From Bacteroidia bacterium (lineage in GTDB: Bacteria; Bacteroidota; Bacteroidia; Flavobacteriales; Flavobacteriaceae): a DNA stretch of 64,000 nucleotides. The stretch is taken from assembly GCA_030429455.1 (NCBI GenBank), contig JAUIFC010000004.1:1-64000 (forward strand), read 5' to 3'. The notes below the pieces were generated by a model, which did not search any database, was not told the DNA's origin, and saw nothing but the letters and a program-made list of their open reading frames with translations. Of the stretch, positions 1-64,000 are shown piece after piece (positions within the stretch are counted from its first letter, which is position 1; each line of letters starts with the position of its first letter). Both the position numbers and the translations under genes were made by a program.

Positions 1-1724
1 GTGTTACAGGTGCTACAAGTGCAACGGATAGTCGATTTTTGTTTGTTTTTCTTCATGAGCTTGGTCATCAGTTTGGATCGCCACACACCTTTAATGGAAG
101 TGAAGGCGGTTGCGGACCAAATATTTCTTCTTTTACAGCCGTCGAACCCGGAAGTGGTTCTACAATCATGGGATATCCTGGGTTATGTGGGAGTCAAAAC
201 GTGATAAATTCTGCAGCTGGAGATTTGTATTATCACAACATGAGCCTCGTTACCATGTGGAGTCATATCTTAGGTTCAGGCAGTTGCCCAAGCGATCAAA
301 CACCAACAGGAAACTCCGCACCAACGGCGGATGCGGGTGCAGATTTCCTGATTCCACAAGGAACACCTTACAAACTTATCGGCAGTTCGACAGATGCAGA
401 TGGCACAGCTTCTCATACCTATACTTGGGAACAGCTAGACTTTGGTCCTGCTGGAGCTCCTACCGAAACCACACAAGCGGGTCCTCTGGTGAGGTCTTTT
501 CAGGGAACGACCAACCCTATAAGATACATCCCTAATCTTCCTGATTTGCTGGTTAATCCTGGATCGCAAGAATGGGAAAGACTTGTAACGGTAAACAGAA
601 ATATGAATTTTAGATTAACCGTTAGAGATAATGATTCCAATGGAGGTCAAACAGCCTTCGATGCTATGACTGCTTCAGTAACGACGCAAGCTGGCCCGTT
701 TGAGGTAACCTCTCAGAATACGCCAAATCAAATAGTTTGGTCTCCAGGCAACACAGAGACAATCACTTGGAATGTTGCTGGTACAGATGGCAATGGCATT
801 AACGAAACTAACGTAAACATACTACTTTCAACTGACGAAGGTTTGACCTATGACACTGTTCTTGTAGCCAATACACCGAATGATGGCACTCAGGATATTG
901 TCGTTCCCAATATTGATGCTCCTAAATGCCGCATCATGGTAGAAGCTGTAAATAATATCTTTTTTAATATCAACGAATCGTTTTTTGCCGTTGGAAATTA
1001 TACTTATGGTGAAGTTTGCGAAGATTTTACCATAAATTTTAACAGTCCAATTCCTGAAAATGCTGGCTCTTATAACCCATTTCCTTTTCAATTTGATGAT
1101 AGTTTAGAGATTGATGATCTAAACTTTAATGTCAAAATTTCTGGAAATGAAAATAATGGTTTCATTACTTATGCCTATTCTCCTCCATTTGGAGGGTTTT
1201 ATGAACTAGGTGTTTACCCATGCTTTGGAACAACAGGGATAGACCTGACATTTGACGATGAAGGAAATCCAATTAATTGTAATAATTTGAATTCTGGTGA
1301 TAATGTGATTCCTGTAGATCCTCTTTCTGTCGCAGATGGGCAAGACATTCAAGGGAGTTGGACCTTCTGGATTACGGATGTCAATGAAGATGGCGTTATT
1401 TCGAATATTGATTCCATAACTGTTAGCGTTTGTAGTCTTGGTGCGGTTTCTCTTTCTACAGAAGAAAATACGGTTTTAGAGAATTTCGGCATTTATCCAA
1501 ATCCTGCACAAGACACGTTTAACCTCAGTTTAAATACAACTTCGGCTGAAGATGTGAACGTTGAACTTTACGATTTAACAGGTCGAAATCTTAAGGCTAT
1601 AACTTATAATGGCAAAATTTCAATTAATGAAAGCATTGATGTAAGTCTTTTACCTGCTGGTATTTACATTGTTAAAGTAAATCAAGGGAATAGCAGCTTG
1701 TCGAAAAAATTAATTATAAGATAA
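1..1724 (+). CDS. Secreted reprolysin-like zinc metalloprotease with P-domain and T9SS sorting domain (5' partial)
   Basis: The reading frame is open from base 3, so the gene begins before the window; the TTG at 39 is only an internal codon. A metzincin zinc site (HELGHQFGSPH, from base 54) is followed by a Met-turn-like IMGYPGLC, as in reprolysin-type endopeptidases. The middle is Ig/PKD-like beta sandwich. Around bases 1000-1435 lies a region resembling a proprotein-convertase P-domain (GSWTFWITDVNEDG). The last ~80 residues are a type A T9SS sorting domain (FGIYPNPAQDTFNL, ending in SKKLIIR), so the mature enzyme should be exported across the outer membrane. The substrate is unknown. Signal peptide and propeptide lie outside the window. 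Confidence 0.9.
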   Translation, partial: VTGATSATDSRFLFVFLHELGHQFGSPHTFNGSEGGCGPNISSFTAVEPGSGSTIMGYPGLCGSQNVINSAAGDLYYHNMSLVTMWSHILGSGSCPSDQTPTGNSAPTADAGADFLIPQGTPYKLIGSSTDADGTASHTYTWEQLDFGPAGAPTETTQAGPLVRSFQGTTNPIRYIPNLPDLLVNPGSQEWERLVTVNRNMNFRLTVRDNDSNGGQTAFDAMTASVTTQAGPFEVTSQNTPNQIVWSPGNTETITWNVAGTDGNGINETNVNILLSTDEGLTYDTVLVANTPNDGTQDIVVPNIDAPKCRIMVEAVNNIFFNINESFFAVGNYTYGEVCEDFTINFNSPIPENAGSYNPFPFQFDDSLEIDDLNFNVKISGNENNGFITYAYSPPFGGFYELGVYPCFGTTGIDLTFDDEGNPINCNNLNSGDNVIPVDPLSVADGQDIQGSWTFWITDVNEDGVISNIDSITVSVCSLGAVSLSTEENTVLENFGIYPNPAQDTFNLSLNTTSAEDVNVELYDLTGRNLKAITYNGKISINESIDVSLLPAGIYIVKVNQGNSSLSKKLIIR

Positions 1725-1740
1725 ATGTCTAAGATGTAGA

Positions 1741-1769
1741 TTAAAGAGGTTTTAGTTAAACCTCTTTAA
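1741..1769. terminator. Bidirectional terminator between convergent genes
   Basis: A perfect 12-bp stem (TTAAAGAGGTTT paired with AAACCTCTTTAA) with a 5-base loop lies between the protease stop and the stop of the minus-strand XRE gene, and overlaps the latter stop codon. A-rich and T-rich ends make it usable in both directions. Confidence 0.7.
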
Positions 1770-1963
1770 TATCCCTCATAGATAAAAATATCTTCAATTT
1801 CGGTTTTAAAAAATCTTGATAATCTGATCGCTAATATTAGACTTGGGTCGAATTTACCTTTTTCAATAGCGTTAATGGTTTGTCGAGAGACCTCAACCGC
1901 TTCTGCTAGACCTTGTTGAGTCAGGTTATGCTCAGCACGTAAGACTTTAAGTTTGTTCTTCAT
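1766..1963 (-). CDS. Small XRE-family helix-turn-helix regulator
   Basis: 65 residues, almost entirely one Cro/CI-type HTH: helices LTQQGLAEAVEVSRQTINAIEKG at about residues 14-36. It belongs to the short stand-alone XRE group (YozG-like) that is typically paired with a small membrane protein. Its ATG overlaps the stop of the upstream membrane protein gene by 4 bp (ATGA), so translation is probably coupled. Three palindromes of the form TGTAAA-N6-TTTACA sit over the operon promoter and are the obvious binding sites for autoregulation (inference). Confidence 0.88.
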   Translation of the reverse strand: MKNKLKVLRAEHNLTQQGLAEAVEVSRQTINAIEKGKFDPSLILAIRLSRFFKTEIEDIFIYEGY

Positions 1964-2340
1964 GCGTATTTTTTTCTGTTAATTACCAGCGCTATCATGT
2001 ATGTAATTCCAATAAACCCAACTAAATAACCTATTTCTGCATCAAATGGGATTAGATTAGTTTGATCCAATAATGAAAAGCTTAAACCAGCAATAACAGC
2101 TAATCCAAGTGTGATGGCCAAAGACTCCAAATGGATTTTTCGCTGTAATTCGTCTAAAGAATTGAAAAATCGTTTGTTTGCAATAATCATCAGAACACCA
2201 TTTGTAAGGTTTACGACAATGGCAAAGACTGTCAAAAATCGATGGTCGTCCCATATAAATTTTGGCCCAAAAGTAGCAACAGCTAGTGTTGCAACCCATG
2301 ACCATGTCCATAAAGCCAATTTTTTTGTTTGTTGATTCAT
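1960..2340 (-). CDS. Small integral membrane protein, partner of XRE regulator
   Basis: 126 residues from the ATG at 2340 (MNQQTKK). An upstream in-frame ATG at 2415 lies inside the operator/promoter region and would add an implausible extension. Four hydrophobic segments are visible: WTWSWVATLAVATFG, TVFAIVVNLTNGVLMI, LAITLGLAVIAGLSFSL and IGYLVGFIGITYMIALVI. The family is a DUF-type membrane protein commonly found directly before a YozG-like XRE gene; no function is established. It is the first gene of the two-gene operon. Confidence 0.75.
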   Translation of the reverse strand: MNQQTKKLALWTWSWVATLAVATFGPKFIWDDHRFLTVFAIVVNLTNGVLMIIANKRFFNSLDELQRKIHLESLAITLGLAVIAGLSFSLLDQTNLIPFDAEIGYLVGFIGITYMIALVINRKKYA

Positions 2341-2346
2341 AGTAAA

Positions 2347-2364
2347 TGTAATTAAGGTTATACA
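2347..2364. promoter_or_regulatory. Imperfect third operator copy
   Basis: TGTAATTAAGGTTATACA resembles the two perfect TGTAAA-N6-TTTACA sites next to it, with 18-bp length and near-matching ends. It lies just upstream of the membrane protein start codon, in the presumed 5' UTR. Confidence 0.4.
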
Positions 2365-2367
2365 AAA

Positions 2368-2385
2368 TGTAAAATACACTTTACA
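2368..2385. promoter_or_regulatory. Operator 1, TGTAAA-N6-TTTACA, at the -7 region
   Basis: TGTAAAATACACTTTACA is an 18-bp dyad with perfect 6-bp arms. Read on the minus strand it overlaps the end of the TATATTTG -7 element (2384-2391) and the expected transcription start, the classic place for a repressor. Probable target of the XRE protein encoded by the same operon (inference). Confidence 0.65.
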
Positions 2386-2391
2386 AATATA
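2384..2391 (-). promoter_or_regulatory. Bacteroidota -7 promoter element of XRE operon
   Basis: On the minus strand TATATTTG matches the TAnnTTTG consensus of the Bacteroidota primary sigma factor. A TTTG about 21 bases upstream, inside operator 2, is a plausible -33 element. Confidence 0.6.
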
Positions 2392-2406
2392 GTGGTTTTT
2401 ATTAAA

Positions 2407-2424
2407 TGTAAACAAAACTTTACA
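2407..2424. promoter_or_regulatory. Operator 2, TGTAAA-N6-TTTACA, at the -33 region
   Basis: TGTAAACAAAACTTTACA has the same perfect 6-bp arms as operator 1, centred 39 bp away. It covers the presumed -33 TTTG on the minus strand. Confidence 0.65.
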
Positions 2425-2493
2425 TGAGTTTTTAAATTTATATTTGAAACAGAATAATTCATTTTTATTACCTTGCGGAAAATTATATTTCTT

Positions 2494-3126
2494 ATGAAGT
2501 CTATTTTCATTCGTTTTTTACCAGCATTGCTAGCGTCATTGTTTATGGTGAGTTGTGATATCGAACCACTAAATGAAGATTTTGCATTGAACAATCCACA
2601 AACTGGTGGATCTTTTCAAAATGAGAATCTATTTGGCGATTGGGAACTCTTTGAATATACAGCCGTTGTAACAACAATTGCCTCTGCAGACTTTGGAGGA
2701 CAAACGGTTTCTCAAGAATCTGTAGCAACGACGACATACGAATCTGGAAACATTACGGTAACATTCAATGAAGACCTCTCTTATACTTCTGCTGGCGAAG
2801 GCATATACAGTATAGTTACTGTCGTGGATGGCAATCAAGTAAGTTCCGAAACGCTTGAAGAACCCTTTGATACAACAGCTGGTGTCTATGCGATTAACGG
2901 AAATAACCTAACGCTTACCGATAATACAGACAATATTGATACCGAATTTACTATTACATCCTTTACTGCTACAACATTGGTTCTTACCGTAGAAGTGGAT
3001 GAAGATTTACTGGGAGATACTTTAGGCGATGTTGGTTTGCCTGACGGATTTCCGGATTTAGGCGTCGATTTTACATTTAGCGGAACAATAGACCTTACGT
3101 TTACCAAAGTTCCTGAAAGCGAATAA
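2494..3126 (+). CDS. Lipocalin-like secreted lipoprotein, function unknown
   Basis: 210 residues from the ATG at 2494; a TTG seven codons upstream is less likely because it only lengthens the signal peptide. The signal peptide ends in a lipobox (LFMVSC). The body holds alternating beta strands rich in T, S and V (GDWELFEYTAVVTT, ISVTF-like strands, GTIDLTF near the end), typical of lipocalin-like proteins of Bacteroidota that carry a W near the start of the barrel. No catalytic motif is visible. It stands alone, in a different orientation from the XRE operon. Confidence 0.65.
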   Translation: MKSIFIRFLPALLASLFMVSCDIEPLNEDFALNNPQTGGSFQNENLFGDWELFEYTAVVTTIASADFGGQTVSQESVATTTYESGNITVTFNEDLSYTSAGEGIYSIVTVVDGNQVSSETLEEPFDTTAGVYAINGNNLTLTDNTDNIDTEFTITSFTATTLVLTVEVDEDLLGDTLGDVGLPDGFPDLGVDFTFSGTIDLTFTKVPESE

Positions 3127-3255
3127 ACCGTTTGACAGTTCGACATTCTTACCTGTCATTTTAATTCTACAATTCATACACGAAATTCTATCATTCGGTT
3201 CTAAAGCTGAAGATTATTTACTTTGGTAATTTTACTATTGTAAAAATATTTAATT

Positions 3256-3918
3256 ATGGATTTAGCCAGTGTTCTTATTGTTATTCATGCCAGTTTTGGT
3301 GGTGTAGGTTTACTTTCTGGAGTTGTTAGCATGGCTTCAAAAAAAGGTAAACGTCTTCATAAGTCCTTGGGAAAGGTGTTTTCTTACAGCATGGTTCTGA
3401 GTTCTTTAATCTCAATTCCTGTTTGTTTTATGCCTGGACACGAAAACATGTTTTTGTTTTCGATAGCTATTTTTACGATATATCTTGTGCTTACTGGGCA
3501 ACGGGCATTATTGTTTAAACTAAAAAATATAAACAACATTTCCATATGGAAAGATTGGCTGTTGAGTGGCATTATGTTATGCTTTGGAACCTGTCTATTT
3601 CTTGAAGGTTGTTTTAAATTCTTATACCCGAATGGTCCAACGATTCTATTCTTGTTTTTTGGAGTCCTAAGTTCTTTTTTATCCTTACAAGATATGAAGT
3701 TTTACACCAAAAAAAAGGTGTCGCCTACCGAATTTGTTCAACGGCATATTGGACAAATGTCTGGTGCTTTTATTGCTTCGTTTACAGCATTTTTAAGCGC
3801 TGGTCTTCAACTTAAGCATTGGTTGGTTTGGATTTTACCAACAGTTTTTATTAGTATTTGGATTACCTATTGGATTCGAAAATACCAATCTCCAAAACCA
3901 AAGCCTATGAAATCATAA
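3256..3918 (+). CDS. Multi-pass membrane protein, function unknown
   Basis: 220 residues with about six hydrophobic segments (LIVIHASFGGVGLLSGVVSM, VLSSLISIPVCFM, FLFSIAIFTIYLVL, LLSGIMLCFGTCLFL, TILFLFFGVLSSFLSL, WLVWILPTVFISIWITYW). Conserved-looking histidines occur near the start (IHASFGG, HKSLGK) and late in the protein (QRHIGQM), a pattern like small DUF2306-type membrane proteins, but I do not recognise the family with confidence. Monocistronic. Confidence 0.65.
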   Translation: MDLASVLIVIHASFGGVGLLSGVVSMASKKGKRLHKSLGKVFSYSMVLSSLISIPVCFMPGHENMFLFSIAIFTIYLVLTGQRALLFKLKNINNISIWKDWLLSGIMLCFGTCLFLEGCFKFLYPNGPTILFLFFGVLSSFLSLQDMKFYTKKKVSPTEFVQRHIGQMSGAFIASFTAFLSAGLQLKHWLVWILPTVFISIWITYWIRKYQSPKPKPMKS

Positions 3919-4000
3919 CTAATCAGATTTAAGCATTTGTTATTTATTTATAAAGTACTGTCGTAAATCCATGTTTATCATTACTTTTAAACAAAAAAGG

Positions 4001-5170
4001 ATGAAACATATTTTACTTTTTCTTTTCGCAACGCATTTAGCTTTTTGTCAAACTACAGATATTGTTGGAATAAGCAGAGGCGCTAATAATGGCGGAGAAG
4101 TATTCTTGGCTTCTATCGATCCTTCAACAGGTGTGTTGCAAGATATATCGAACACATCCTATTCCAACGTCATAGCCAATTTTAGTTATACTGTAAATCC
4201 TGTGTCGGACATATTCTATTATGCAGACCAAACCGCTCTAGTTGGCATAGATATGAATAATGGGAGTTTGGTTTCCAATCCTACAATCACGACAAGTATC
4301 CAACCCTTTTTTCAAAGCTTTATTTACAATGAGTTGACACAAGAAATCATTGGTTTAGAACGTGGTGCAAATAATGGTGGCGAAGTTTATCTTGCAAAAA
4401 TAAATCCTAACTCGGGAGTTGTTACGCCCATTTCTCAAACATCTATTACCAATTCTATCTCATTAAATGGCGGTCAGACGATTGACTTAGCCAATCAGTG
4501 GTTTCACTTTATTTCCAACTCTAAGCTGTATACAGTGGATATTGCTACAGGAAACACCATATATAATCCTCTTATCGATACGTCGTCTGCCCTGTATTTT
4601 GACAATATCATTTACAACGAGTTTGATGGTAATGTATATGGTTTAGCTCGAAATGCTAATCCTCCTGAAATTTTCCTGGCTAGAATAAATCCTATTGATG
4701 GCGTGGTTACCTACATTTCTCAAACATCTATTGGGCAGTCTTTTACCTTAGCTGGAGCAGCAATCAACCCTTTTAGTAATACCTATTTTTACAAAGCAAA
4801 TGAAAATTTTGTTGGGGTAGATATTACCACTGGTAGTGTAACTAGCAATCCTCCTATAGACTATTCTCAATCGAATGGAGACTTTTTTGATTATTACTAT
4901 TACCCAAATGAAAAAATATCGTTGTTATCTAACTCCAATTTTTCAACTAAAACAGATATCGAATTTTACCCTAATCCAACTAGGAATTTCATTTCTATTG
5001 AAAATAGAGGCCTAGATAAAATAGAAATAGTAGATGTGTCTGGTCGGTTGATGCTTTCTCTTAAAAACCACAATAATACCTTTGATGTATCTAACCTTCC
5101 TTCTGGAACATATTTTATAAAAGCTGTTATTGAAGGAATGCCTTACACTAAAAAACTCATTAAGAAATAA
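4001..5170 (+). CDS. Secreted beta-propeller-like protein with T9SS sorting domain
   Basis: 389 residues from the ATG at 4001, where a clear signal peptide (MKHILLFLFATHLAFC) starts; the in-frame ATG at 3971 would place ten extra residues before it. Repeats of about 85 residues with the pattern G-x-x-RGANNGGEVFLA-x-I-x-P-x-x-G-V and FxxxIYNE suggest a propeller. The C-terminal ~75 residues are a type A T9SS sorting domain (FYPNPTRNFISI, SGTYFIKA, KKLIKK). Cargo function is not apparent. The stop lies two bases from that of the convergent CBS gene, with no terminator between. Confidence 0.75.
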   Translation: MKHILLFLFATHLAFCQTTDIVGISRGANNGGEVFLASIDPSTGVLQDISNTSYSNVIANFSYTVNPVSDIFYYADQTALVGIDMNNGSLVSNPTITTSIQPFFQSFIYNELTQEIIGLERGANNGGEVYLAKINPNSGVVTPISQTSITNSISLNGGQTIDLANQWFHFISNSKLYTVDIATGNTIYNPLIDTSSALYFDNIIYNEFDGNVYGLARNANPPEIFLARINPIDGVVTYISQTSIGQSFTLAGAAINPFSNTYFYKANENFVGVDITTGSVTSNPPIDYSQSNGDFFDYYYYPNEKISLLSNSNFSTKTDIEFYPNPTRNFISIENRGLDKIEIVDVSGRLMLSLKNHNNTFDVSNLPSGTYFIKAVIEGMPYTKKLIKK

Positions 5171-5172
5171 AC

Positions 5173-5646
5173 TTATACGCCATATTTCCAGCTGCTGCCT
5201 TTAAGTTGTAAAACTGTTCGCAGAATATCTTTTTGGCTCACAATTCCAATGAGTTTATTGTGTTCTACCACAGGAAATCGTCTCCTTTTGGACTTCAAAA
5301 AGATATTTGCGGCATCAAAAAGGTTGACATCTGGCGATATTGTTTCGACATTCTTTGTCATGTATCTTTCGACGCTAGTATCTTCCATTGGCATGTTATA
5401 GTAGCGGCTTTCCGAAATTTGTTTTATGCAATCGCCTTCAGAAATTACACCTAAAACATGCATTTGGTCGTCTACAATTGGACCGCCCGAAATCCGGTGT
5501 TTTATTAGCTTATCGACTACTTCAATTATGCTTTGATTTTTTTTGAAAACAACCATTGTTCTGGACATACAGTCTCTTATTGTAATCTTTTCAGCCCTTG
5601 CATTGGCATCTCCTACTTGGTTTCCTTGAAAGTTTTTTATAGCCAT
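5173..5646 (-). CDS. CBS-domain protein
   Basis: 157 residues made of two CBS motifs in tandem (about residues 20-82 and 92-150: DCMSRTMVVFKKNQSI, SGGPIVDD, LGVISEGDCIKQ; RYMTKNVETISPDVNL, RRRFPVVEHNKLIGIVSQKDIL). A CBS pair forms a Bateman module that usually binds adenine nucleotides. There is no attached enzyme or channel, so it probably works as a free-standing sensor or regulator. Transcribed alone; the region upstream to 5781 holds no gene. Confidence 0.85.
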   Translation of the reverse strand: MAIKNFQGNQVGDANARAEKITIRDCMSRTMVVFKKNQSIIEVVDKLIKHRISGGPIVDDQMHVLGVISEGDCIKQISESRYYNMPMEDTSVERYMTKNVETISPDVNLFDAANIFLKSKRRRFPVVEHNKLIGIVSQKDILRTVLQLKGSSWKYGV

Positions 5647-5781
5647 GATGTTTGATTTTGATAATAAAGTAACAAAAAAATTATCAAATAATAATCAAAG
5701 TGATGTATATTTTTAAAAATATAGTAATTTATTTCTAATTTGATTGAAGATATGCTAGCGAAATTTACACCTTAAATTCAC

Positions 5782-7497
5782 CTATTTCACTTCAAAAATT
5801 GATGTTGCTCTGAACCTCTCACCTTCCTCGCTTATGCCTTCTACTACAATTTCAAAAAAACCAGTTTCGTCTGATGAGAAAAAACTTATAGGAGTATTTG
5901 GGGATGATAGTTTCAGATTTGGTTCCCAAAACAACTGACTTCTAAAATCTGGAATATGTTCTAATTCTTTAGTACCATCGTACATTACGTTGTGGTAATT
6001 TTTTTCAATCTCTGGGCTAAACAAATCAAAGGATTCAAGGTTTAGCTGAGTCATCAAATTTTGGTTGTTCTTGGTTTTGGTTTGTATAGAAAGAACGCCT
6101 TGAAAGATATTTCCGCCAAAAAAATATTTGTCCTTTATGACGCTTATATGCTGGACATCTTTCGCATTAAAATCGTATAAAACAGAATGGTCTTGAACCA
6201 TTAACCCATCCACCAAAACAAGGGCTTTGAATGGAGATTGGAAATTGTAATCTGAAGCCCTTACCAGAATCTCATAGCTATCTTCATTCTTTTTGAAAGC
6301 AACGCCTTTTACAATTTCTATAAACGTCTCATTCAGACTGGGAAAACGGGTATAATCGTCCAAATTATAATTCTCACCTCTGTTTCCAAAAAAGGCTGGC
6401 TGATTGATAGATTTCGGAAAATTTCGTTTTACGGAAGAATAATTGTTTTCAATTTGATTGCTAATACTTTTCTCAATTATTTGTTTTTGTAGGTCTTTAT
6501 AAATTTCCAATTTTTCAATCGACAAAGTAGACAAATCAAGTCTTGGTTCTTTATCAACTTGAAAGCGGTAACTACCATTTAATTCGTTGATGACCTGTAA
6601 GACAGCGGTCTTCGAAGCATATGACTTATCAATGTTGAAAAAAAACCGACCGTCTTTGTCCGTTCTTCCCAATTTTAGAATAAAATCCTTTTCTGGGATT
6701 AACAGCGCAATGCCTTGATTATCCAGAGGTACATTTTCAGCTGAAGAACTTATACTTCCAGAGATTAAATCTCCTCTTATTTCAGGTAAAAAAGATGATG
6801 GGTTGTTCACCTTAATTGTTTCTTGATAATCATTATGTCGTAAAATTGTTGTTGGTTTCTGAAATTGAAACGAATCAATTTTTTTCACAGAAATGGAATA
6901 ATGTCCATAATCTGATTTGTCCTTTAAAAGTAGATTTACTTCAATTTTTTCTCTGTTGGAATAAACCGCTTTAGAGAGTTCCATATTGATATTTGTTTCG
7001 ATAACAGGTTTACTACTTATATTATTTATTATTGGCTTTTCAACCACAGAAACCAAATCAGCGTTTAAAGGAATGTAAGGATTAATGATGCTTATGTCCG
7101 TTGAGAACATATTATTTGATGATTGACGAAGTCCTAATTTAGTGTAAGCTATTAACTTATAATTACCTGTTGGCAAGTTAGTTGGTATAAAAAAGTCAGC
7201 ATTTCCCTGACCGTCATGAAGCATTACTTTTTGCTTTACCACAACTGCTTTCTTTGGGCTTATTAAATTTACATAGGCTACTTTGCTATACTTGCTAAGG
7301 CTATTGTCTTCGGTGGAAACATAAACTTTATAAAAAAGAGTTTCGCCTGCAAACGCATTATTGGTATTGATGTGTAAGTAAATATTTTCTGACGGCCATT
7401 TTGGATTTGACAAATCATTACCTTCATTAGATTGGGATTTTCCCAACCATGAAATGCTCAGTACAAATAAAAAAATGATGCTTTTCGTCTTTATCAT
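5782..7497 (-). CDS. Exported protein with MG2-like domain and TonB-plug-like segment
   Basis: 571 residues with a signal peptide (MIKTKSIIFLFVLSISWLGKSQ). Residues ~30-130 resemble the first macroglobulin-type beta sandwich (WPSENIYLHINTNNAFAGETLFYKVYVST). Around residues 425-475 is a stretch like part of a TonB receptor plug (LVDGLMVQDHSVL, VQHISVIKD, GVLSIQTK). This two-part build is common for companions of TonB-dependent receptors in Bacteroidota, but it has no beta barrel. It is the last gene of a four-gene operon, 6 bp after the DUF4249 gene. Likely periplasmic or outer-membrane associated; role unproven. Confidence 0.7.
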   Translation of the reverse strand: MIKTKSIIFLFVLSISWLGKSQSNEGNDLSNPKWPSENIYLHINTNNAFAGETLFYKVYVSTEDNSLSKYSKVAYVNLISPKKAVVVKQKVMLHDGQGNADFFIPTNLPTGNYKLIAYTKLGLRQSSNNMFSTDISIINPYIPLNADLVSVVEKPIINNISSKPVIETNINMELSKAVYSNREKIEVNLLLKDKSDYGHYSISVKKIDSFQFQKPTTILRHNDYQETIKVNNPSSFLPEIRGDLISGSISSSAENVPLDNQGIALLIPEKDFILKLGRTDKDGRFFFNIDKSYASKTAVLQVINELNGSYRFQVDKEPRLDLSTLSIEKLEIYKDLQKQIIEKSISNQIENNYSSVKRNFPKSINQPAFFGNRGENYNLDDYTRFPSLNETFIEIVKGVAFKKNEDSYEILVRASDYNFQSPFKALVLVDGLMVQDHSVLYDFNAKDVQHISVIKDKYFFGGNIFQGVLSIQTKTKNNQNLMTQLNLESFDLFSPEIEKNYHNVMYDGTKELEHIPDFRSQLFWEPNLKLSSPNTPISFFSSDETGFFEIVVEGISEEGERFRATSIFEVK

Positions 7498-7503
7498 AAC
7501 ATA

Positions 7504-8715
7504 CTATTCTTCCCAAAAATCTGGTACAATATTCGATCCTGAAGCTGTACAATCTCCACAAACTCTGGTTACAACATCGTAAGGGCCTTCGTTCATTGTT
7601 GGGTCTAAATTCTCACCCCAATACCTAACGGTATTTGCCGTTACAGATTCTTTTAATAGACAATTCCCATCCATTTTGGTAAGCGCAGGAGCAAAAACAC
7701 CACAAGGAATTTCTGGCGGTTCCTGATCAAGATACACATCGGTCCAATTAAAGAAAAACCGTTTTTCGTTAACCGTTGAAACATAAAAAATTCCAATAAC
7801 TTGTTCGTCATTAGGCGATTCGACTGAAGTTATATTTCCTTCTAAAAACCCCGGTTGAGCTTGAGAAAATAGGTTGTCCTGAATAGACAACTCTCTTCTT
7901 TTTTCAAAATACCTGTAGGCCTCTTCGGGAATAACAAATTGCTTGAGCAAAATGCTGTATCGGTGAGCGATAATTGTATTATTTGCTTCGATAAACCTTG
8001 CCTCAAAATCTGTAAGTTGCCCTTCTGGTTGTCCAATGGTATTTGCCAAAATTATATCTACGGACTTTACGGTGTTATAGCAAACGCGTTCTTCCTTTTC
8101 ACGCAAATCGATTGTGAAATCACAAGAATCTACAATTGGAAAAAGGTCATCACTTCTCCAATATGGAGCGATAATTTTGTAGGTTTCTTCGTATTCGAAT
8201 TTGTAATAATTGCCATTTCCAGCATTGCTAGTAGTATTGGTAAGAATAGAAACACCAGGATTTCCAAAACTGTCTTCGGAGGCTTGGACAGCTATGTCTT
8301 GTATCTGGCCAGTTTCTGGTAATTGTGAAGATGAAGAGGTGTAATTTCTTCCATCTTGTGTCTGTACATTCAATGTGTATTCTATATTGTTTTGTACTGC
8401 AAAAACTTGTGAGGACACATATCTGCCTGGTTCAATTTCAACAAAGTTGACAAATGGTGAACCATCTGCAAGTAAAACGACTGTTGCATTAGTTTCTTTT
8501 GAAGGGCCTTCTTCTTCAAACCTAAACGTTCTGGAGATATTGACTTCTTGTTGCTTTACTTCGTTGGTCATATTTGCCTCGATAACAATGAGACTTTCAA
8601 AGTTTTTTGTATTCAACTCAATCTCTTCAACACATGACAGAAGCATAAGAAAAATGCCAAAGCAACTTAAGGCTTTGATACATGAACTATTAATTGGTGT
8701 AAGAGTTGAAATCAT
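7504..8715 (-). CDS. DUF4249 family outer-membrane lipoprotein
   Basis: 403 residues. The N-terminus has a signal peptide ending in a lipobox-like LMLLSC at about residues 22-27, followed by EEIELN and LIVIEANMTNE, the standard opening of DUF4249 proteins. Cysteines at the C-terminus (CGVFAP, NCLLKE, VCGDCTASGSNI) match the family. DUF4249 genes nearly always sit next to a TonB-dependent receptor, as here (19 bp downstream of it), so a role as a surface accessory of the receptor is likely. The transported substrate is unknown. Confidence 0.85.
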   Translation of the reverse strand: MISTLTPINSSCIKALSCFGIFLMLLSCVEEIELNTKNFESLIVIEANMTNEVKQQEVNISRTFRFEEEGPSKETNATVVLLADGSPFVNFVEIEPGRYVSSQVFAVQNNIEYTLNVQTQDGRNYTSSSSQLPETGQIQDIAVQASEDSFGNPGVSILTNTTSNAGNGNYYKFEYEETYKIIAPYWRSDDLFPIVDSCDFTIDLREKEERVCYNTVKSVDIILANTIGQPEGQLTDFEARFIEANNTIIAHRYSILLKQFVIPEEAYRYFEKRRELSIQDNLFSQAQPGFLEGNITSVESPNDEQVIGIFYVSTVNEKRFFFNWTDVYLDQEPPEIPCGVFAPALTKMDGNCLLKESVTANTVRYWGENLDPTMNEGPYDVVTRVCGDCTASGSNIVPDFWEE

Positions 8716-8734
8716 TTTACTTCAATAAAATTAA

Positions 8735-11482
8735 TCAAAATCTAAAATTATAAGTCACCGTTGGCACGGGAACTGTAAAAATTGAACTTTGAAAGGCTTT
8801 AACTTCTCCGTTTTCTGTCACAAAAAACGTCGAAAAAGGGTTATTTCTTCCGAGAACATTGTAAACAGAAATATTCCAAAAACTATGTGCAAACTTTTTT
8901 ATTTTGTGGTTGCCTTCAATATTAATGCCCAAATCGACACGGAAATAGTTAGGAATCCGAAATTGATTACGATCACTAAATACTACAAAAGTATTGCCGC
9001 CTTCTTGAAACTGTCCAACGGGAAAAGTGACAGGTCTTCCCGATTGGTAAATAAAATTACCTGAAAGGCTATACCTTTTGGTAAGTTTATAATTTAAAAT
9101 TAAACTCAATTCGTGAGGAATATCAAAATTTGCTGGGAAAAACTCTCCTCGATTTACACGCTCTTCAGAAAATGCACTATCGAGTCTGTAAAGTATTCGA
9201 GAAAACGAATAGCCTAAATATCCTGTCAGATCACCATCATTTTTTTTCAATAAAAACTCGACACCATAGGCTTTTCCATCACCTTGGAGGACTTCTGTTT
9301 CTACAAATTGGTTAAGTATCAGTTGTCCTCCAACCTTATAATCCAATGTATTATCCAAGTTTTTGTAGTACCCTTCAAGACTTAATTCGTACTTTGTGCC
9401 GTCCAAATTTTTAAAAACCCCTAATGAAAATTGTTCGCTTCGTTGTGGTTCTATAAAACGGTCGCTTAACTTCCAGGTGTCAATTGGCGAGGCTGTTGTA
9501 TTGTTGGACAACGTATGGATGTATTGTAACGTGCTGTTGTAAGCGGCTCTGATCGAAAATGTGGGGTCAAACAAATATCTTGCTGAAAGTCTTACTTCTG
9601 GTCCTGCATAGGTTTCTACAATTTCATTCTTTCCAAATTGGTCTACACCAATTACATTGCCTTCGGTTAATGGTGAATTAGGGCCATAAACTCTTTGTTG
9701 TGTTTCTCCTAAAAAATTGAACATAGAAAACCTTAAACCAGCACTTATGGATAAGTTTTCATTTAGCGTCCATTTGTCAGAAACATATAAAGCAGATTCC
9801 AAACCACGTTCTTGATTGACCTCAAATGGAATAACCGTAGATTCATCGCCCAATGGTTCTATTTGTCCAGGGTTTATGGTATAAAGTTTTGAGGACACAC
9901 CAAATTCTAAACGGTGTTTTTTATTTAAAAGATAATTTATTCCGTAACCAATTTCTGTTTCCTGCAAATCAAAGCCAAAGTCAAAGTTGTTGTATGCTGT
10001 CCCTTCGAACTCGATTCCAAACTCGTACCTGCTATGTGCAAGTTTTAAGTTGGATCTCGTATTGCTGTTTATTTTTCTGTCCCAATTGACGGAAGCCATT
10101 GTGTTGCTGTAAGAATACACCGAATCGACTGTAATATTAAAAACATCCTTACTGTGATAAGCGGTTATGCTTAAGTTGTTATTTTCGTTTATGTTGTGGT
10201 GATATTTTGCAATTACATCGTAAAAGGAAGCCTTGGAGTCCTTCAGGTTTGGATTATCCAGGTTTTTGAGAATCCAATCTGAATAGGTCGCCCTAACACC
10301 AACAATTAAACTTGATTTGTCTTTGACCACAGGCGTTTCTATCATTACATTGCCTGTAACAGGCCCTATGGACACTTCGCCTTTTAATTCTTCTTTGGAA
10401 GCTTCTTTTGTTGAAATGTCGAAAACAGAGGCCAACCTTCCGCCAAATTTTGCGGGCAAACTGCCTTTATAAATCTGTGCTGCATCCGAAGTAAAAGGAT
10501 TTATTGCTGAAAAAATACCAAAGAAATGTGTTGGATTATAGATAGAAGCACCATCCAGAAGAAACAAATTTTGATCTGCCTTTCCACCTCTAACATTAAA
10601 ACCTATGGCGCCTTCTCCAGCACTTGAAATTCCAGGCAATGTGGTCGCCACTTTTAGAATATCGCGTTCACCTAGAACCAAAGGTATGGTTTTAATTTGC
10701 TCTACTTCTATTCTAGAAACACCGGCTAAAGTTTGCCTAATATTGGCTTGTGCACTAGTGTTTATAAACACATCACTCAGTGCTTCGACATTCTCATTGA
10801 GCATAAAGTCGTATTGACCATCATCATAAATAATAAAACGTATTACAGAGGTTTGCATGCCCATGGCTTGGGCTGTTAAAACATGCTCTCCGTTTTTCAA
10901 CTCAATGCTGTAATTTCCTTCCATGTCCGTCGTCGTAAAGCGATTTGTTCCGTTTACTTTGATAGTCAAGCTACTAATAGCTTCGCCGGTTTTTGCATTT
11001 AAAGCTTTACCACTTAAGCTGTAAGTCGATTCGGTATTTGTTTCTTTTTGTTTTGAAATAACGACGGTCTCTATGTCATCTTGTGGATCTGTACTTATTT
11101 GAGTGTAAAACACTTGAGTTTCGGAATTCTCTTGTGGCTGAATGCTGTCTGTAAAAAAATACTTTTCAGGTAAATCTGTAATCAAGATACTTCCTAAAGT
11201 AAGTATAATTCTGTCATCCAAGATTTTAAAATTCAATGACGTCTCTTTTAGTAATTCTTGCAGAATAGCATCAATTCCTAAGTTTGTAACTGTTGTTGAA
11301 ATTACCTCATCTTCGACCCAAGCATCGATAAAGAATAGTTTGTAAGGTGTTTTTGAGTCAATTTCCAATAAGGCTTCTTTCAAACTTATATTGTTAAAAG
11401 AAAAGGTATATTGGATATCCTCTTGGCAATAGGCCAAAAGAGAAATAAAATACAGAAAACAATAGATGGTAAATTTTTGCAT
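8735..11482 (-). CDS. TonB-dependent receptor with STN and carboxypeptidase-like domains
   Basis: 915 residues: signal peptide (ending AYC), STN-like secretin/TonB domain (residues ~20-105, YTFSFNNISLKEALLEI), carboxypeptidase-regulatory-like domain (~153-235, SGKALNAKTGEAISSLTIKV), plug (~240-360, GFNVRGGKADQNLFLLDGA), then a 22-strand type barrel ending in the aromatic VTYNFRF. The STN domain may allow signalling to an anti-sigma factor, but none is adjacent. It imports a ligand across the outer membrane with TonB energy. A Fur-box-like palindrome upstream of the operon suggests an iron-related ligand (inference). Confidence 0.92.
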   Translation of the reverse strand: MQKFTIYCFLYFISLLAYCQEDIQYTFSFNNISLKEALLEIDSKTPYKLFFIDAWVEDEVISTTVTNLGIDAILQELLKETSLNFKILDDRIILTLGSILITDLPEKYFFTDSIQPQENSETQVFYTQISTDPQDDIETVVISKQKETNTESTYSLSGKALNAKTGEAISSLTIKVNGTNRFTTTDMEGNYSIELKNGEHVLTAQAMGMQTSVIRFIIYDDGQYDFMLNENVEALSDVFINTSAQANIRQTLAGVSRIEVEQIKTIPLVLGERDILKVATTLPGISSAGEGAIGFNVRGGKADQNLFLLDGASIYNPTHFFGIFSAINPFTSDAAQIYKGSLPAKFGGRLASVFDISTKEASKEELKGEVSIGPVTGNVMIETPVVKDKSSLIVGVRATYSDWILKNLDNPNLKDSKASFYDVIAKYHHNINENNNLSITAYHSKDVFNITVDSVYSYSNTMASVNWDRKINSNTRSNLKLAHSRYEFGIEFEGTAYNNFDFGFDLQETEIGYGINYLLNKKHRLEFGVSSKLYTINPGQIEPLGDESTVIPFEVNQERGLESALYVSDKWTLNENLSISAGLRFSMFNFLGETQQRVYGPNSPLTEGNVIGVDQFGKNEIVETYAGPEVRLSARYLFDPTFSIRAAYNSTLQYIHTLSNNTTASPIDTWKLSDRFIEPQRSEQFSLGVFKNLDGTKYELSLEGYYKNLDNTLDYKVGGQLILNQFVETEVLQGDGKAYGVEFLLKKNDGDLTGYLGYSFSRILYRLDSAFSEERVNRGEFFPANFDIPHELSLILNYKLTKRYSLSGNFIYQSGRPVTFPVGQFQEGGNTFVVFSDRNQFRIPNYFRVDLGINIEGNHKIKKFAHSFWNISVYNVLGRNNPFSTFFVTENGEVKAFQSSIFTVPVPTVTYNFRF

Positions 11483-11497
11483 TGAATTTCAATTATA

Positions 11498-12211
11498 TTA
11501 TTGGCCAATTATTTTTGACAATTGATGTATGGCAGAAATTAATTGTTTATCCTTTTGTTCTGTGTTCTTTGAATTCCATCTTAAATCCGATAAGATGCTT
11601 TTAGAATCAGGAAATCTAGAAATAAGGTCTTTTTTCTTTTTTACAACAAAAAAGTCGTCGTCAGTTAAAACGAAATACTCTGGTTTTACCGTCATAAATT
11701 TATAGTAAACCGAATTGTTTTTTAATACTTTCTTTACTTTCTTTTGGTGCTTTTTATAGAGTTTTAGTTGATTGATTTCAGTAAGAAGTTCATAAAACCC
11801 TGAAGGGGTTAGCTCTGAGTTTTTATTGCTTTGAATTCTTTCAAAATAAGTCTCATCAATTTTAAAGTTATCAATTTTTTCATTTAAAAGTAAAATTTGA
11901 TTTGCTCCACCTTCCTTAGAGATAACTTTAGCAATTAACTGATCTTCAAACAAATCGTACTTAATCGGAATGTCAAAATACTTTTGATTATCGTATGAAA
12001 TCCACCCTGATCTATAGGTCTCAACTTGAAAAAATCGATGTTGATCCTCCAACAAGTTATACGTATCAATAAATTCTACACCATTAAAAAGGCCAGAATT
12101 TTCAAGCCCTAAAGTATCATCGAACCAAGTAAATAAAGTTTCTTCTTGAGAACGAACATCAATACTGTTCAATAAGAAAAGGGCGAGAAAAAAAAGATTT
12201 GATTTTAACAT
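11498..12211 (-). CDS. Exported protein of unknown function, first gene of TonB receptor operon
   Basis: 237 residues with a signal peptide (MLKSNLFFLALFLLNSIDVRSQ). I do not recognise a domain. The protein is rich in aromatic residues (FTWFDDTLG, FFQVETYRSGW, YYKFMTVKPEYFVL) and has a very basic patch (KKHQKKVKKVLKN) in the second half. It precedes the receptor by 15 bp, so it is co-transcribed with it and probably acts in the periplasm or on the membrane in the same uptake process. Confidence 0.7.
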   Translation of the reverse strand: MLKSNLFFLALFLLNSIDVRSQEETLFTWFDDTLGLENSGLFNGVEFIDTYNLLEDQHRFFQVETYRSGWISYDNQKYFDIPIKYDLFEDQLIAKVISKEGGANQILLLNEKIDNFKIDETYFERIQSNKNSELTPSGFYELLTEINQLKLYKKHQKKVKKVLKNNSVYYKFMTVKPEYFVLTDDDFFVVKKKKDLISRFPDSKSILSDLRWNSKNTEQKDKQLISAIHQLSKIIGQ

Positions 12212-12267
12212 TAAAATACTTTACTCAACAAATGCGCACATAATTAGCTAAAATTTTTAATATATCG

Positions 12268-12280
12268 AATGATTATCATT
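12268..12280. promoter_or_regulatory. Fur-box-like palindrome upstream of TonB receptor operon
   Basis: AATGATTATCATT reads AATGATAATCATT on the minus strand, identical to the central 13 bases of the classic 19-bp Fur consensus GATAATGATAATCATTATC. It lies 57-69 bp upstream of the start codon at 12211, a normal promoter position. Iron repression through Fur is inferred from the match. Confidence 0.55.
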
Positions 12281-12627
12281 AAAAATATCGCTCAGGCTTG
12301 AATGCAAAGGTCGAAGATTGCTATTGGTTTTTGTAGAGTTACCTAGATCCTGCTGTTGTTTGCATTGAGTTGTCATATCCTTTCCTATCTTATACCTATA
12401 AAATTATTGCCATTTCTAGAATGATATTTCAAGCAAAAAAAGCTCTGCAAATCTTGACTAACTGAGCGTGCTTCTGCCTAGTAAATTAAACGCGCATTTT
12501 TGGGTATTCTAAACAACACTCAGTGTAATTTCCTTATTTACACCAAAACTTCAATCAATCCAAAGTACAAGAATTCAGCTTTTTTTTGAACTAAATTCAA
12601 AAACTAACAATCCCAAAATTGAAAGCT
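12281..12627. other. Gene-free spacer between two minus-strand operons
   Basis: No open frame of note on either strand. It holds the upstream part of the receptor-operon promoter region and the 3' flank of the DUF1080 gene. I see no clear terminator hairpin and no repeat. Confidence 0.5.
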
Positions 12628-13431
12628 TTATAACTCTCTTACCCAAATATTACGATAACTTACGCCACTTTGGTCTTTATGGTCTTGAAGTTTAATTGGC
12701 GCTTTTCCATGAGGCTTGTTTTTTGGCCAACCTATATACTCTGTAGTGCCTTCAATTGTAACATGATCTTGAATCAAAACGCCATTATGCAACACAGTAA
12801 TAGTTCCTGATTTGGTTTTATGACCTTGCTCATCAAACTCAGGTTCATGGAAAATGATATCGTAAGAATTCCATTCTCCCGTTGGCGAAGAGGCCATGGC
12901 TAAAGGGATGGATTGCTTGTAAATCGAACCAACTTGACCATTGACATAAGTATCGTTATCATTGTTATCCAAAACTTGAACTTCATACCTGTTTTGTAAA
13001 AACACCCCAGAATTACTTTTGTTCTGGCCTTTACCTGTACTTTCTGTTTTGGAACGCCATTCGATATGCAATTGCACACTTCCGAAGTTTCGTTTGGTTT
13101 GGATGTCTCCTGTTTTGTCTTTTACCGTCATGCTGCCATCTTCATTTAAATCCCATTTTACAGGCGATGCATCTTCAGCCGAAACCCATTCGTCAAAATT
13201 AGAACCGTCAAATAGGACAATGGCATCAGAAGGCACTTTAGTCTGCGAATCTACACTCACCTTTGGAGGCTTAGGCTCCCATTTTTCCGTTTCTTTGGGT
13301 TCTGTAGGTTCTTTTTGTTCCGCAATTTCGGTAGTTTCTTTTACTGGTTCTTTTTTATTTGATTCTTGTTGTTCTTGTTGACAACTAATCATTGCTAAAA
13401 AAAGTGTTACTAAAAAGCCAAGTCTAGCCAT
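12628..13431 (-). CDS. DUF1080 (3-keto-disaccharide hydrolase-type) lipoprotein
   Basis: 267 residues. Signal peptide with lipobox (LFLAMISC), then a charged, low-complexity E/K/P linker (residues ~22-60), then a DUF1080 jelly roll (IVLFDGSNFDEWVS, HIEWRSK, NSGVFLQNRYEVQVLD, WNSYDIIFHEPEF, VLHNGVLIQDH, IKLQDHKDQSGVSYRNIWVREL). This family (PF06439) includes enzymes that cleave glycosides oxidised to the 3-keto form. It is the last gene of a minus-strand operon with isomerase, dehydrogenase and permease genes, consistent with that job. The linker suggests surface or periplasmic tethering. Confidence 0.85.
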   Translation of the reverse strand: MARLGFLVTLFLAMISCQQEQQESNKKEPVKETTEIAEQKEPTEPKETEKWEPKPPKVSVDSQTKVPSDAIVLFDGSNFDEWVSAEDASPVKWDLNEDGSMTVKDKTGDIQTKRNFGSVQLHIEWRSKTESTGKGQNKSNSGVFLQNRYEVQVLDNNDNDTYVNGQVGSIYKQSIPLAMASSPTGEWNSYDIIFHEPEFDEQGHKTKSGTITVLHNGVLIQDHVTIEGTTEYIGWPKNKPHGKAPIKLQDHKDQSGVSYRNIWVREL

Positions 13432-13444
13432 GGTATGGTATAAT

Positions 13445-14500
13445 TTAAATCCCTAATATGTTTCTCAAATAATTTTCATCGCTATCGCCACCTCCTGCAA
13501 AATCATCAAATGCTTTTTCTGTAGCTTCTATGATATGGTTTTGAATAAAAGGAGCGCCTTCTCTAGCACCTTGTTCAGGACTTTTAACGACACATTCCCA
13601 TTCCAAAACAGCCCAAACATCACATCCGTATTCTGTAAGTTTTGTAAATACGCGTTTAAAATCTACTTGGCCATCACCAGGAGAACGGTAACGCCCCGCA
13701 CGTTCTTTCCAGTCGTTGTAACCGCCAAAAACCCCTTTTTTTCCTGTTGGCCTAAACTCTGAATCTTTAACGTGAAAAGCCTTTATAAATTCATGATAAT
13801 GATCGATGTACGTGATGTAATCCAATTGTTGCAATACAAAATGTGAAGGATCATACAAAATATTCACACGTTTATGATTTCCAGTAGCTTCCAAAAAACG
13901 TTCGAAAGTATCACCGTCGTGAATGTCCTCTACAGGATGAACCTCGTAACAAACATCTACACCAGAATCTTCAAATGCATTAAGAATTGGTAACCATCTA
14001 TTGGCTAACTCCTTAAAGCCTAAATCGATCAAGCCTTTTGGCTGCTGTGGCCAAGGGTGCATAACGGGCCAAAGTAGCGACCCTGAAAACGTCGCATGCG
14101 CTTTAAGGCCAAGGCGTTCACTAGCTTTTGCAGCATATTTTACCTGCTGAATGGCCCACTCTGTCCGTGCTTTCGGGTTTCCTTTTACCTCGTCTGGAGC
14201 AAACACATCGAACATAAGGTCATGCGCAGGATGCACCGCAACCAATTGCCCTTGAATATGTGTAGAAAGCTCTGTAATCTCAAGACCATAACTGTTTACT
14301 TTTCCTTTCAATTCGTCTGCATAGGTTTGACTTTCTGCAGCTTTCTGAAGATCCATTAAACGGGTTTCGTTACTTGGGATTTGTATGCCTTTGTACCCTA
14401 AATCCCTTGCCCACTGACATAAATTGTCGAGATTATTAAATGGGGGTTGTTCATCCATAAATTGGGCTAAAAATATAGCGGGACCTTTTATTGTTTTCAT
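13445..14500 (-). CDS. Sugar phosphate isomerase/epimerase family TIM barrel, cytoplasmic
   Basis: 351 residues without a signal peptide. Xylose-isomerase-like TIM barrel (PF01261): conserved metal-site segments VCYEVHPVEDIHD, NILYDPSHFVLQQLDY, FHVKDSEF and WAVLEWECV supply the usual E, D, H and E ligands. The family isomerises or epimerises free or keto sugars rather than phosphates in many cases. Here it lies 13 bp upstream of the DUF1080 gene and downstream of the Gfo/Idh/MocA gene, which fits processing of a 3-keto sugar. Confidence 0.88.
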   Translation of the reverse strand: MKTIKGPAIFLAQFMDEQPPFNNLDNLCQWARDLGYKGIQIPSNETRLMDLQKAAESQTYADELKGKVNSYGLEITELSTHIQGQLVAVHPAHDLMFDVFAPDEVKGNPKARTEWAIQQVKYAAKASERLGLKAHATFSGSLLWPVMHPWPQQPKGLIDLGFKELANRWLPILNAFEDSGVDVCYEVHPVEDIHDGDTFERFLEATGNHKRVNILYDPSHFVLQQLDYITYIDHYHEFIKAFHVKDSEFRPTGKKGVFGGYNDWKERAGRYRSPGDGQVDFKRVFTKLTEYGCDVWAVLEWECVVKSPEQGAREGAPFIQNHIIEATEKAFDDFAGGGDSDENYLRNILGI

Positions 14501-14550
14501 GTGTTTACTTATTAAATGTTATTCTCGAAAAAGCACTGATTCAAAAAGAC

Positions 14551-15696
14551 TTATTTCTCATCTTCAATTTCTACCCAAATATTTCCCTTATGATGAGATT
14601 CTACGGCTTTTTCAATAAAATTCATTCCTCTTACACCATCAATTATGGTAGGGTATTCGCCATGATCGTATTCTTCCTTACGAATGGCTTTGGCTACACC
14701 TTTGTAAATATTTCCCATGGCGTCAAAAATACCTTCTGGATGCCCTGGAGGCAATTTAGTGCCATCCAAAGATAAATCTGAATTGTAAGCATGACCCGGC
14801 TTTAAAACTTGTAAAGCTTTGCCTTCTTCCATCAAATAAAGGTAGTTTGGATTTTCTTGTTCCCATTTTAAACCGGCTTTATCGCCATAAATTTTTACAA
14901 TAAAGCTGTTTTCTTCTCCGGTAGCAATTTGACTTGCACTTATCAAGCCTTTAGCCTGATTATTTAGCCTTAAAAGCACTGTGCCATCTACATCCATTTT
15001 GTTATCCTGATACACAAAATTCAAATCTGCCAATACAGATTGTATCTTATGACCACTGACATATTCTAACATGTCAAATGCATGAGTGCCGATATCGCCT
15101 AAACAACAACTTATCCCAGATTTCTCCGGATCTAATCGCCATGTGGTTTTACGTTGAGATGCGTCATGAATAATTGGGTTAATCCAACCTTGATAGTATT
15201 GAGCATCAACCTTTTGAATACTTCCTAAAACCCCGTTTTTCACCATTTCCCTCATCTGACGAACCATAGGATAACCTGTGTAGGTATAAGTCACTGCAAA
15301 AACAAGTTTGGTATCTTGTAAGGTTTGTTGCAAAATTTTTGCTTCTTCATACGTTAAGGTCATTGGCTTTTCGCAGATGACATTAAAGCCGTTTTCCAAT
15401 AATTGTTTTGCCATTGGAAAATGTAGGAAATTTGGAGTAAGGACAGACACTACTTGAATGCGCTGTTCTTCAGGGAGCTTTTTCTCTTCTTTGACAAGAA
15501 ATTCTAGATCTTTATAAACTCTATTTGTCGGTATGCCTAGAGATTGTGCAAACTCAACACTTTTTTTGTAATCGACATTAAAAACTCCACCAACGAGCTC
15601 ATATTTATCATACATGGATGAAGCTACACGATGCAAAACACCAATTAAAGAATCGCTTCCTCCTCCTAGAATTCCGAGTCTAATTTTTCCAGACAT
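14551..15696 (-). CDS. Gfo/Idh/MocA family NAD(P)-dependent oxidoreductase
   Basis: 381 residues: N-terminal Rossmann fold (RLGILGGGSDSLIGVLHR, then VVSVLTPNFLHFPMAKQLL and the EKP motif in VICEKPMTLTYEEA) and a C-terminal alpha/beta domain with CCLGDIGTHAFDML, the family catalytic-site histidine region. Such enzymes oxidise or reduce hydroxyls on sugars and inositols. It is 4 bp from the upstream permease stop and belongs to the same operon. Probably acts on the same keto sugar in the cytoplasm. Confidence 0.92.
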   Translation of the reverse strand: MSGKIRLGILGGGSDSLIGVLHRVASSMYDKYELVGGVFNVDYKKSVEFAQSLGIPTNRVYKDLEFLVKEEKKLPEEQRIQVVSVLTPNFLHFPMAKQLLENGFNVICEKPMTLTYEEAKILQQTLQDTKLVFAVTYTYTGYPMVRQMREMVKNGVLGSIQKVDAQYYQGWINPIIHDASQRKTTWRLDPEKSGISCCLGDIGTHAFDMLEYVSGHKIQSVLADLNFVYQDNKMDVDGTVLLRLNNQAKGLISASQIATGEENSFIVKIYGDKAGLKWEQENPNYLYLMEEGKALQVLKPGHAYNSDLSLDGTKLPPGHPEGIFDAMGNIYKGVAKAIRKEEYDHGEYPTIIDGVRGMNFIEKAVESHHKGNIWVEIEDEK

Positions 15697-15699
15697 ATA

Positions 15700-16926
15700 T
15701 TAAGATTTATATTCTATTTTTTCGTTTTTAAATAACAGACTAAATAAGACTAAAACGCCAAGTGCAAACAAGGCTGGAAAAATCCAGATCGAATTCCAAG
15801 TGTGCGTACTGTCTTCTAACAGATTACTGTCTACAACCTGACCAGCAACCCAAAATCCGATGAGCATTCCTACACCATAAGTAGCCAAAGTAATAAGCCC
15901 TTGGGCCGCACTTTTATATTTATCTCCAGCTTTAGAGTCTGTATATATCTGTCCCGACACAAAGAAAAAGTCGTAGCAAATTCCATGGAGTGCAATACCA
16001 ATTACCAACATAAAAAACAAATCGCCTGCATTACCATAAGCAAATAATGCATAACGAATCGCCCAAGCGAGCATTCCAAAAAGAAGTGTTTTCTTAAAAC
16101 CATATTTTGTAAAAAACAGAGGCAACAACAACATAAACAAGACTTCCGAAACTTGCCCTAATGATGCCCAGGCTGTTGAATTTTCAACTTTAATTTCTGT
16201 CAAAAAAGGGCTTAAGTTTTGGTAATAAAACGCCAAAGGAATGCAGATCAAAACGGATGATAAGAAGAAAACCAAAAAGTTTCTATCCTTTAATAATTTA
16301 AGTGCATCTAGGCCCAAAATTTCTGATAATGTCATTTTGCCTTCTCTGTTTTGAGGTGGCGTTTTTGGCAAGGTAAAACTGAAAACACCTAACACCGCAG
16401 AAGCTATAGACACCATTAGGAATGTGTTCGAAAGCATCCCTTGTGCAATATTTTCTTCAGAATCCCACATGAAGACTAAACTAATGATCAAACCAGCCAA
16501 TATCCAACCGATAGTCCCAAAAACCCTGACATAAGGAAAAAACTTTGACGGGTCTTTCATTTGTCTAAATGAAATAGAATTTACCAAAGCCAAAGTCGGC
16601 ATATACGCAATCATATAACCTAAAACATAAGGATAGAAAGAGGCAAAATCTGTTGAGTTTGACATTTGATACATCAAAACTGCACCAATAAGATGAAGAA
16701 CTCCCAGAATACGCTCTGCATTAAAATAACGGTCTGCGATAAGGCCAATGATAAATGGAGCAATAATTGCACCCCAAGATTGAGTGGAAAAAGCCATTGC
16801 TGTTTCTGCACCAGAAGCACCGAGATTGTTTCCTAAAAATGTCCCTAAAGTGACAAACCAACCACCCCAAATGAAAAATTCTAAGAACATCATTATAGAA
16901 AGCTGCGTAAATCGTAATGGTTTCAT
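15700..16926 (-). CDS. MFS permease, NupG-like nucleoside/sugar:H+ symporter family
   Basis: 408 residues with twelve predicted membrane segments. The opening RFTQLSIMMFLEFFIWGGWFVTLGTFLG and the segment QMKDPSKFFPYVRVFGTIGWILAG are typical of the NupG/XapB nucleoside-symporter group of the major facilitator superfamily. In Bacteroidota, members of this group are often next to sugar oxidoreductase and isomerase genes, so the real substrate here may be a sugar or keto sugar rather than a nucleoside. Second gene of the operon, 14 bp after the lipoprotein isomerase gene. Confidence 0.85.
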   Translation of the reverse strand: MKPLRFTQLSIMMFLEFFIWGGWFVTLGTFLGNNLGASGAETAMAFSTQSWGAIIAPFIIGLIADRYFNAERILGVLHLIGAVLMYQMSNSTDFASFYPYVLGYMIAYMPTLALVNSISFRQMKDPSKFFPYVRVFGTIGWILAGLIISLVFMWDSEENIAQGMLSNTFLMVSIASAVLGVFSFTLPKTPPQNREGKMTLSEILGLDALKLLKDRNFLVFFLSSVLICIPLAFYYQNLSPFLTEIKVENSTAWASLGQVSEVLFMLLLPLFFTKYGFKKTLLFGMLAWAIRYALFAYGNAGDLFFMLVIGIALHGICYDFFFVSGQIYTDSKAGDKYKSAAQGLITLATYGVGMLIGFWVAGQVVDSNLLEDSTHTWNSIWIFPALFALGVLVLFSLLFKNEKIEYKS

Positions 16927-16940
16927 CTCAATGAGGTTTA

Positions 16941-17918
16941 TTAATTAATAGAGTTTGAACATTTTAATAAGAGGGCTTTTGTCGCTTCTATACCTTCTTT
17001 TTCAGTTAGGCGATTTCCTTCATATTCAACACCAACAAAACCAGTATATTTCGAATCCTTAACCATTTGCATGATTCTTAAAAAATCTAAGGTAGTTTCA
17101 TCGCCATTTTCTCCAAAATCATAAGATTTAGCACTTACAGCTTTTGCTCTAGGAAGCATCAATTGTATACCTTTATACTTATCAGGATACTCTTCTATAC
17201 ATTCGCCCCATTTTTCACCATCTTTTCGTTTTACACACCAATTACCAAAATCTGGAAGTGTACCACAGTTGTTCATATTCACCATATCTATGACTTCCAT
17301 CAAAGCGTCAGCATCGGATGAGAGCCAGCCGTGGTTTTCACAAAGAATATTTATGTTTTGAGTTAAAGCATAAGCCGATAGTTTTTTAAGCCCGTCGACA
17401 ACCGATGGAATCCAATCCGAAAGATCCTTAGATCCAAAGGTGTTTACACGAATCGAATGACAACGGAGTTTTTTTGCGGCATCAACCCATTTCTTATGGT
17501 TTTCCACTGCTTGATTTCTTTCAGCTTCATCAGGGCTTGCCAAATCTCCTTCTCCATCTACCATGATCAGTACATTTTCCATACCATGCTTTTCACTCAA
17601 TACTTTCAACGAGTCTATTACCGTATCAAAGCCTAAACTATCAATCTGATTTTTGTAGAGATGGTTAACATATTCCAAACCTTGAAATCCCATGTCTTTA
17701 GAAATTTCAGCAAACTTAAAGGAGCTAACACCTTCATCGTTAAATGTGCGGTGCAAAGACCATTGGGCTAACGACAATTTGAAAAATGGTGCTTTATCTT
17801 CTGTAGCTTCAGCAGTTTCAAGCATTTCTGAATTAGAATCCTTAGAGTCTTTGCAGCCTAAGGTTGCAACAAAAAACAAAAACAAAATAAGGCGTGATGA
17901 AAAAAAGGAGGGCTTCAT
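16941..17918 (-). CDS. Lipid-anchored sugar isomerase/epimerase TIM barrel, exported
   Basis: 325 residues from the ATG at 17918 (MKPSFFSSRLILFLFF); a TTG three codons upstream is not needed. The lipobox is FVATLGC. The mature part is a xylose-isomerase-like TIM barrel (FKLSLAQWSLHRTF, GFQGLEYVNHLY, NILCENHGWLSSD, CGTLPDFGNWC, GFVGVEYEGNRL). It is the exported counterpart of the cytoplasmic paralogue in the same operon, so isomerisation or epimerisation apparently can occur on both sides of the inner membrane. First gene of the minus operon. Confidence 0.85.
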   Translation of the reverse strand: MKPSFFSSRLILFLFFVATLGCKDSKDSNSEMLETAEATEDKAPFFKLSLAQWSLHRTFNDEGVSSFKFAEISKDMGFQGLEYVNHLYKNQIDSLGFDTVIDSLKVLSEKHGMENVLIMVDGEGDLASPDEAERNQAVENHKKWVDAAKKLRCHSIRVNTFGSKDLSDWIPSVVDGLKKLSAYALTQNINILCENHGWLSSDADALMEVIDMVNMNNCGTLPDFGNWCVKRKDGEKWGECIEEYPDKYKGIQLMLPRAKAVSAKSYDFGENGDETTLDFLRIMQMVKDSKYTGFVGVEYEGNRLTEKEGIEATKALLLKCSNSIN

Positions 17919-18049
17919 ATAAATCAATTTTTAAAAGAATCCCAAAAATGCTAAAATTTTATGAATTTGTAAAAAAACATAAGCAAAATAGTAAAATAAA
18001 ACACAAAAGTGTATTTTTAAACCGTTATCGTTGAAATTTACTCAATATT
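17919..18049. promoter_or_regulatory. Divergent promoter region of the two keto-sugar operons
   Basis: 131 bp of very AT-rich DNA between the lipoprotein isomerase (minus) and the GMC oxidoreductase (plus). Both operons must start here. A short dyad ACAC-AAAA-GTGT lies at 18001-18012; I cannot assign a regulator. Confidence 0.45.
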
Positions 18050-19774
18050 ATGGACAGAAAACAAATTGACGCCTCCGAAGAACAATACGATGCTATTGTC
18101 ATAGGAACAGGAATATCAGGAGGTTGGGCAGCAAAGGAGCTTTGTGAAAATGGCTTAAAGACACTCGTTTTAGAACGTGGCAGAAACGTGGAACATGTGA
18201 CAGATTACAAAACAGCTCATATGGATCCATGGGATTTTCCTAATGGAAATGTTGCAACAAAAGAGATAAAAGAAAGAAAATTTAAACAACACCGCACAGG
18301 TTATGTGACTCGTGAATCGCATGAACACTTTTTTGTAGATGATATTAAACATCCTTACAACGAAAAAAGAAGATTTGACTGGATTCGAGGCTATCATGTT
18401 GGCGGTCGTTCTTTGATGTGGGGAAGGCAAAGTTATCGCTTAAGCGAAATCGATTTCGAAGCTAACAAAAAAGATGGAAATGGCGTGGATTGGCCCGTAA
18501 GATACAAAGACATCGAGCCATGGTATGATAAAGTTGAAGAGTTTATAGGCGTAAGCGGAGAAAATCTTGGGTTGAACGTTTTGCCCGATCAAAAGCTATT
18601 AAAACCTATGAATTTAAATTGTGTTGAAGAACATCTACAAACCAAAATGAGTGAAAGTTTTGATGATGGTAGACTTCTGACCATTGGTCGCACAGCACAT
18701 ATTACAGAAGGCACAAAAGCTGGCGCAGGCAGAACAAACTGTCAATATAGAAATCGCTGTATGCGAGGTTGTCCATACGGGGCTTATTTTAGTAGTAATT
18801 CTTCTACTTTACCAACTGCTGCAGCTACTGGCAATATGACCCTAAGACCTCATTCTGTGGCCTATCAAATCATTTATGATGAGCAAAGTCAAAAAGCCAC
18901 AGGCGTTAGAGTGATAGATGCTGAAACCAAGGAAAAACTAGAATTTAAAGCAAAAGTTATCTTTTTATGTGCTTCCGCAATGGCTTCTGCTTCAATTTTA
19001 TTGCAATCCAAATCGAAACGTTTTCCAAATGGCTTAGGCAATGACAGCGATCAATTGGGGCGAAATGTTATGGACCACCATTTTCATATAGGCGCATATG
19101 GTGTTGCCGAAGGTTTTGATGATAAGTATTATAAAGGTCGCCGACCTAATGGAATTTACATTCCAAGGTTTAGAAATTTAGGAGGAAAAACCGATGTTAA
19201 CGACTTTGTTCGTGGCTATGGCTATCAAGGTGGTGCTACCAGGTCCAGTGTTTCGGAATTAGTAGCAGAATTAAAATACGGTCCTAAGTTAAAAGAAGCC
19301 ATTTTGAAACCTGGCCAATGGAACGTTACCCTTTTTGGTTTTGGAGAAACGCTCCCAGATCCAAATAACCGTATGTATCTCGATTACGACAAGCTAGATG
19401 AATGGGGATTACCGACCATAACTTTTGATGCCGCATTTGGAAAAAATGAACTGGCCATGCGTGTTGATATGCAAGAACAAGCTGTTAAAATGCTTAAGGC
19501 TGCTGGCTTTAAAAATGTACAAGGTTACGATAGAGATGATAAAAAAGCAATGGGTCTAGGTATTCATGAAATGGGAACTGCACGAATGGGCAGAGACCCA
19601 AAAACGTCTGTACTCAATGGGTACAACCAGGTACACGCCTGTAAAAATGTTTACGTAACAGATGGTGCTTTTATGACCTCATCGGCATGTCAAAACCCAT
19701 CGTTATCCTATATGGCATTTACTGCTCGAGCGGCAAATCATGCAGCAGAACAACTTAAGAAAAACCTTATTTAA
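18050..19774 (+). CDS. GMC oxidoreductase, sugar (3-)dehydrogenase-type catalytic subunit
   Basis: 574 residues. FAD-binding GMC fold: dinucleotide motif GTGISGG near residue 20, ERG at the end of beta 2, and C-terminal active-site segments HEMGTARMG and NPSLSYMAFTAR carrying the H and N of GMC enzymes. Residues C231, C237 and C241 form CX5CX3C, comparable with the [3Fe-4S] cysteines of FAD glucose dehydrogenase alpha subunits. There is no signal peptide; export may rely on the Tat-type signal of the small subunit encoded 16 bp downstream. Likely oxidises a sugar or glycoside, plausibly at C3, passing electrons to a quinone or cytochrome. Confidence 0.88.
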   Translation: MDRKQIDASEEQYDAIVIGTGISGGWAAKELCENGLKTLVLERGRNVEHVTDYKTAHMDPWDFPNGNVATKEIKERKFKQHRTGYVTRESHEHFFVDDIKHPYNEKRRFDWIRGYHVGGRSLMWGRQSYRLSEIDFEANKKDGNGVDWPVRYKDIEPWYDKVEEFIGVSGENLGLNVLPDQKLLKPMNLNCVEEHLQTKMSESFDDGRLLTIGRTAHITEGTKAGAGRTNCQYRNRCMRGCPYGAYFSSNSSTLPTAAATGNMTLRPHSVAYQIIYDEQSQKATGVRVIDAETKEKLEFKAKVIFLCASAMASASILLQSKSKRFPNGLGNDSDQLGRNVMDHHFHIGAYGVAEGFDDKYYKGRRPNGIYIPRFRNLGGKTDVNDFVRGYGYQGGATRSSVSELVAELKYGPKLKEAILKPGQWNVTLFGFGETLPDPNNRMYLDYDKLDEWGLPTITFDAAFGKNELAMRVDMQEQAVKMLKAAGFKNVQGYDRDDKKAMGLGIHEMGTARMGRDPKTSVLNGYNQVHACKNVYVTDGAFMTSSACQNPSLSYMAFTARAANHAAEQLKKNLI

Positions 19775-19790
19775 TTAAAGCTCTATCCAA

Positions 19791-20390
19791 ATGAAACGAA
19801 GAAAAATGATAAAACGCCTAGGTTTTGCCTCGGCTGCAGTGGTGGCTACACCGACACTTTTAAGTCTGTTAAACAGTTGTACAGCAGAAGTTAAACTTTG
19901 GAAACCAACAGTATTAAGCGAAGAAGGCGGCCAACTTCTTTTAAAACTGGTAGATGTTTTTATCCCAAAAACCGACATCCCTTCTGCCTCAGAACTTAAT
20001 ATTGCCGAGTTTATAGACCGATATTTACTAGAGGTTAACGACTCCGAAGAACAATCCGCTTTTACTTCTGCTTTCGAAAAAATGCTGTTAAAACTAAAAA
20101 CAGACACTCAAAAAGAGGTTGTTGATTTGGAGGAAAAAGATTTCCATGCCTTTTTAGATAAAAATTTAAAACTTAAAGATGAAGTAGATTCTGAACGAGA
20201 AAACAATCCTGAATTTGAAGGTCTAAGCCTTTCAGAATGCCTTGATAGTGTAAAGTGGATGTGTATTAACGCTTACATTAAAAATGAAAAAATTGGTGAA
20301 GATGTATTGGCATATGATCCAATTCCAGGAGAGTATTATTGCGGAGACTTAAACGAATTAACCGGAGGAAAAAGCTGGTCATTAAGATAA
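19791..20390 (+). CDS. Gluconate 2-dehydrogenase subunit 3 family protein (small subunit of GMC dehydrogenase)
   Basis: 199 residues. The N-terminus MKRRKMIKRLGFASAAVVATPTLLSLLNSC looks like a twin-arginine signal with a following cysteine that could be lipidated. The rest (LLKLVDVFIPKTDIPSASELNIAEFIDRYL) matches the gluconate 2-dehydrogenase subunit 3 family, which acts as the hitch-hiker/chaperone gamma subunit for FAD-dependent GMC dehydrogenases. Located between the GMC gene and a DUF1080 gene; 1 bp from the latter. Confidence 0.85.
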   Translation: MKRRKMIKRLGFASAAVVATPTLLSLLNSCTAEVKLWKPTVLSEEGGQLLLKLVDVFIPKTDIPSASELNIAEFIDRYLLEVNDSEEQSAFTSAFEKMLLKLKTDTQKEVVDLEEKDFHAFLDKNLKLKDEVDSERENNPEFEGLSLSECLDSVKWMCINAYIKNEKIGEDVLAYDPIPGEYYCGDLNELTGGKSWSLR

Positions 20391-20391
20391 C

Positions 20392-21162
20392 ATGAAACAC
20401 GTATATTTAGTCCTTTTTGTTCTTTGCTTAGCAAGTATAAGCTGCAAAGACCAAGTATCAAATGAGAAAGAAGCCGAATGGACATCCATTTTTAATGGAA
20501 AAGACCTGTCAGGTTGGACACCAAAACTTAAAGGAGAGCCATTTGGCAATGATTCTTTACAAACCTTTAGAGTTGAAGACGGCGTATTAAAGGTATCCTA
20601 CGAAAACTATGATCGTTTTGATAATCGCTTTGGACATCTGTTCTACAAAAGCCCTTTTTCCAAATACAGACTTAAACTTCAATATCGTTTTGTTGGTCAG
20701 CAAGCCAATGGCGGAGAAGGATGGGGTTTTAAAAACTCTGGGGTCATGCTGCACTGCCAAGACCCCAAGAGTATGAGCGTTGACCAAAATTTTCCAAATT
20801 CGTTAGAAGCACAATTCTTAGGAGGTATTGCAGACACTGTGCCGCGACCAACGGGAAATTTATGCACGCCTGGTACTCACGTAAACATCAATGGAAAACA
20901 AATCATTCAACATTGCATTACAGCCGATGCACCAACCATTTATGGCGAAGAATGGGTTGATGTAGAAGTTGAAGTTTACGGCGATTCACTTATTCGGCAT
21001 TACATCAATGGAAAACCTGTGATTACTTACACAAATCCGGTGAACGATACACCAAAAGACAGCTTAAATCACCTTAAACCTGTAAAATCCGGTTATATTT
21101 CGCTTCAAAGTGAAAGTCATCCGATTGAGTTTAAGGATATATTGATAAAAGAATTGAAATAG
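20392..21162 (+). CDS. DUF1080 (3-keto-glycoside hydrolase-type) lipoprotein
   Basis: 256 residues with lipobox (LCLASISC). The mature protein is a DUF1080 jelly roll (SIFNGKDLSGWTPKLKG, KLQYRFVGQQ, KNSGVMLHCQDPKSM, SLEAQFLGG, VDVEVEVYGDSLIRHYINGKPV, GYISLQSESHPIEFKDILIKEL). It starts 1 bp after the previous stop, so it is tightly coupled to the GMC dehydrogenase pair. The natural reading is that the dehydrogenase makes a 3-keto glycoside and this lipoprotein cleaves it. It differs clearly from the other DUF1080 protein in the window (no charged linker). Confidence 0.87.
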   Translation: MKHVYLVLFVLCLASISCKDQVSNEKEAEWTSIFNGKDLSGWTPKLKGEPFGNDSLQTFRVEDGVLKVSYENYDRFDNRFGHLFYKSPFSKYRLKLQYRFVGQQANGGEGWGFKNSGVMLHCQDPKSMSVDQNFPNSLEAQFLGGIADTVPRPTGNLCTPGTHVNINGKQIIQHCITADAPTIYGEEWVDVEVEVYGDSLIRHYINGKPVITYTNPVNDTPKDSLNHLKPVKSGYISLQSESHPIEFKDILIKELK

Positions 21163-21268
21163 ATACTTTAATCTTTGCCTCTGGTTTCTTATCAAAGTTC
21201 AGGTTGGCTGTATTTCAGATTTACATTCTACCATTTAAATTATACATACCACACTAAAGTAGTCGATC

Positions 21269-22414
21269 ATGAAAATAGTTGCAAAAATTCTAAAATGGGT
21301 TGTTATTGTTATTGCATTTTTAATTATTGGATTATACGCCACTGGTTACGACTATGTTTTAAAAGGTATTCGTGTGGTGTATTTCACAGGACATACGACT
21401 GCCTTTATCGACGATCATCCATATTTTACAAACAGAACGATTCAAAATGCAACAATACAACCTTGGAAAACACATAAGTTATACAACACAATAAAACCAA
21501 CACAAGCCTTAAACGAACTTAATGACAAATATGGCACAGTGGCTTTTTTACTTATTAAGGATGGTCAAATAATATACGAGAACTATGCTGATGGCTATGA
21601 CAAAAGCTCCAAAACCAACTCATTTTCAATGGCCAAAAGCATTACAAGCAGTTTACTTTTTAAAGCCATTCAAGACGGTTATATCAAAAACTTGGACCAG
21701 CCATTAACAGATTTCTTTCCTGACTTTAAAGGCGAATTTGCTTCAAAATGCACTGTTGGCGATTTGTCATCCATGTCAAGTGGATTGAGTTGGAATGAAA
21801 ATTATACTTCACCATTTTCAGTAACTGCTCAAGCTTATTACGACGAGGATATAAAAGGATTGATCCAAACATTAGCAATAGATGAAGAGCCTGCCCAATC
21901 CTTTAAATACTTAAGTGGCAGCACGCAACTCCTAGGCATGGTTATTGAAAAGGCCACCAAAAAAAGCCTATCTTCCTACTTGAGTCAAAGTTTTTGGAAA
22001 CCTTTAGGCATGAATGACATCGGACTGTGGCAACTGGATACAGAAGGAGGTATGGAAAAAACATACTGTTGCATCTCTTCTAATGCTCGAAACTTTGCAA
22101 AATTTGGTCAATTATACCTTCAGAATGGCCATTGGAATGGACAACAAATCATAGATACAGCATTTGTACAACTGGTAAAACAGCCGAGGTTTAAGGCTTC
22201 GCCCGAATACAGTTACGGGTTTTGGACTAGCGATTATAAGGACAAGAATATGTTTGTAATGCGAGGGATTTTAGGCCAATATGTGATTTCTATTCCAGAA
22301 GACGAGCTTATCATCGTTCGACTTGGGCACCAAAGAGATGCTCAAAAACGCAATGGGTTTCCTATTGATTTTTACAATTATATAGACGAATCTTACCGCA
22401 TGTTGTCTCTTTGA
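21269..22414 (+). CDS. Membrane-anchored serine hydrolase (beta-lactamase/class C family)
   Basis: 381 residues. One N-terminal membrane segment (WVVIVIAFLIIGLYATGYDYVL), then a beta-lactamase fold (PF00144) with the nucleophile motif SMAKSITS (SxxK) near residue 125, a YLSG motif (FKYLSGSTQLLG) as the YxN-type element, and a C-terminal strand with WTSDY and LGHQRD. Members hydrolyse esters, amides or D-amino-acid peptides. It is oriented out to the periplasm. Downstream of, but 106 bp away from, the keto-sugar operon. Confidence 0.85.
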   Translation: MKIVAKILKWVVIVIAFLIIGLYATGYDYVLKGIRVVYFTGHTTAFIDDHPYFTNRTIQNATIQPWKTHKLYNTIKPTQALNELNDKYGTVAFLLIKDGQIIYENYADGYDKSSKTNSFSMAKSITSSLLFKAIQDGYIKNLDQPLTDFFPDFKGEFASKCTVGDLSSMSSGLSWNENYTSPFSVTAQAYYDEDIKGLIQTLAIDEEPAQSFKYLSGSTQLLGMVIEKATKKSLSSYLSQSFWKPLGMNDIGLWQLDTEGGMEKTYCCISSNARNFAKFGQLYLQNGHWNGQQIIDTAFVQLVKQPRFKASPEYSYGFWTSDYKDKNMFVMRGILGQYVISIPEDELIIVRLGHQRDAQKRNGFPIDFYNYIDESYRMLSL

Positions 22415-22632
22415 TGCTTCCCTATCGGTTTGTCTTCATACCAATCGTCAAAGGTTTTTTCTGTTTTGTAATTGTCTCTTAAGACATGATAAACAGAAAT
22501 TACCAACAATATTTGACCTATGGTTGTTAAGCTAAAAATCCATGCATATTTAAAATCTAAAACTGCCATAATGCTTAACATGACTAACAAAATGGTTGTA
22601 ATGCTCAGTAAAACTATACCTTTTGACTTCAT
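22393..22632 (-). CDS. Small two-helix membrane protein
   Basis: 79 residues with two hydrophobic helices (IVLLSITTILLVMLSIMAVL and WIFSLTTIGQILLVISVYHVL) and a charged C-terminal tail (TEKTFDDWYEDKPIGKHQR). Its 3' end overlaps the end of the convergent serine hydrolase by 22 bp. No family recognised. Plausible as a gene because of the clear TM pattern and good start, but short. Confidence 0.55.
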   Translation of the reverse strand: MKSKGIVLLSITTILLVMLSIMAVLDFKYAWIFSLTTIGQILLVISVYHVLRDNYKTEKTFDDWYEDKPIGKHQRDNMR

Positions 22633-22946
22633 CTGATTAATTTTTGTTTAAAGTTAGCTCGGTAATGTTAAACAAATTTTAAATCTCAACTTCTTTGTGA
22701 TAGTTTTTTAATTATTTAAGACTCTTTTTCAATTTCAGCTTGATAGTCCTAATAATTTATGAAAAGTAAACTAGAATTCGTCAAAAGATTGCATTAGCAA
22801 ATAACAAGTGTTTAGAGCTAAATTACTGTTGGTTTTACATCCAAATTTTCAAAAAATACCTTTTATAGGGTATTTCATCTCTTATAATATTGAAGTAAAA
22901 TTGTTATGGTATATAATCCGTCTTAAAGTCAGAAAATTTCAGTCTT
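22633..22946. other. Gene-free spacer with divergent promoters
   Basis: 314 bp of AT-rich DNA between a minus-strand and a plus-strand gene. It contains a 7-bp stem (AAATACC at 22854 and GGTATTT at 22869) that could be an operator. No open frame of note. Confidence 0.4.
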
Positions 22947-24254
22947 ATGAGAAAGCAATTTTATAATTATCTTGGTATTTGTCTGTTCGGTATAATGTTT
23001 CAACCTGCTTTATCTCAAATTTCATTTCAGAATATTCAAACATTTACCTCTGAAGGTGTATACATTAATACAGATGTAGTACAAGCTAGTGAAGAACATG
23101 GAAAACATGGTTTTATTCATTTCGGTTATTTGCAAAGTATTTTGTCGAGCAGTGCTATTAAAACATATAAATCTACCGCTCAGAAACATAAAAGAGATTC
23201 TATCCATTCAAATCATAAATCTTTTGTAGAACGTTCTGCTAAAAGTCCATCAAAAACACCGCGTTTTTATCTTGGAAAGGATGGTAAAACATGTCTATGT
23301 CCAAATGCAAAATTTGGAGAATCTGGCACATTGACCATTAGTGGAATAAATAAAATGTTTACTAAAAGAACACGTGAAGAACTCAAAGCGCTAATCACAG
23401 CAAACGAAACCAATCCAGAAATTTCCTTGACATGCACTAGTGGCATAATGGACATGAGCTCTATGTTTTCATATTCAAAAAACTTTAATCAGGATATTTC
23501 AACTTGGGATGTATCTAATGTCAGTTCGATGAATGAAATGTTTAGCTTTTCAACATTCAATCGAGATATTTCAAACTGGGATGTGAGCAATGTCACTTCA
23601 ATGGAAAGGATGTTTAGATTTTCAGAATTCAATCAAAGTCTTGAGCATTGGAATGTTAGCCATGTAACAAATATGAGCGGAATGTTTAGTGGATCTCCTT
23701 TCAATCAGCCCATTGGTAGTTGGAACGTCTCCAATGTCACCAATATGAATAGCATGTTTGCAGGTTCATCTTTTAATCAATCACTTATGGATTGGGACGT
23801 TAGAAGTGTAACCGATATGGGCGCTTTATTTAGCAAATCTGCGTTTAACCAACCTATCGAAAACTGGAACGTCTCTAATGTTACTAATATGAATGGCATG
23901 TTTATTTGTTCTCCTTTTGACCAAAATATTGGTAATTGGGACGTTTCTAAAGTAACTAACATGACCAGTATGTTTGCCGGGTCGAGATTTAATAAGCCTA
24001 TAGGAAATTGGAATGTATCAAATGTCACCAAGATGAGTTACATGTTTTTAGCTTCTAAAAAGTTTAATCAAAATATCTCACAATGGAATGTGTGCAATGT
24101 TGACAATATGGAAAGCATGTTTAGGGGTTCGAAATTTAATCAAGACATCTCAAATTGGTGTGTAGAGAAAATATTTTCAAAACCCGTTGATTTTGATTTA
24201 AACTCTGCACTAGCTTCCTTTCCAGAATATCAACCTAATTGGGGATTATATTAG
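22947..24254 (+). CDS. Secreted DUF285 (BspA-like) tandem-repeat protein
   Basis: 435 residues: signal peptide (ending PALSQ), ~130-residue unique region, then about ten tandem DUF285 repeats of ~32 residues from residue ~165, each with the core FNQ-x-I-x-x-WDVSNVTNMxxMF. This family was described in mycoplasma and other surface proteins. A run of basic residues and the motif GKDGKTCLCPNAKFG precede the repeats. There is no T9SS C-terminal domain, lipobox or anchor, so it may remain periplasmic or be released. Function unknown; the repeats form a solenoid-like surface used for binding (inference). Confidence 0.85.
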   Translation: MRKQFYNYLGICLFGIMFQPALSQISFQNIQTFTSEGVYINTDVVQASEEHGKHGFIHFGYLQSILSSSAIKTYKSTAQKHKRDSIHSNHKSFVERSAKSPSKTPRFYLGKDGKTCLCPNAKFGESGTLTISGINKMFTKRTREELKALITANETNPEISLTCTSGIMDMSSMFSYSKNFNQDISTWDVSNVSSMNEMFSFSTFNRDISNWDVSNVTSMERMFRFSEFNQSLEHWNVSHVTNMSGMFSGSPFNQPIGSWNVSNVTNMNSMFAGSSFNQSLMDWDVRSVTDMGALFSKSAFNQPIENWNVSNVTNMNGMFICSPFDQNIGNWDVSKVTNMTSMFAGSRFNKPIGNWNVSNVTKMSYMFLASKKFNQNISQWNVCNVDNMESMFRGSKFNQDISNWCVEKIFSKPVDFDLNSALASFPEYQPNWGLY

Positions 24255-24354
24255 TGTCTTTAAATCGTCCTGTTGGATTAATGCTCTTTTTATCTCTTTA
24301 CTAAGGATGTGAATAACAACGGCCGATTTATGGTGTTTTCACAGATTTAAGGCT

Positions 24355-24786
24355 TTAGTTAAACACCCTAACAATATCACCACTTACACTCACTCGATAG
24401 TTAAGAAGTGGAAATTGTAAACCATCCTGAAAAGCTTGTCCTGTTATGACGCTGTAAGAGTTTTGATTTGAACAAGAATTTGTGGCCGAAAGACCATCGA
24501 CTTGCAATCTGGTACAATTCGAAGGAATCATATTAGGGTCGGAAGCATCCCAAGCCAAAAACCCGCTACCTGTATTGGCGACTAAAATGCCATCGTTCCC
24601 AATACCAGGCCCTCCAACATAAATGGCATTGCCCGCAAAATTCAAAGGGCTGAACTGAGGCAAATTTAGATTCAAATCTATTGAGAATTGAATGTTCAAC
24701 AAGTTTGGATTGTTCTGCACATTATCGTCGTTTTCACAACCTAATAAGGCAATGAAAAGTAAACCAATTAATATTTTTTTCAACAT
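24355..24786 (-). CDS. Small lipoprotein, function unknown
   Basis: 143 residues with a lipobox signal peptide (LLFIALLGC). The mature part has a motif seen in small Flavobacteriaceae lipoproteins (YVGGPGIGNDGILVANTGSGFLAWDASDPN, CSNQNSYSVITGQAF), reminiscent of the iron-sulphur Rieske-like fold but with only two cysteines (NCTRLQVDG and SCSNQNSY) and no CxH pair, so no cluster can be claimed. It is divergent from greA and probably has its own promoter in the 163-bp gap. Confidence 0.7.
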   Translation of the reverse strand: MLKKILIGLLFIALLGCENDDNVQNNPNLLNIQFSIDLNLNLPQFSPLNFAGNAIYVGGPGIGNDGILVANTGSGFLAWDASDPNMIPSNCTRLQVDGLSATNSCSNQNSYSVITGQAFQDGLQFPLLNYRVSVSGDIVRVFN

Positions 24787-24819
24787 AAAGGCATTCTTTT
24801 AGAATTGTTACAAATTTAG

Positions 24820-24856
24820 TACTTTTGCAAAGCAATCCCGTCCATGCGGGATTTTG
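24820..24856 (+). promoter_or_regulatory. greA promoter and short 5'-leader hairpin
   Basis: TACTTTTG at 24820-24827 matches the TAnnTTTG -7 element. Starting right at the expected transcription start, AATCCCG (24834-24840) pairs with CGGGATT (24847-24853) around a 6-base loop, followed by TTTTG. The start codon is ~95 bases further on, so the mRNA has a leader with a terminator-like stem-loop at its 5' end. Confidence 0.5.
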
Positions 24857-24949
24857 TTATTAATTATCCAGAGGTTTTACAAAAATAAAATTGGGTTATG
24901 TCACCTTTGGGATTGTTATCTATAACCCTAACTAAAACATATAACGACC

Positions 24950-25426
24950 ATGAGTAAGATATCGTATTACACAGAAGAAGGACTAAAAAAACTAAAAAAA
25001 GAACTTGACCACTTGCGTGATGTCGAGCGTCCAAAAGCATCACAAGACATCGCTGAAGCCAGAGACAAAGGCGATTTAAGTGAAAATGCAGAATACGATG
25101 CCGCAAAAGAAGCACAAGGCATGTTAGAAATGCGCATTGCAAAATTGGAAGAAGTGGTTGCCAACGCCAGAGTGATTGACGAATCTCAATTAGACGTTTC
25201 TAAAGTCCTCATTCACAGCACAGTAAAAATCAAAAATAAAGCTAATAATATGACACTGTCCTATAAGTTGGTTGCTCAAAGTGAAGCAGATTTAAAAACT
25301 GGTAAAATCTCTGTCGATTCTCCTATTGGAAAGGGCCTTTTAGGCAAAAAAGCTGGCGAAACTGCCAAAGTTACTGTTCCCAACGGCACCATTGAGTTTG
25401 AAATATTAGACGTATCAAGAGATTAA
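24950..25426 (+). CDS. greA: Transcription elongation factor GreA
   Basis: 158 residues, the normal GreA length. N-terminal antiparallel coiled coil (residues 1-75) with the tip acidic residues in ARDKGDLSENAEYDAAKEAQG, which enter the RNA polymerase secondary channel and coordinate Mg2+ for transcript cleavage; C-terminal FKBP-like domain (SPIGKGLLGKKAGETAKVTVPNG). It rescues backtracked RNA polymerase. Monocistronic, with its own promoter and a strong terminator after it. Confidence 0.98.
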   Translation: MSKISYYTEEGLKKLKKELDHLRDVERPKASQDIAEARDKGDLSENAEYDAAKEAQGMLEMRIAKLEEVVANARVIDESQLDVSKVLIHSTVKIKNKANNMTLSYKLVAQSEADLKTGKISVDSPIGKGLLGKKAGETAKVTVPNGTIEFEILDVSRD

Positions 25427-25448
25427 TAAAATAATTCTTTCTAAACCT

Positions 25449-25478
25449 AAGGGTGACTTGCTTAAGTCACCCTTTTTT
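25449..25478 (+). terminator. greA terminator
   Basis: An 11-bp perfect stem (AAGGGTGACTT with AAGTCACCCTT) and 4-base loop followed by a T-run, 22 bp after the greA stop. Confidence 0.9.
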
Positions 25479-25548
25479 ATTTCTTTAACATTTGGTTTGT
25501 GAAAATTTGATAACTTCAAAAATTATTTTTCTAAAATTCCAAATTTCA

Positions 25549-28047
25549 ATGAAACAATTTATTTACATGTTGATTATTAGTGTGTTAATGATCAACGCTT
25601 CTCTTTTTTCGCAGGAACTTATGTCTCCTGATAAGTTTTTAGGCTACGAATTAGGCACAAGAACTACACCGCATTACAAAGTAGTGGAATACTTCAAGGC
25701 TGTAGAAAGAGCAAATCCTAACCAGGTTCAACTTACCAACTACGGTAAAACCAACGAATTAAGGGAATTATATGTAGCGGTAATTTCAAGTCCAGAAAAC
25801 ATTCAAAATTTGGAAGAAATAAAGGAAAATAACTTGATTAACGCTGGAATAAAAACCGGCAATGCCACAACACCAGACATAGCGATAGTATGGTTAAGTT
25901 ATAATGTTCATGGAAATGAAAATTCTGCCACAGAGGCTTCGATGAAAACCATTTACTCACTTCTAAAGGATAAACAAGAATGGCTTAAAAATACTGTTGT
26001 CATAATCGATCCGTGTTTAAATCCAGATGGTTACGACCGTTATGTCAATTGGTTTAGACAAACAGGAAGGTTCCCTTTTGATTCAGACGTTCAAGCGAGA
26101 GAACACGATGAGCCATGGCCACGAGGCAGGCCTAACCATTATCTTTTTGACCTTAACAGAGACTGGATGTGGGCAACTCAAATAGAAACTCAGTCTCGGT
26201 TGAAAATTTATAACCAGTGGATGCCACATATTCATGCCGACTATCACGAGCAAGGCATAAACGACAAATATTACTTTGCTCCTGCGGCAAAACCGTTTCA
26301 TGAAATCATTACACCTTGGCAACGTGAGTTTCAGACTCAAATTGGAAAAAACAATGCCCAGTATTTTGACAAAGAAGGCTTGTTGTACTTTACCAGAGAA
26401 CGATTTGACTTGTTTTATCCAAGCTATGGGGACACATACCCCACATACATGGGTGCCATTGGCATGACGTATGAGCAAGCCGGGAATAGCCGTGGTGGTT
26501 TAGGAGTTATGACCAAAGAAAAAGAAGTCTTAACTTTAGTCGAAAGAATTAATAATCAAACTATTACTTCTTTATCTAATGTAGAAATGGCTTCTAAAAA
26601 TGCCACTAAACTAAATGAAGAATTTAAAGCGTTTTTCCAAAACAAAAATGCAAAGACCAAAAGCTATGTGTTAAAAGGCCATTCTGAAAAGCTTGATGCA
26701 TTGACTTCGCTTTTAGACAAACACGACATTAAATATGAACACGCATCTGATCAAACCCTAAGTGGCTACAATTATGCCAGCGGAAATTCGTCTAAAATGA
26801 AAGTTAGTGAATCGGCAGTAGTCATTCACGCGGATCAACCTAAAGGGAAAATGGTTAAAGCCTTATTTGAACCAAATGCCAAATTAGAAGATTCTTTGAC
26901 TTATGACATTACGGCTTGGTCTTTACCTTATGCCTACGGTCTAGATGCCATTGCAAGCGCAAACAAGGTAAAAGGTTCTGCAAAGGAAAAAACTTCAAAT
27001 GCTGAAGAAAAGGCATTAGCAGATGCCTATGCCTACGTCATTGAATGGAATTCCATGGCAGATGCCAAATTTTTGTCTGCTTTACTTCAACAAGGAATCA
27101 AAGTAAGGTTTGCTGAAAAACCCTTTACATCAAATGGAAATAAATTTCAAGCAGGTTCACTGATCATTACTCAGAGGGATAATGATGCACTAAAAGATTT
27201 CACACAACAATTAAGTGCATTGGTTACTGCGCACCAACAAATATTAACGCCTATAACCTCTGGTTTTTCGGAAACTACTCCAGATATTGGTTCTAGTGAC
27301 ATAAAACTCATTCATCAGCCAAAAATCGCAGTATTTGGTGGCGAAGGTGTTTCATCTTTAAGTTATGGAGAAGTTTGGCACTACTTCGAACAGGAATTAA
27401 AATACCCTATCACCTCACTAAATCTTGAGTCTTATGCTTACTTGGATTTGGATAAGTACGATGTAATTATCCTTCCAAACGGAAATTACAGCAGCTTTGT
27501 AAAAGCAGATAGTTTGAAAAAAATAGAAACTTGGATAAACAAAGGGGGTAGATTAATTGGAATCCAAAGAGCCTTAAACATTTTTGCAAGTAGTAAATCC
27601 TTTAGTTTAAAAAGAAAGAAAAAAGAGTCTGAAGAAAACAGTAAGGAAAAAGAAGAAGAGAAACTTATGCCTTATGCCAAGCGGGAAAGACATAGCATAA
27701 GCAATTACATTACTGGAGCCATTTTTAAGACAGAAATTGATAACTCTCATCCTTTGGCTTTTGGTTATGATCAAAATTATTTTTCGTTAAAATTAGGAGC
27801 TTCGGCGTACAGCTTTTTAGATCGAGGCTATAATGTAGGTTATTTAAAAAACAACAAAGTATATTCTGGCTTTGCCGGTTATAAAGCCAAAAAACAAATA
27901 GAAAACACACTCGTTTTTGGTGAAGAAAGAAAAGGACAAGGAAGCGCCATCTATTTCGTGGACAATATTCTATTTAGAGGATTCTGGGAAAATGGTAAAC
28001 TTTTCATGGCCAATTCTGTATTCTTTGTCAACAATGATGGCGATTAG
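25549..28047 (+). CDS. Secreted M14-family zinc carboxypeptidase
   Basis: 832 residues from the ATG at 25549, where the signal peptide begins (MKQFIYMLIISVLMINASLFSQ); the upstream in-frame start at 25492 is not credible. An M14 peptidase domain occupies residues ~50-380, with the first zinc ligands in HGNE (H121, E124) and further conserved HADYHEQG. The C-terminal half holds a class I glutamine-amidotransferase-like domain (IAVFGGEGVSSLSYGEVWHYFEQEL, GGRLIGIQRAL), the usual layout of large Bacteroidota M14 proteins. A charged insert of K/E (residues ~690-710) interrupts that domain. Probably degrades peptides in the periplasm or outside. Confidence 0.88.
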   Translation: MKQFIYMLIISVLMINASLFSQELMSPDKFLGYELGTRTTPHYKVVEYFKAVERANPNQVQLTNYGKTNELRELYVAVISSPENIQNLEEIKENNLINAGIKTGNATTPDIAIVWLSYNVHGNENSATEASMKTIYSLLKDKQEWLKNTVVIIDPCLNPDGYDRYVNWFRQTGRFPFDSDVQAREHDEPWPRGRPNHYLFDLNRDWMWATQIETQSRLKIYNQWMPHIHADYHEQGINDKYYFAPAAKPFHEIITPWQREFQTQIGKNNAQYFDKEGLLYFTRERFDLFYPSYGDTYPTYMGAIGMTYEQAGNSRGGLGVMTKEKEVLTLVERINNQTITSLSNVEMASKNATKLNEEFKAFFQNKNAKTKSYVLKGHSEKLDALTSLLDKHDIKYEHASDQTLSGYNYASGNSSKMKVSESAVVIHADQPKGKMVKALFEPNAKLEDSLTYDITAWSLPYAYGLDAIASANKVKGSAKEKTSNAEEKALADAYAYVIEWNSMADAKFLSALLQQGIKVRFAEKPFTSNGNKFQAGSLIITQRDNDALKDFTQQLSALVTAHQQILTPITSGFSETTPDIGSSDIKLIHQPKIAVFGGEGVSSLSYGEVWHYFEQELKYPITSLNLESYAYLDLDKYDVIILPNGNYSSFVKADSLKKIETWINKGGRLIGIQRALNIFASSKSFSLKRKKKESEENSKEKEEEKLMPYAKRERHSISNYITGAIFKTEIDNSHPLAFGYDQNYFSLKLGASAYSFLDRGYNVGYLKNNKVYSGFAGYKAKKQIENTLVFGEERKGQGSAIYFVDNILFRGFWENGKLFMANSVFFVNNDGD

Positions 28048-28050
28048 AAT

Positions 28051-28224
28051 GAGATAATACCATTTGTGATTTGAAATTACTGTAAAAGAAATTGATGATT
28101 TTTTTCTTTAATCAATACAGAAAAATAAAGCATAGCCAAAACTAAGGTTTCTTTTTATGTTGCAGTAGAAAGGATAAAAGGGCGATTTATTACGGTAATT
28201 TCAAATTATAAATGGTATAAATTC
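28051..28224 (+). repeat. Long inverted repeat (possible MITE or 3'-UTR hairpin)
   Basis: The arm at 28051-28085 matches the reverse complement of 28190-28224 at 29 of 35 bases, and the inner 29 pairs (28057-28085 with 28190-28218) have only three mismatches. Read as plus-strand RNA, all three (28066, 28068, 28081) are G-U pairs, so a continuous 29-bp stem could form around a 104-base loop. It starts four bases after the peptidase stop. I see no target-site duplication and no transposase. Confidence 0.65.
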
Positions 28225-28250
28225 AAGCAATAAATTTTGATACAGGTAAG

Positions 28251-28285
28251 AACCCGAAAAGACCACAACATTTTTTCGGGTTTTT
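28251..28285 (+). terminator. Terminator upstream of helicase gene
   Basis: AACCCGAAAA pairs with TTTTCGGGTT around a 12-base loop, followed by a T-run. It would end transcription from the M14 peptidase after the long inverted repeat. Confidence 0.7.
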
Positions 28286-28389
28286 CTTTAAAATGAAAAT
28301 GTCTTGTGTAATTTTAGTTGAAAAGCTCATAATTGTATAGTTTTATTAAAAGGAAATACAGTCCTGACGAATAGAATTACATTCGCAGT

Positions 28390-30819
28390 ATGCCATTAGA
28401 TTTTTCACCTTTTCACAAGTGGTTTGAAACCAAAAAATGGAGTGTTTTTGAGTTTCAACAGCAAACTTGGAATGCTTACGCACAAGGAAAAAATGGTTTG
28501 GTCAACGCACCAACGGGAAGTGGAAAAACCTATTCGCTTTGGGTGCCAATTTTAGCCGAAATCTCTCAACAATCTCAAAACCAAAAAGGACTCAAAGCCT
28601 TATGGATTACACCACTTAGAGCATTGGCGGTGGACATCAAAGCATCTGCAGAACGACTCATTCGGGAACTCAATTTGGACATAAGCGTCGGCATCCGAAA
28701 TGGAGACACCTCGACTACCGAGCGCCAAAAACAAAAACGAAAAATGCCAGATTTGCTCATCACTACTCCAGAAAGTATGCATCTGCTACTGGCAACCAAG
28801 GACTATCCAAAGCTTTTTAAAAACTGTAAAGCTGTGGTGGTGGACGAGTGGCATGAACTTCTAGGCACAAAACGAGGTGTTTTGGTCGAGGTAGCGCTTT
28901 CCAGATTAAAAACCATTTCCTTACCTAAGATTTGGGGAATCTCGGCTACAATTGGAAATTTGGAAGAAGCACTTCATGTCTTACTTGGTGAAGACTATTT
29001 CGCTTTTGAAAAAGAAATGGTCATTGCCAACATCCGCAAAACCATCGAAGTAAAAAGCATTTTACCAAACAAGGTGGAACGTTTTCCGTGGCGTGGCCAT
29101 TTAGGTTTACATCTTCTGGATGAAATTATTCCTATTTTAAAGTCTTCTAAAAGTTCTTTAATTTTTACAAATACACGGTCTCAATGCGAAATTTGGTTTC
29201 AAAAGATTTTGGAAAAATACCCCGAATTTGCTGGCGATTTGGCTATGCACCACAGCAGCATAGACAAAAAAATGCGGGTTTGGGTCGAGGATGCTTTACG
29301 AAACGACAACATAAAAGCTGTGGTTTGTACATCGAGTTTGGATTTAGGGGTAGACTTTGCACCTGTAGAAACCATTATACAAATTGGTGGTCCCAAGGGC
29401 GTTGCTCGTTTTATGCAGCGTGCTGGTAGAAGTGGTCATCGACCAGGGGAACCAAGTAGGATCTACTTTTTGCCAACACATGCCATCGAATTGGTTGAAG
29501 CCTTGGCACTTCAAAAAGCCGTGAAAGAAAAAACAGTTGAAGAACGCTTACCTTATATTAACTGTTTTGATGTGCTGGTACAATATCTAACCACTTTGGC
29601 TATTTCAGAAGGTTTTTATCCTGCCCAAATTTATGAGGAAATCAAATCTACCTTCTGCTTCCAAGATTTATCTCAAGAAGCTTGGCTTTGGGCTCTGGAT
29701 TACATTACCACAGGAGGCAGTTCGTTGAAGACTTATAACGACTATCACAAAATTGTGATCGATGAAGATAACCGATATATCATTAAAAACAAAGGTATTG
29801 CCATGCGACATCGCCTCCAAATTGGGAGTATCGTTAGCGACGCTGTACTAAAAGTAAAATACCTTTCGGGAAAATATGTTGGGAGTGTCGAAGAGTGGTT
29901 CATCTCTAAACTTAAGCCTGGCGATGTGTTCACCTTTGCTGGAAAAACTTTAGAGCTCATTCGTATCAAACACATGGATGTTCAAGTAAAAAAGTCTTCA
30001 TCCAAAACGAGTAAAGTCCCTGCTTGGATGGGTGGCCGAATGACTTTATCTTCTCAACTCAGCGATGGTCTAAGAGCCATCATGTATTCCTTAAAACATA
30101 AAACAGATTCTCCTGAATACAAAAGTTTAGAACCCATTCTCATTCAGCAACAAAAGGAATCTATTATTCCAGAACCTTCTGAATTTTTAATTGAAATTTT
30201 TGAAACCAAAGAAGGATTTCATCATGTTTTCTATCCTTTTGAAGGACGGTTTGTTCACGAAGCCATGGCAAGCCTTGTCGCCTATCGTATAAGTTTAAAT
30301 CAACCTATAAGTTTTTCATTGGCTTACAACGACTATGGATTTGAATTACTTTCTGATCAAAAAATTGATAAGGATATCGTAAATGATAAAAATCTTTGGG
30401 ATAACAAAAACCTAAATACAGACCTGTACAAGAGTTTGAATGCTACAGAAATGGCGCGACGCAAGTTCAGGGATATTGCTGTGATTTCTGGATTGGTGTT
30501 TTCGGGTTATCCAGGCAAAGCCCTGAAAGCTAAACACCTGCAATCGGGTTCTCAACTTATCTTTGAAGTCTTTAGAGATTACGAACCAGAAAACCCCTTG
30601 TTTTTACAAGCTTATAAAGAAACCTTTGAGTATTCTCTGGAAGAAGGACGACTTTACAAGGCTTTGACGCGAATTGCGAATCAAGAGAACGTCATTAGAA
30701 AATGTAGTTTTCCAACCCCATTTTCGTTTCCCATCATTACCGATCGTTTACGAGAAAAGTTGTCTTCCGAAACACTGGAAGACAGGATTAAAAAGATGAT
30801 TGCTGAAATGAATGCTTAG
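28390..30819 (+). CDS. Ligase-associated DNA damage response DEXH-box helicase (Lhr-type)
   Basis: 809 residues. Superfamily 2 core: Walker A APTGSGKT (residues 40-47), DEWH box at residues 152-155, SATIGN motif III, FTNTRSQCE, VCTSSLDLGVDFAPVE and QRAGRSGH motif VI. The C-terminal half has the winged-helix and Lhr core of the large helicase-related (Lhr/Lhr-C) group. In Bacteroidota and Proteobacteria this protein usually stands in a cluster with an ATP-dependent DNA ligase, an MBL-fold exonuclease and the PdeM phosphoesterase; none of these is present here. Probably ATP-dependent DNA or RNA unwinding in repair. Confidence 0.93.
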   Translation: MPLDFSPFHKWFETKKWSVFEFQQQTWNAYAQGKNGLVNAPTGSGKTYSLWVPILAEISQQSQNQKGLKALWITPLRALAVDIKASAERLIRELNLDISVGIRNGDTSTTERQKQKRKMPDLLITTPESMHLLLATKDYPKLFKNCKAVVVDEWHELLGTKRGVLVEVALSRLKTISLPKIWGISATIGNLEEALHVLLGEDYFAFEKEMVIANIRKTIEVKSILPNKVERFPWRGHLGLHLLDEIIPILKSSKSSLIFTNTRSQCEIWFQKILEKYPEFAGDLAMHHSSIDKKMRVWVEDALRNDNIKAVVCTSSLDLGVDFAPVETIIQIGGPKGVARFMQRAGRSGHRPGEPSRIYFLPTHAIELVEALALQKAVKEKTVEERLPYINCFDVLVQYLTTLAISEGFYPAQIYEEIKSTFCFQDLSQEAWLWALDYITTGGSSLKTYNDYHKIVIDEDNRYIIKNKGIAMRHRLQIGSIVSDAVLKVKYLSGKYVGSVEEWFISKLKPGDVFTFAGKTLELIRIKHMDVQVKKSSSKTSKVPAWMGGRMTLSSQLSDGLRAIMYSLKHKTDSPEYKSLEPILIQQQKESIIPEPSEFLIEIFETKEGFHHVFYPFEGRFVHEAMASLVAYRISLNQPISFSLAYNDYGFELLSDQKIDKDIVNDKNLWDNKNLNTDLYKSLNATEMARRKFRDIAVISGLVFSGYPGKALKAKHLQSGSQLIFEVFRDYEPENPLFLQAYKETFEYSLEEGRLYKALTRIANQENVIRKCSFPTPFSFPIITDRLREKLSSETLEDRIKKMIAEMNA

Positions 30820-30906
30820 CTATAATCGCTTAATAAATTCTGCTGTTGTAACTAATCAGTCCGATATTAAATTTTCAAACTATTGGAAACCAAGGCTTAG
30901 TTTATT

Positions 30907-31016
30907 TTAACCGCTAATGGATCGTCAAGGTTTGCGCAAGGGTCACAAGGAGCTAAATGGTTGAATATAAACCCTTAGCGGACCTAGCGTGTTTTCATTG
31001 TACTCCTTGCGGTTAA
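30907..31016. repeat. Degenerate palindromic repeat, intergenic
   Basis: The 110-bp segment opens with TTAACCGC and closes with GCGGTTAA, and contains several spaced variants of GCGCAAGG, CACAAGGAG and CTCCTTGCGG. It looks like one degraded copy of a Bacteroidota intergenic palindromic repeat with motifs of the type AACCGC-AAGG. It sits in the gene-free gap 30820-31158 between the helicase and ferritin; the rest of this gap shows nothing else. Confidence 0.5.
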
Positions 31017-31140
31017 TTTTTGGTTTTGATAATCAGATAACTAAAAGAATACAGGATGCTGATGAGTTGCCTCCTATTTAGATTGAATTTAAAAAATTTA
31101 TATTCTAAAATCCTTAACAGATGTAAATTGCATTATCTTA

Positions 31141-31148
31141 TAGTTTTG
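31141..31148 (+). promoter_or_regulatory. Ferritin promoter -7 element
   Basis: TAGTTTTG matches TAnnTTTG. The predicted transcription start falls only a few bases before the first ATG (31159), giving a very short leader; the second ATG at 31165 would have a leader of about ten bases. Confidence 0.5.
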
Positions 31149-31158
31149 TAAAAAATTA

Positions 31159-31686
31159 ATGACTATGTTATCAAAAACTGTTGAAAGTGCTTTAAATAAA
31201 CAAATTAGAATTGAAGCGGAATCATCTCAAGTGTATTTGGCGATGGCCGTTTGGGCCGAAGTAAAAGGCCTTGAAGGGATTTCAAATTTTATGTACGACC
31301 AGTCTGACGAAGAACGTGAACACATGCTTAAACTCATTAAGTTTGTAAATGAACGTGGTGGACACGCCCATATTTCTGAATTGAATGCGCCTGACGTTAG
31401 TTTTAATTCGTTTCAGGAAATGTTTGAAAAATTGCTTGAGCATGAAATTTTTGTATCTCAAAGCATTAATGAATTGGTTCATATTACTTTTGAAGAAAAA
31501 GATTATGCCACAAACAATTTCTTACAGTGGTACGTCTCGGAACAAATTGAAGAAGAAGCAACTGCCCGCACAATTCTGGATAAAATTAATATGATTGGTG
31601 ACGACAAAGGTGGTCTATACCTCTTTGACAGAGACATCCAACAAATAAATGTCCAAACAGCAGTAAATACACCTGCTGGAGAATAA
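31159..31686 (+). CDS. Ferritin (FtnA-like)
   Basis: 175 residues, or 173 if translation begins at the second ATG (MLSKTVESAL), which the position of the -7 box slightly favours. Four-helix ferritin with ferroxidase residues visible: E in RIEAESSQVYLAM, DEEREH (E and H of site A/B), E in LLEHEIFVSQ, and QWYVSEQIEEE. It oxidises Fe2+ and stores iron in a 24-mer in the cytoplasm. The C-terminal tail VNTPAGE coincides with a 27-bp sequence that reappears 1.8 kb downstream. A strong terminator follows. Confidence 0.96.
   Translation: MTMLSKTVESALNKQIRIEAESSQVYLAMAVWAEVKGLEGISNFMYDQSDEEREHMLKLIKFVNERGGHAHISELNAPDVSFNSFQEMFEKLLEHEIFVSQSINELVHITFEEKDYATNNFLQWYVSEQIEEEATARTILDKINMIGDDKGGLYLFDRDIQQINVQTAVNTPAGE
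31659..31685 (+). repeat. 27-bp direct repeat, copy 1 (ferritin 3' end)
   Basis: Twenty-seven bases at the end of the ferritin coding region recur at 33497-33523 with one mismatch. Together the copies bracket the segment with the two orphan genes at 32290-33334. Confidence 0.85.
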
Positions 31687-31721
31687 ATTCTTTTTAGATT
31701 ATAATACTTACTATTAAGGCT

Positions 31722-31756
31722 AGGCTGTTTGAACAAATGTTCAAGTAGCCTTTTTT
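31722..31756 (+). terminator. Ferritin terminator
   Basis: AGGCTGTTTGAAC pairs with GTTCAAGTAGCCT (one mismatch plus one G-U) around a 4-base loop, followed by six T. Confidence 0.85.
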
Positions 31757-32129
31757 GTTTTGCTACGTTTTAATCAGTTTATATGACATTTAGTATATGA
31801 ACAAGAACTATTCTCAAATTATCTATTACAAGGAATAGCTCTTTTCTATAGTTGGAAATGTTCTAAAATTACCTAGCTCAAAATAAGTGCATGAATCCTA
31901 TATAAAAATTTTTGTGCTTTACAATTCTATTAACGCTTAAGCTAATCTAAACAACATCCAACGAATAGTTTTGATTGAACAATATATAAAAGCAACTAAA
32001 AATTTTTTAAACCTTATAGTATTTTAATAAATTTTCATAATTTTAAATTAATATTTTATAAAATATATTAATATAATAGTTATTCATTAAGTCAGGCATT
32101 GTGTTAGATGTGAAAGTTTAAAACAAAGA
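31757..32129. other. Gene-free AT-rich spacer upstream of the orphan lipoprotein
   Basis: About 370 bp, notably richer in A and T than its surroundings (especially 31980-32090), with no open frame above ~15 codons. It probably holds the promoter for the following genes, but I cannot pick out a convincing TAnnTTTG element. Confidence 0.45.
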
Positions 32130-32272
32130 GGTTAGCGTGTGAAAGAACACGATATAGACCTATAAGTCAATCGCTAAAAGATTAGAACTAAAACAAAAAA
32201 TATACTGTTGAATCGCTTTTGAATAACAAATGGGAATAATTCCCAATCCAACAAATTTAAAGTTGGCTAACC
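32130..32272 (+). ncRNA. Candidate structured 5' leader before Cys-rich lipoprotein gene
   Basis: GGTTAGC at 32130-32136 is complementary to GCTAACC at 32266-32272 and could close a ~143-base element that ends 17 bases before the start codon. Inside are a hairpin CGTGT-gaaaga-ACACG (32136-32151) and a 15-bp palindrome TGGGAATAATTCCCA (32231-32245). Whether it folds or regulates is untested. Confidence 0.3.
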
Positions 32273-32289
32273 ACTAAATTCTTTTAAAA

Positions 32290-32865
32290 ATGAAAACTAA
32301 AAGTCTGAATTTATTGTTATTGACCCTAATATTTTTTGTGTTATTCTCTTGTACACATGAAAATAGAATTATTGATAATCAAGCTATAGTAAAAAAATAT
32401 GGCAACCTAAATATCAATTTATATAATCTAGGAATTTTTGAATATGGTATTGAAAAATTAAATGTCGACTACACAACAATTTTTAGAGAGGATAAAATAA
32501 TTGGATATGAAATGAAAACAGTGTTATTTGAAACAGAAGTTAGAGTAAATAATGACCATTCTGTTATTGAAGTAAATAGCGTGAATGATGAAAAAACGAA
32601 TATCTTTAATAGAGTACTAAATGAAAATGGTGAGTACAATTTAGAACCTTTAAATAATTCGCCAGTTGATAATTATCAAGTGAAAAATTTATCATCGAAC
32701 TGCAATCTCATTCTTGCGGGATGTGTTTCTGCTTGCGTATTAGGTACGGCTGCAATTGCAGCATCGGATGGTCCCCTACCTTTAATGGATGCTTTAGCTG
32801 CATCTTTTTATATAACATGCAATGCTAATTGTGCATTGGATCATCAAAATTGCGTTAACCAGTAA
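32290..32865 (+). CDS. Orphan lipoprotein with C-terminal Cys-rich hydrophobic domain
   Basis: 191 residues. Signal peptide with lipobox LFFVLFSC. Residues ~25-130 are polar and beta-rich; the last ~55 residues change character and hold six cysteines in a hydrophobic, Ala/Gly-rich stretch (NCNLILAGCVSACVLG, ITCNANCALDHQNC). I do not recognise a family. The two-part build, polar N-terminal part and compact Cys-rich hydrophobic C-terminus, recalls precursor proteins of disulphide-bonded bacteriocins such as halocin C8, where the C-terminus is released; that is only an analogy. It is followed 10 bp later by a small membrane protein gene. Confidence 0.65.
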   Translation: MKTKSLNLLLLTLIFFVLFSCTHENRIIDNQAIVKKYGNLNINLYNLGIFEYGIEKLNVDYTTIFREDKIIGYEMKTVLFETEVRVNNDHSVIEVNSVNDEKTNIFNRVLNENGEYNLEPLNNSPVDNYQVKNLSSNCNLILAGCVSACVLGTAAIAASDGPLPLMDALAASFYITCNANCALDHQNCVNQ

Positions 32866-32875
32866 AACATTTATT

Positions 32876-33334
32876 ATGATTAGAAAACTAACATCTTTTT
32901 TGTATAACAGTTCTAGTGTTAGAAAAAAATTTAATAATAAATTCTTTGTTGTCCCATCCAAAGTGATTTTTACTAACTCAGATGTAGACAATATTAAATC
33001 ATTAAATTGGCTTTTTTCTAAGCGTTTGAACTTAGTTATAAACGAAAATAAAATTATTTTAGGTAACAAACATTTTTTAATAGAAGATGTAAAAAATGTA
33101 GTATGTTATAAATTAAAATCAAACCTATTGTTTATAACTTATTCTGCATATAAAATTGAACTAAAAGATAAGCAGTTTATTTATTTAGGAGTAGATAAAT
33201 TTTACAACAGATTAAATGAATTATTAAATGTCAAAAACACTAAATTTTTGACTGAAAAGAAATCCTTCTTAAATCCTTCATTTCTGTTTGTTTTATGTTT
33301 AATTATGTTACTTATTTTATCCATTATAAGTTAA
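32876..33334 (+). CDS. Small membrane-anchored protein of unknown function
   Basis: 152 residues from the ATG at 32876 (MIRKLTSFL); the longer frame from 32822 overlaps the previous gene and lacks sense. The protein is basic and polar (many K, N, F) with a single C-terminal membrane helix (FLFVLCLIMLLILSIIS) and a middle region of strands (KLNLVINENKIILG, LFITYSAYKIELKDKQFIYLG) reminiscent of a PH-like small domain. A tail-anchored cytoplasmic domain is the likely topology. Co-transcribed with the Cys-rich lipoprotein; it could be its export helper or immunity partner (inference). Confidence 0.6.
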   Translation: MIRKLTSFLYNSSSVRKKFNNKFFVVPSKVIFTNSDVDNIKSLNWLFSKRLNLVINENKIILGNKHFLIEDVKNVVCYKLKSNLLFITYSAYKIELKDKQFIYLGVDKFYNRLNELLNVKNTKFLTEKKSFLNPSFLFVLCLIMLLILSIIS

Positions 33335-33398
33335 ATTAAAAAAGTATTTTTTTTAAATAGTGCTTCAAGGATTTACTTTTGAATAAATTTTCAAAAGA

Positions 33399-33524
33399 TT
33401 GGAACATAAAATAGAACTCATTGAAAGTTTTGGAAAAATTGCTGTCTTTTTGATGGTATTACTGTCTGTTTTTCTATTTACGGTAAAACTAAAGGTAGCA
33501 GTAATTACACCTGCTGGAGAATAG
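33399..33524 (+). pseudogene. Chimeric relic: AraC-type sensor N-terminus joined to ferritin tail
   Basis: A 41-codon frame from TTG 33399, preceded by a TACTTTTG promoter box at 33374-33381. Its first ~30 residues (EHKIELIESFGKIAVFLM, LLSVFLFTVK) resemble the start of multi-TM AraC-family regulators of flavobacteria, and its end (VITPAGE) is in frame with the ferritin C-terminus encoded by the 27-bp repeat. It is best read as a truncated gene fused to duplicated ferritin sequence; the AraC link is from memory of the family and uncertain. Confidence 0.35.
33497..33523 (+). repeat. 27-bp direct repeat, copy 2
   Basis: Matches 31659-31685 at 26 of 27 bases, including the codons for the ferritin C-terminus (TPAGE). 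The sequence after it is still weakly similar to that after ferritin (T-run, then ATTAC-like bases), suggesting a duplicated 3' end rather than a short chance match. Confidence 0.85.
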
Positions 33525-33553
33525 GATTTTTTTTATAAATATTACGAACGACT

Positions 33554-33592
33554 AAACTGCCTTTTTTCATAATCAAAAAAGGCAGTTTTTTT
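33554..33592. terminator. Bidirectional terminator between orphan pair and rnr
   Basis: Perfect 14-bp stem (AAACTGCCTTTTTT with AAAAAAGGCAGTTT) around a 7-base loop, flanked by A and T runs. Confidence 0.85.
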
Positions 33593-33652
33593 GTTTTCTC
33601 TGAAAAAAGCTTTTTCGTAAAACCAAGCATTATAATTCTGTTGTGTAGTGGG

Positions 33653-35866
33653 TTACACCATCTCAAAATCCAGCGTTCTCTTAATCAGGTCGGCTTTTTT
33701 TACTCTTACCTCTACTTCATCTCCTAAGCGGTATGCATCACCTGTACGTTTACCAACCACTTCGTAAGTGTCGGGATCAAAAATAAAATAATCGCCAGGG
33801 ATATCCTTAATTCTAATCATGCCTTCACATTTGTTGTCGATAATTTCAACAAATATTCCAAAGTCTGTTACGCCTGAAATCACTCCAGAAAATACTTCGC
33901 CTTCATGCTTTTGCATAAACTTGACTTGCATAAATTTGATAGAATCTCTTTCTGCATTAGATGCCAAATTTTCCATAGCGCTACAATGCTTGCATTTTTC
34001 TTCAAAAGCTTCTGGAGAAACATTGGCATTTCCATCCAAGTAATGTTGCAATAGGCGATGTGCCATGACATCTGGATAACGCCTGATCGGTGATGTAAAA
34101 TGAGAATAATAGTCAAACGCCAATCCGTAATGCCCAATATTTTCTGTGGAATAATAGGCCTTACTCATACTTCGTATGGTTAGTGTATCAATGAGGTTCT
34201 GTTCGTTTTTGCCTACAATATCTTTTAGCAATTTGTTGATAGATAGGCTTAAGCTTTTTTGATTTTTGTAATTTAATGCATATCCAAACTGGCCTATAAC
34301 TTTATCCAAAGCCATCAGTTTTTCCTCATTGGGCTCATCATGACATCTGTAAACAAAAGTCTTTTTGGCATCTTTGGATTTTGATTGTTTCCCAATAAAT
34401 TCCGACACTTTTCTGTTGGCCAACAACATAAATTCTTCAATCAATTTATTGGCATCTTTGGAAGTTTTAAAAAATACACCTTCAGGCTCGTTATTGTCAT
34501 CAAGATTAAAATTGACTTCAATTTTATCAAATGAAATTGCACCACTTTGGAAACGATTTGCTCTAAGATTCTTTGCTAATTTGTCAAGTCTTAAAATCGC
34601 ATCCTTTAATACTGAACTAATTTCATATTGATTTCCTGTGAGGGAAAACTCTTCTAAAATAACGTTGTCTTCGGTATCTATTACACATTGTGCTTCTTCA
34701 TAGGACAATCGTTTATCGGAATGAATCACAGTTCTTCCAAACCATTGTTTGTTGATTCTTGCCTTTTCGTCTAAAGTAAAAACAGCAGAAAATGTCAATT
34801 TATCTTCATGAGGATTTAAAGAACAAGCATCATTGGATAAGACTTCTGGCAACATGGGAACAACTCTATCCACCAAATAAATAGACGTTGCTCTGTCGTA
34901 AGCTTCCTCGTCCAAAATGGTATTTGGCTGAAGGTAATGCGACACATCTGCAATGTGAATGCCCACTTCAACTTCGCCATTGTCTAAGACTTTAAAACTC
35001 AACGCATCGTCAAAATCTTTTGCGGTCACAGGATCTATGGTAAATGTTAAATCCTGGCGCATATCTCTTCTGGACGCGATGTCTTTTGTGGTAATAGTCG
35101 TATCGATATTATTAGCAAAGTCTTCAACTTCCTTGGGAAATTCGCTTGGTAAATCGTATTGCGCTAATATGGCATGCATCTCTGTATGATGCTCTCCTGG
35201 TTTTCCAAATATTCGAATTATTTTTCCTTCAGGTGAATCTTTAAAAGCATCCCAATGCATAAATTCGACTAAAACCAATTCGCCATGTTTAGCTTTGTTA
35301 AAGTGTTTTTCGTCTACAAAAAAATCGGTTTGCATTTTAGAGTCTTGCATCACCACAAACCCGTAATTTCCAGAAATTTCTAATCGCCCAACAAATTTTG
35401 TCTTTTTGCGCTGTAGTATTTTTGTGATTTTTCCTTTAGATTTTCTTCCACTTGGCTTTAAGTCGGTGACATACACTTCTACAATATCACCATGAAAAGC
35501 TTGTAGTAAGTCTTTTTGTGGTACAAAAATATCTGTATCCAATCCTTCAATCACAATGTAAGCGTCGCCATTTTTCGTAATGTCAACCTTACCCGAAAAC
35601 ACATTTCCAGAATCATTAAACTTAAATGTACCTGCTTTGTTTTGTGTCAATTTCTTTTTTGAGACAAGAGTGCCTAAAGTTCTTATGACTGAATTTCTAG
35701 CTTTGTAATCTGCCTTCTTACCTACGACACCTTTTGAAACCAAAATGTCGATAATTTGGATGTACGACAAATTTTTATCTGGTTTTTTTCTAAATATTTC
35801 TAAAACCGCATCGGATAATCGACTTGAAATTTGACGTTTTTTTGGCGTTTTTCTTTTTTTTGACAT
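33653..35866 (-). CDS. rnr: Ribonuclease R
   Basis: 737 residues: N-terminal winged helix (LSYIQIIDILVSKGVVGKK), two cold-shock OB domains (about residues 70-225), the RNB catalytic domain with its acidic cluster (FTIDPVTAKDFDDALSF) and the signature HYGLAFDYYSHFTSPIRRYPD, then a C-terminal S1 domain (FSGVISGVTDFGIFVEI). A basic N-terminus (MSKKRKTPKKRQ) is typical. It is a processive 3'-5' exoribonuclease that degrades structured RNA and helps in quality control of ribosomal RNA. Monocistronic. Confidence 0.97.
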   Translation of the reverse strand: MSKKRKTPKKRQISSRLSDAVLEIFRKKPDKNLSYIQIIDILVSKGVVGKKADYKARNSVIRTLGTLVSKKKLTQNKAGTFKFNDSGNVFSGKVDITKNGDAYIVIEGLDTDIFVPQKDLLQAFHGDIVEVYVTDLKPSGRKSKGKITKILQRKKTKFVGRLEISGNYGFVVMQDSKMQTDFFVDEKHFNKAKHGELVLVEFMHWDAFKDSPEGKIIRIFGKPGEHHTEMHAILAQYDLPSEFPKEVEDFANNIDTTITTKDIASRRDMRQDLTFTIDPVTAKDFDDALSFKVLDNGEVEVGIHIADVSHYLQPNTILDEEAYDRATSIYLVDRVVPMLPEVLSNDACSLNPHEDKLTFSAVFTLDEKARINKQWFGRTVIHSDKRLSYEEAQCVIDTEDNVILEEFSLTGNQYEISSVLKDAILRLDKLAKNLRANRFQSGAISFDKIEVNFNLDDNNEPEGVFFKTSKDANKLIEEFMLLANRKVSEFIGKQSKSKDAKKTFVYRCHDEPNEEKLMALDKVIGQFGYALNYKNQKSLSLSINKLLKDIVGKNEQNLIDTLTIRSMSKAYYSTENIGHYGLAFDYYSHFTSPIRRYPDVMAHRLLQHYLDGNANVSPEAFEEKCKHCSAMENLASNAERDSIKFMQVKFMQKHEGEVFSGVISGVTDFGIFVEIIDNKCEGMIRIKDIPGDYFIFDPDTYEVVGKRTGDAYRLGDEVEVRVKKADLIKRTLDFEMV

Positions 35867-36018
35867 CGATTGAATAATGTGCCAAAGGTAATATATTAAA
35901 GGCTTAAGGCTCTGTTTTTTTATAAAATTTGATAATATTTTTGATTAAACATATAAATTAATTAACTTAAATTTAATATAAATTCAATTAAAATATGACA
36001 AAAGACATAAAAATTAGT

Positions 36019-36026
36019 TAAATTTG
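36019..36026 (+). promoter_or_regulatory. -7 promoter element for the 34-residue membrane peptide gene
   Basis: TAAATTTG fits TAnnTTTG and lies 18 bases upstream of the ATG at 36044, leaving a leader of about ten bases. Confidence 0.5.
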
Positions 36027-36043
36027 CACTATGTACTCACATC

Positions 36044-36148
36044 ATGTCCAAAACAGCAAAAATATTCTTGTGGTTTATCTTCATCCTTTTAGTTGGAGTG
36101 TTTAGCGTATGGTTTTACCTCAGACTAATTATCGATCAGTATATTTAG
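36044..36148 (+). CDS. Small single-helix membrane peptide (34 residues)
   Basis: MSKTAKIFLWFIFILLVG continues as a single membrane helix and ends LRLIIDQYI. It has a matching -7 promoter box, a charged N-terminus and a clean stop; its 3' end overlaps the end of the convergent sigma factor gene by 20 bp. Too short for homology by eye; real because of promoter plus TM pattern. Confidence 0.5.
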   Translation: MSKTAKIFLWFIFILLVGVFSVWFYLRLIIDQYI

Positions 36149-36683
36149 CCATTTTATTTCTTAAAATTTTATAGGCACTTGTTATGTGCGCTTCAACGGT
36201 TTTAATCGAGATGTTTAGATAGTCTGCTATTTCGAAGTTGGTTAAACCTTCTTTTTTACTCATTAGAAATGTTTTTTTACACTTCTTGGGCAATTGCTCT
36301 ATTTCGTCGTTAACAACTTTAATCAATGTATTTAGGTTTTCATCTTTTTCCTCTTCAAGAATTGAGGACAGACTTTCGATATGCTTTTTTTGCAAGGCAA
36401 TAACTTCCTTGGATTTTCTGTATTGGTCTATAAATTCATTATACACGGAGCGATATAGAAAACTACTCAATTTGTTTGCGATAAGCGTTTTTTCTCTATT
36501 TCTCCACAATCTTAAAATTACATTTTGAACAATATCTTCTGCTAAGTCTTTGTCTTGACATAAATTATAAGCATAGGCAGATAATTTTTTGTAATAGGCT
36601 TTCATTAGAAATCTATAGGCTTCTTTTTCACCTTTGCCTAAAGCTTCTTTTAATAATTCTTCATCTGCAAATCGCTCTTGCAT
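36129..36683 (-). CDS. ECF RNA polymerase sigma-70 factor (Bacteroidota FecI-like)
   Basis: 184 residues: region 2 (AYRFLMKAYYKKLSAYAYNLCQDKDLAEDIVQNVILRLW) and region 4 with HTH (LPKKCKKTFLMSKKEGLTNFEIADYLNISIKTVEAHI), the build of Bacteroidota sigma factors paired with FecR. It is divergent from the fecR-like gene at 36825, the standard arrangement for control of a SusC/SusD locus: ligand binding by the STN domain of SusC is sensed by FecR, which frees the sigma factor. Confidence 0.93.
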   Translation of the reverse strand: MQERFADEELLKEALGKGEKEAYRFLMKAYYKKLSAYAYNLCQDKDLAEDIVQNVILRLWRNREKTLIANKLSSFLYRSVYNEFIDQYRKSKEVIALQKKHIESLSSILEEEKDENLNTLIKVVNDEIEQLPKKCKKTFLMSKKEGLTNFEIADYLNISIKTVEAHITSAYKILRNKMAKYTDR

Positions 36684-36778
36684 CTATTCTCTAAAATCAA
36701 ATTCACAAAAAAATTGGGTGTAAAATTAGATATTTTTTCTACAAAGCACATTTATCAAAAAAACTTAATAAAAACATA

Positions 36779-36803
36779 GGGTATTAAAAATTACACTCGT
36801 CTA
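36779..36803 (+). promoter_or_regulatory. Candidate ECF promoter upstream of fecR-like gene
   Basis: GGGTA (36779-36783) and CGTC (36798-36801) are separated by 14 bases; CGTC-type -10 elements are common in ECF promoters. A start just after this would give a short leader to the ATG at 36825. Target of the divergent sigma factor by inference. Confidence 0.35.
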
Positions 36804-36824
36804 GTAAAGGACTAATGTTTTAAG

Positions 36825-37976
36825 ATGATACCTAGTTCAATAGAAAATAGTATTATAAAATACCTGAATTCTGAAGCGTCCATATCCGAAATGGAACAAC
36901 TAGAATCTTGGTTACAAGATGATCATAACCATCAAATTTTCAAAGATTATGTAAAGCTCAACTATCTGATAGACATCAATACAGCCGCTTTCGATGATCG
37001 TAAAGTTCTCGAGGCATTAGCTGAAGAAATGAAGAGAGATAAGGTGATAAGATTTAGACAAAAGACCAAAATAGCATTGAGATATGCGTCTATAGCAGTT
37101 ATTCTGATTTCTTCTGCTTTGTTTTTTTATTACATAAATTCTAATCATAGTTTTGAGTCTGATAGAACTATAAACGAAGTTGTTCTTAAAAGTGAAAACG
37201 GAAACATTAATGTCCTTTCTCAGAGTGGTCAATCGCAGATAAAAGACCGAAATGGCAACATCATATTTGAGAAGAAAAACAATAATTTAGTGTACGCTTC
37301 AGAGTCTTCAACTCAAAAACTAAACTACAATACCATAACTGTCCCTTATGGCAGACAATTCTCTTTAGAACTTTCGGATGGTACAAAAGTTCAATTAAAT
37401 GCAGGCACGTCTTTTAGGTTTCCTGTTCAATTTATTGAGGAGCAAAACAGACAAGTGTTTATCGAATATGGTGAAGCATTTTTTGATGTTGCAAAAGACA
37501 CCTCACATCCCTTTGTAGTTAGTAAAAATAACATGGATATCACAGTACTTGGTACTCAATTTAATGTAAGTGCATATCCTGAAGACGATGAAATCACAAC
37601 AGTTCTTGTTGAAGGTTCTGTTCGGTTGAACCAAACAAATAAAAACACTAATGACGTCCTGTTAGAACCTGGTTTTAAAGCCCTTTGGTCTACTCAAAAA
37701 GATTCTTTTGACATAAGTGCTGCCGACATTGAGTTTCATACAGGCTGGAGAAATGGAAAAATTGTCCTTAAAAGTTTAGAATTTTCAAAAATGATTAAGA
37801 AACTAGAAAGGCATTACGATGTCGTGATAGATAACAATGATGACAGCCTGAACCAAGACATAATAACAGCCACTTTTGATAACGAAAGTATTGAAGAGGT
37901 TTTAGAGCTGATTAACAAAATACATCCTATGCAGTATAATATCGATGGGAAAAATATCCAAATTTTCAAAAATTGA
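36825..37976 (+). CDS. FecR-family anti-sigma factor/sigma regulator
   Basis: 383 residues: short cytoplasmic N-terminal part (residues 1-85, sigma-binding), one membrane helix (YASIAVILISSALFFYYI, ~88-105), then the periplasmic FecR domain (TITVPYGRQFSLELSDGTKVQLNAGTSFRFP, FIEYGEAFFDVAKDTSHPFVV, VLGTQFNVSAYPED) and a C-terminal STN-like tail (FSKMIKKLERHYDVVIDNND). It passes the signal from the STN domain of the SusC receptor to the ECF sigma factor. Its stop overlaps the next frame by 4 bp. Confidence 0.94.
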   Translation: MIPSSIENSIIKYLNSEASISEMEQLESWLQDDHNHQIFKDYVKLNYLIDINTAAFDDRKVLEALAEEMKRDKVIRFRQKTKIALRYASIAVILISSALFFYYINSNHSFESDRTINEVVLKSENGNINVLSQSGQSQIKDRNGNIIFEKKNNNLVYASESSTQKLNYNTITVPYGRQFSLELSDGTKVQLNAGTSFRFPVQFIEEQNRQVFIEYGEAFFDVAKDTSHPFVVSKNNMDITVLGTQFNVSAYPEDDEITTVLVEGSVRLNQTNKNTNDVLLEPGFKALWSTQKDSFDISAADIEFHTGWRNGKIVLKSLEFSKMIKKLERHYDVVIDNNDDSLNQDIITATFDNESIEEVLELINKIHPMQYNIDGKNIQIFKN

Positions 37977-40900
37977 AAAACCAGACCATGACCAATTTTA
38001 CTTTTAACAGTCCATGCTCAACCTTATGTAAAGAGGTCAAAAAATATTTCGCCAGTTTCGCAATCGTTTGCGTACTGTTACATACAACCGATGCATTTGC
38101 TCAAGACACAAGAATAAGTTTAAACCTCTCGCAAGTTAATCTCAAAGAAGTTTTTGAAGAAATAGAATCCAAAACAAACTTCAAATTTATTTATAAAGAC
38201 AAAATAATTAACAATTTAAACAGATTTGATATAAAAACCGAAAACGAAGCCGTCAGTTCTATACTGAATAAGCTTTTAAAAAACTTTAATATTCAATACC
38301 AAAGTGTTGGTAATCAAATCGTACTTAATCCTATAACAAATCAAACTACTAAAGATCAATCCTCAGTCAACACACTTAACAGCAATTTTGTAGTAACAGG
38401 CAGTGTAAAAGACGAGAATGGCTTAGCCTTACCCAATGCTAATGTTATTGAAAAAGGTACTTTAAACGGTACTATTTCAGATTTTGATGGAAATTTTAAT
38501 TTAACACTGAAAAAAAGTCCTGACGATGCCATTATTGTTTTTACCTATGTAGGCTACATCACTCAGGAAATTCCTTTAAATGGATTGGACACGCTTAATG
38601 TTGTTTTAATTCAGGAAGAAGCAAGTTTGGAAGAAGTCGTCGTCGTAGGCTATGGCAGAAAAAAGAAAGTGACTGTCACCGGCTCTGTCGCCGATATAAA
38701 GACCGAGGACATCCTTGAAACCAAAACAGCAAATCTAGCCAATAATTTACAAGGTAGGATAGCTGGTCTTACCATAAATACCAGAGGCGGTGAACCTGGA
38801 GCAGATCAAGTAGACATTCGTATTCGAGGTATTGGAACTACTGGCAATACTCAACCGCTTTTTGTCATAGATGGTGTGCCAAATAGAGGTAGTTTTGAAA
38901 GACTTAACCCAAATGACATAGAAAGTATTTCTGTTTTAAAAGACGCTTCTGCAGCTATATACGGAGCTCAAGCAGCAAATGGAGTTATACTTGTTACCAC
39001 CAAAAGAGGCAAAAAAGGAAAACCAACCGTAAGCTACGATGTTAACTATTCCATATCTCAACCTACAAGGCGTCCAGAATTAATGAATGCCTATCAGTAC
39101 CTCACTTGGATAGATGAAATAAACGATAGAAACAACCGTCCTACAGAATTCACAGATATCATAAGACAATACAGGGATGGCAGCATTGACAGAACGCAAT
39201 GGGGCGACACAGATTGGTGGGATGTTGCGACAGACGAATGGACGCCACAGATACAACATGCCTTAAATGTAAGCGGTGGCAGCGAAAATGTTCAGTATTT
39301 TTTATCGGGACAATACCTTAACCAAGATGCAATTTACATTGGAGATGCATATGGGTATCAACAATATAACATCAGATCTAATATCGATGCCAGAATAAAC
39401 AAAAACCTAAAAATAGGTTTTGACCTAGCTGGTCGTTTTGGAAATACAGAAAGACCAACAGTAAGCACCGATCAACTGGTAAGACAAATATTTGTGCAAC
39501 GTCCATTCGAATTTCCATATTTCGATAATGGATTGATACGAAAAACCAGTAATGGAAATCCCATAAGCCTCACAAATGGGGATAGCGGAACTAGAGATAC
39601 TAAAACGAAAAAATTTGATTCAAAATTTTCTTTAAGATGGGATTTACCCTTTATCACCCAAGGTCTGTACATAGATACTTATGCCACTATAGATTACTAT
39701 ACAACAACAAGAAAAGACCTATCAAGACCTTTTGATCAATATGAATTTGATGAAGAAACAGGTGATTATGTCAATCTTAGATTTCAAACAGGAAACGTTA
39801 ACCTATTCCAACAGTTTACAGAAGAGCTAAATCAGTTATACCATTTTAAAATAGGTTATGACAAAAGTTTTGGAAAACATAACATCAGTACATTTTTTGC
39901 TTATGAACAATTTCAACAAGAAGGGGAATTTTTCTTTGCTAGTCGACAGAATTTAATAACCGATGCTTTGCCTTTTTTATTTACCGGAGAAGACGAAAAT
40001 CAAAACAACGGTGGAAGAGGCTTTCAAAATGCACGGCAAAATTATTTTGGAAGATTCAATTATAATTTTGATGACAAATACCTTCTAGATGTTACCATGC
40101 GTTACGACGGTTCATCCAATTTTGCTCCCGGAAATCGTTTCGGTTTTTTTCCTGCAGCATCATTTGGTTGGCGATTGTCTAAAGAAGCGTTTTTTCAAAG
40201 TAATCTTATAAGCGAACTTAAGGTAAGAGCTTCAGCGGGTTTATTAGGGAATGATCGTGTAAACAACTTTCAATTTTTGCAGATTTACAATATTGGCAAT
40301 TCCTATATTTTTGGTGAAGATCCACAACGTCAAAATGGGCTTACTCCTAGTACTGTTCCAAACCCAGACATCACTTGGGAAACAGCCCAGAAATACAATT
40401 TCGGTATAGACTTTATCCTTAGAAAACGTTTCCTAGAAGGAAATATTGATGTCTTTTATGAAAGACGGTCTGACATCCTAGCGCCTCGAAATGCTTCAAT
40501 TCCTGTTTATGCTGGACTTACTTTACCTGACGAAAATATTGGTGAAACATCCAATCAAGGTATCGAAATTCAATTAAGGCATCAAAACAGAGTTAGTGAT
40601 GATTTTTCTTACACTATTGGTGGTCAATTTTCTTTTGCTGAAAGTAAAATAATATTTATCGACGAAGCTGAAAACATTCCTGAATGGCAAAGACGAACCG
40701 GAAAACCAATAGATTTTATTTTACTATATCAGGCAGATGGCATTTATAACAACCAAGAGGAAATAGACAACTCTGCGTCTTTTCCAGATGCCATTCCTGG
40801 CGATGTACGAATAGTAGACCAAAATGGAGATGGCGTGATTAATGAAAAAGACCAGATTCTCCTAGAAAATTCACCTACACCAAGAATTGTATATGGCTTT

Positions 40901-41341
40901 AATTTTGGTTTCGATTACAAAAACTGGAGTCTTAACTTTTTATTTCAGGGTCAAGCACAGGCACAAACGCTTTACAGGCCATTTGACCTTAATCAGCAAT
41001 CCGAATTTTATACAGAACGTTGGCGTTCGGAAGTCAGAACACCAAACGCTACATTTCCAGGGGCATTCGACACAGCCAGTAGTAGTTTTAGAGAAGTTTC
41101 TACCATCTGGCTTCGAAACAATGCTTTTTTAAGATTAAGAAATGTTGAGTTGTCCCATGCAATGAGTGACAAGCTTATAAAACCGCTAGGTGTAAGTAGT
41201 GCACGCTTTTATCTAGCAGCAAATAACCCACTTATCATATTTGATAATGTAGGCATAAACGACCCTGAAAGCGTGTCTTCAACGGGATGGTTTTACCCTC
41301 AACAATTTTTAATCTCAACAGGTTTAACAGTAACTTTTTAA
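37973..41341 (+). CDS. SusC/RagA-family TonB-linked outer-membrane receptor
   Basis: 1122 residues if the TTG at 37973 is used (overlapping the fecR stop as TTGA); the ATG at 37988 is the alternative. Signal peptide ending AFAQ, STN domain (~45-110, VNLKEVFEEIESKTNFKFIY), carboxypeptidase-like domain (~138-215), the SusC signature EEVVVVGYG near residue 222, plug (IRIRGIGTTGNTQPLFVIDGVPN), and barrel ending LTVTF. With the neighbouring SusD it imports oligosaccharides. The STN domain fits regulation through the upstream FecR. Confidence 0.95.
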   Translation: MKNQTMTNFTFNSPCSTLCKEVKKYFASFAIVCVLLHTTDAFAQDTRISLNLSQVNLKEVFEEIESKTNFKFIYKDKIINNLNRFDIKTENEAVSSILNKLLKNFNIQYQSVGNQIVLNPITNQTTKDQSSVNTLNSNFVVTGSVKDENGLALPNANVIEKGTLNGTISDFDGNFNLTLKKSPDDAIIVFTYVGYITQEIPLNGLDTLNVVLIQEEASLEEVVVVGYGRKKKVTVTGSVADIKTEDILETKTANLANNLQGRIAGLTINTRGGEPGADQVDIRIRGIGTTGNTQPLFVIDGVPNRGSFERLNPNDIESISVLKDASAAIYGAQAANGVILVTTKRGKKGKPTVSYDVNYSISQPTRRPELMNAYQYLTWIDEINDRNNRPTEFTDIIRQYRDGSIDRTQWGDTDWWDVATDEWTPQIQHALNVSGGSENVQYFLSGQYLNQDAIYIGDAYGYQQYNIRSNIDARINKNLKIGFDLAGRFGNTERPTVSTDQLVRQIFVQRPFEFPYFDNGLIRKTSNGNPISLTNGDSGTRDTKTKKFDSKFSLRWDLPFITQGLYIDTYATIDYYTTTRKDLSRPFDQYEFDEETGDYVNLRFQTGNVNLFQQFTEELNQLYHFKIGYDKSFGKHNISTFFAYEQFQQEGEFFFASRQNLITDALPFLFTGEDENQNNGGRGFQNARQNYFGRFNYNFDDKYLLDVTMRYDGSSNFAPGNRFGFFPAASFGWRLSKEAFFQSNLISELKVRASAGLLGNDRVNNFQFLQIYNIGNSYIFGEDPQRQNGLTPSTVPNPDITWETAQKYNFGIDFILRKRFLEGNIDVFYERRSDILAPRNASIPVYAGLTLPDENIGETSNQGIEIQLRHQNRVSDDFSYTIGGQFSFAESKIIFIDEAENIPEWQRRTGKPIDFILLYQADGIYNNQEEIDNSASFPDAIPGDVRIVDQNGDGVINEKDQILLENSPTPRIVYGFNFGFDYKNWSLNFLFQGQAQAQTLYRPFDLNQQSEFYTERWRSEVRTPNATFPGAFDTASSSFREVSTIWLRNNAFLRLRNVELSHAMSDKLIKPLGVSSARFYLAANNPLIIFDNVGINDPESVSSTGWFYPQQFLISTGLTVTF

Positions 41342-41344
41342 ACA

Positions 41345-43093
41345 ATGACTATGAAAATGACAAGATTAATTGGTTTACTATTTATAGCATTCGTGCTTAA
41401 CAGTTGTAATGATGATATCCTCGATCTTAAACCATTGGATGCCATATCCGAAGAAGATGTTTGGGTAGACCTCAACTTAATCGAACTTTATGTGAATGAT
41501 AGGTATAACGAATTGCCTCACGGCTATACCCAATGGGCTGGCGGTTTACGTATGACAGGTATTACAGACGAAAGTTACCATATGCATGAAGCACGATTCT
41601 TGGACAAATACACACAAGGAGGTTTAACCTCTGGTTCCTTAAACATGTATTACTTTAATGGATTCTGGTTGGATGCTTTCGAAGCAATTAGAAATCAAAA
41701 TATTTTTCTAGAAAATATTGGAAACTACAACCCTACTTCAGCCGAAGAAGAACAAAGAATAACTCAATTGACGGCAGAAATAAGATTTATGAGGGCGTAT
41801 TTTTATAATGAGCTCATTTCACGTTATGGTGGTGTCCCACTTATTACCGAAACCTTTAATATCAATTCAAATTTTGATGTTCCACGCTCATCATTTGACG
41901 ATTGTACAGCATTTGTAATTTCAGAACTTGATGAAATTATACCTCACTTACCAAACCGAGATGAAGCTGTAGGAACAGATTTTGGACGACTTACCAAAGG
42001 TGCAGCTATGGGATTAAAAATACGATCCTTAATGATGCATGCCAGTCCATTATTCAATCCGAATAACGACACAACAAGATGGCAATTGGTAGCCGAAGCT
42101 TGTGAAGATCTATTTGCACTTAATCAGTACAACTTATCGTCAGATTACAGAAATATATTTCTGAACCCCTATGATTCTGAAGTGATTATGTTTAAACAAT
42201 TTTTAAATCAATTTGGATTCGAACTAGTTGATGAGCTTTCGGATTTTTACTACCACTACAGAGGCGGACATAACATAAACGAATGGCGATTCCCAAATGG
42301 AGATGGCGGCTGGATAAGTGAAAATCCAAGGCAAGAATTTGTAGACCAATACGAGACCTTATCTGGACATATTCCCGTATTAGGTTACGAAGGAAATCCT
42401 GATAATTTACAGCCTATTATCAATCCGAATGCACTTGGCTTTAATCCTCAAAACCCATATGTAAACAGAGATCCAAGATTAAGGTATTCCGTTTTACACG
42501 ACAATACACCTTTTAAAGGAAGAAACCTCGAAATGTGGGATGGTGGAAGAGATAGTCGAGATCCTGATGTAGATTTTTGGTGGAATGGCCATGTGTTAGG
42601 CTATGGGATAAGAAAAGGACTTGATGAGTCTTGGAATTTGAACGATGGCGTAAGTGGCCAACAGCCTTATGTGTATATGCGATTATCAGAATTTTACCTT
42701 ACTTATGCAGAAGCTCAGTACCATTTAGGGAACAACGCAACAGCTGTAGAGTATGTAAACTATATCAGACAACGTCCAGGTGTAAATATGCCGATCATCT
42801 CTGCTTCTGGTGATTTACTCGACAAAATTAAACACGAAAGAACCATTGAACTTGCCTTTGAAGGAAACCGATGGTATGATGCACGCCGATGGAGAGATGC
42901 TGAAACAGATTTTGCTAAAGATATTGTTGCTGTAGATATTGAAAAAAATCCTGCTAATGGAAACAGAACATACAGGTATTACCTTTTTGAAGGCGAGACT
43001 GGCCTAAGAAATTTTCCTGATAACCACTACTTATGGCCAATCCCTATTGAAGAAATTCTAAAAAGTAACTTAGAGCAAAACCCAGGATATTAG
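41345..43093 (+). CDS. RagB/SusD-family glycan-binding lipoprotein
   Basis: 582 residues with lipobox (FIAFVLNSC). SusD fold: N-terminal LDLKPLDAISEEDVW, TPR-like helices (IRFMRAYFYNELISRYGGVPLITETF is the family hallmark), and the C-terminal signature LAFEGNRWYDARRWRDA with YLWPIP near the end. It forms the lid of the SusC barrel and captures the glycan on the surface. A second in-frame ATG at 41351 is possible. Starts 3 bp after SusC. Confidence 0.95.
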   Translation: MTMKMTRLIGLLFIAFVLNSCNDDILDLKPLDAISEEDVWVDLNLIELYVNDRYNELPHGYTQWAGGLRMTGITDESYHMHEARFLDKYTQGGLTSGSLNMYYFNGFWLDAFEAIRNQNIFLENIGNYNPTSAEEEQRITQLTAEIRFMRAYFYNELISRYGGVPLITETFNINSNFDVPRSSFDDCTAFVISELDEIIPHLPNRDEAVGTDFGRLTKGAAMGLKIRSLMMHASPLFNPNNDTTRWQLVAEACEDLFALNQYNLSSDYRNIFLNPYDSEVIMFKQFLNQFGFELVDELSDFYYHYRGGHNINEWRFPNGDGGWISENPRQEFVDQYETLSGHIPVLGYEGNPDNLQPIINPNALGFNPQNPYVNRDPRLRYSVLHDNTPFKGRNLEMWDGGRDSRDPDVDFWWNGHVLGYGIRKGLDESWNLNDGVSGQQPYVYMRLSEFYLTYAEAQYHLGNNATAVEYVNYIRQRPGVNMPIISASGDLLDKIKHERTIELAFEGNRWYDARRWRDAETDFAKDIVAVDIEKNPANGNRTYRYYLFEGETGLRNFPDNHYLWPIPIEEILKSNLEQNPGY

Positions 43094-43094
43094 T

Positions 43095-45035
43095 ATGCAA
43101 CGAATTTTTAATTATAAAAAACTGTTTCATCTATTGCTTTCCATCATGCTTATAATGGGTTCAATAGCATGTGAGGGCGAAGAAGCCAAACCTGTTGAAA
43201 ATAACGAAAACCCAACTGATACCCCTCAAAATCCCTCCGTATTTGTTCTAGAAAATCTGGTATCGCCTGAACATTATCCAGGTATAGCTATTTATACTGC
43301 CAATATGGGTAAAGAAAGAAGCACGGAGGTGTATTCCGAATGGGTGATCAGAAAAAGCTCTAATGTGAGTGTAAATTCAGAAATACTGCGAAATGGATTT
43401 AATGCACTGCACAAAATTTCTTTTGATAGAATAGAAAATGCAAACGACTACATGGAATTTGTAATGTCCATTCACGGTAAACTGGTTAACCGCGTTCCCG
43501 TTCCAATTGAGTTTCTTCAAAATTTAGCAGGCATCTCCTTTAGAGCAGTGAGTTTTGAAACGCCAATCATTCTTACACTGGAAGCTTTTTCCATTGATGG
43601 CGTCTTACTAAAAACTGAAGATTTTGAAGTGAATCAAGAAACTATGCAAAATTTTGTAATGCCTATTTCATCTCCTGATTTGCATCATTTTGCTTTTAAA
43701 ATAGATGGAAGCAAACAAAATACTCCAGGATTTTCTGAAGGTGCCATTGGTATAGACGATGTGTATTTAAACAATACCTCAAATACTACTTTTCAACCTC
43801 CTGCCGATGATACACAGTTTATAAACTGGCTAAAAACAGCAAGCTTAAACTATTTTATTTGGAATTATAGAGACGTTGGAGGTGGTCAAGGTGTAGTTAT
43901 CGAAGATGCCTATGATGCGACTGTCGTTTCACTTTCGGGCATAGGGTATGCTTATGGCGCTTATGTAATTGCCGCAGAAGAAAATATAGTAACACCTCAA
44001 GTAGCACGAGAACGTATTTTAGCTATGCTAAAATGGCAGGAAGCGCAAAATTGGTCTAATGGTCTTGAAGGGATTCATGGGTTTCCTTACCATTATTTCG
44101 ATATTAATGGAAATGGTTTATTTAATTCAAGCCCAGAAGCCGTAAGTACTATTGACTGGGCGATGTGTGCTGCAGGAATTAGAACCGTAAAACAAAAATA
44201 TGCTAATGATAGTGAAATTGTTAGCCTTTGCAACACCCTGTTAAACAGACCACAATGGCATGAAACAATTCATGATAATCCTTCGGACACTTACAGGTTC
44301 AACAGAATTACAAAAGGCTTTTCTTCAAGTGGAACAAAAAATGGACAGGTCTGGGCAGATGCATTTTCTGAAGAAACAGATGTCATTTATTTGGAAGCAT
44401 TGGCTTCCGGACAAGTTCCAAATTTAGATTTAAGTAGAATTTATAGAGAACTAAAAAATGGGTTTTATGTCAGCTGGTTTGGAAGTGGTTTTACATACAA
44501 TTGGATGCAACTTTGGACAGGAACTGTGGAGCCCTATAAGACCAATAGTACTTCAGCCTATCTCGTAGATGCAACAACATCCAATACGTCTTTTGGAAAT
44601 AACTACATGGGATTAACAGCATGTGCAACTGTTTCTGAAGTTGAACCCAATGGATTTATCAAATGGAGAAATTATGTTGGTAATCAAGGGTCTTCCGTTT
44701 CAGGAGCGATGTCAAACGAAGTTATTCAAGTTTCACCTGCTCCCTATGGTGCTGTATTGGCTTTACCATTTATTCCAAATGAAGCCATTCAATCTTTAAG
44801 ACAATACGTGGAGCTTGGTTATTACCATCCTCTTTTAGGCTTGCCAGATAACATTAGAATGAGAGATATGCCAAATGGCATAAATGTCCCCGTACCAAAT
44901 TGGAATCCTTACGATCTTAACATTGGAGCTATTTTTCTGGCTATAGAACAGTACCAGCAAAATAGAATTGCCCAGTATTATTTATCCGATCCTAACGCAC
45001 AAAGTGCTCTTAACCAACTCATACAATCTTTTTAA
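43095..45035 (+). CDS. Lipoprotein with PF10091 glycoamylase-like domain (GH144-type candidate)
   Basis: 646 residues with a lipobox (MGSIAC). Residues ~30-235 form a beta-rich domain of carbohydrate-binding type. Residues ~240-630 are the (alpha/alpha)6 PF10091 domain (YFIWNYRDVGGGQGVVIEDAYDATVVSLSGIGYA, GFPYHYFDINGNG, STIDWAMCAAGI, FNNYMGLTACATVSE-like segment, ALPFIPNEAI). In this family GH144 enzymes are endo-beta-1,2-glucanases; others act on other glucans. Surface or periplasmic anchoring is likely. The immediate neighbour of SusD, hence a core enzyme of this locus. Specificity is inferred only. Confidence 0.85.
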   Translation: MQRIFNYKKLFHLLLSIMLIMGSIACEGEEAKPVENNENPTDTPQNPSVFVLENLVSPEHYPGIAIYTANMGKERSTEVYSEWVIRKSSNVSVNSEILRNGFNALHKISFDRIENANDYMEFVMSIHGKLVNRVPVPIEFLQNLAGISFRAVSFETPIILTLEAFSIDGVLLKTEDFEVNQETMQNFVMPISSPDLHHFAFKIDGSKQNTPGFSEGAIGIDDVYLNNTSNTTFQPPADDTQFINWLKTASLNYFIWNYRDVGGGQGVVIEDAYDATVVSLSGIGYAYGAYVIAAEENIVTPQVARERILAMLKWQEAQNWSNGLEGIHGFPYHYFDINGNGLFNSSPEAVSTIDWAMCAAGIRTVKQKYANDSEIVSLCNTLLNRPQWHETIHDNPSDTYRFNRITKGFSSSGTKNGQVWADAFSEETDVIYLEALASGQVPNLDLSRIYRELKNGFYVSWFGSGFTYNWMQLWTGTVEPYKTNSTSAYLVDATTSNTSFGNNYMGLTACATVSEVEPNGFIKWRNYVGNQGSSVSGAMSNEVIQVSPAPYGAVLALPFIPNEAIQSLRQYVELGYYHPLLGLPDNIRMRDMPNGINVPVPNWNPYDLNIGAIFLAIEQYQQNRIAQYYLSDPNAQSALNQLIQSF

Positions 45036-45050
45036 TCAATAAAAAATCAT

Positions 45051-46151
45051 ATGAAAACGAAATTGAAATTATTTACACTTTTTATAGCGGTTTCTACGCT
45101 TATAAATTGTAGTGAAAATGACGAACCAAACGTCGAGATTTTTTTTGATCCAGACGTTAGCACGCCAAATACCAACATTGGCCAAACGGTGACGTTTACA
45201 GACTATTCAACTGGTGTTCAATCCAGACTATGGACATTTCCAAGTGGAACGCCTTCAACATCAACAGAGCGTGAAGTAGATGTTCAATTTTCCGATGTCG
45301 GTTTGATAAACTGTACCATCGAAAACACCTTTATTGATGGCATCACAGAAACCAAAAGTGTTTTTGTACAAGTCGGAAGCGGACTCATTAATTATGATGT
45401 TTCTGCAATAAAGGTCGATGCCGGAGAGACCATCACTTTTACGGATAATTCTAATAGTGTAGAGTCCAGAACCTGGACATTCCCTGGTGGAACACCCGAA
45501 ACATCAAGCGATGCTCAAGTAGATGTTGTCTTTAATCAAGAAGGTCCGGTAACTTGTGATTTAGAAGTCACATTTGCAAACGGAATCACCGATGCTCAGG
45601 AAATTGAAATACAAATTGGTAATGAAAAATACCCTAGAAATGTATTCAGTTTTGAAGATCTAGAAATCGCAGCGAATGTATGGCAAGCTTGGATTTCCAA
45701 TGGTACAGACGATATGGTCTTTAGTATTGAAAATGAACCAGGTATGGGAGCTAATGAAACGAATGGTTTTGCTAAAATAGTTATCAATGCAGGTGGCGTC
45801 GAATCTCAATTATTCACAAAAGGTGTTGAAGGCTTTCCAAATGCGACGTTAGAAAGTTTTAAAACCTACGAGTTCAGTTTTTGGATAAAAAGTGAGGACT
45901 ATAATGTCGTTACTGCTGCGGAAGTTAGCAACGAAAGTGAATTTCAAAACTGGTACAACTTTGCATGGTACAGCCCTATTCCAGAAGTAGGAAGCGATTG
46001 GTCGTTTAAAACCATCACTTTTCAAACAGGCGACTTATCTCAGATTTACGCTGAAGGAACCGCTAATAACGCCTGGACACAATTCAAGTTCATTCAACCT
46101 GGACCTGGTATCATCTATATCGATGAAATTTCACTAAAAGAAATCAACTAA
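45051..46151 (+). CDS. Surface glycan-binding lipoprotein with two PKD domains
   Basis: 366 residues: lipoprotein signal (FIAVSTLINC), two PKD-like domains (~30-110 and ~115-195) sharing VTFTDYSTGVQSRLWTFPSGTP / ITFTDNSNSVESRTWTFPGGTP, then a ~165-residue jelly-roll carbohydrate-binding-like domain (FSFEDLEIAANVWQAWI, YEFSFWIKSED, GPGIIYIDEISLKEIN). Such PKD-plus-CBM lipoproteins replace SusE/SusF as surface glycan-binding proteins in marine loci (for example with laminarin). Non-catalytic. Confidence 0.85.
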   Translation: MKTKLKLFTLFIAVSTLINCSENDEPNVEIFFDPDVSTPNTNIGQTVTFTDYSTGVQSRLWTFPSGTPSTSTEREVDVQFSDVGLINCTIENTFIDGITETKSVFVQVGSGLINYDVSAIKVDAGETITFTDNSNSVESRTWTFPGGTPETSSDAQVDVVFNQEGPVTCDLEVTFANGITDAQEIEIQIGNEKYPRNVFSFEDLEIAANVWQAWISNGTDDMVFSIENEPGMGANETNGFAKIVINAGGVESQLFTKGVEGFPNATLESFKTYEFSFWIKSEDYNVVTAAEVSNESEFQNWYNFAWYSPIPEVGSDWSFKTITFQTGDLSQIYAEGTANNAWTQFKFIQPGPGIIYIDEISLKEIN

Positions 46152-46191
46152 ACATTTAATTATAATTTACTAAATACAAATACTATAGTCT

Positions 46192-47853
46192 ATGAAAACA
46201 ATTACTTTCAATCTTATGGTACTGGCAGTTATGCTGTTATCATTTTCTGGTCAATCACAAACTTATGTTTACGACGACAATGTAAACTCTGGCATTTTTT
46301 TTCAAGGAACCGATGGTGCTGAAGTGGCAAATCCTATTTCGGATAGTGTAAACAGCAGCTCAACTTGTGCCATGTCTTCCACAGATGGCAACTGGCAACA
46401 AATTCAATTTTTTCCAAATATTTCAGTTTCTACAGGAGATAAGTTTTATTTCTCTGTGTATAATCCTAACAATGTTGGTCCTGGGCAAATTCAGTTTGAA
46501 TATGCTTCAGCGCCTGGAGTTTGGCAATATGGCGGCGATGTTTCTTATGATTCTAATGCAGCAAATGGCTGGATAGAACACAATGTTAATTTAAATAGTC
46601 ATGCAGGCGAGGTGATCAATAAAATTATATTTATGCCAGCAGGAAACAATTCGTCTAGTGTTTATGTTGATAATATTTATGTGCATACCGAATCCATAAT
46701 AAATCCGCCTTCTGGACCAACTTATGTGTATAACGACAATGTGTCTTCTGGAATTTTCTTCGAATCTACTAATGGTGGTGAAGTGGCTAACCCTGTTTCA
46801 GATGACGTAAATTCCAGTGCCAATTGTGCATTTTCTGGTACTGATAATCCATTCCCTTGGTTAGAAATTCAATTTTTTCCAACTCCAAGCTACACTCCAG
46901 TTTCTGGGGACAAATTGTTCTTTTCTGTTTATAACCCTAATGCTTCACCTGGTGCACAAATACAGTTTAACTCTGGAGCATTTTTTGGAGGGAATGTTAC
47001 TTATGATGCCACGAACACGACAGGTTGGGTGGAATACAGCATAGACCTCGATGATGAAATTGGTAACGAAATTACACAGGTTGTCATTTTTCCAACAGAA
47101 GGGACTTCAATAGGTGTATATTTAGATAATATTTATTTTCACAACGAATCTGTCCTTTCTCCACCTTCTTCTGGAACAACATATGTTTATAACGAAGATG
47201 TGTCTTCAGGTATTTTTTTCGAATCTACCAATGGTGGTGAAGTGGCAAACCCTGTATCAGATGCTGTAAATTCAAGTGCTAATTGTGCATTTTCTGGAAC
47301 CGATAATCCTTTTCCGTGGTTAGAACTTCAATTTTTTCCTACACCGGCTTATACTCCAGTTGCAGGAGATAAATTGTTCTTTTCCATTTACAATCCAAAC
47401 TCTTCTCCTGGTGCTCAAATTCAATTTAACTCTGGCGCATTTTTTGGAGGGAACGTCACTTACGATGCCAACAATACAACCGGTTGGGTGGAATACAGCA
47501 TTGACCTTGATGACGAAATTGGAAGCCAAATAACACAAATTATACTCTATCCTACCGAAGGTACAAATATTGGTGTCTATATCGATAATATCTATTTTTC
47601 TAATTCATCGGTTTTAAGTGTTGAAAATTCAGCTTTTGTTGAAGAAGGTATATTCATAAATCAAGAAGGAGTAGTAAATTTTGAAAGATCTCAAAATGGT
47701 ACAGAATTGTATGTTTTTGACATCACTGGACGTTTAATTTTTAACGAAGTTATCAATGGGAAAACTTCTGAAAATACATTAAACAAAAGAGGAATTTACA
47801 TTGTAAAAGCAGCTAATGAACATGGAATAACGACTAAGAAGTTAGGTTTTTAA
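46192..47853 (+). CDS. T9SS-secreted protein with three tandem CBM-like repeats
   Basis: 553 residues: signal peptide (ending SGQSQ), three repeats of ~150 residues beginning TYVYNDNVSSGIFFES and ending YLDNIYFHNES, and a C-terminal T9SS sorting domain (LYVFDITGRLIFNEV, GIYIVKAANEHGITTKKLGF). Each repeat has the pattern of a jelly-roll carbohydrate-binding module (FFPTPSYTPVSGDKLFFSVYNPN, GWVEYSIDLDDEIGNEITQVV). Repeats 2 and 3 are almost identical, repeat 1 is divergent. Predicted secreted, multivalent glycan-binding protein of this locus. Confidence 0.8.
   Translation: MKTITFNLMVLAVMLLSFSGQSQTYVYDDNVNSGIFFQGTDGAEVANPISDSVNSSSTCAMSSTDGNWQQIQFFPNISVSTGDKFYFSVYNPNNVGPGQIQFEYASAPGVWQYGGDVSYDSNAANGWIEHNVNLNSHAGEVINKIIFMPAGNNSSSVYVDNIYVHTESIINPPSGPTYVYNDNVSSGIFFESTNGGEVANPVSDDVNSSANCAFSGTDNPFPWLEIQFFPTPSYTPVSGDKLFFSVYNPNASPGAQIQFNSGAFFGGNVTYDATNTTGWVEYSIDLDDEIGNEITQVVIFPTEGTSIGVYLDNIYFHNESVLSPPSSGTTYVYNEDVSSGIFFESTNGGEVANPVSDAVNSSANCAFSGTDNPFPWLELQFFPTPAYTPVAGDKLFFSIYNPNSSPGAQIQFNSGAFFGGNVTYDANNTTGWVEYSIDLDDEIGSQITQIILYPTEGTNIGVYIDNIYFSNSSVLSVENSAFVEEGIFINQEGVVNFERSQNGTELYVFDITGRLIFNEVINGKTSENTLNKRGIYIVKAANEHGITTKKLGF
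46722..47640 (+). repeat. Tandem 459-bp repeat inside the T9SS protein gene
   Basis: Two adjacent copies (about 46722-47180 and 47181-47640) encode repeats 2 and 3, offset by exactly 153 codons and nearly identical in protein; DNA differs mostly at third codon positions. A recent in-frame duplication. Confidence 0.75.
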
Positions 47854-47962
47854 TTTACATATATTTGATATTAACTTCTTTATAAGTTATTGATTAACAA
47901 TAAACACCTTCCTTAATCCTCCCTTACTTCTACTAAGCTGAGTACAAGTTTGGGAGGAAACG

Positions 47963-47974
47963 GAAACCGGTTTC
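47963..47974. promoter_or_regulatory. Candidate LacI-family operator
   Basis: GAAACCGGTTTC is a perfect 12-bp palindrome with the CCGG centre seen in GntR/LacI-family operators. It lies 83 bp upstream of the glycoside hydrolase start, next to CCTCCC and GGGAGG segments (47918 and 47952) that could pair. No LacI-type regulator is present in the window. Confidence 0.4.
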
Positions 47975-48056
47975 AAATTTCCAATAGAGGAGATTATCGG
48001 GGTGTTCATTATGACAATAACGGACTTTTCTTTTACCAAAAAAAAAAAATTATACT

Positions 48057-49709
48057 ATGAAGTATCTTAAAATTCTATGCGCTTTTTTGTTCATTTTCAG
48101 TTCCATGCAAGCACAAGAGAGCATCCCATATCTCTCCATAAAAGGAACAGCCACTCAACTCATGGTAGATGATCAGCCGTTTCTAATGATTGCAGGCGAA
48201 GTTCATAATTCTTCTGCATCTACGGTCGAATACATGACGCCATTGTTTCCAACCTTGAAAGAGATGAACTTAAATTCGGTATTTGTAACATTGGCTTGGG
48301 AACAATTCGAACCAGAGGAAGGCGTTTATGATTATACTTTGGTAGATGCTATTCTAAAAAATGCCAGAGAAAACAACTTAAAAGTTGCGTTATTATGGTT
48401 TGCTTCTTGGAAAAATGGTGAATCTAGTTATACACCACTTTGGGTGAAAAAGGATACTAAACGTTTCTTTAGAGTAAAAACGAAAGAAGGTCTTGAGATT
48501 GAAACCATGTCTCCATTCTGTACAGCAACGAAAGAAGCCGATGCCAAGGCCTTCACTGCACTTATGACATATCTTAAAAAGGTAGACAAAGAGCGCACAG
48601 TGATACTTATGCAACCTCAAAACGAAGTTGGGATGTTTCAGGATATAGATTACAATAAAGAGTCTTTAAAAAATTATGAAAAAGATGTTCCCAAAACCTT
48701 AATGACATATCTCCAAAAGAACAAGAACAGTCTTGATAATTATGTCAAGACTGCATGGGAAAAGCAAGGTTATAAGAAAAAAGGCTCTTGGAAAGAAGTA
48801 TTTGGCGATACACCAGAAGGAAAAACATTTTTTACTACTTGGGAATACGCAACATATATCAATTATATCGCGGAAAAAGGAAGAGCTGTTTACAATTTGC
48901 CTATGATGGTTAATGCTTGGATTGTTCAACAACCTAATGATTTGCCTGGTGTTTATCCTAACGGTGGACCAGTTTCAAGGGTGATAGACATCTGGAAGGC
49001 TGCAGCTCCTTCCATAGATATTCAGTCACCCGATATTTATTTGCCAAACTTCAAAGAAATTGTAGCCATGTACCATAGGGAAGATAATCCATTATTAGTC
49101 CCTGAATCGACTTCGGAAGTTGGCAGAGCTTATTATGCTTTTGGTGAACACGACGCTATATGTTATTCGCCATTTGGAATCGAAGATGCTTCAAATGATT
49201 TTTTATTTAAAAAATCTTACGCCGTTTTAAACGAAATTCAGCATTTGATTAAAGATTATCAAGGGACAGGTAAAATGCACGGTATTCTTCAGGAAGGAGA
49301 CGAAACCTATAGAGATTTATACATGGGCGATTACAAAGTTAAAGTGATGTACGAAAAACCAAATGAACCTTCTTTCGGAATTGTTATTCAGACTGAAGAC
49401 GATGAATTTATCGTTGCCGGAATGAACTTAAGTGTTTACTTTACTTCAGAAGTTAAAGGAAAAATTGGCTATATCGGTCAGGTTTATGAAGGGAGGTTTG
49501 ACGACGAAAACTTTGTGCCTACAAGAATGATGAATGGAGACGAAACTTATCATAATTCTAGACTACGAGTTTTCGGTAGATTATTTACATCTTCAGAAAA
49601 ACTTGAAAAAACTGAAAAAAAAGAAGGCGATCCTGATGCTTATTCACCGGCGACACAAAAGTCTATTATTACGCCAGGTATTTATAAAGTAATTGTATAT
49701 CAACGATAA
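48057..49709 (+). CDS. GH35/GH42-like glycoside hydrolase (DUF5597 family)
   Basis: 550 residues with a signal peptide (MKYLKILCAFLFIFSSMQAQ). TIM barrel of the GH-A clan: FLMIAGEVHNSSASTVEY, LAWEQFEPEEGVYDYT; acid/base candidate E190 in QPQNEVG, nucleophile candidate E350 in VPESTSE, and a DUF5597-type C-terminal beta domain (FGIVIQTEDDEFIVAGMNLSVYF, GRLF). Related proteins are annotated beta-galactosidase, but the activity of this branch may be beta-glucosidase-like or other. It is the last gene of the polysaccharide locus, with its own upstream region, so it may have a separate promoter. Confidence 0.85.
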   Translation: MKYLKILCAFLFIFSSMQAQESIPYLSIKGTATQLMVDDQPFLMIAGEVHNSSASTVEYMTPLFPTLKEMNLNSVFVTLAWEQFEPEEGVYDYTLVDAILKNARENNLKVALLWFASWKNGESSYTPLWVKKDTKRFFRVKTKEGLEIETMSPFCTATKEADAKAFTALMTYLKKVDKERTVILMQPQNEVGMFQDIDYNKESLKNYEKDVPKTLMTYLQKNKNSLDNYVKTAWEKQGYKKKGSWKEVFGDTPEGKTFFTTWEYATYINYIAEKGRAVYNLPMMVNAWIVQQPNDLPGVYPNGGPVSRVIDIWKAAAPSIDIQSPDIYLPNFKEIVAMYHREDNPLLVPESTSEVGRAYYAFGEHDAICYSPFGIEDASNDFLFKKSYAVLNEIQHLIKDYQGTGKMHGILQEGDETYRDLYMGDYKVKVMYEKPNEPSFGIVIQTEDDEFIVAGMNLSVYFTSEVKGKIGYIGQVYEGRFDDENFVPTRMMNGDETYHNSRLRVFGRLFTSSEKLEKTEKKEGDPDAYSPATQKSIITPGIYKVIVYQR

Positions 49710-49839
49710 ATGGAAGAACTTTAAGTTTTGCATAATTCATATTTACCATATAATGTGTTACTAATTTATGTTTAGTAATACATTGAAAAGCAATGCTTTA
49801 TTATCATAATAACAGTTTAATTTTACAGATTTTAAGTTC

Positions 49840-49874
49840 AAAAAGGATTCAAAAATTTATTTTGAGTCCTTTTT
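49840..49874. terminator. Bidirectional terminator after polysaccharide locus
   Basis: A 15-bp stem (left 49840-49854, right 49860-49874) with one G-U pair, A-rich left and T-rich right ends. It overlaps the stop codon region of the small minus-strand gene next to it, so it can serve both sides. Confidence 0.8.
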
Positions 49875-49973
49875 GTCTTTTTTATTCAATTTGTATAACA
49901 GATAAGCAAAACCAGCTAAGAAATGTATAATTATAACTGCAGCGACGATATAGATTGTGGTATTGGATTGCAT
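49857..49973 (-). CDS. Small membrane peptide (38 residues)
   Basis: MQSNTTIYIVAAVIIIHFLA opens a single membrane helix, followed by the short basic tail YKLNKKDKKDSK. ATG start, stop inside the bidirectional terminator. Positive-inside topology is clear. Not long enough to assign; similar short membrane peptides are common next to polysaccharide genes in this group. Confidence 0.45.
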   Translation of the reverse strand: MQSNTTIYIVAAVIIIHFLAGFAYLLYKLNKKDKKDSK

Positions 49974-50752
49974 GAGGTTCTGTTTTACATTATGCAGACA
50001 ACGATTAAAATATTCAGGTCAAAAATTATTTTCAAAACATGTTATCAACAGTATAAATATACATCATTATTTATTTAATTTTTTAAAAATATTTATTTTG
50101 ATTATTATGGTGTGTTAATAGGTAGAATAACTTTTCCTTCACGAATTTGGTTTTTTCATTTACATAAAAATATCAGGAGATATTAACCTAATGCTCAGTT
50201 TTATTTATGTTGGTTTTAATGATTTAGAGGAGTTATTCACATTTGTTGATAAAGTTATTTTTGATAACTGTAAAATAATTTGAATTAAATAGTCCTGTGT
50301 ATAACTAAAAGCTTTTCGTGAACATATTTTTTTTAAATACTAAAATCTATCCTTTGTTGTCATTGAAAGTTTTATATCAGGAATAATTTTGGTTAAAAGC
50401 AAATTATTTGAGCTTTATTTGGATTTTTATTTTCAACAATTGTTTAATGACGTAATTATCTATTAATCAAATATTTATATTATTTAGTTTACATTCAATT
50501 AACATTGAGTTAATTTACTGATAATCAATAGAAATGTATTATTCATGTCACTATCAAGTCAAATTTATTTTATTTGAATATTGTAATATCCATTCACAGG
50601 CATATAAAAATTGAATTATACGATAACTTTTTTTTTGAATATAAAGGTAAACTATCGACCTTGACTTTAATTGTACTGTTAACAAAATAGTCATCGGGAT
50701 TATCATTCGTTATTACTGTTCATTTCGTTATTTTTGTATAAAACACTACATC
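49974..50752. other. Long gene-free AT-rich region, candidate replication-origin segment
   Basis: The longest gene-free stretch in the window. It holds two exact TTATNCACA DnaA-type boxes (50233-50241 plus strand; 50296-50304 minus strand) and two one-mismatch TTATCAACA boxes (50042-50050 plus; 50244-50252 minus). An extreme AT tract at ~50066-50106 could be an unwinding element. Two parS-like sites lie 6-8 kb downstream. Suggestive only: exact boxes also occur by chance in coding DNA nearby. Confidence 0.35.
50729..50736 (+). promoter_or_regulatory. rpiB promoter -7 element
   Basis: TATTTTTG fits TAnnTTTG; 16 bases separate it from the rpiB ATG. Confidence 0.5.
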
Positions 50753-51184
50753 ATGAAAATTTCTATAGGCAACGATCACGCAGGAACTTCTTACAAAAAT
50801 GAAATAGTAAATGCTTTGCACAAAGCTGGACACGAAGTTACCAATCATGGCACGGACTCAGACGCTTCGGTTGATTATCCAGATTTTATTCATCCTGTTG
50901 CCAACGATGTTGAACAGGAAAGTGCAGATTTTGGAATCATAATCTGTGGAAGCGGTAATGGTGCTAGTATGACGGCAAACAAACATCAAGGCATTCGTTC
51001 TGCATTATGTTGGAATAACGAATTGGTAGAATTGGCTAGACAACATAACAATGCGAATATATTAAGTATTCCAGCCAGATTTGTTTCTGTTCAACAGGCT
51101 TTAAAGTTTGTGGATTTATTTTTAAATACACCATTCGAAGGTGGTCGACATGAACGACGTGTCAATAAGATTGGCTGTTCATAA
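50753..51184 (+). CDS. rpiB: Ribose-5-phosphate isomerase B
   Basis: 143 residues. RpiB/LacAB family fold: ISIGNDHAGTSYKNEIV, DYPDFIHPVANDV, the catalytic-loop IICGSGNGASMTANK with the conserved cysteine, and later HERRVNKI. It interconverts ribose 5-phosphate and ribulose 5-phosphate in the pentose phosphate pathway. The first of a long run of plus-strand genes; 10 bp before the CDF gene. Confidence 0.95.
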   Translation: MKISIGNDHAGTSYKNEIVNALHKAGHEVTNHGTDSDASVDYPDFIHPVANDVEQESADFGIIICGSGNGASMTANKHQGIRSALCWNNELVELARQHNNANILSIPARFVSVQQALKFVDLFLNTPFEGGRHERRVNKIGCS

Positions 51185-51194
51185 ACAATAGGTT

Positions 51195-52088
51195 TTGACT
51201 CATCAGCATTCTATTTCGTCAGAAAAAAAACTCCTATTTAGTATTGTTCTGAATATTGCCATTACACTTTCTCAGGTTATTGGCGGCATTTGGAGCGGTA
51301 GTTTAGCATTGCTTTCAGATGCTTTGCATAATTTTACCGATGTTATTTCATTGATAATAAGTTATATCGCTTCAATTTTCTCAAGGAAAAATGCGTCGGT
51401 AGAACGAACGTTTGGTTTTAAACGTGCCGAAATAGTGGCGGCTTTTGTCAATGCATTGAGTCTTATCGTCATTTCAATCATTCTGGTTATAGAGGCGATT
51501 GAACGGCTAATAACTCCACAGGAGATTGAATCGAATATGGTAATTATCCTTTCAATTGTTGCAATTATTGGAAATGGTTTAAGTGTCCTTTTATTGCATG
51601 GCGACAGTTCTAAGAATATGAATATGAAGTCTGTCTACTTGCACCTGTTTTCAGACATGTTGGCTTCTGTAGCTGTCCTTATAGGTGGTTTATTAATGAA
51701 GTATTATCAGCTGTTTTGGACCGATAGTTTATTAACACTACTTATCGCGGCTTATTTATTGTACATGAGTTGGGATTTGTTGCAAAAGTCATTTAAAGTT
51801 ATGATGTTATTTACGCCAAATGACATCAACATCAACGAAATTTCAAATACGATAAATTCTAAAAGAAATGTGACTAAGCTTCATCACGTTCATGTTTGGC
51901 AATTAAATGAACAAGAAGTACATTTAGAAGCGCATATTCTTTTAGCTAAAGATTTATCTATTTCTCAATTTGAAATTGTCCTTCAAGAGATACGAAAAGA
52001 GTTAAAAGAATTGTATGGCATCAATCATGTCACCATTCAGCCTGAATTTTTAAGTAACGATCCAAAAGATACCATAGTTCAAGATTAG
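51195..52088 (+). CDS. Cation diffusion facilitator (CDF) metal exporter
   Basis: 297 residues, probably starting at a TTG (51195, MTHQHSISS) since no ATG fits. Six membrane helices; metal-site motifs LLSDALHNFTDVISL (helix 2) and LHLFSDMLASVAVLIGG (helix 5) hold the DxxxH/D pairs typical of CzcD/ZitB; the cytoplasmic C-terminal domain has HHVHVWQLNEQEVHLEAHILL. It exports Zn2+ or similar divalent cations by proton antiport. The spacing from rpiB suggests co-transcription. Confidence 0.93.
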   Translation: MTHQHSISSEKKLLFSIVLNIAITLSQVIGGIWSGSLALLSDALHNFTDVISLIISYIASIFSRKNASVERTFGFKRAEIVAAFVNALSLIVISIILVIEAIERLITPQEIESNMVIILSIVAIIGNGLSVLLLHGDSSKNMNMKSVYLHLFSDMLASVAVLIGGLLMKYYQLFWTDSLLTLLIAAYLLYMSWDLLQKSFKVMMLFTPNDININEISNTINSKRNVTKLHHVHVWQLNEQEVHLEAHILLAKDLSISQFEIVLQEIRKELKELYGINHVTIQPEFLSNDPKDTIVQD

Positions 52089-52090
52089 TT

Positions 52091-52534
52091 ATGAAATTTA
52101 TACAAAGTACATTTAGCAATTTAAGTGTTCAACAGCTGTATGATATTTTGCAGTTGCGCTCAGAGGTTTTTGTAGTGGAACAGGATTGTGTGTATCAGGA
52201 CATTGACAATTATGATCAAGTAGCCGTTCATGTCATGGGATATCATGAGGATACGTTGGTGGCTTATTCTCGTTTACTGCCACCTTCCACTTATTTTGAA
52301 CAATCAAGTATAGGTCGCGTTATTGTGAAAGAAACATTTCGTCAATTTGGTTATGGCCACGACTTAATGAATTTTTCTATCAAATATTTGGCAAATCACT
52401 ATCCTAACGATGTTATTAAAATTTCTGCACAGCAATATCTTATCAAATTTTATTCTTCGCACGGTTTTAGGATAATAGGTGAAGGTTATTTAGAAGACGG
52501 AATTCCACATATTGGTATGATTTTAGGGAATTAA
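52091..52534 (+). CDS. GNAT N-acetyltransferase, ElaA-like
   Basis: 147 residues. GNAT fold of the ElaA type (YDILQLRSEVFVVEQDCVYQDIDNYDQ, SIGRVIVKETFRQFGYGHDLMNFSI, GFRIIGEGYLEDGIPHIGMIL). Acceptor substrate unknown. Starts 3 bp after the CDF gene stop. Confidence 0.92.
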   Translation: MKFIQSTFSNLSVQQLYDILQLRSEVFVVEQDCVYQDIDNYDQVAVHVMGYHEDTLVAYSRLLPPSTYFEQSSIGRVIVKETFRQFGYGHDLMNFSIKYLANHYPNDVIKISAQQYLIKFYSSHGFRIIGEGYLEDGIPHIGMILGN

Positions 52535-52625
52535 ATTTGCCGTTACGATTCTTAATCTTTAGCTAGTATTTTACGTTTTATAAAATTATATCGTAATTTG
52601 CTAGTAAGTAGTGAAATGATATAAA

Positions 52626-55600
52626 ATGCAACAGGACTCCTTTTTTTTGATCAAACAAAAAATAGATCTCTACATTCGGAAATTTTATTTGAACGAACTT
52701 TTAAAAGGTTCTATTTTATTTTTTTCGACCACATTACTGTACTTCATCATTACTACCGCATTAGAATATTTTTTATGGCTGAGTAGTGCACTAAGGGCTA
52801 TTTTGTTTTGGAGTTTGATTGTTGTCTCAATTTTGTTGTTATCTCGATTTATTCTATGGCCAATTGCTAAGTTGTTTAAGCTGGCGAAAGGCATAGATTA
52901 CAGTGATGCCTCTAATCAGATAGGAAAACATTTTCCTGAAGTAAGTGATAAGCTTACAAATCTTCTGCAGTTGAAATCTCTAGGCACGGATAATGAACTT
53001 ATCATAGCTGGTATCGAACAGAAATCCAAGGAACTCAAACCAATTCCGTTTCAACTGGCTATTGATTTAAGTTCAAATACAAAATATCTTAAATACGCGA
53101 TTATACCAACGGCAATTATTATTGGATTAGCCTTGTTTGGAAAGCTCAGTTTTTTTACAGAATCCTATTCGAGAGTAGTAAATTACCAGACCTATTACGA
53201 ACCACCAGCTCCATTCCTTTTCAATCTAGAAACCAATGACTTAACGGTCAATGAAGGTGAACATTTACAACTAGTTCTTAGTACAATCGGAGATATTGTT
53301 CCAGATCAAGTTAAAATTCATTACAATAGCGAATCTTATGTATTGCAACAACAGTTTTTAGGAAGTTTTACCTACAGAATTGACAATATCACAGAAGATT
53401 TTGAATTTAATTTTTCTGGAAATGGTTATAAATCAAATGATTATAGGGTTGAAGTGGTTAAGACACCTAAAATATTGGATTTAGAATTAAATCTTGACTA
53501 CCCGAATTATACAGGTTTAGAAGATAAGACGGTATTTGGTCAAGGAAGTTTAGTGGTTCCAGAAGGCACGACTGTTAAATGGAATTTGACCACAAAGAAT
53601 ACAGATACGGTAGTCTTATATTCAAAAGAGGATGAGGATGTTTTCCTTAAGCAAGATGATGTCTTTTATTTGGAAAAGAAACTTGTTCAAGATTTGGATT
53701 ACAATATTTCCACATCAAATTCAAATTTAAAAGATTTTGAAAATTTGTCCTATGTATTAAAAGTTACTAAAGATGAATATCCAAAAATTGAAGTCGAAGA
53801 AAAGATTGATTCAACGGATCAAGTGATAGGTTTTTACCAAGGCAAACTTTCTGACGATTACGGCATAAGTGCACTCAAACTCGTCTATTTTTCTACAGAA
53901 AATTCTAATGAGAAAGAGAGTGTTGATATACCGATAGACAGAGATAACTTTAATGTTTTTTATTACACATTTCCAAATGATGAATTGAAGTTAGTTGAAG
54001 GACGAACATATCAATATTTTTTTCAAGTATTTGATAATGATGGAGTTAATGGAAAAAAGTCAACAAAGTCACAACTGTTTGGCTACAAGGAAAAGACGTT
54101 ATCTGAACTAGAAAATGAATTATTAAACAAACAAAATAGAAGTTTAGACAGTCTGAATTCTGGTCTAAAAGAGTTAAAGAATCAAAAAAAGGATTTAGAA
54201 GAATTACAACAGCTTCAAAAGGAAAAGCAGCAACTCAATTATTCTGATAAACAAAAGTTGTCTCAGTTTATTGATCGACAGAATAAGCAACGAGAGATGA
54301 TGAAGGATTATATGAAGTCACTCAAAAATTCTTTGGACAAGTTTAATCCTCAAAATAATCAGGAAGAAAAAGAAGCATTACAAGAAAGACTTATTAATAA
54401 TGAGAAATTGCTTCAGCAGAATGAAGACTTACTAAAGGAGTTGGAAGAATACCAGAATAAGTTAGAGAATGAAGAACTACAAGAAAAATTAGAGAAATTC
54501 TCAAAGTCCTCTAAACAACAAGAACGAAGTTTGGAACAACTTCTGGAGCTTACTAAACGATACTACGTTGAACAAAAGGCGCAGAAGTTAGCTGAAGCAC
54601 TTAATAAATTGGCTGAAGTACAAGAGAAACTTTCAGAAGTTTCTGATGATAAAGAAGCAGAGATTCAAAAAGAATTAAATAAGGACTTCGAAAATTTACA
54701 AAATGAGTTAAATAATTTGGAAGAAGAGAATTCCAAGCTGAAACAGCCAATGCAGATTGAAAGGGATGAAATTGCAGAGGAAGAAGTAAAGCAAGAACAG
54801 CAACAAGCTCAAGATAATTTAGATGAAAGTGAGAGTGATTCTAATGATTCTCAAAAACAGGAACAATCTAAGCAATCTGCTAATCAAAATCAAAAGAAAG
54901 CCTCTGAAAAGATGAAACAAATGTCCTCTTCTATGTCCCAATCGATGATGAGTATGAGTGCTGAGCAGAATGAGGAAGATGCAGAAACATTAAAACAAAT
55001 CTTAGACAATCTTATTACCTTTTCAAAGGAGCAGGAAGATTTAATGAATGATTTTAAGTCATTAGATTCTACCAATCCACTTTATGCCGCTAAATTAAGA
55101 AGACAGGGTCAACTTCGTGAAAATTTCGAACATATCGACGATAGTTTATTTGCACTTGCGCTTAGAAATCCTATGGTGTCTGATAGAATTACTTTAAAGC
55201 TTACCGATATTCAATTTGATATCGATAAAAGTTTAGAACGTTTAGCAGAAACGCAAATTCGTTTAGGAACGACTAGTCAGCAGTATGTCATGGTCAACTC
55301 CAATGAATTGGCTAACATGTTAGACAATAGTTTGGACAATATGCAGATGAGTGGTAGTGGTTCTGGTCAAGGTTCGGCGAAAGGCAAGTCTGGTAAGAAA
55401 CCTGGTCAAGGTCAAGGCCAAGGATTTCAATTGTCAGATATTATAAAGTCTCATGAAGAGATAACAAAACAGATGGGCAAACAAGGTTCAAAACAAGGTC
55501 AATCTGAACAGAATGGAAATTCAGGCAAACAAGGAAAATCTGATAAATCCAATCAAGAAGGCAAATCAAATGAAAACGGAAAGGATGGTGAATTTGGACA

Positions 55601-56105
55601 ACAAGGCGGTTCAAAAGGAGATCCCAAGAATGGAAACAAGGAAGGTAACAATCCAAATGGAGAAAAAATAAAGGAAGGTTACAACGAAGAAATGTCTGGC
55701 GAGTTATTTGAAATCTATAAAAAACAACAAGAGCTTCGTGGACAGTTAGAAGATCGCATTGAAAAATTAGGTTTACAAAAGGAAGCGAGAAATTTGGATA
55801 GAAGTTTAGACCAATTAGAACAGGACTTATTACTAAAGGGTTTTTCTTCTGATGTTTTAAAGCAAATGGAAAATATAAAACACCAATTACTAAAACTTGA
55901 CAAGGCTGCTCAACAACAGGGTCAAGATAATAAGCGCCAAGCAACTACGAATTTCAATGATTACAATGCTGATAGTAAAGCTATGGATAAGTTAAAAGAA
56001 AATGAATTTTTCGAAACACTAGAAATATTAAACAGACAACAATTACCTTTGCAACTTGATTATAAAGATTTGATTAAGAAGTATTTCAATGACAAGTCAA
56101 ATTAA
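52626..56105 (+). CDS. DUF4175 family large membrane coiled-coil protein
   Basis: 1159 residues. N-terminal membrane segments (two helices ~20-85 and one ~155-175), then a long exported part with beta-rich domain (~195-480), coiled coils from ~500 to 760 (Q/E/K/L-rich), a Met/Ser-rich stretch, and a low-complexity Gly/Gln/Lys/Ser tail (~900-1060) before a final helix pair. This is the DUF4175 family, conserved in Bacteroidota; no function is established. It precedes ybeY and overlaps it by 17 bp. Confidence 0.85.
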   Translation: MQQDSFFLIKQKIDLYIRKFYLNELLKGSILFFSTTLLYFIITTALEYFLWLSSALRAILFWSLIVVSILLLSRFILWPIAKLFKLAKGIDYSDASNQIGKHFPEVSDKLTNLLQLKSLGTDNELIIAGIEQKSKELKPIPFQLAIDLSSNTKYLKYAIIPTAIIIGLALFGKLSFFTESYSRVVNYQTYYEPPAPFLFNLETNDLTVNEGEHLQLVLSTIGDIVPDQVKIHYNSESYVLQQQFLGSFTYRIDNITEDFEFNFSGNGYKSNDYRVEVVKTPKILDLELNLDYPNYTGLEDKTVFGQGSLVVPEGTTVKWNLTTKNTDTVVLYSKEDEDVFLKQDDVFYLEKKLVQDLDYNISTSNSNLKDFENLSYVLKVTKDEYPKIEVEEKIDSTDQVIGFYQGKLSDDYGISALKLVYFSTENSNEKESVDIPIDRDNFNVFYYTFPNDELKLVEGRTYQYFFQVFDNDGVNGKKSTKSQLFGYKEKTLSELENELLNKQNRSLDSLNSGLKELKNQKKDLEELQQLQKEKQQLNYSDKQKLSQFIDRQNKQREMMKDYMKSLKNSLDKFNPQNNQEEKEALQERLINNEKLLQQNEDLLKELEEYQNKLENEELQEKLEKFSKSSKQQERSLEQLLELTKRYYVEQKAQKLAEALNKLAEVQEKLSEVSDDKEAEIQKELNKDFENLQNELNNLEEENSKLKQPMQIERDEIAEEEVKQEQQQAQDNLDESESDSNDSQKQEQSKQSANQNQKKASEKMKQMSSSMSQSMMSMSAEQNEEDAETLKQILDNLITFSKEQEDLMNDFKSLDSTNPLYAAKLRRQGQLRENFEHIDDSLFALALRNPMVSDRITLKLTDIQFDIDKSLERLAETQIRLGTTSQQYVMVNSNELANMLDNSLDNMQMSGSGSGQGSAKGKSGKKPGQGQGQGFQLSDIIKSHEEITKQMGKQGSKQGQSEQNGNSGKQGKSDKSNQEGKSNENGKDGEFGQQGGSKGDPKNGNKEGNNPNGEKIKEGYNEEMSGELFEIYKKQQELRGQLEDRIEKLGLQKEARNLDRSLDQLEQDLLLKGFSSDVLKQMENIKHQLLKLDKAAQQQGQDNKRQATTNFNDYNADSKAMDKLKENEFFETLEILNRQQLPLQLDYKDLIKKYFNDKSN

Positions 56106-56532
56106 TTTTGTGTTTAGAGATGTTCAGGATGTTGGAATTAGTGATTCTTTGAAATCATGGATTCTTAAGGTTGTAGAGAATTTCGATTATTCTATATCAG
56201 AAATCAATTATACGTTTATGTCGGATGAGTCGTTGTTACAACTTAACAAAGACTATCTCGGGCATAATTACTATACAGATATCATTACTTTTGATAATAC
56301 AATAGGCAAAACTATTTCTGCTGATATTGCTATAAGTCTGGATAGAGTAAAGGACAATGCTACAGGTATGAACATTTCTTTTGATTTGGAATTAAGACGA
56401 GTGATGATTCATGGTGTTTTGCATTGCCTAGGTTTTGGAGACAAAACACAACAAGAGCAACAGTCAATGCGACTTTTAGAAAATGAAATGCTGAACATGT
56501 TCCACGTGGAACATAATAAAAATACACACTAG
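56089..56532 (+). CDS. ybeY: Endoribonuclease YbeY (rRNA maturation)
   Basis: 147 residues. Zinc motif [11 protein letters not shown] with H108 and H112; the third ligand of the common HGVLHLLGYDH pattern is replaced by D118, as usual in Bacteroidota YbeY proteins. N-terminal half [24 protein letters not shown] is the family signature. It matures 16S rRNA and takes part in 70S quality control. The last codons (MFHVEH) are the translation of a parS-like site. Confidence 0.94.
56498..56513. other. parS-like site 1, inside the 3' end of ybeY
   Basis: TGTTCCACGTGGAACA is a perfect 16-bp palindrome and fits the bacterial parS consensus TGTTNCACGTGNAACA bound by ParB. It codes for MFHVEH at the end of YbeY. 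Confidence 0.8.
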
Positions 56533-56533
56533 A

Positions 56534-58405
56534 ATGTTTAATGAAATATACGATGTAATCGTTGTTGGCGGCGGTCATGCGGGTAGTGAAGCAGCAGCGG
56601 CTTCGGCTAATATGGGTTGTAAGACGTTGTTAGTTACGATGAATTTGCAAAACATCGCACAGATGTCTTGTAATCCAGCTATGGGAGGAATCGCAAAGGG
56701 TCAAATTATTCGTGAAATTGATGCCCTTGGAGGCTATAGTGGAATAGTGTCAGACGAATCTGCGATTCAATTTAAAATGCTAAACCGGTCTAAAGGCCCA
56801 GCCATGTGGAGTCCTCGTGTGCAATCGGATAGGATGCTTTTTGCTCAGCGATGGAGAGAATTACTAGAACAAACGGATAATCTTGATTTTTATCAAGAAA
56901 TGGTGTCTGGTATTATTGTTGAAAATGATAGCATTGTTGGAATTAAAACAAGTTTAGGTTTGACCATCAAAGCCAAGTCAGTTATATTAACAAGTGGAAC
57001 ATTTCTGAATGGATTGATTCACATTGGTGAAAAGAACTTCGGAGGCGGTAGAGCTGGAGAAAAGGCATCTACGGGAATAACGGAAGATTTAGTAAAACTT
57101 GGGTTTAAAGCCGGAAGGATGAAAACGGGTACACCTCCAAGAGTTGACGGCCGCTCTTTAGATTTCTCTAAAATGATTGAACAACCTGGTGATGATGTTA
57201 TTGGTAAATTTTCCTACCTCGATAATGTCAATATTATTAAAAGTCAAAGGTCATGTTATATGACTTATACATCGCCTGAAGTACATGATTTGTTAAGAGA
57301 AGGCTTTGACAGATCTCCAATGTTCAATGGGCGCATACAAAGCATAGGTCCAAGATACTGCCCAAGTATTGAAGATAAAATCGATCGTTTTGCAGATAAG
57401 GATAGACATCAAATGTTTATAGAACCTGAAGGTTGGAATACCATTGAGTTTTATGTCAATGGATTTTCAACTTCGCTGCCAGAAGATGTTCAGTTTAAAG
57501 CGTTGCGTTCCGTTAAGGGTTTTGAAAATGTCAAGTTTTTTCGCCCGGGTTACGCCATCGAATACGACTTCTTCCCTCCTACTCAACTCAATCATACCTT
57601 AGAAACCAAACTTGTTAAGGGCTTATTTTTTGCAGGTCAAATTAATGGAACAACAGGTTATGAAGAAGCAGCGTCACAAGGTTTAGTAGCTGGTGTCAAT
57701 GCAGCTTTAAAAATACAACAACAAGATCCATTTGTATTAAGACGAGATGAAGCCTATATTGGAGTTTTGATCGACGATCTAATTACCAAAGGAACGGAAG
57801 AGCCTTACCGAATGTTTACGTCTCGTGCGGAATATAGAACCTTATTAAGACAAGATAATGCGGATATTCGACTAACAGAAAAATCCTATCGTATGGGATT
57901 GGCATCCGAGCGTCGAATGACTTTGGTAGATAAAAAGATAACTGATACAAAGAACTTTGTGGATTTTTTCAAAACTACAAGTGTAACTACGGCGGAAATC
58001 AATCCAATTTTGGAGTCAAAAAATTCACAACCAGTAAAACAACAAGGTAAATTATTTAAAATATTCGCTCGTCCAAATGTATTTTTGGAAGACTTAAAAC
58101 AGTTAGAAAAAGTATCCACTTATATTAATGAAAATAACATAGATAAAGAGGTAGAAGAACAAACAGAAGTGCAAGTAAAATATGCTGGTTATATTGAAAA
58201 GGAAAAAAATAATGCAGACAAACTGAATCGTTTGGAATATGTAAAAATACCAGAGCAATTTGATTATTCCCAGTTAAAATCTATGTCCTACGAAGCTCGA
58301 GAAAAATTATCAGAGATACAACCCAAAACAGTCTCTCAAGCGTCTCGGGTAAGTGGGGTAAATCCGAGCGATATTTCAGTTCTATTGGTACATTTAGGAC
58401 GTTAA
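56534..58405 (+). CDS. mnmG: tRNA uridine-5-carboxymethylaminomethyl(34) synthesis protein MnmG (GidA)
   Basis: 623 residues, normal for MnmG. FAD motif [14 protein letters not shown] at the start, signature [21 protein letters not shown], the GidA motif [13 protein letters not shown] and [22 protein letters not shown]-terminal helical domain with [22 protein letters not shown]. With MnmE it modifies U34 of some tRNAs using folate. The gene lies between two parS-like sites. Confidence 0.98.
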
Positions 58406-58414
58406 CCATTTCAT

Positions 58415-58430
58415 AGTTCCACGTGGAACA
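58415..58430. other. parS-like site 2, downstream of mnmG
   Basis: AGTTCCACGTGGAACA contains the perfect 14-bp palindrome GTTCCACGTGGAAC, the same core as site 1. It lies in the 30-bp gap before the methyltransferase gene. Confidence 0.75.
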
Positions 58431-58435
58431 ATGGC

Positions 58436-59257
58436 ATGAAAGTAAAAGACTATTTTTTATCTCAAGAAGAATTTGAAGTTGTTCCTTCGAGTTATAAAGG
58501 TATTTTAGAAACAAGACCTAAACTTTCGGATAGCGAACTAGCAAAGTATTATGCTTCTGATAACTATATTTCGCATCAGACAGAATCAAAATCATTGATG
58601 GATGCTGTTTATCAAAAAGCTAAAAACTTTATGATAAATAGAAAGAAGAAGTTGATTTATTCTTATCACAAAGAAGGTGTAATATTGGATATTGGCACTG
58701 GAACAGGAGATTTTCTAAAGGTATTTCCTAACGAGAAATGGATAAAAAATGCTATCGAGCCAAACGTTGACCTTCATGAAAAACTCAAAAAAGAACGGGT
58801 TGGCATCATTTCTTCAATATCGCATTTAGAAGAATCAACGTATGACATAATTACTTTATGGCATAGTTTGGAACACATACCGAACCTAGAAGAAAGTATA
58901 TTAAGAATGAAAGCTTCTTTAAAACCAAATGGTATTATCATAATAGCTGTTCCAAATCATAAATGTTATGATGCAAAATACTACAAACAATTTTGGGCTG
59001 CTTGGGATGTGCCAAGGCATGTTTGGCACTTTTCAAAATTTGGAATAACAACTCTTTTTGAATCCTATCAACTCAAGTTGATCAAAATACGTCCATTGTG
59101 GTTGGATGCATTTTATATATCTATGGTTTCAGAAAAATATCGAAAATCCAATAATATGTTAAGAGCAATTCTAATCGGAAGCATTTCAAACGCATTTGGA
59201 ATGCTTAAAAATGAGTTTTCGTCTTTTACTTATGTTTTTAAACACGAACAGAAATAG
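58436..59257 (+). CDS. Class I SAM-dependent methyltransferase
   Basis: 273 residues. SAM-binding motif VILDIGTGTGDFLKVFP near residue 85 and SLEHIPNLEESILRMKASLKPNGIIIIAVPN form the Methyltransf_23 type. C-terminal part QFWAAWDVPRHVWHFSKFGI is typical of the group that acts on small molecules or lipid intermediates. Substrate unknown. Downstream of mnmG; start ATG 58436 rather than the out-of-frame ATG at 58431. Confidence 0.88.
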   Translation: MKVKDYFLSQEEFEVVPSSYKGILETRPKLSDSELAKYYASDNYISHQTESKSLMDAVYQKAKNFMINRKKKLIYSYHKEGVILDIGTGTGDFLKVFPNEKWIKNAIEPNVDLHEKLKKERVGIISSISHLEESTYDIITLWHSLEHIPNLEESILRMKASLKPNGIIIIAVPNHKCYDAKYYKQFWAAWDVPRHVWHFSKFGITTLFESYQLKLIKIRPLWLDAFYISMVSEKYRKSNNMLRAILIGSISNAFGMLKNEFSSFTYVFKHEQK

Positions 59258-59448
59258 GCCTTTATCATTATATTAAATATTTTTAAAACTCGCTTAAATC
59301 AGCTTAAAATAAGTCGTTTTTTATATAACTAAACAATAATTTATATTTAATTGATAGAATTTTCTTATAGTTTGGTTTTAAGAGATTTTTATTCATAAAA
59401 TTTGTATTTCATTAAAACTCCAGATAAACCTAAATTCACCCCTAAACA

Positions 59449-60039
59449 ATGATTATGAAAAACATCAATCTTTATTTTCCACTGTTGCTTTCTGCATTTA
59501 TATTATTTTCATGTCAGAATGATAAAACGGCATTTGTCGATAATTTGGAAATCGTAGATAATTTTGAACTATTAAAAAGTAAAGAAGCTTTTTATAAAGA
59601 AGCTGAAGATTCTCTAAAAGTAAGAATTGAAAAAATTGTGGAACAAAGTGGCTACCAAGCGAAAGTTCAAAAGTATCAATCTGAGAGAGGTAAAATGCCA
59701 AAAGCTGAGGAAGACAAGTTGTATAATGAGCTTGTGCAATTGCAACAAAGTATAAGTCAACAGCAACAATTTGCGAATCAGGAGCTACAACAGCGAAAAA
59801 CTCAAGCAATAGACTCTATGATAGGATTAGTAAAATCATTTGTCAAAGAGTATGGCAAAGAGAATGGGTATTCCTATATTTTTGGAAATACAGATTCAGG
59901 ACCGATCATTTACGGAATAGAAACATCGGATATCACTGATGACATAGTAAAAGGTTTAAATATAAAATACCCAGTGAATTCGTCAGAAGATCAAATTCTA
60001 GAGGAAGAAGAAGCTACATCAGAGCAATCAGAAAATTAG
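59449..60039 (+). CDS. OmpH/Skp-like periplasmic chaperone-type lipoprotein
   Basis: 196 residues, or 194 from the second ATG at 59455. Lipobox LLLSAFILFSC. The mature part is mostly alpha-helical, rich in K/E/Q (EAFYKEAEDSLKVRIEKIVEQSG, YNELVQLQQSISQQQQFANQELQQRKTQAI), with a C-terminal YSYIFGNTDSGPIIYG like the OmpH/Skp family. It probably helps outer membrane protein folding or cell-envelope transit; lipidation is unusual but frequent in this phylum. Confidence 0.7.
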   Translation: MIMKNINLYFPLLLSAFILFSCQNDKTAFVDNLEIVDNFELLKSKEAFYKEAEDSLKVRIEKIVEQSGYQAKVQKYQSERGKMPKAEEDKLYNELVQLQQSISQQQQFANQELQQRKTQAIDSMIGLVKSFVKEYGKENGYSYIFGNTDSGPIIYGIETSDITDDIVKGLNIKYPVNSSEDQILEEEEATSEQSEN

Positions 60040-60128
60040 CGAAACAACCTTATCCTCTCGCTCTTATGATTTAGTCATATTTATTTAAATTTAAGTAACA
60101 TTAAATTTTCATAATTTTAAAGATAGCT

Positions 60129-60136
60129 TAAATTTG
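60129..60136 (+). promoter_or_regulatory. -7 promoter element for esterase gene
   Basis: TAAATTTG fits TAnnTTTG; it lies just upstream of the ATG at 60152 and overlaps the TTG at 60134, which argues against that start. Confidence 0.5.
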
Positions 60137-60151
60137 ACATCAAATTTATGT

Positions 60152-60925
60152 ATGTCCGAGACTTATTTAGAACCGATCATCAAGGTAATTGAAGAGAATT
60201 ACGAGATTCCTCAATTGAACGCTACAAGAAAAATTTCAGCTTTACTGCCAAGCGATTATTACCAAACTGATAAACGATATCCAGTGTTGTATCTTCAAGA
60301 TGGTCAAAATTTGTTCAATCCAGAAGCGCCATATGGCGATTGGGCCATTGACAAGTCCATGGAAAGACTTAAAGCAGAAGGTTTTGGAGATGTCATAATT
60401 GTAGCTGTAGATCACGGTGAAGAAGAACGTATTACAGAATATTTACCTTACTATCACCCTAGATTCGGCGATGGAAAAGGCAAATTTTACATTCAATTTT
60501 TAATAGAAAAATTGATTCCTTACATCAATAAAAATTATAGAACTTTAACCGATTTTGAGCATACGGGTATTGGAGGCAGCTCTATGGGAGGCTTGATCAG
60601 CTTGCACGCAGGATTACGAAATCCAAGGGTTTTTGGCAAAATGATGATCTTCTCCCCTAGCCTATGGATTTCAAAAATTATATTCGATCACACAAAAAGC
60701 TTTTCGCCATTGCAAGAATCAAAAATATATTTGTATGCTGGTGGAAAAGAAAGTATAGAACATCTCCCAAATGCCAAACGTTTAGGAACCATTATCTCTG
60801 AAAAAATGGTTAAAGGCTATCACATCGACTTTCATTTTTCAATAAATAATGAAGGTAGTCATTCCGAAATATATTGGAGAGAAGAATTTCCAAAAGCTGT
60901 GAAATGGCTTTATTTTAATCAATAA
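60152..60925 (+). CDS. Alpha/beta hydrolase of the esterase D/enterochelin esterase type
   Basis: 257 residues from the ATG at 60152 (MSETYLEPIIK), which sits at a proper distance after a -7 promoter box. Alpha/beta-hydrolase fold (PF00756): YPVLYLQDGQNLF, the nucleophile elbow GIGGSSMGG with S144, and a final catalytic-H candidate in NNEGSHSEIYW. No signal peptide, so cytoplasmic. Related proteins hydrolyse acyl or siderophore esters; the substrate is not evident. Confidence 0.88.
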   Translation: MSETYLEPIIKVIEENYEIPQLNATRKISALLPSDYYQTDKRYPVLYLQDGQNLFNPEAPYGDWAIDKSMERLKAEGFGDVIIVAVDHGEEERITEYLPYYHPRFGDGKGKFYIQFLIEKLIPYINKNYRTLTDFEHTGIGGSSMGGLISLHAGLRNPRVFGKMMIFSPSLWISKIIFDHTKSFSPLQESKIYLYAGGKESIEHLPNAKRLGTIISEKMVKGYHIDFHFSINNEGSHSEIYWREEFPKAVKWLYFNQ

Positions 60926-60931
60926 AAAATT

Positions 60932-62338
60932 ATGAATTTTATCTATTCTTCAACAATCAATCAAGAGATTGATGTTATTATTCCTTGTTCGAAAGTAAAC
61001 CTACAACAAGTATTACAGTCAATTCATTTGAATAATGCGAATTTTGAAGCAGATTTTGCGTCATATACCACACATTATCTAGATAATGGAAGGAAAATTT
61101 ACCTTTTAGGCTTAGGCGAAGAAAAACATTCCGCAAAAATTGAAGAAGCTTTTAGATCATTCACTTTTGATACCAATAAATATTGGGAAAATCAAATTCA
61201 ATTGGATGTGAGTAATCTAACAGAGAATCAAGTTATAAAAGCAGCTATTGGAATAAAACTTTCAGACTACTCTATTGGTAAATACAAGAGTAAACCTGAT
61301 AAATCTGTTCAAACAGAAATAGTTTTTGTTTCAACACAAGATGTAACCAAATTGATAAATGAAGGCTACGAAACTGCTAAAACAATCAATCGAATCAAGG
61401 CTTTGGTTGATGCCCCACCTAATGTGAAAACACCTGATTTTCTTGCAAATTGGGCAAAGGATTCGGCGACGAAATACAATTACACGTGTAACGTTTTAGA
61501 AGAGAAAGAATTAAAGGAATTAGGTTTTAAAGCTTTATTATCTGTTGGTCAAGCTAGTATAAATCAATCTGTTGCAATAGTAACGGAATACAAATCAAAA
61601 AGCTCTGATGCAATAGATTTGGCAATAGTTGGAAAAGGCATTACTTTCGATAGTGGTGGTTTGTCAATTAAACCTTCAACTAATTTGCATTACATGAAAA
61701 GCGATATGGGTGGCGCTGCCGTTGTTCTCGGTATAGTCGAACTTATCGCTAAACTTAAGCTGAATATCAACATAATTGGTGTAGTTGTAAGTGCTGAAAA
61801 TGCCGTGGGTGCCAATGCGTATCGTCCTGGCGATGTTATTGGTTCCTATTCAGGCAAAACCATTGAAGTTATCGACACAGACGCCGAAGGCAGATTGGCT
61901 CTTGCCGATGGAATCAGTTATGTTATAGATAAATACAATCCAAAAAACTTGATAGATATTGCGACGCTCACAGGCAGCGTTGTTAGAACTTTTGGTTATT
62001 CTGCAGCAGGATTGTTTTCAAATAATACAGAATTGTCAACAGCTCTGGAGTCAGCAGGAAACATAGTTCATGAAAGGCTTTGGCCATTGCCATTGTGGGA
62101 AGACTATGAAGAAGATTTACATTCGGATGTTGCTGATATTAGAAATTTTAATGGCAAACCTATTGCTGGTGCGATTAATGCGGCTAAATTTTTAGAGGCT
62201 TTTACAGAAGGTCATGAAAACTGGGTTCATTTAGACATTGCTGGCGTTGCTTTTGGCAGTTCAAAATATGCTAAAATGAAAAGTGCTAGTGGTTATGGCA
62301 TTCAATTATTAATTACTTTTGTCAAAGCTTATTTTTAA
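60932..62338 (+). CDS. Leucyl aminopeptidase (M17 family)
   Basis: 468 residues. M17 catalytic region: LAIVGKGITFDSGGLSIKPS, YMKSDMGGAAVVLG, the signature VIDTDAEGRLALADG (D where most M17 enzymes have N) and NAAKFLEAF. These bind two metal ions and cleave N-terminal residues from peptides in the cytoplasm. 6 bp after the esterase, likely one operon. Confidence 0.95.
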   Translation: MNFIYSSTINQEIDVIIPCSKVNLQQVLQSIHLNNANFEADFASYTTHYLDNGRKIYLLGLGEEKHSAKIEEAFRSFTFDTNKYWENQIQLDVSNLTENQVIKAAIGIKLSDYSIGKYKSKPDKSVQTEIVFVSTQDVTKLINEGYETAKTINRIKALVDAPPNVKTPDFLANWAKDSATKYNYTCNVLEEKELKELGFKALLSVGQASINQSVAIVTEYKSKSSDAIDLAIVGKGITFDSGGLSIKPSTNLHYMKSDMGGAAVVLGIVELIAKLKLNINIIGVVVSAENAVGANAYRPGDVIGSYSGKTIEVIDTDAEGRLALADGISYVIDKYNPKNLIDIATLTGSVVRTFGYSAAGLFSNNTELSTALESAGNIVHERLWPLPLWEDYEEDLHSDVADIRNFNGKPIAGAINAAKFLEAFTEGHENWVHLDIAGVAFGSSKYAKMKSASGYGIQLLITFVKAYF

Positions 62339-62375
62339 ATCAAATATTTTTCAATAATTTATAAATCAATTTGTT

Positions 62376-63575
62376 ATGTCTAATCCTAAGAATTTTTTGT
62401 GTATATGTACTTTCTTTAAAGGGCAAGATTTTTTAAAACAATGTAAAGCAGAAGGTCACAATGTTTTTCTGTTGACTAAAAAAAGTTTGGAGCATGAAGA
62501 TTGGCCTTGGCAAGCAATCGATGATGTCTTTTACATTGATAAATGGAATATTGAAGATGTCAAAAAAGGTTTAGCTTACAAATTTAGAACGATTAGTTTT
62601 GATCGTTTTGTAGCTCTTGACGACTTTGATGTCGAAAAAGTAGCAACGCTAAGGGAACACTTCAGAATGCCAGGAATGGGTGTTACAACTGCACACTATT
62701 TTAGAGATAAATTAGCGATGAGATTAAAAGCTAAAGAAGAAGGCATAAACGTTCCTGAATTTACGGATTTGTTTACAAATGATGGTATAAATCACTATGC
62801 AGATAACGTAAGTCCTCCATGGTTGATAAAACCTAGAATGGAGGCTTCGGCGACCGGCATAAAGAAAATTCATTCTAAAGACGAATTATGGGATGTTGTA
62901 CATTCTCTTGGTGACGAAAGAGATGCTTATCTTTTGGAAAAATTTGCTCCCGGCGATGTTTACCATGTTGATGGCTTAAACAACAATGGAAAAGTTATAT
63001 TCTCTAGAGCTAGTAAGTACTTAGACACACCATTTGAAGTTGCTCACGGTGGTGGAATTTTTAGGTCCGTATCGTGTAAAATTGGCACTGATGAAGAAAA
63101 GGATTTGAAAAAAATGAACGAAAAAGTCATGAAAGCTTTTGGCATGCAATATGGAGCTTCGCATACGGAATTTATAAAGTCGAAAGCAACAGGTGAATTG
63201 TTTTTTCTGGAAACATCTTCTCGAGTTGGTGGTGCAAATCTTGCAGAAATGGTGCAGTATGCCTCTGGAGGTATTAATCTTTGGGCGGAATGGGCAAAGT
63301 TGGAATCCACAAACCTTACCAAAACAGAATACAATTTACCTGAAATACAAAATACTTATGCCGGTATAGTAGTGTCGCTAAGCCGTTTTCAGCATCCAGA
63401 TACGTCAAGTTTTACAGATCAAGAAATTGTTTGGCGGATGAATAAAGAATGGCATATTGGTTTGATTGTAGCTTCCGATTCTAGCGAAAGGGTTTTGGAA
63501 CTTCTAGACCAATATACGCAACGCATAGCGAACGAATTTCACGCCAGTGTTCCAGCTCCAGATAAGTCGGAGTAA
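62376..63575 (+). CDS. ATP-grasp domain protein
   Basis: 399 residues. ATP-grasp fold: N-terminal PreATP-grasp-like domain (FLCICTFFKGQDFLKQCKAEGHNVFLLT), ATP-binding segments PPWLIKPRMEASATGIKKI and YLLEKFAPGDVYHVDGL, and the metal site FFLETSSRVGGANLAEMV. The family joins carboxylates to amines or thiols. Specificity unknown. A bidirectional terminator separates it from a convergent ATP-grasp gene. Confidence 0.87.
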   Translation: MSNPKNFLCICTFFKGQDFLKQCKAEGHNVFLLTKKSLEHEDWPWQAIDDVFYIDKWNIEDVKKGLAYKFRTISFDRFVALDDFDVEKVATLREHFRMPGMGVTTAHYFRDKLAMRLKAKEEGINVPEFTDLFTNDGINHYADNVSPPWLIKPRMEASATGIKKIHSKDELWDVVHSLGDERDAYLLEKFAPGDVYHVDGLNNNGKVIFSRASKYLDTPFEVAHGGGIFRSVSCKIGTDEEKDLKKMNEKVMKAFGMQYGASHTEFIKSKATGELFFLETSSRVGGANLAEMVQYASGGINLWAEWAKLESTNLTKTEYNLPEIQNTYAGIVVSLSRFQHPDTSSFTDQEIVWRMNKEWHIGLIVASDSSERVLELLDQYTQRIANEFHASVPAPDKSE

Positions 63576-63603
63576 ATTTTAGCTGGAATTTTACTTTAAA
63601 AAC

Positions 63604-63633
63604 AAAAACAGCTTTGATATTAAAGCTGTTTTT
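63604..63633. terminator. Bidirectional terminator between the ATP-grasp genes
   Basis: AAAAACAGCTTT pairs perfectly with AAAGCTGTTTTT around a 6-base loop. Confidence 0.88.
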
Positions 63634-63679
63634 GTCGTTTTTAAGCGACTTTTAAAGATTAAACTATGTTCGTATTGAA

Positions 63680-64000
63680 TTACAGCTCAAAATAAGCCGT
63701 AGAGCCACCTACCCATGTTTTATCTTTATTGTACCTCACTCCTACCATTTCGCCTTTGCTTAATCTTACAAGATTACTGGCTATTTCAATTTTATCGGTT
63801 TTGGAGTTATGAATCATAATCATTCTGATTTCAACTTTTGCATCGATGTCTTTGGTCTTGACAATTGGTGCATAACTCACTTTTTCTTGTAAAATATAGT
63901 TCGATTTATTTTCAATAGACTCGATAATTTCAGGAGTAACATTGATATGAACACCTGCACCGGCAAAAGAAAACATAGGTTTTAAGACGTAGTTTTCAAG
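63680..64000 (-). CDS. ATP-grasp-type protein, C-terminal part (5' partial)
   Basis: The frame is open to the window edge and the M at 63976 is internal (ENYVLKPMFSFAGAG). About 107 residues are seen. VLKPMFSFAG and YILQEKVSY, followed by DAKVEIRMIMI, are ATP-grasp beta-strand motifs of the unusual type in which a carboxylate or glutathionylspermidine-synthase-like protein ends in TAYFEL. It is convergent with the other ATP-grasp gene; the two may form a biosynthetic pair (inference). Confidence 0.7.
   Translation of the reverse strand, partial: LENYVLKPMFSFAGAGVHINVTPEIIESIENKSNYILQEKVSYAPIVKTKDIDAKVEIRMIMIHNSKTDKIEIASNLVRLSKGEMVGVRYNKDKTWVGGSTAYFEL

Follow-up and report, generated by a model that had tools for sequence, protein, structure and literature searches.

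Gene pair and surroundings

The window, a stretch of 64,000 nt from a Flavobacteriaceae genome (4.1 Mb, 86% complete), carries two co-directional genes, flanked on the left by a ferritin gene (31159-31686) and on the right by an RNase R gene (33653-35866) that runs towards them. Both ORFs had been singled out in an earlier note on this DNA, and both are present at the locus. The features discussed below are the following:

31659-31686, + strand: direct repeat of 28 nt, left copy; 3' end of the ferritin gene with its stop codon
32231-32245, no strand assigned: inverted repeat of 15 nt (7-nt arms, one base between), 44 nt before the lipoprotein start codon; predicted as a terminator-like site on the - strand
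32290-32865, + strand: lipoprotein precursor, 191 aa; signal peptide, lipobox Cys21, polar middle and hydrophobic C-terminal cysteine domain
32701-32862, + strand: residues 138-191, the C-terminal domain; C-x6-C-x3-C-x10-DGPLPLMD-x9-C-x3-C-x6-C, a predicted hairpin of helices that turns at DGPLP
32876-33334, + strand: small membrane protein, proposed immunity protein or partner, 152 aa; polar part followed by one C-terminal membrane helix (134-151)
33497-33524, + strand: direct repeat of 28 nt, right copy (26/28), beyond the gene pair
33554-33588, + strand: terminator-like hairpin in the gap that separates the cassette from the convergent RNase R gene

The inverted repeat at 32231-32245 is a possible operator. 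An attC-like site upstream was considered and dropped, its arm order being reversed (by eye), and none of three Rfam matches up to E 0.5 exceeded the gathering score. A Pfam scan of ferritin and nine other neighbours (22947-43093, with a 1117-aa ORF at 37988 left out) recognised no dedicated bacteriocin transporter or maturation protease beside the pair. The nine neighbours comprise an Lhr helicase, GreA, an M14 carboxypeptidase, a DUF285 protein, RNase R, a sigma factor, FecR, SusD and one unmatched protein. Gene content of this kind, SusD and FecR for example, points to the Bacteroidota. The DUF285 protein (22947-24254, 435 aa) contains four stretches of this repeat family (E 1.9e-114), which is named after Mycoplasma.

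The 1045-nt region of the pair has a G+C content of 25.6%, compared with 35.1% for the window, and 1.0% of 1260 windows were as low. In addition, a second copy of the final 28 nt of ferritin lies beyond the pair, identical at 26/28 positions, the best of 200 shuffles reaching 20/28. Island borders had been claimed for this region, and the low G+C content and flanking repeat agree with the claim. Together, they suggest an acquired cassette in the window genome, and the repeat is possibly the footprint of an insertion at the gene end. The last ~12 residues of three close congeneric ferritins (84–87% identity) differ from those of the window ferritin, as would be expected if incoming DNA had replaced the end of the gene. 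No empty site was found among these three ferritin loci, whose neighbours differ; a fourth ferritin (42%) was left out.

For the second gene, the start at 32876 (10 nt past the first stop codon, 152 aa) is preferred over that at 32822, which overlaps the lipoprotein gene. The structural model of the protein has a mean pLDDT of 43.8, with values below 50 for residues 1-131 and block means of 71–92 at the predicted membrane helix, residues 134-151. This single C-terminal helix agrees with the tail-anchored protein that had been described as following the lipoprotein. The protein (P0002) falls into no Pfam or NCBIfam family above cut-off and has no match to SdpI up to E 10 (Pfam). No relative of the gene was found in the genomes, plasmids and viral contigs searched; six weak non-self genome matches were obtained, of which L079-L082 were left unread, and L077 and L078 were rejected as relatives after reading of their ORFs.

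The cysteine-rich C-terminal domain

The lipoprotein begins with a signal peptide and lipobox Cys21, both read by eye, and has cysteines at positions 138, 145, 149, 177, 181 and 188, which places six within the last 54 residues. The core of the domain (residues 144-181, 38 residues) contains two charged residues, no Lys and no Arg, and has a GRAVY of +1.05, compared with -0.41 for the middle of the protein. The cysteine count and GRAVY values agree with the earlier description of a hydrophobic C-terminal domain with six cysteines, unlike the polar N-terminal part. A cysteine/DGP pattern, written from the window sequence itself, occurs once in the window and in 0/100 shuffles.

Database searches placed the lipoprotein in no Pfam or NCBIfam family above cut-off, and neither PHROGs nor PADLOC nor the PDB sequences (best E 1.4 and 0.073) gave a credible match. 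No description of the domain was found in the literature searched, a coverage that excludes most subscription papers, and DGPLP as a search word returned no paper title on such a protein. AlphaFold2, run on a three-row alignment, predicted strands in the middle of the lipoprotein with low confidence, and two helices (134-159 and 164-190) with a turn at DGPLP. The mean pLDDT of the model is 42.8, with block means of 56–66 for residues 141-190 and 43 for residues 131-140. If the hairpin is right, Cys149/177, Cys145/181 and Cys138/188 would lie opposite each other and could form a ladder of up to three disulfides.

Distribution of the domain

A whole-lipoprotein search of 100 relatives returned 15 genomes at E <=0.1, the window genome included, the other 14 matches being weak. 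One of these weak matches, in genome G091, is a lipoprotein of 197 residues with the same motif at its end. Across 395 genomes of the order, a two-sequence C-terminal profile gave matches at E <=0.002 in the window genome, G091, G062 (E 1.7e-7), G706 and G069, and the motif is carried by three of the 395. The G069 match (L005) lies in a cas-type operon by eye and was rejected on reading of the ORFs. That in G706 (L074:1039-2013) is, by eye, an RHS-like protein in which a AASDGPLPIMDAVAISY segment that lacks cysteines precedes the C-terminal part, a possible shared membrane-insertion motif.

The window, G091 and G062 proteins have in common C-x3-C-x10-DGPxPxxD-x9-C-x3-C, with identical spacing, at the end of lipoproteins of ~200 residues, and they come from three families of the order. 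Pairwise domain identities amount to 13–15 of 37 ungapped positions, while the maximum of 300 shuffles per pair is 11–12; the whole-length identity to the window protein is 18% and 27%, domain included. The G091 and G062 proteins possess the two inner cysteine pairs only, the outer 138/188 pair being present in the window protein. Profile searches with the C-terminal domain, as the earlier note had proposed, added G062 to G091 and assigned the domain to no Pfam or NCBIfam family above cut-off.

Beyond these three proteins, the 26 congeners lack the domain, the two-sequence profile finding the window genome only among 27 of the genus, and among ten genomes of the G091 family it found G091 alone; the G062 family is represented by one genome. 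In the phylum sample (n=395), the same profile gave the window genome and five weak matches, of which four (L020-L023) were rejected on reading of their ORFs and one lacks the motif. In the class sample (n=395), a three-sequence profile gave the window genome and one motif-less match. These samples, from genus to phylum, overlap, so that the counts are not additive, and distant members may escape profiles built from so few sequences (two or three). The weak lipoprotein matches L011 and L013 were likewise rejected on reading of the ORFs, and L002, L003, L006-L010, L012, L014-L018, L024 and L088 proved to lack the motif when 117 records were scanned for it.

A pattern scan of genome contigs yielded 47 stretches, most of them from Burkholderiales records by title, and none was accepted: 40 have stops inside the motif and seven are open frames of 48–80 residues, rich in Arg and Pro. 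This negative is weak because the pattern needed an NTN codon between the prolines and was thereby blind to the G062 type (Ala at this place), and because G091 was not returned although it fits the pattern, this genome thus being either absent from the collection or passed over. Plasmids held no relative of the window domain, the G062 protein, the G091 protein, the second gene or the G706 segment. Furthermore, no relative was found in phages, with the window domain as query, or in viral contigs.

Gene neighbourhoods in related genomes

In G062, the lipoprotein gene is followed by a gene for a 105-residue protein with about three membrane helices by eye, and then by one for a small lipoprotein. 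The follower overlaps the lipoprotein gene or, if its second ATG is used, lies 25 nt away. A small membrane protein thus stands closely 3' of the lipoprotein at two of the three loci (window and G062), and the two followers are unrelated. The conserved pairing of both genes that the earlier note had envisaged was therefore not found, the second gene having no relative and the followers differing. Immediately 5' of the G062 lipoprotein gene and co-directional with it lie genes for an S24 peptidase (UmuD-like) and a UmuC-like protein (by eye; L083 8155-9884), and SOS control of the lipoprotein is conceivable. The G+C content of the locus, 28.9%, is hardly below that of its surroundings (30.3%).

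SdpB helps to process the cannibalism toxin SDP, to which SdpI confers immunity. In G091, the lipoprotein gene (L084:7041-7634) lies 3.5 kb upstream of SdpB and SdpI on the same strand. SdpB (11138-11998) matches TIGR04033 with 192.5 bits (cut-off 178.4), and SdpI (11971-12315) matches PF13630 with 42.4 bits (cut-off 28.2). The order on this strand is lipoprotein, thioredoxin-like ORF, 142-aa secreted ORF, 393-aa lipoprotein, thioredoxin-like lipoprotein, 173-aa lipoprotein, SdpB and SdpI, with a DCC1-like thiol oxidoreductase further along. Apart from SdpB and SdpI, these genes were named by eye or, for the first thioredoxin-like ORF, from a Redoxin match below cut-off; the second was named from its CxxC motif and belongs to no family. 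The lipoprotein gene has a G+C content of 30.5%, moderately below its surroundings (34.1%), and a flanking repeat comparable to that in the window is present in neither G091 nor G062.

A search for SdpB in 395 genomes, aimed at its usual company in the phylum, gave a match at E 1e-8 in 12 and above cut-off in 6. Of 13 matches, the seven strongest were followed into their neighbourhoods, and each of these (7/7) has one or more SdpC-like ORFs as well as an SdpA-like ORF. An SdpC HMM was built from 12 SdpC-like ORFs of seven Bacteroidota clusters, picked by a self-written motif that was devised after the clusters had been seen and was later loosened. With this HMM, the window lipoprotein scored E 5.2, and the G091 and G062 members gave no match up to E 10. 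The best values at the G091 locus and in the window, E 0.32 and 0.24 for the SdpC profile and E 5.1 and 0.34 for the SdpA profile, fell on other ORFs, and none is credible. The whole contig, window included, yielded no SdpA-like ORF, and SdpB was not found in the 86%-complete window genome. In G062, there is no SdpB above cut-off; 1.7 Mb from the lipoprotein locus lies a different membrane protein (L090 662-2154), which matches SdpB with 21 bits, below the cut-off, and has a companion of 206 aa.

G091 accordingly combines SdpB with SdpI, while no SdpA or SdpC is recognisable there. Within the run of genes described above, the family member was the sole secreted protein noticed, on reading, with a hydrophobic C-terminal domain, and it may be the substrate of SdpB.

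Comparison with known peptide systems

Halocin C8, an archaeal peptide rich in cysteines, is cut from the C-terminal part of a precursor whose N-terminal part is unlike it, and it has another cysteine pattern. The likeness to halocin C8 drawn in the earlier note found no support, as no such family matched up to E 10 in Pfam and NCBIfam, which may contain no halocin C8 model.

SdpC offers a closer comparison. According to PMC6818787, it is a secreted protein of 203 residues whose toxin is the C-terminal hydrophobic domain C141-S182, and the C-terminal domains of its homologues are unlike each other. The window family shares the secreted precursor of ~200 residues and the hydrophobic C-terminal domain, which in SDP, by the same text, begins at a cysteine, and SdpB and SdpI lie near the G091 member. 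A secretion signal (by eye) followed by a C-terminal hydrophobic domain, as expected of SdpC, is present in the window lipoprotein. However, the family lacks the N-terminal domain of SdpC (with its SGEELFRGIFF-like motif in Bacteroidota clusters), it has a paired CX3C hairpin whereas SDP is a single hydrophobic stretch, and the accompanying sdpA and sdpB are absent from the window, G091 having SdpB only. Judged by the profile test made, the lipoprotein family is no SdpC homologue, and it is not filed under SdpC because that profile did not recognise it.

Plant alpha-hairpinins, as presented in PMC11591084, are helix-loop-helix peptides of the form CX3C-X4-20-CX3C with two disulfides. The C-x3-C ... 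C-x3-C arrangement is shared, as a matter of layout only. Nevertheless, 27 residues separate the pairs in all three proteins, compared with the 4–20 given there, and the window core is hydrophobic, without Lys or Arg, and carried on a bacterial lipoprotein.

Interpretation and alternatives

The preferred reading, to which a rough probability of 0.45 is given, is that the lipoprotein is the precursor of a disulfide-stapled, membrane-attacking antibacterial hairpin peptide and that the second gene provides immunity. The C-terminal domain would fold into two antiparallel helices, stapled in the periplasm by nested disulfides 149-177 and 145-181 (in the window protein also 138-188), while the polar carrier part would keep the hairpin at the membrane or cell surface. 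Upon cleavage or direct contact, the hairpin could insert into the membrane of a neighbouring cell, and protection of the producer would come from the small membrane protein encoded alongside in the window and G062, and from SdpI in G091. The mode of action would resemble that of SdpC/SDP of Bacillus subtilis.

This reading is favoured because a fixed cysteine domain sits on poorly aligning lipoproteins, as for a carrier with an active part, because the layout is that of SdpC, and because the G091 lipoprotein lies upstream of SdpB and SdpI. The small membrane protein encoded right after the lipoprotein in the window and G062, the low G+C content and flanking repeat, which fit an acquired cassette, and the scattered occurrence argue in the same direction. 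Against it stand the presence of SdpB beside the domain in no more than one of three genomes, the failure of the SdpC and SdpA profiles (seven Bacteroidota clusters) to match, the unrelated followers, the lack of a recognised bacteriocin transporter or maturation protease among the window neighbours scanned, a core without Lys or Arg, unlike many cationic antimicrobial peptides, the low structure confidence, and the near-background G+C content in G062 together with the missing flanking repeats. Of the peptide effector and partner system proposed in the earlier note, the general form is thus favoured by the recurring C-terminal domain, the SDP-type genes in G091 and the followers at two of three loci, whereas the specific pair is not conserved.

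The main rival takes the hairpin as a disulfide-stabilised structural or anchoring module of an ordinary envelope lipoprotein, such as a sensor, assembly factor or chaperone, with the membrane protein as its partner and nothing toxic involved; it is the strongest of the alternatives, if still rather unlikely. Two thirds of the protein lie outside the hairpin and are partly predicted, at low confidence, as beta strands, and such a role would also suit the two genomes without above-cut-off SdpB and the window pair with no bacteriocin-type transporter recognised nearby. It sits poorly with a distribution that is rare and scattered (the window genome only of 27 in the genus, 3/395 in the order, and the window genome only of 395 in the class, barring the motif-less match) and with N-terminal parts that are unlike each other, neither of which looks like housekeeping, and with SdpB and SdpI in G091. 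Chance resemblance, or genes decaying without present function in a low-G+C insertion, is distinctly improbable: both frames are intact and closely spaced, the signal peptide, motif and terminator are in place, and the motif is kept across three families of the order, even though the second gene has no relative, the G+C content is very low and a partial copy of the ferritin end lies alongside.

Two further explanations concern the chemistry or delivery of the hairpin. It could be a membrane-insertion module common to polymorphic toxins, so that the lipoprotein delivers nothing else and represents a remnant or a minimal contact-dependent toxin. The AASDGPLPIMDAVAISY segment in G706 (two-sequence profile E 2.9e-4) points this way, but it is a single case of some 23 matched residues without cysteines, in a protein with no Pfam family up to E 1 and with no relative of the segment in plasmids, and the probability is considered small. 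Least probable of all is an enzyme-modified sactipeptide of the huazacin/thuricin Z type, with thioethers in place of disulfides. The NCBIfam huazacin model NF037972 is the top match of all three proteins, at the same place, with E 0.00052 for the window domain alone and 0.0041, 0.088 and 0.022 for the three whole proteins, and the cysteines of thuricin Z, according to PMC8172795, are also four residues apart and joined by nested thioethers. These matches nonetheless reach 17.1 bits (window), 20 bits (window domain), 12.8 bits (G091) and 14.8 bits (G062), far below the cut-off of 35. Moreover, no radical SAM family occurs among ferritin and the nine neighbours scanned with Pfam (22947-43093, the 1117-aa ORF at 37988 left out), each of the two predicted helices carries cysteines, and the signal of a lipoprotein differs from the leader of a RiPP.

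Returning to the antibacterial precursor, a broader proposal, doubtful as a whole, is that the three proteins represent a new Bacteroidota class of antibacterial peptides, a disulfide-laddered DGPxP hairpin on a lipoprotein with exchangeable carriers and immunity proteins, in which one lineage would have taken over SdpB and SdpI from SdpC. If the precursor reading is right, the order would gain a membrane-active peptide that is encoded by a gene and has a build not met with in the literature searched, and an SdpB locus with a likely non-SdpC substrate would make it possible to ask what SdpB recognises. Should the structural module hold instead, the domain would still be a new compact cysteine-stapled one, but a minor finding.

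Among the SdpC-like genes themselves, one locus of G342 (L106 8284-12021) contains five in tandem, accompanied by a single SdpA and a single SdpB. Their hydrophobic C-terminal domains vary, so that the locus looks like an array of peptide variants.
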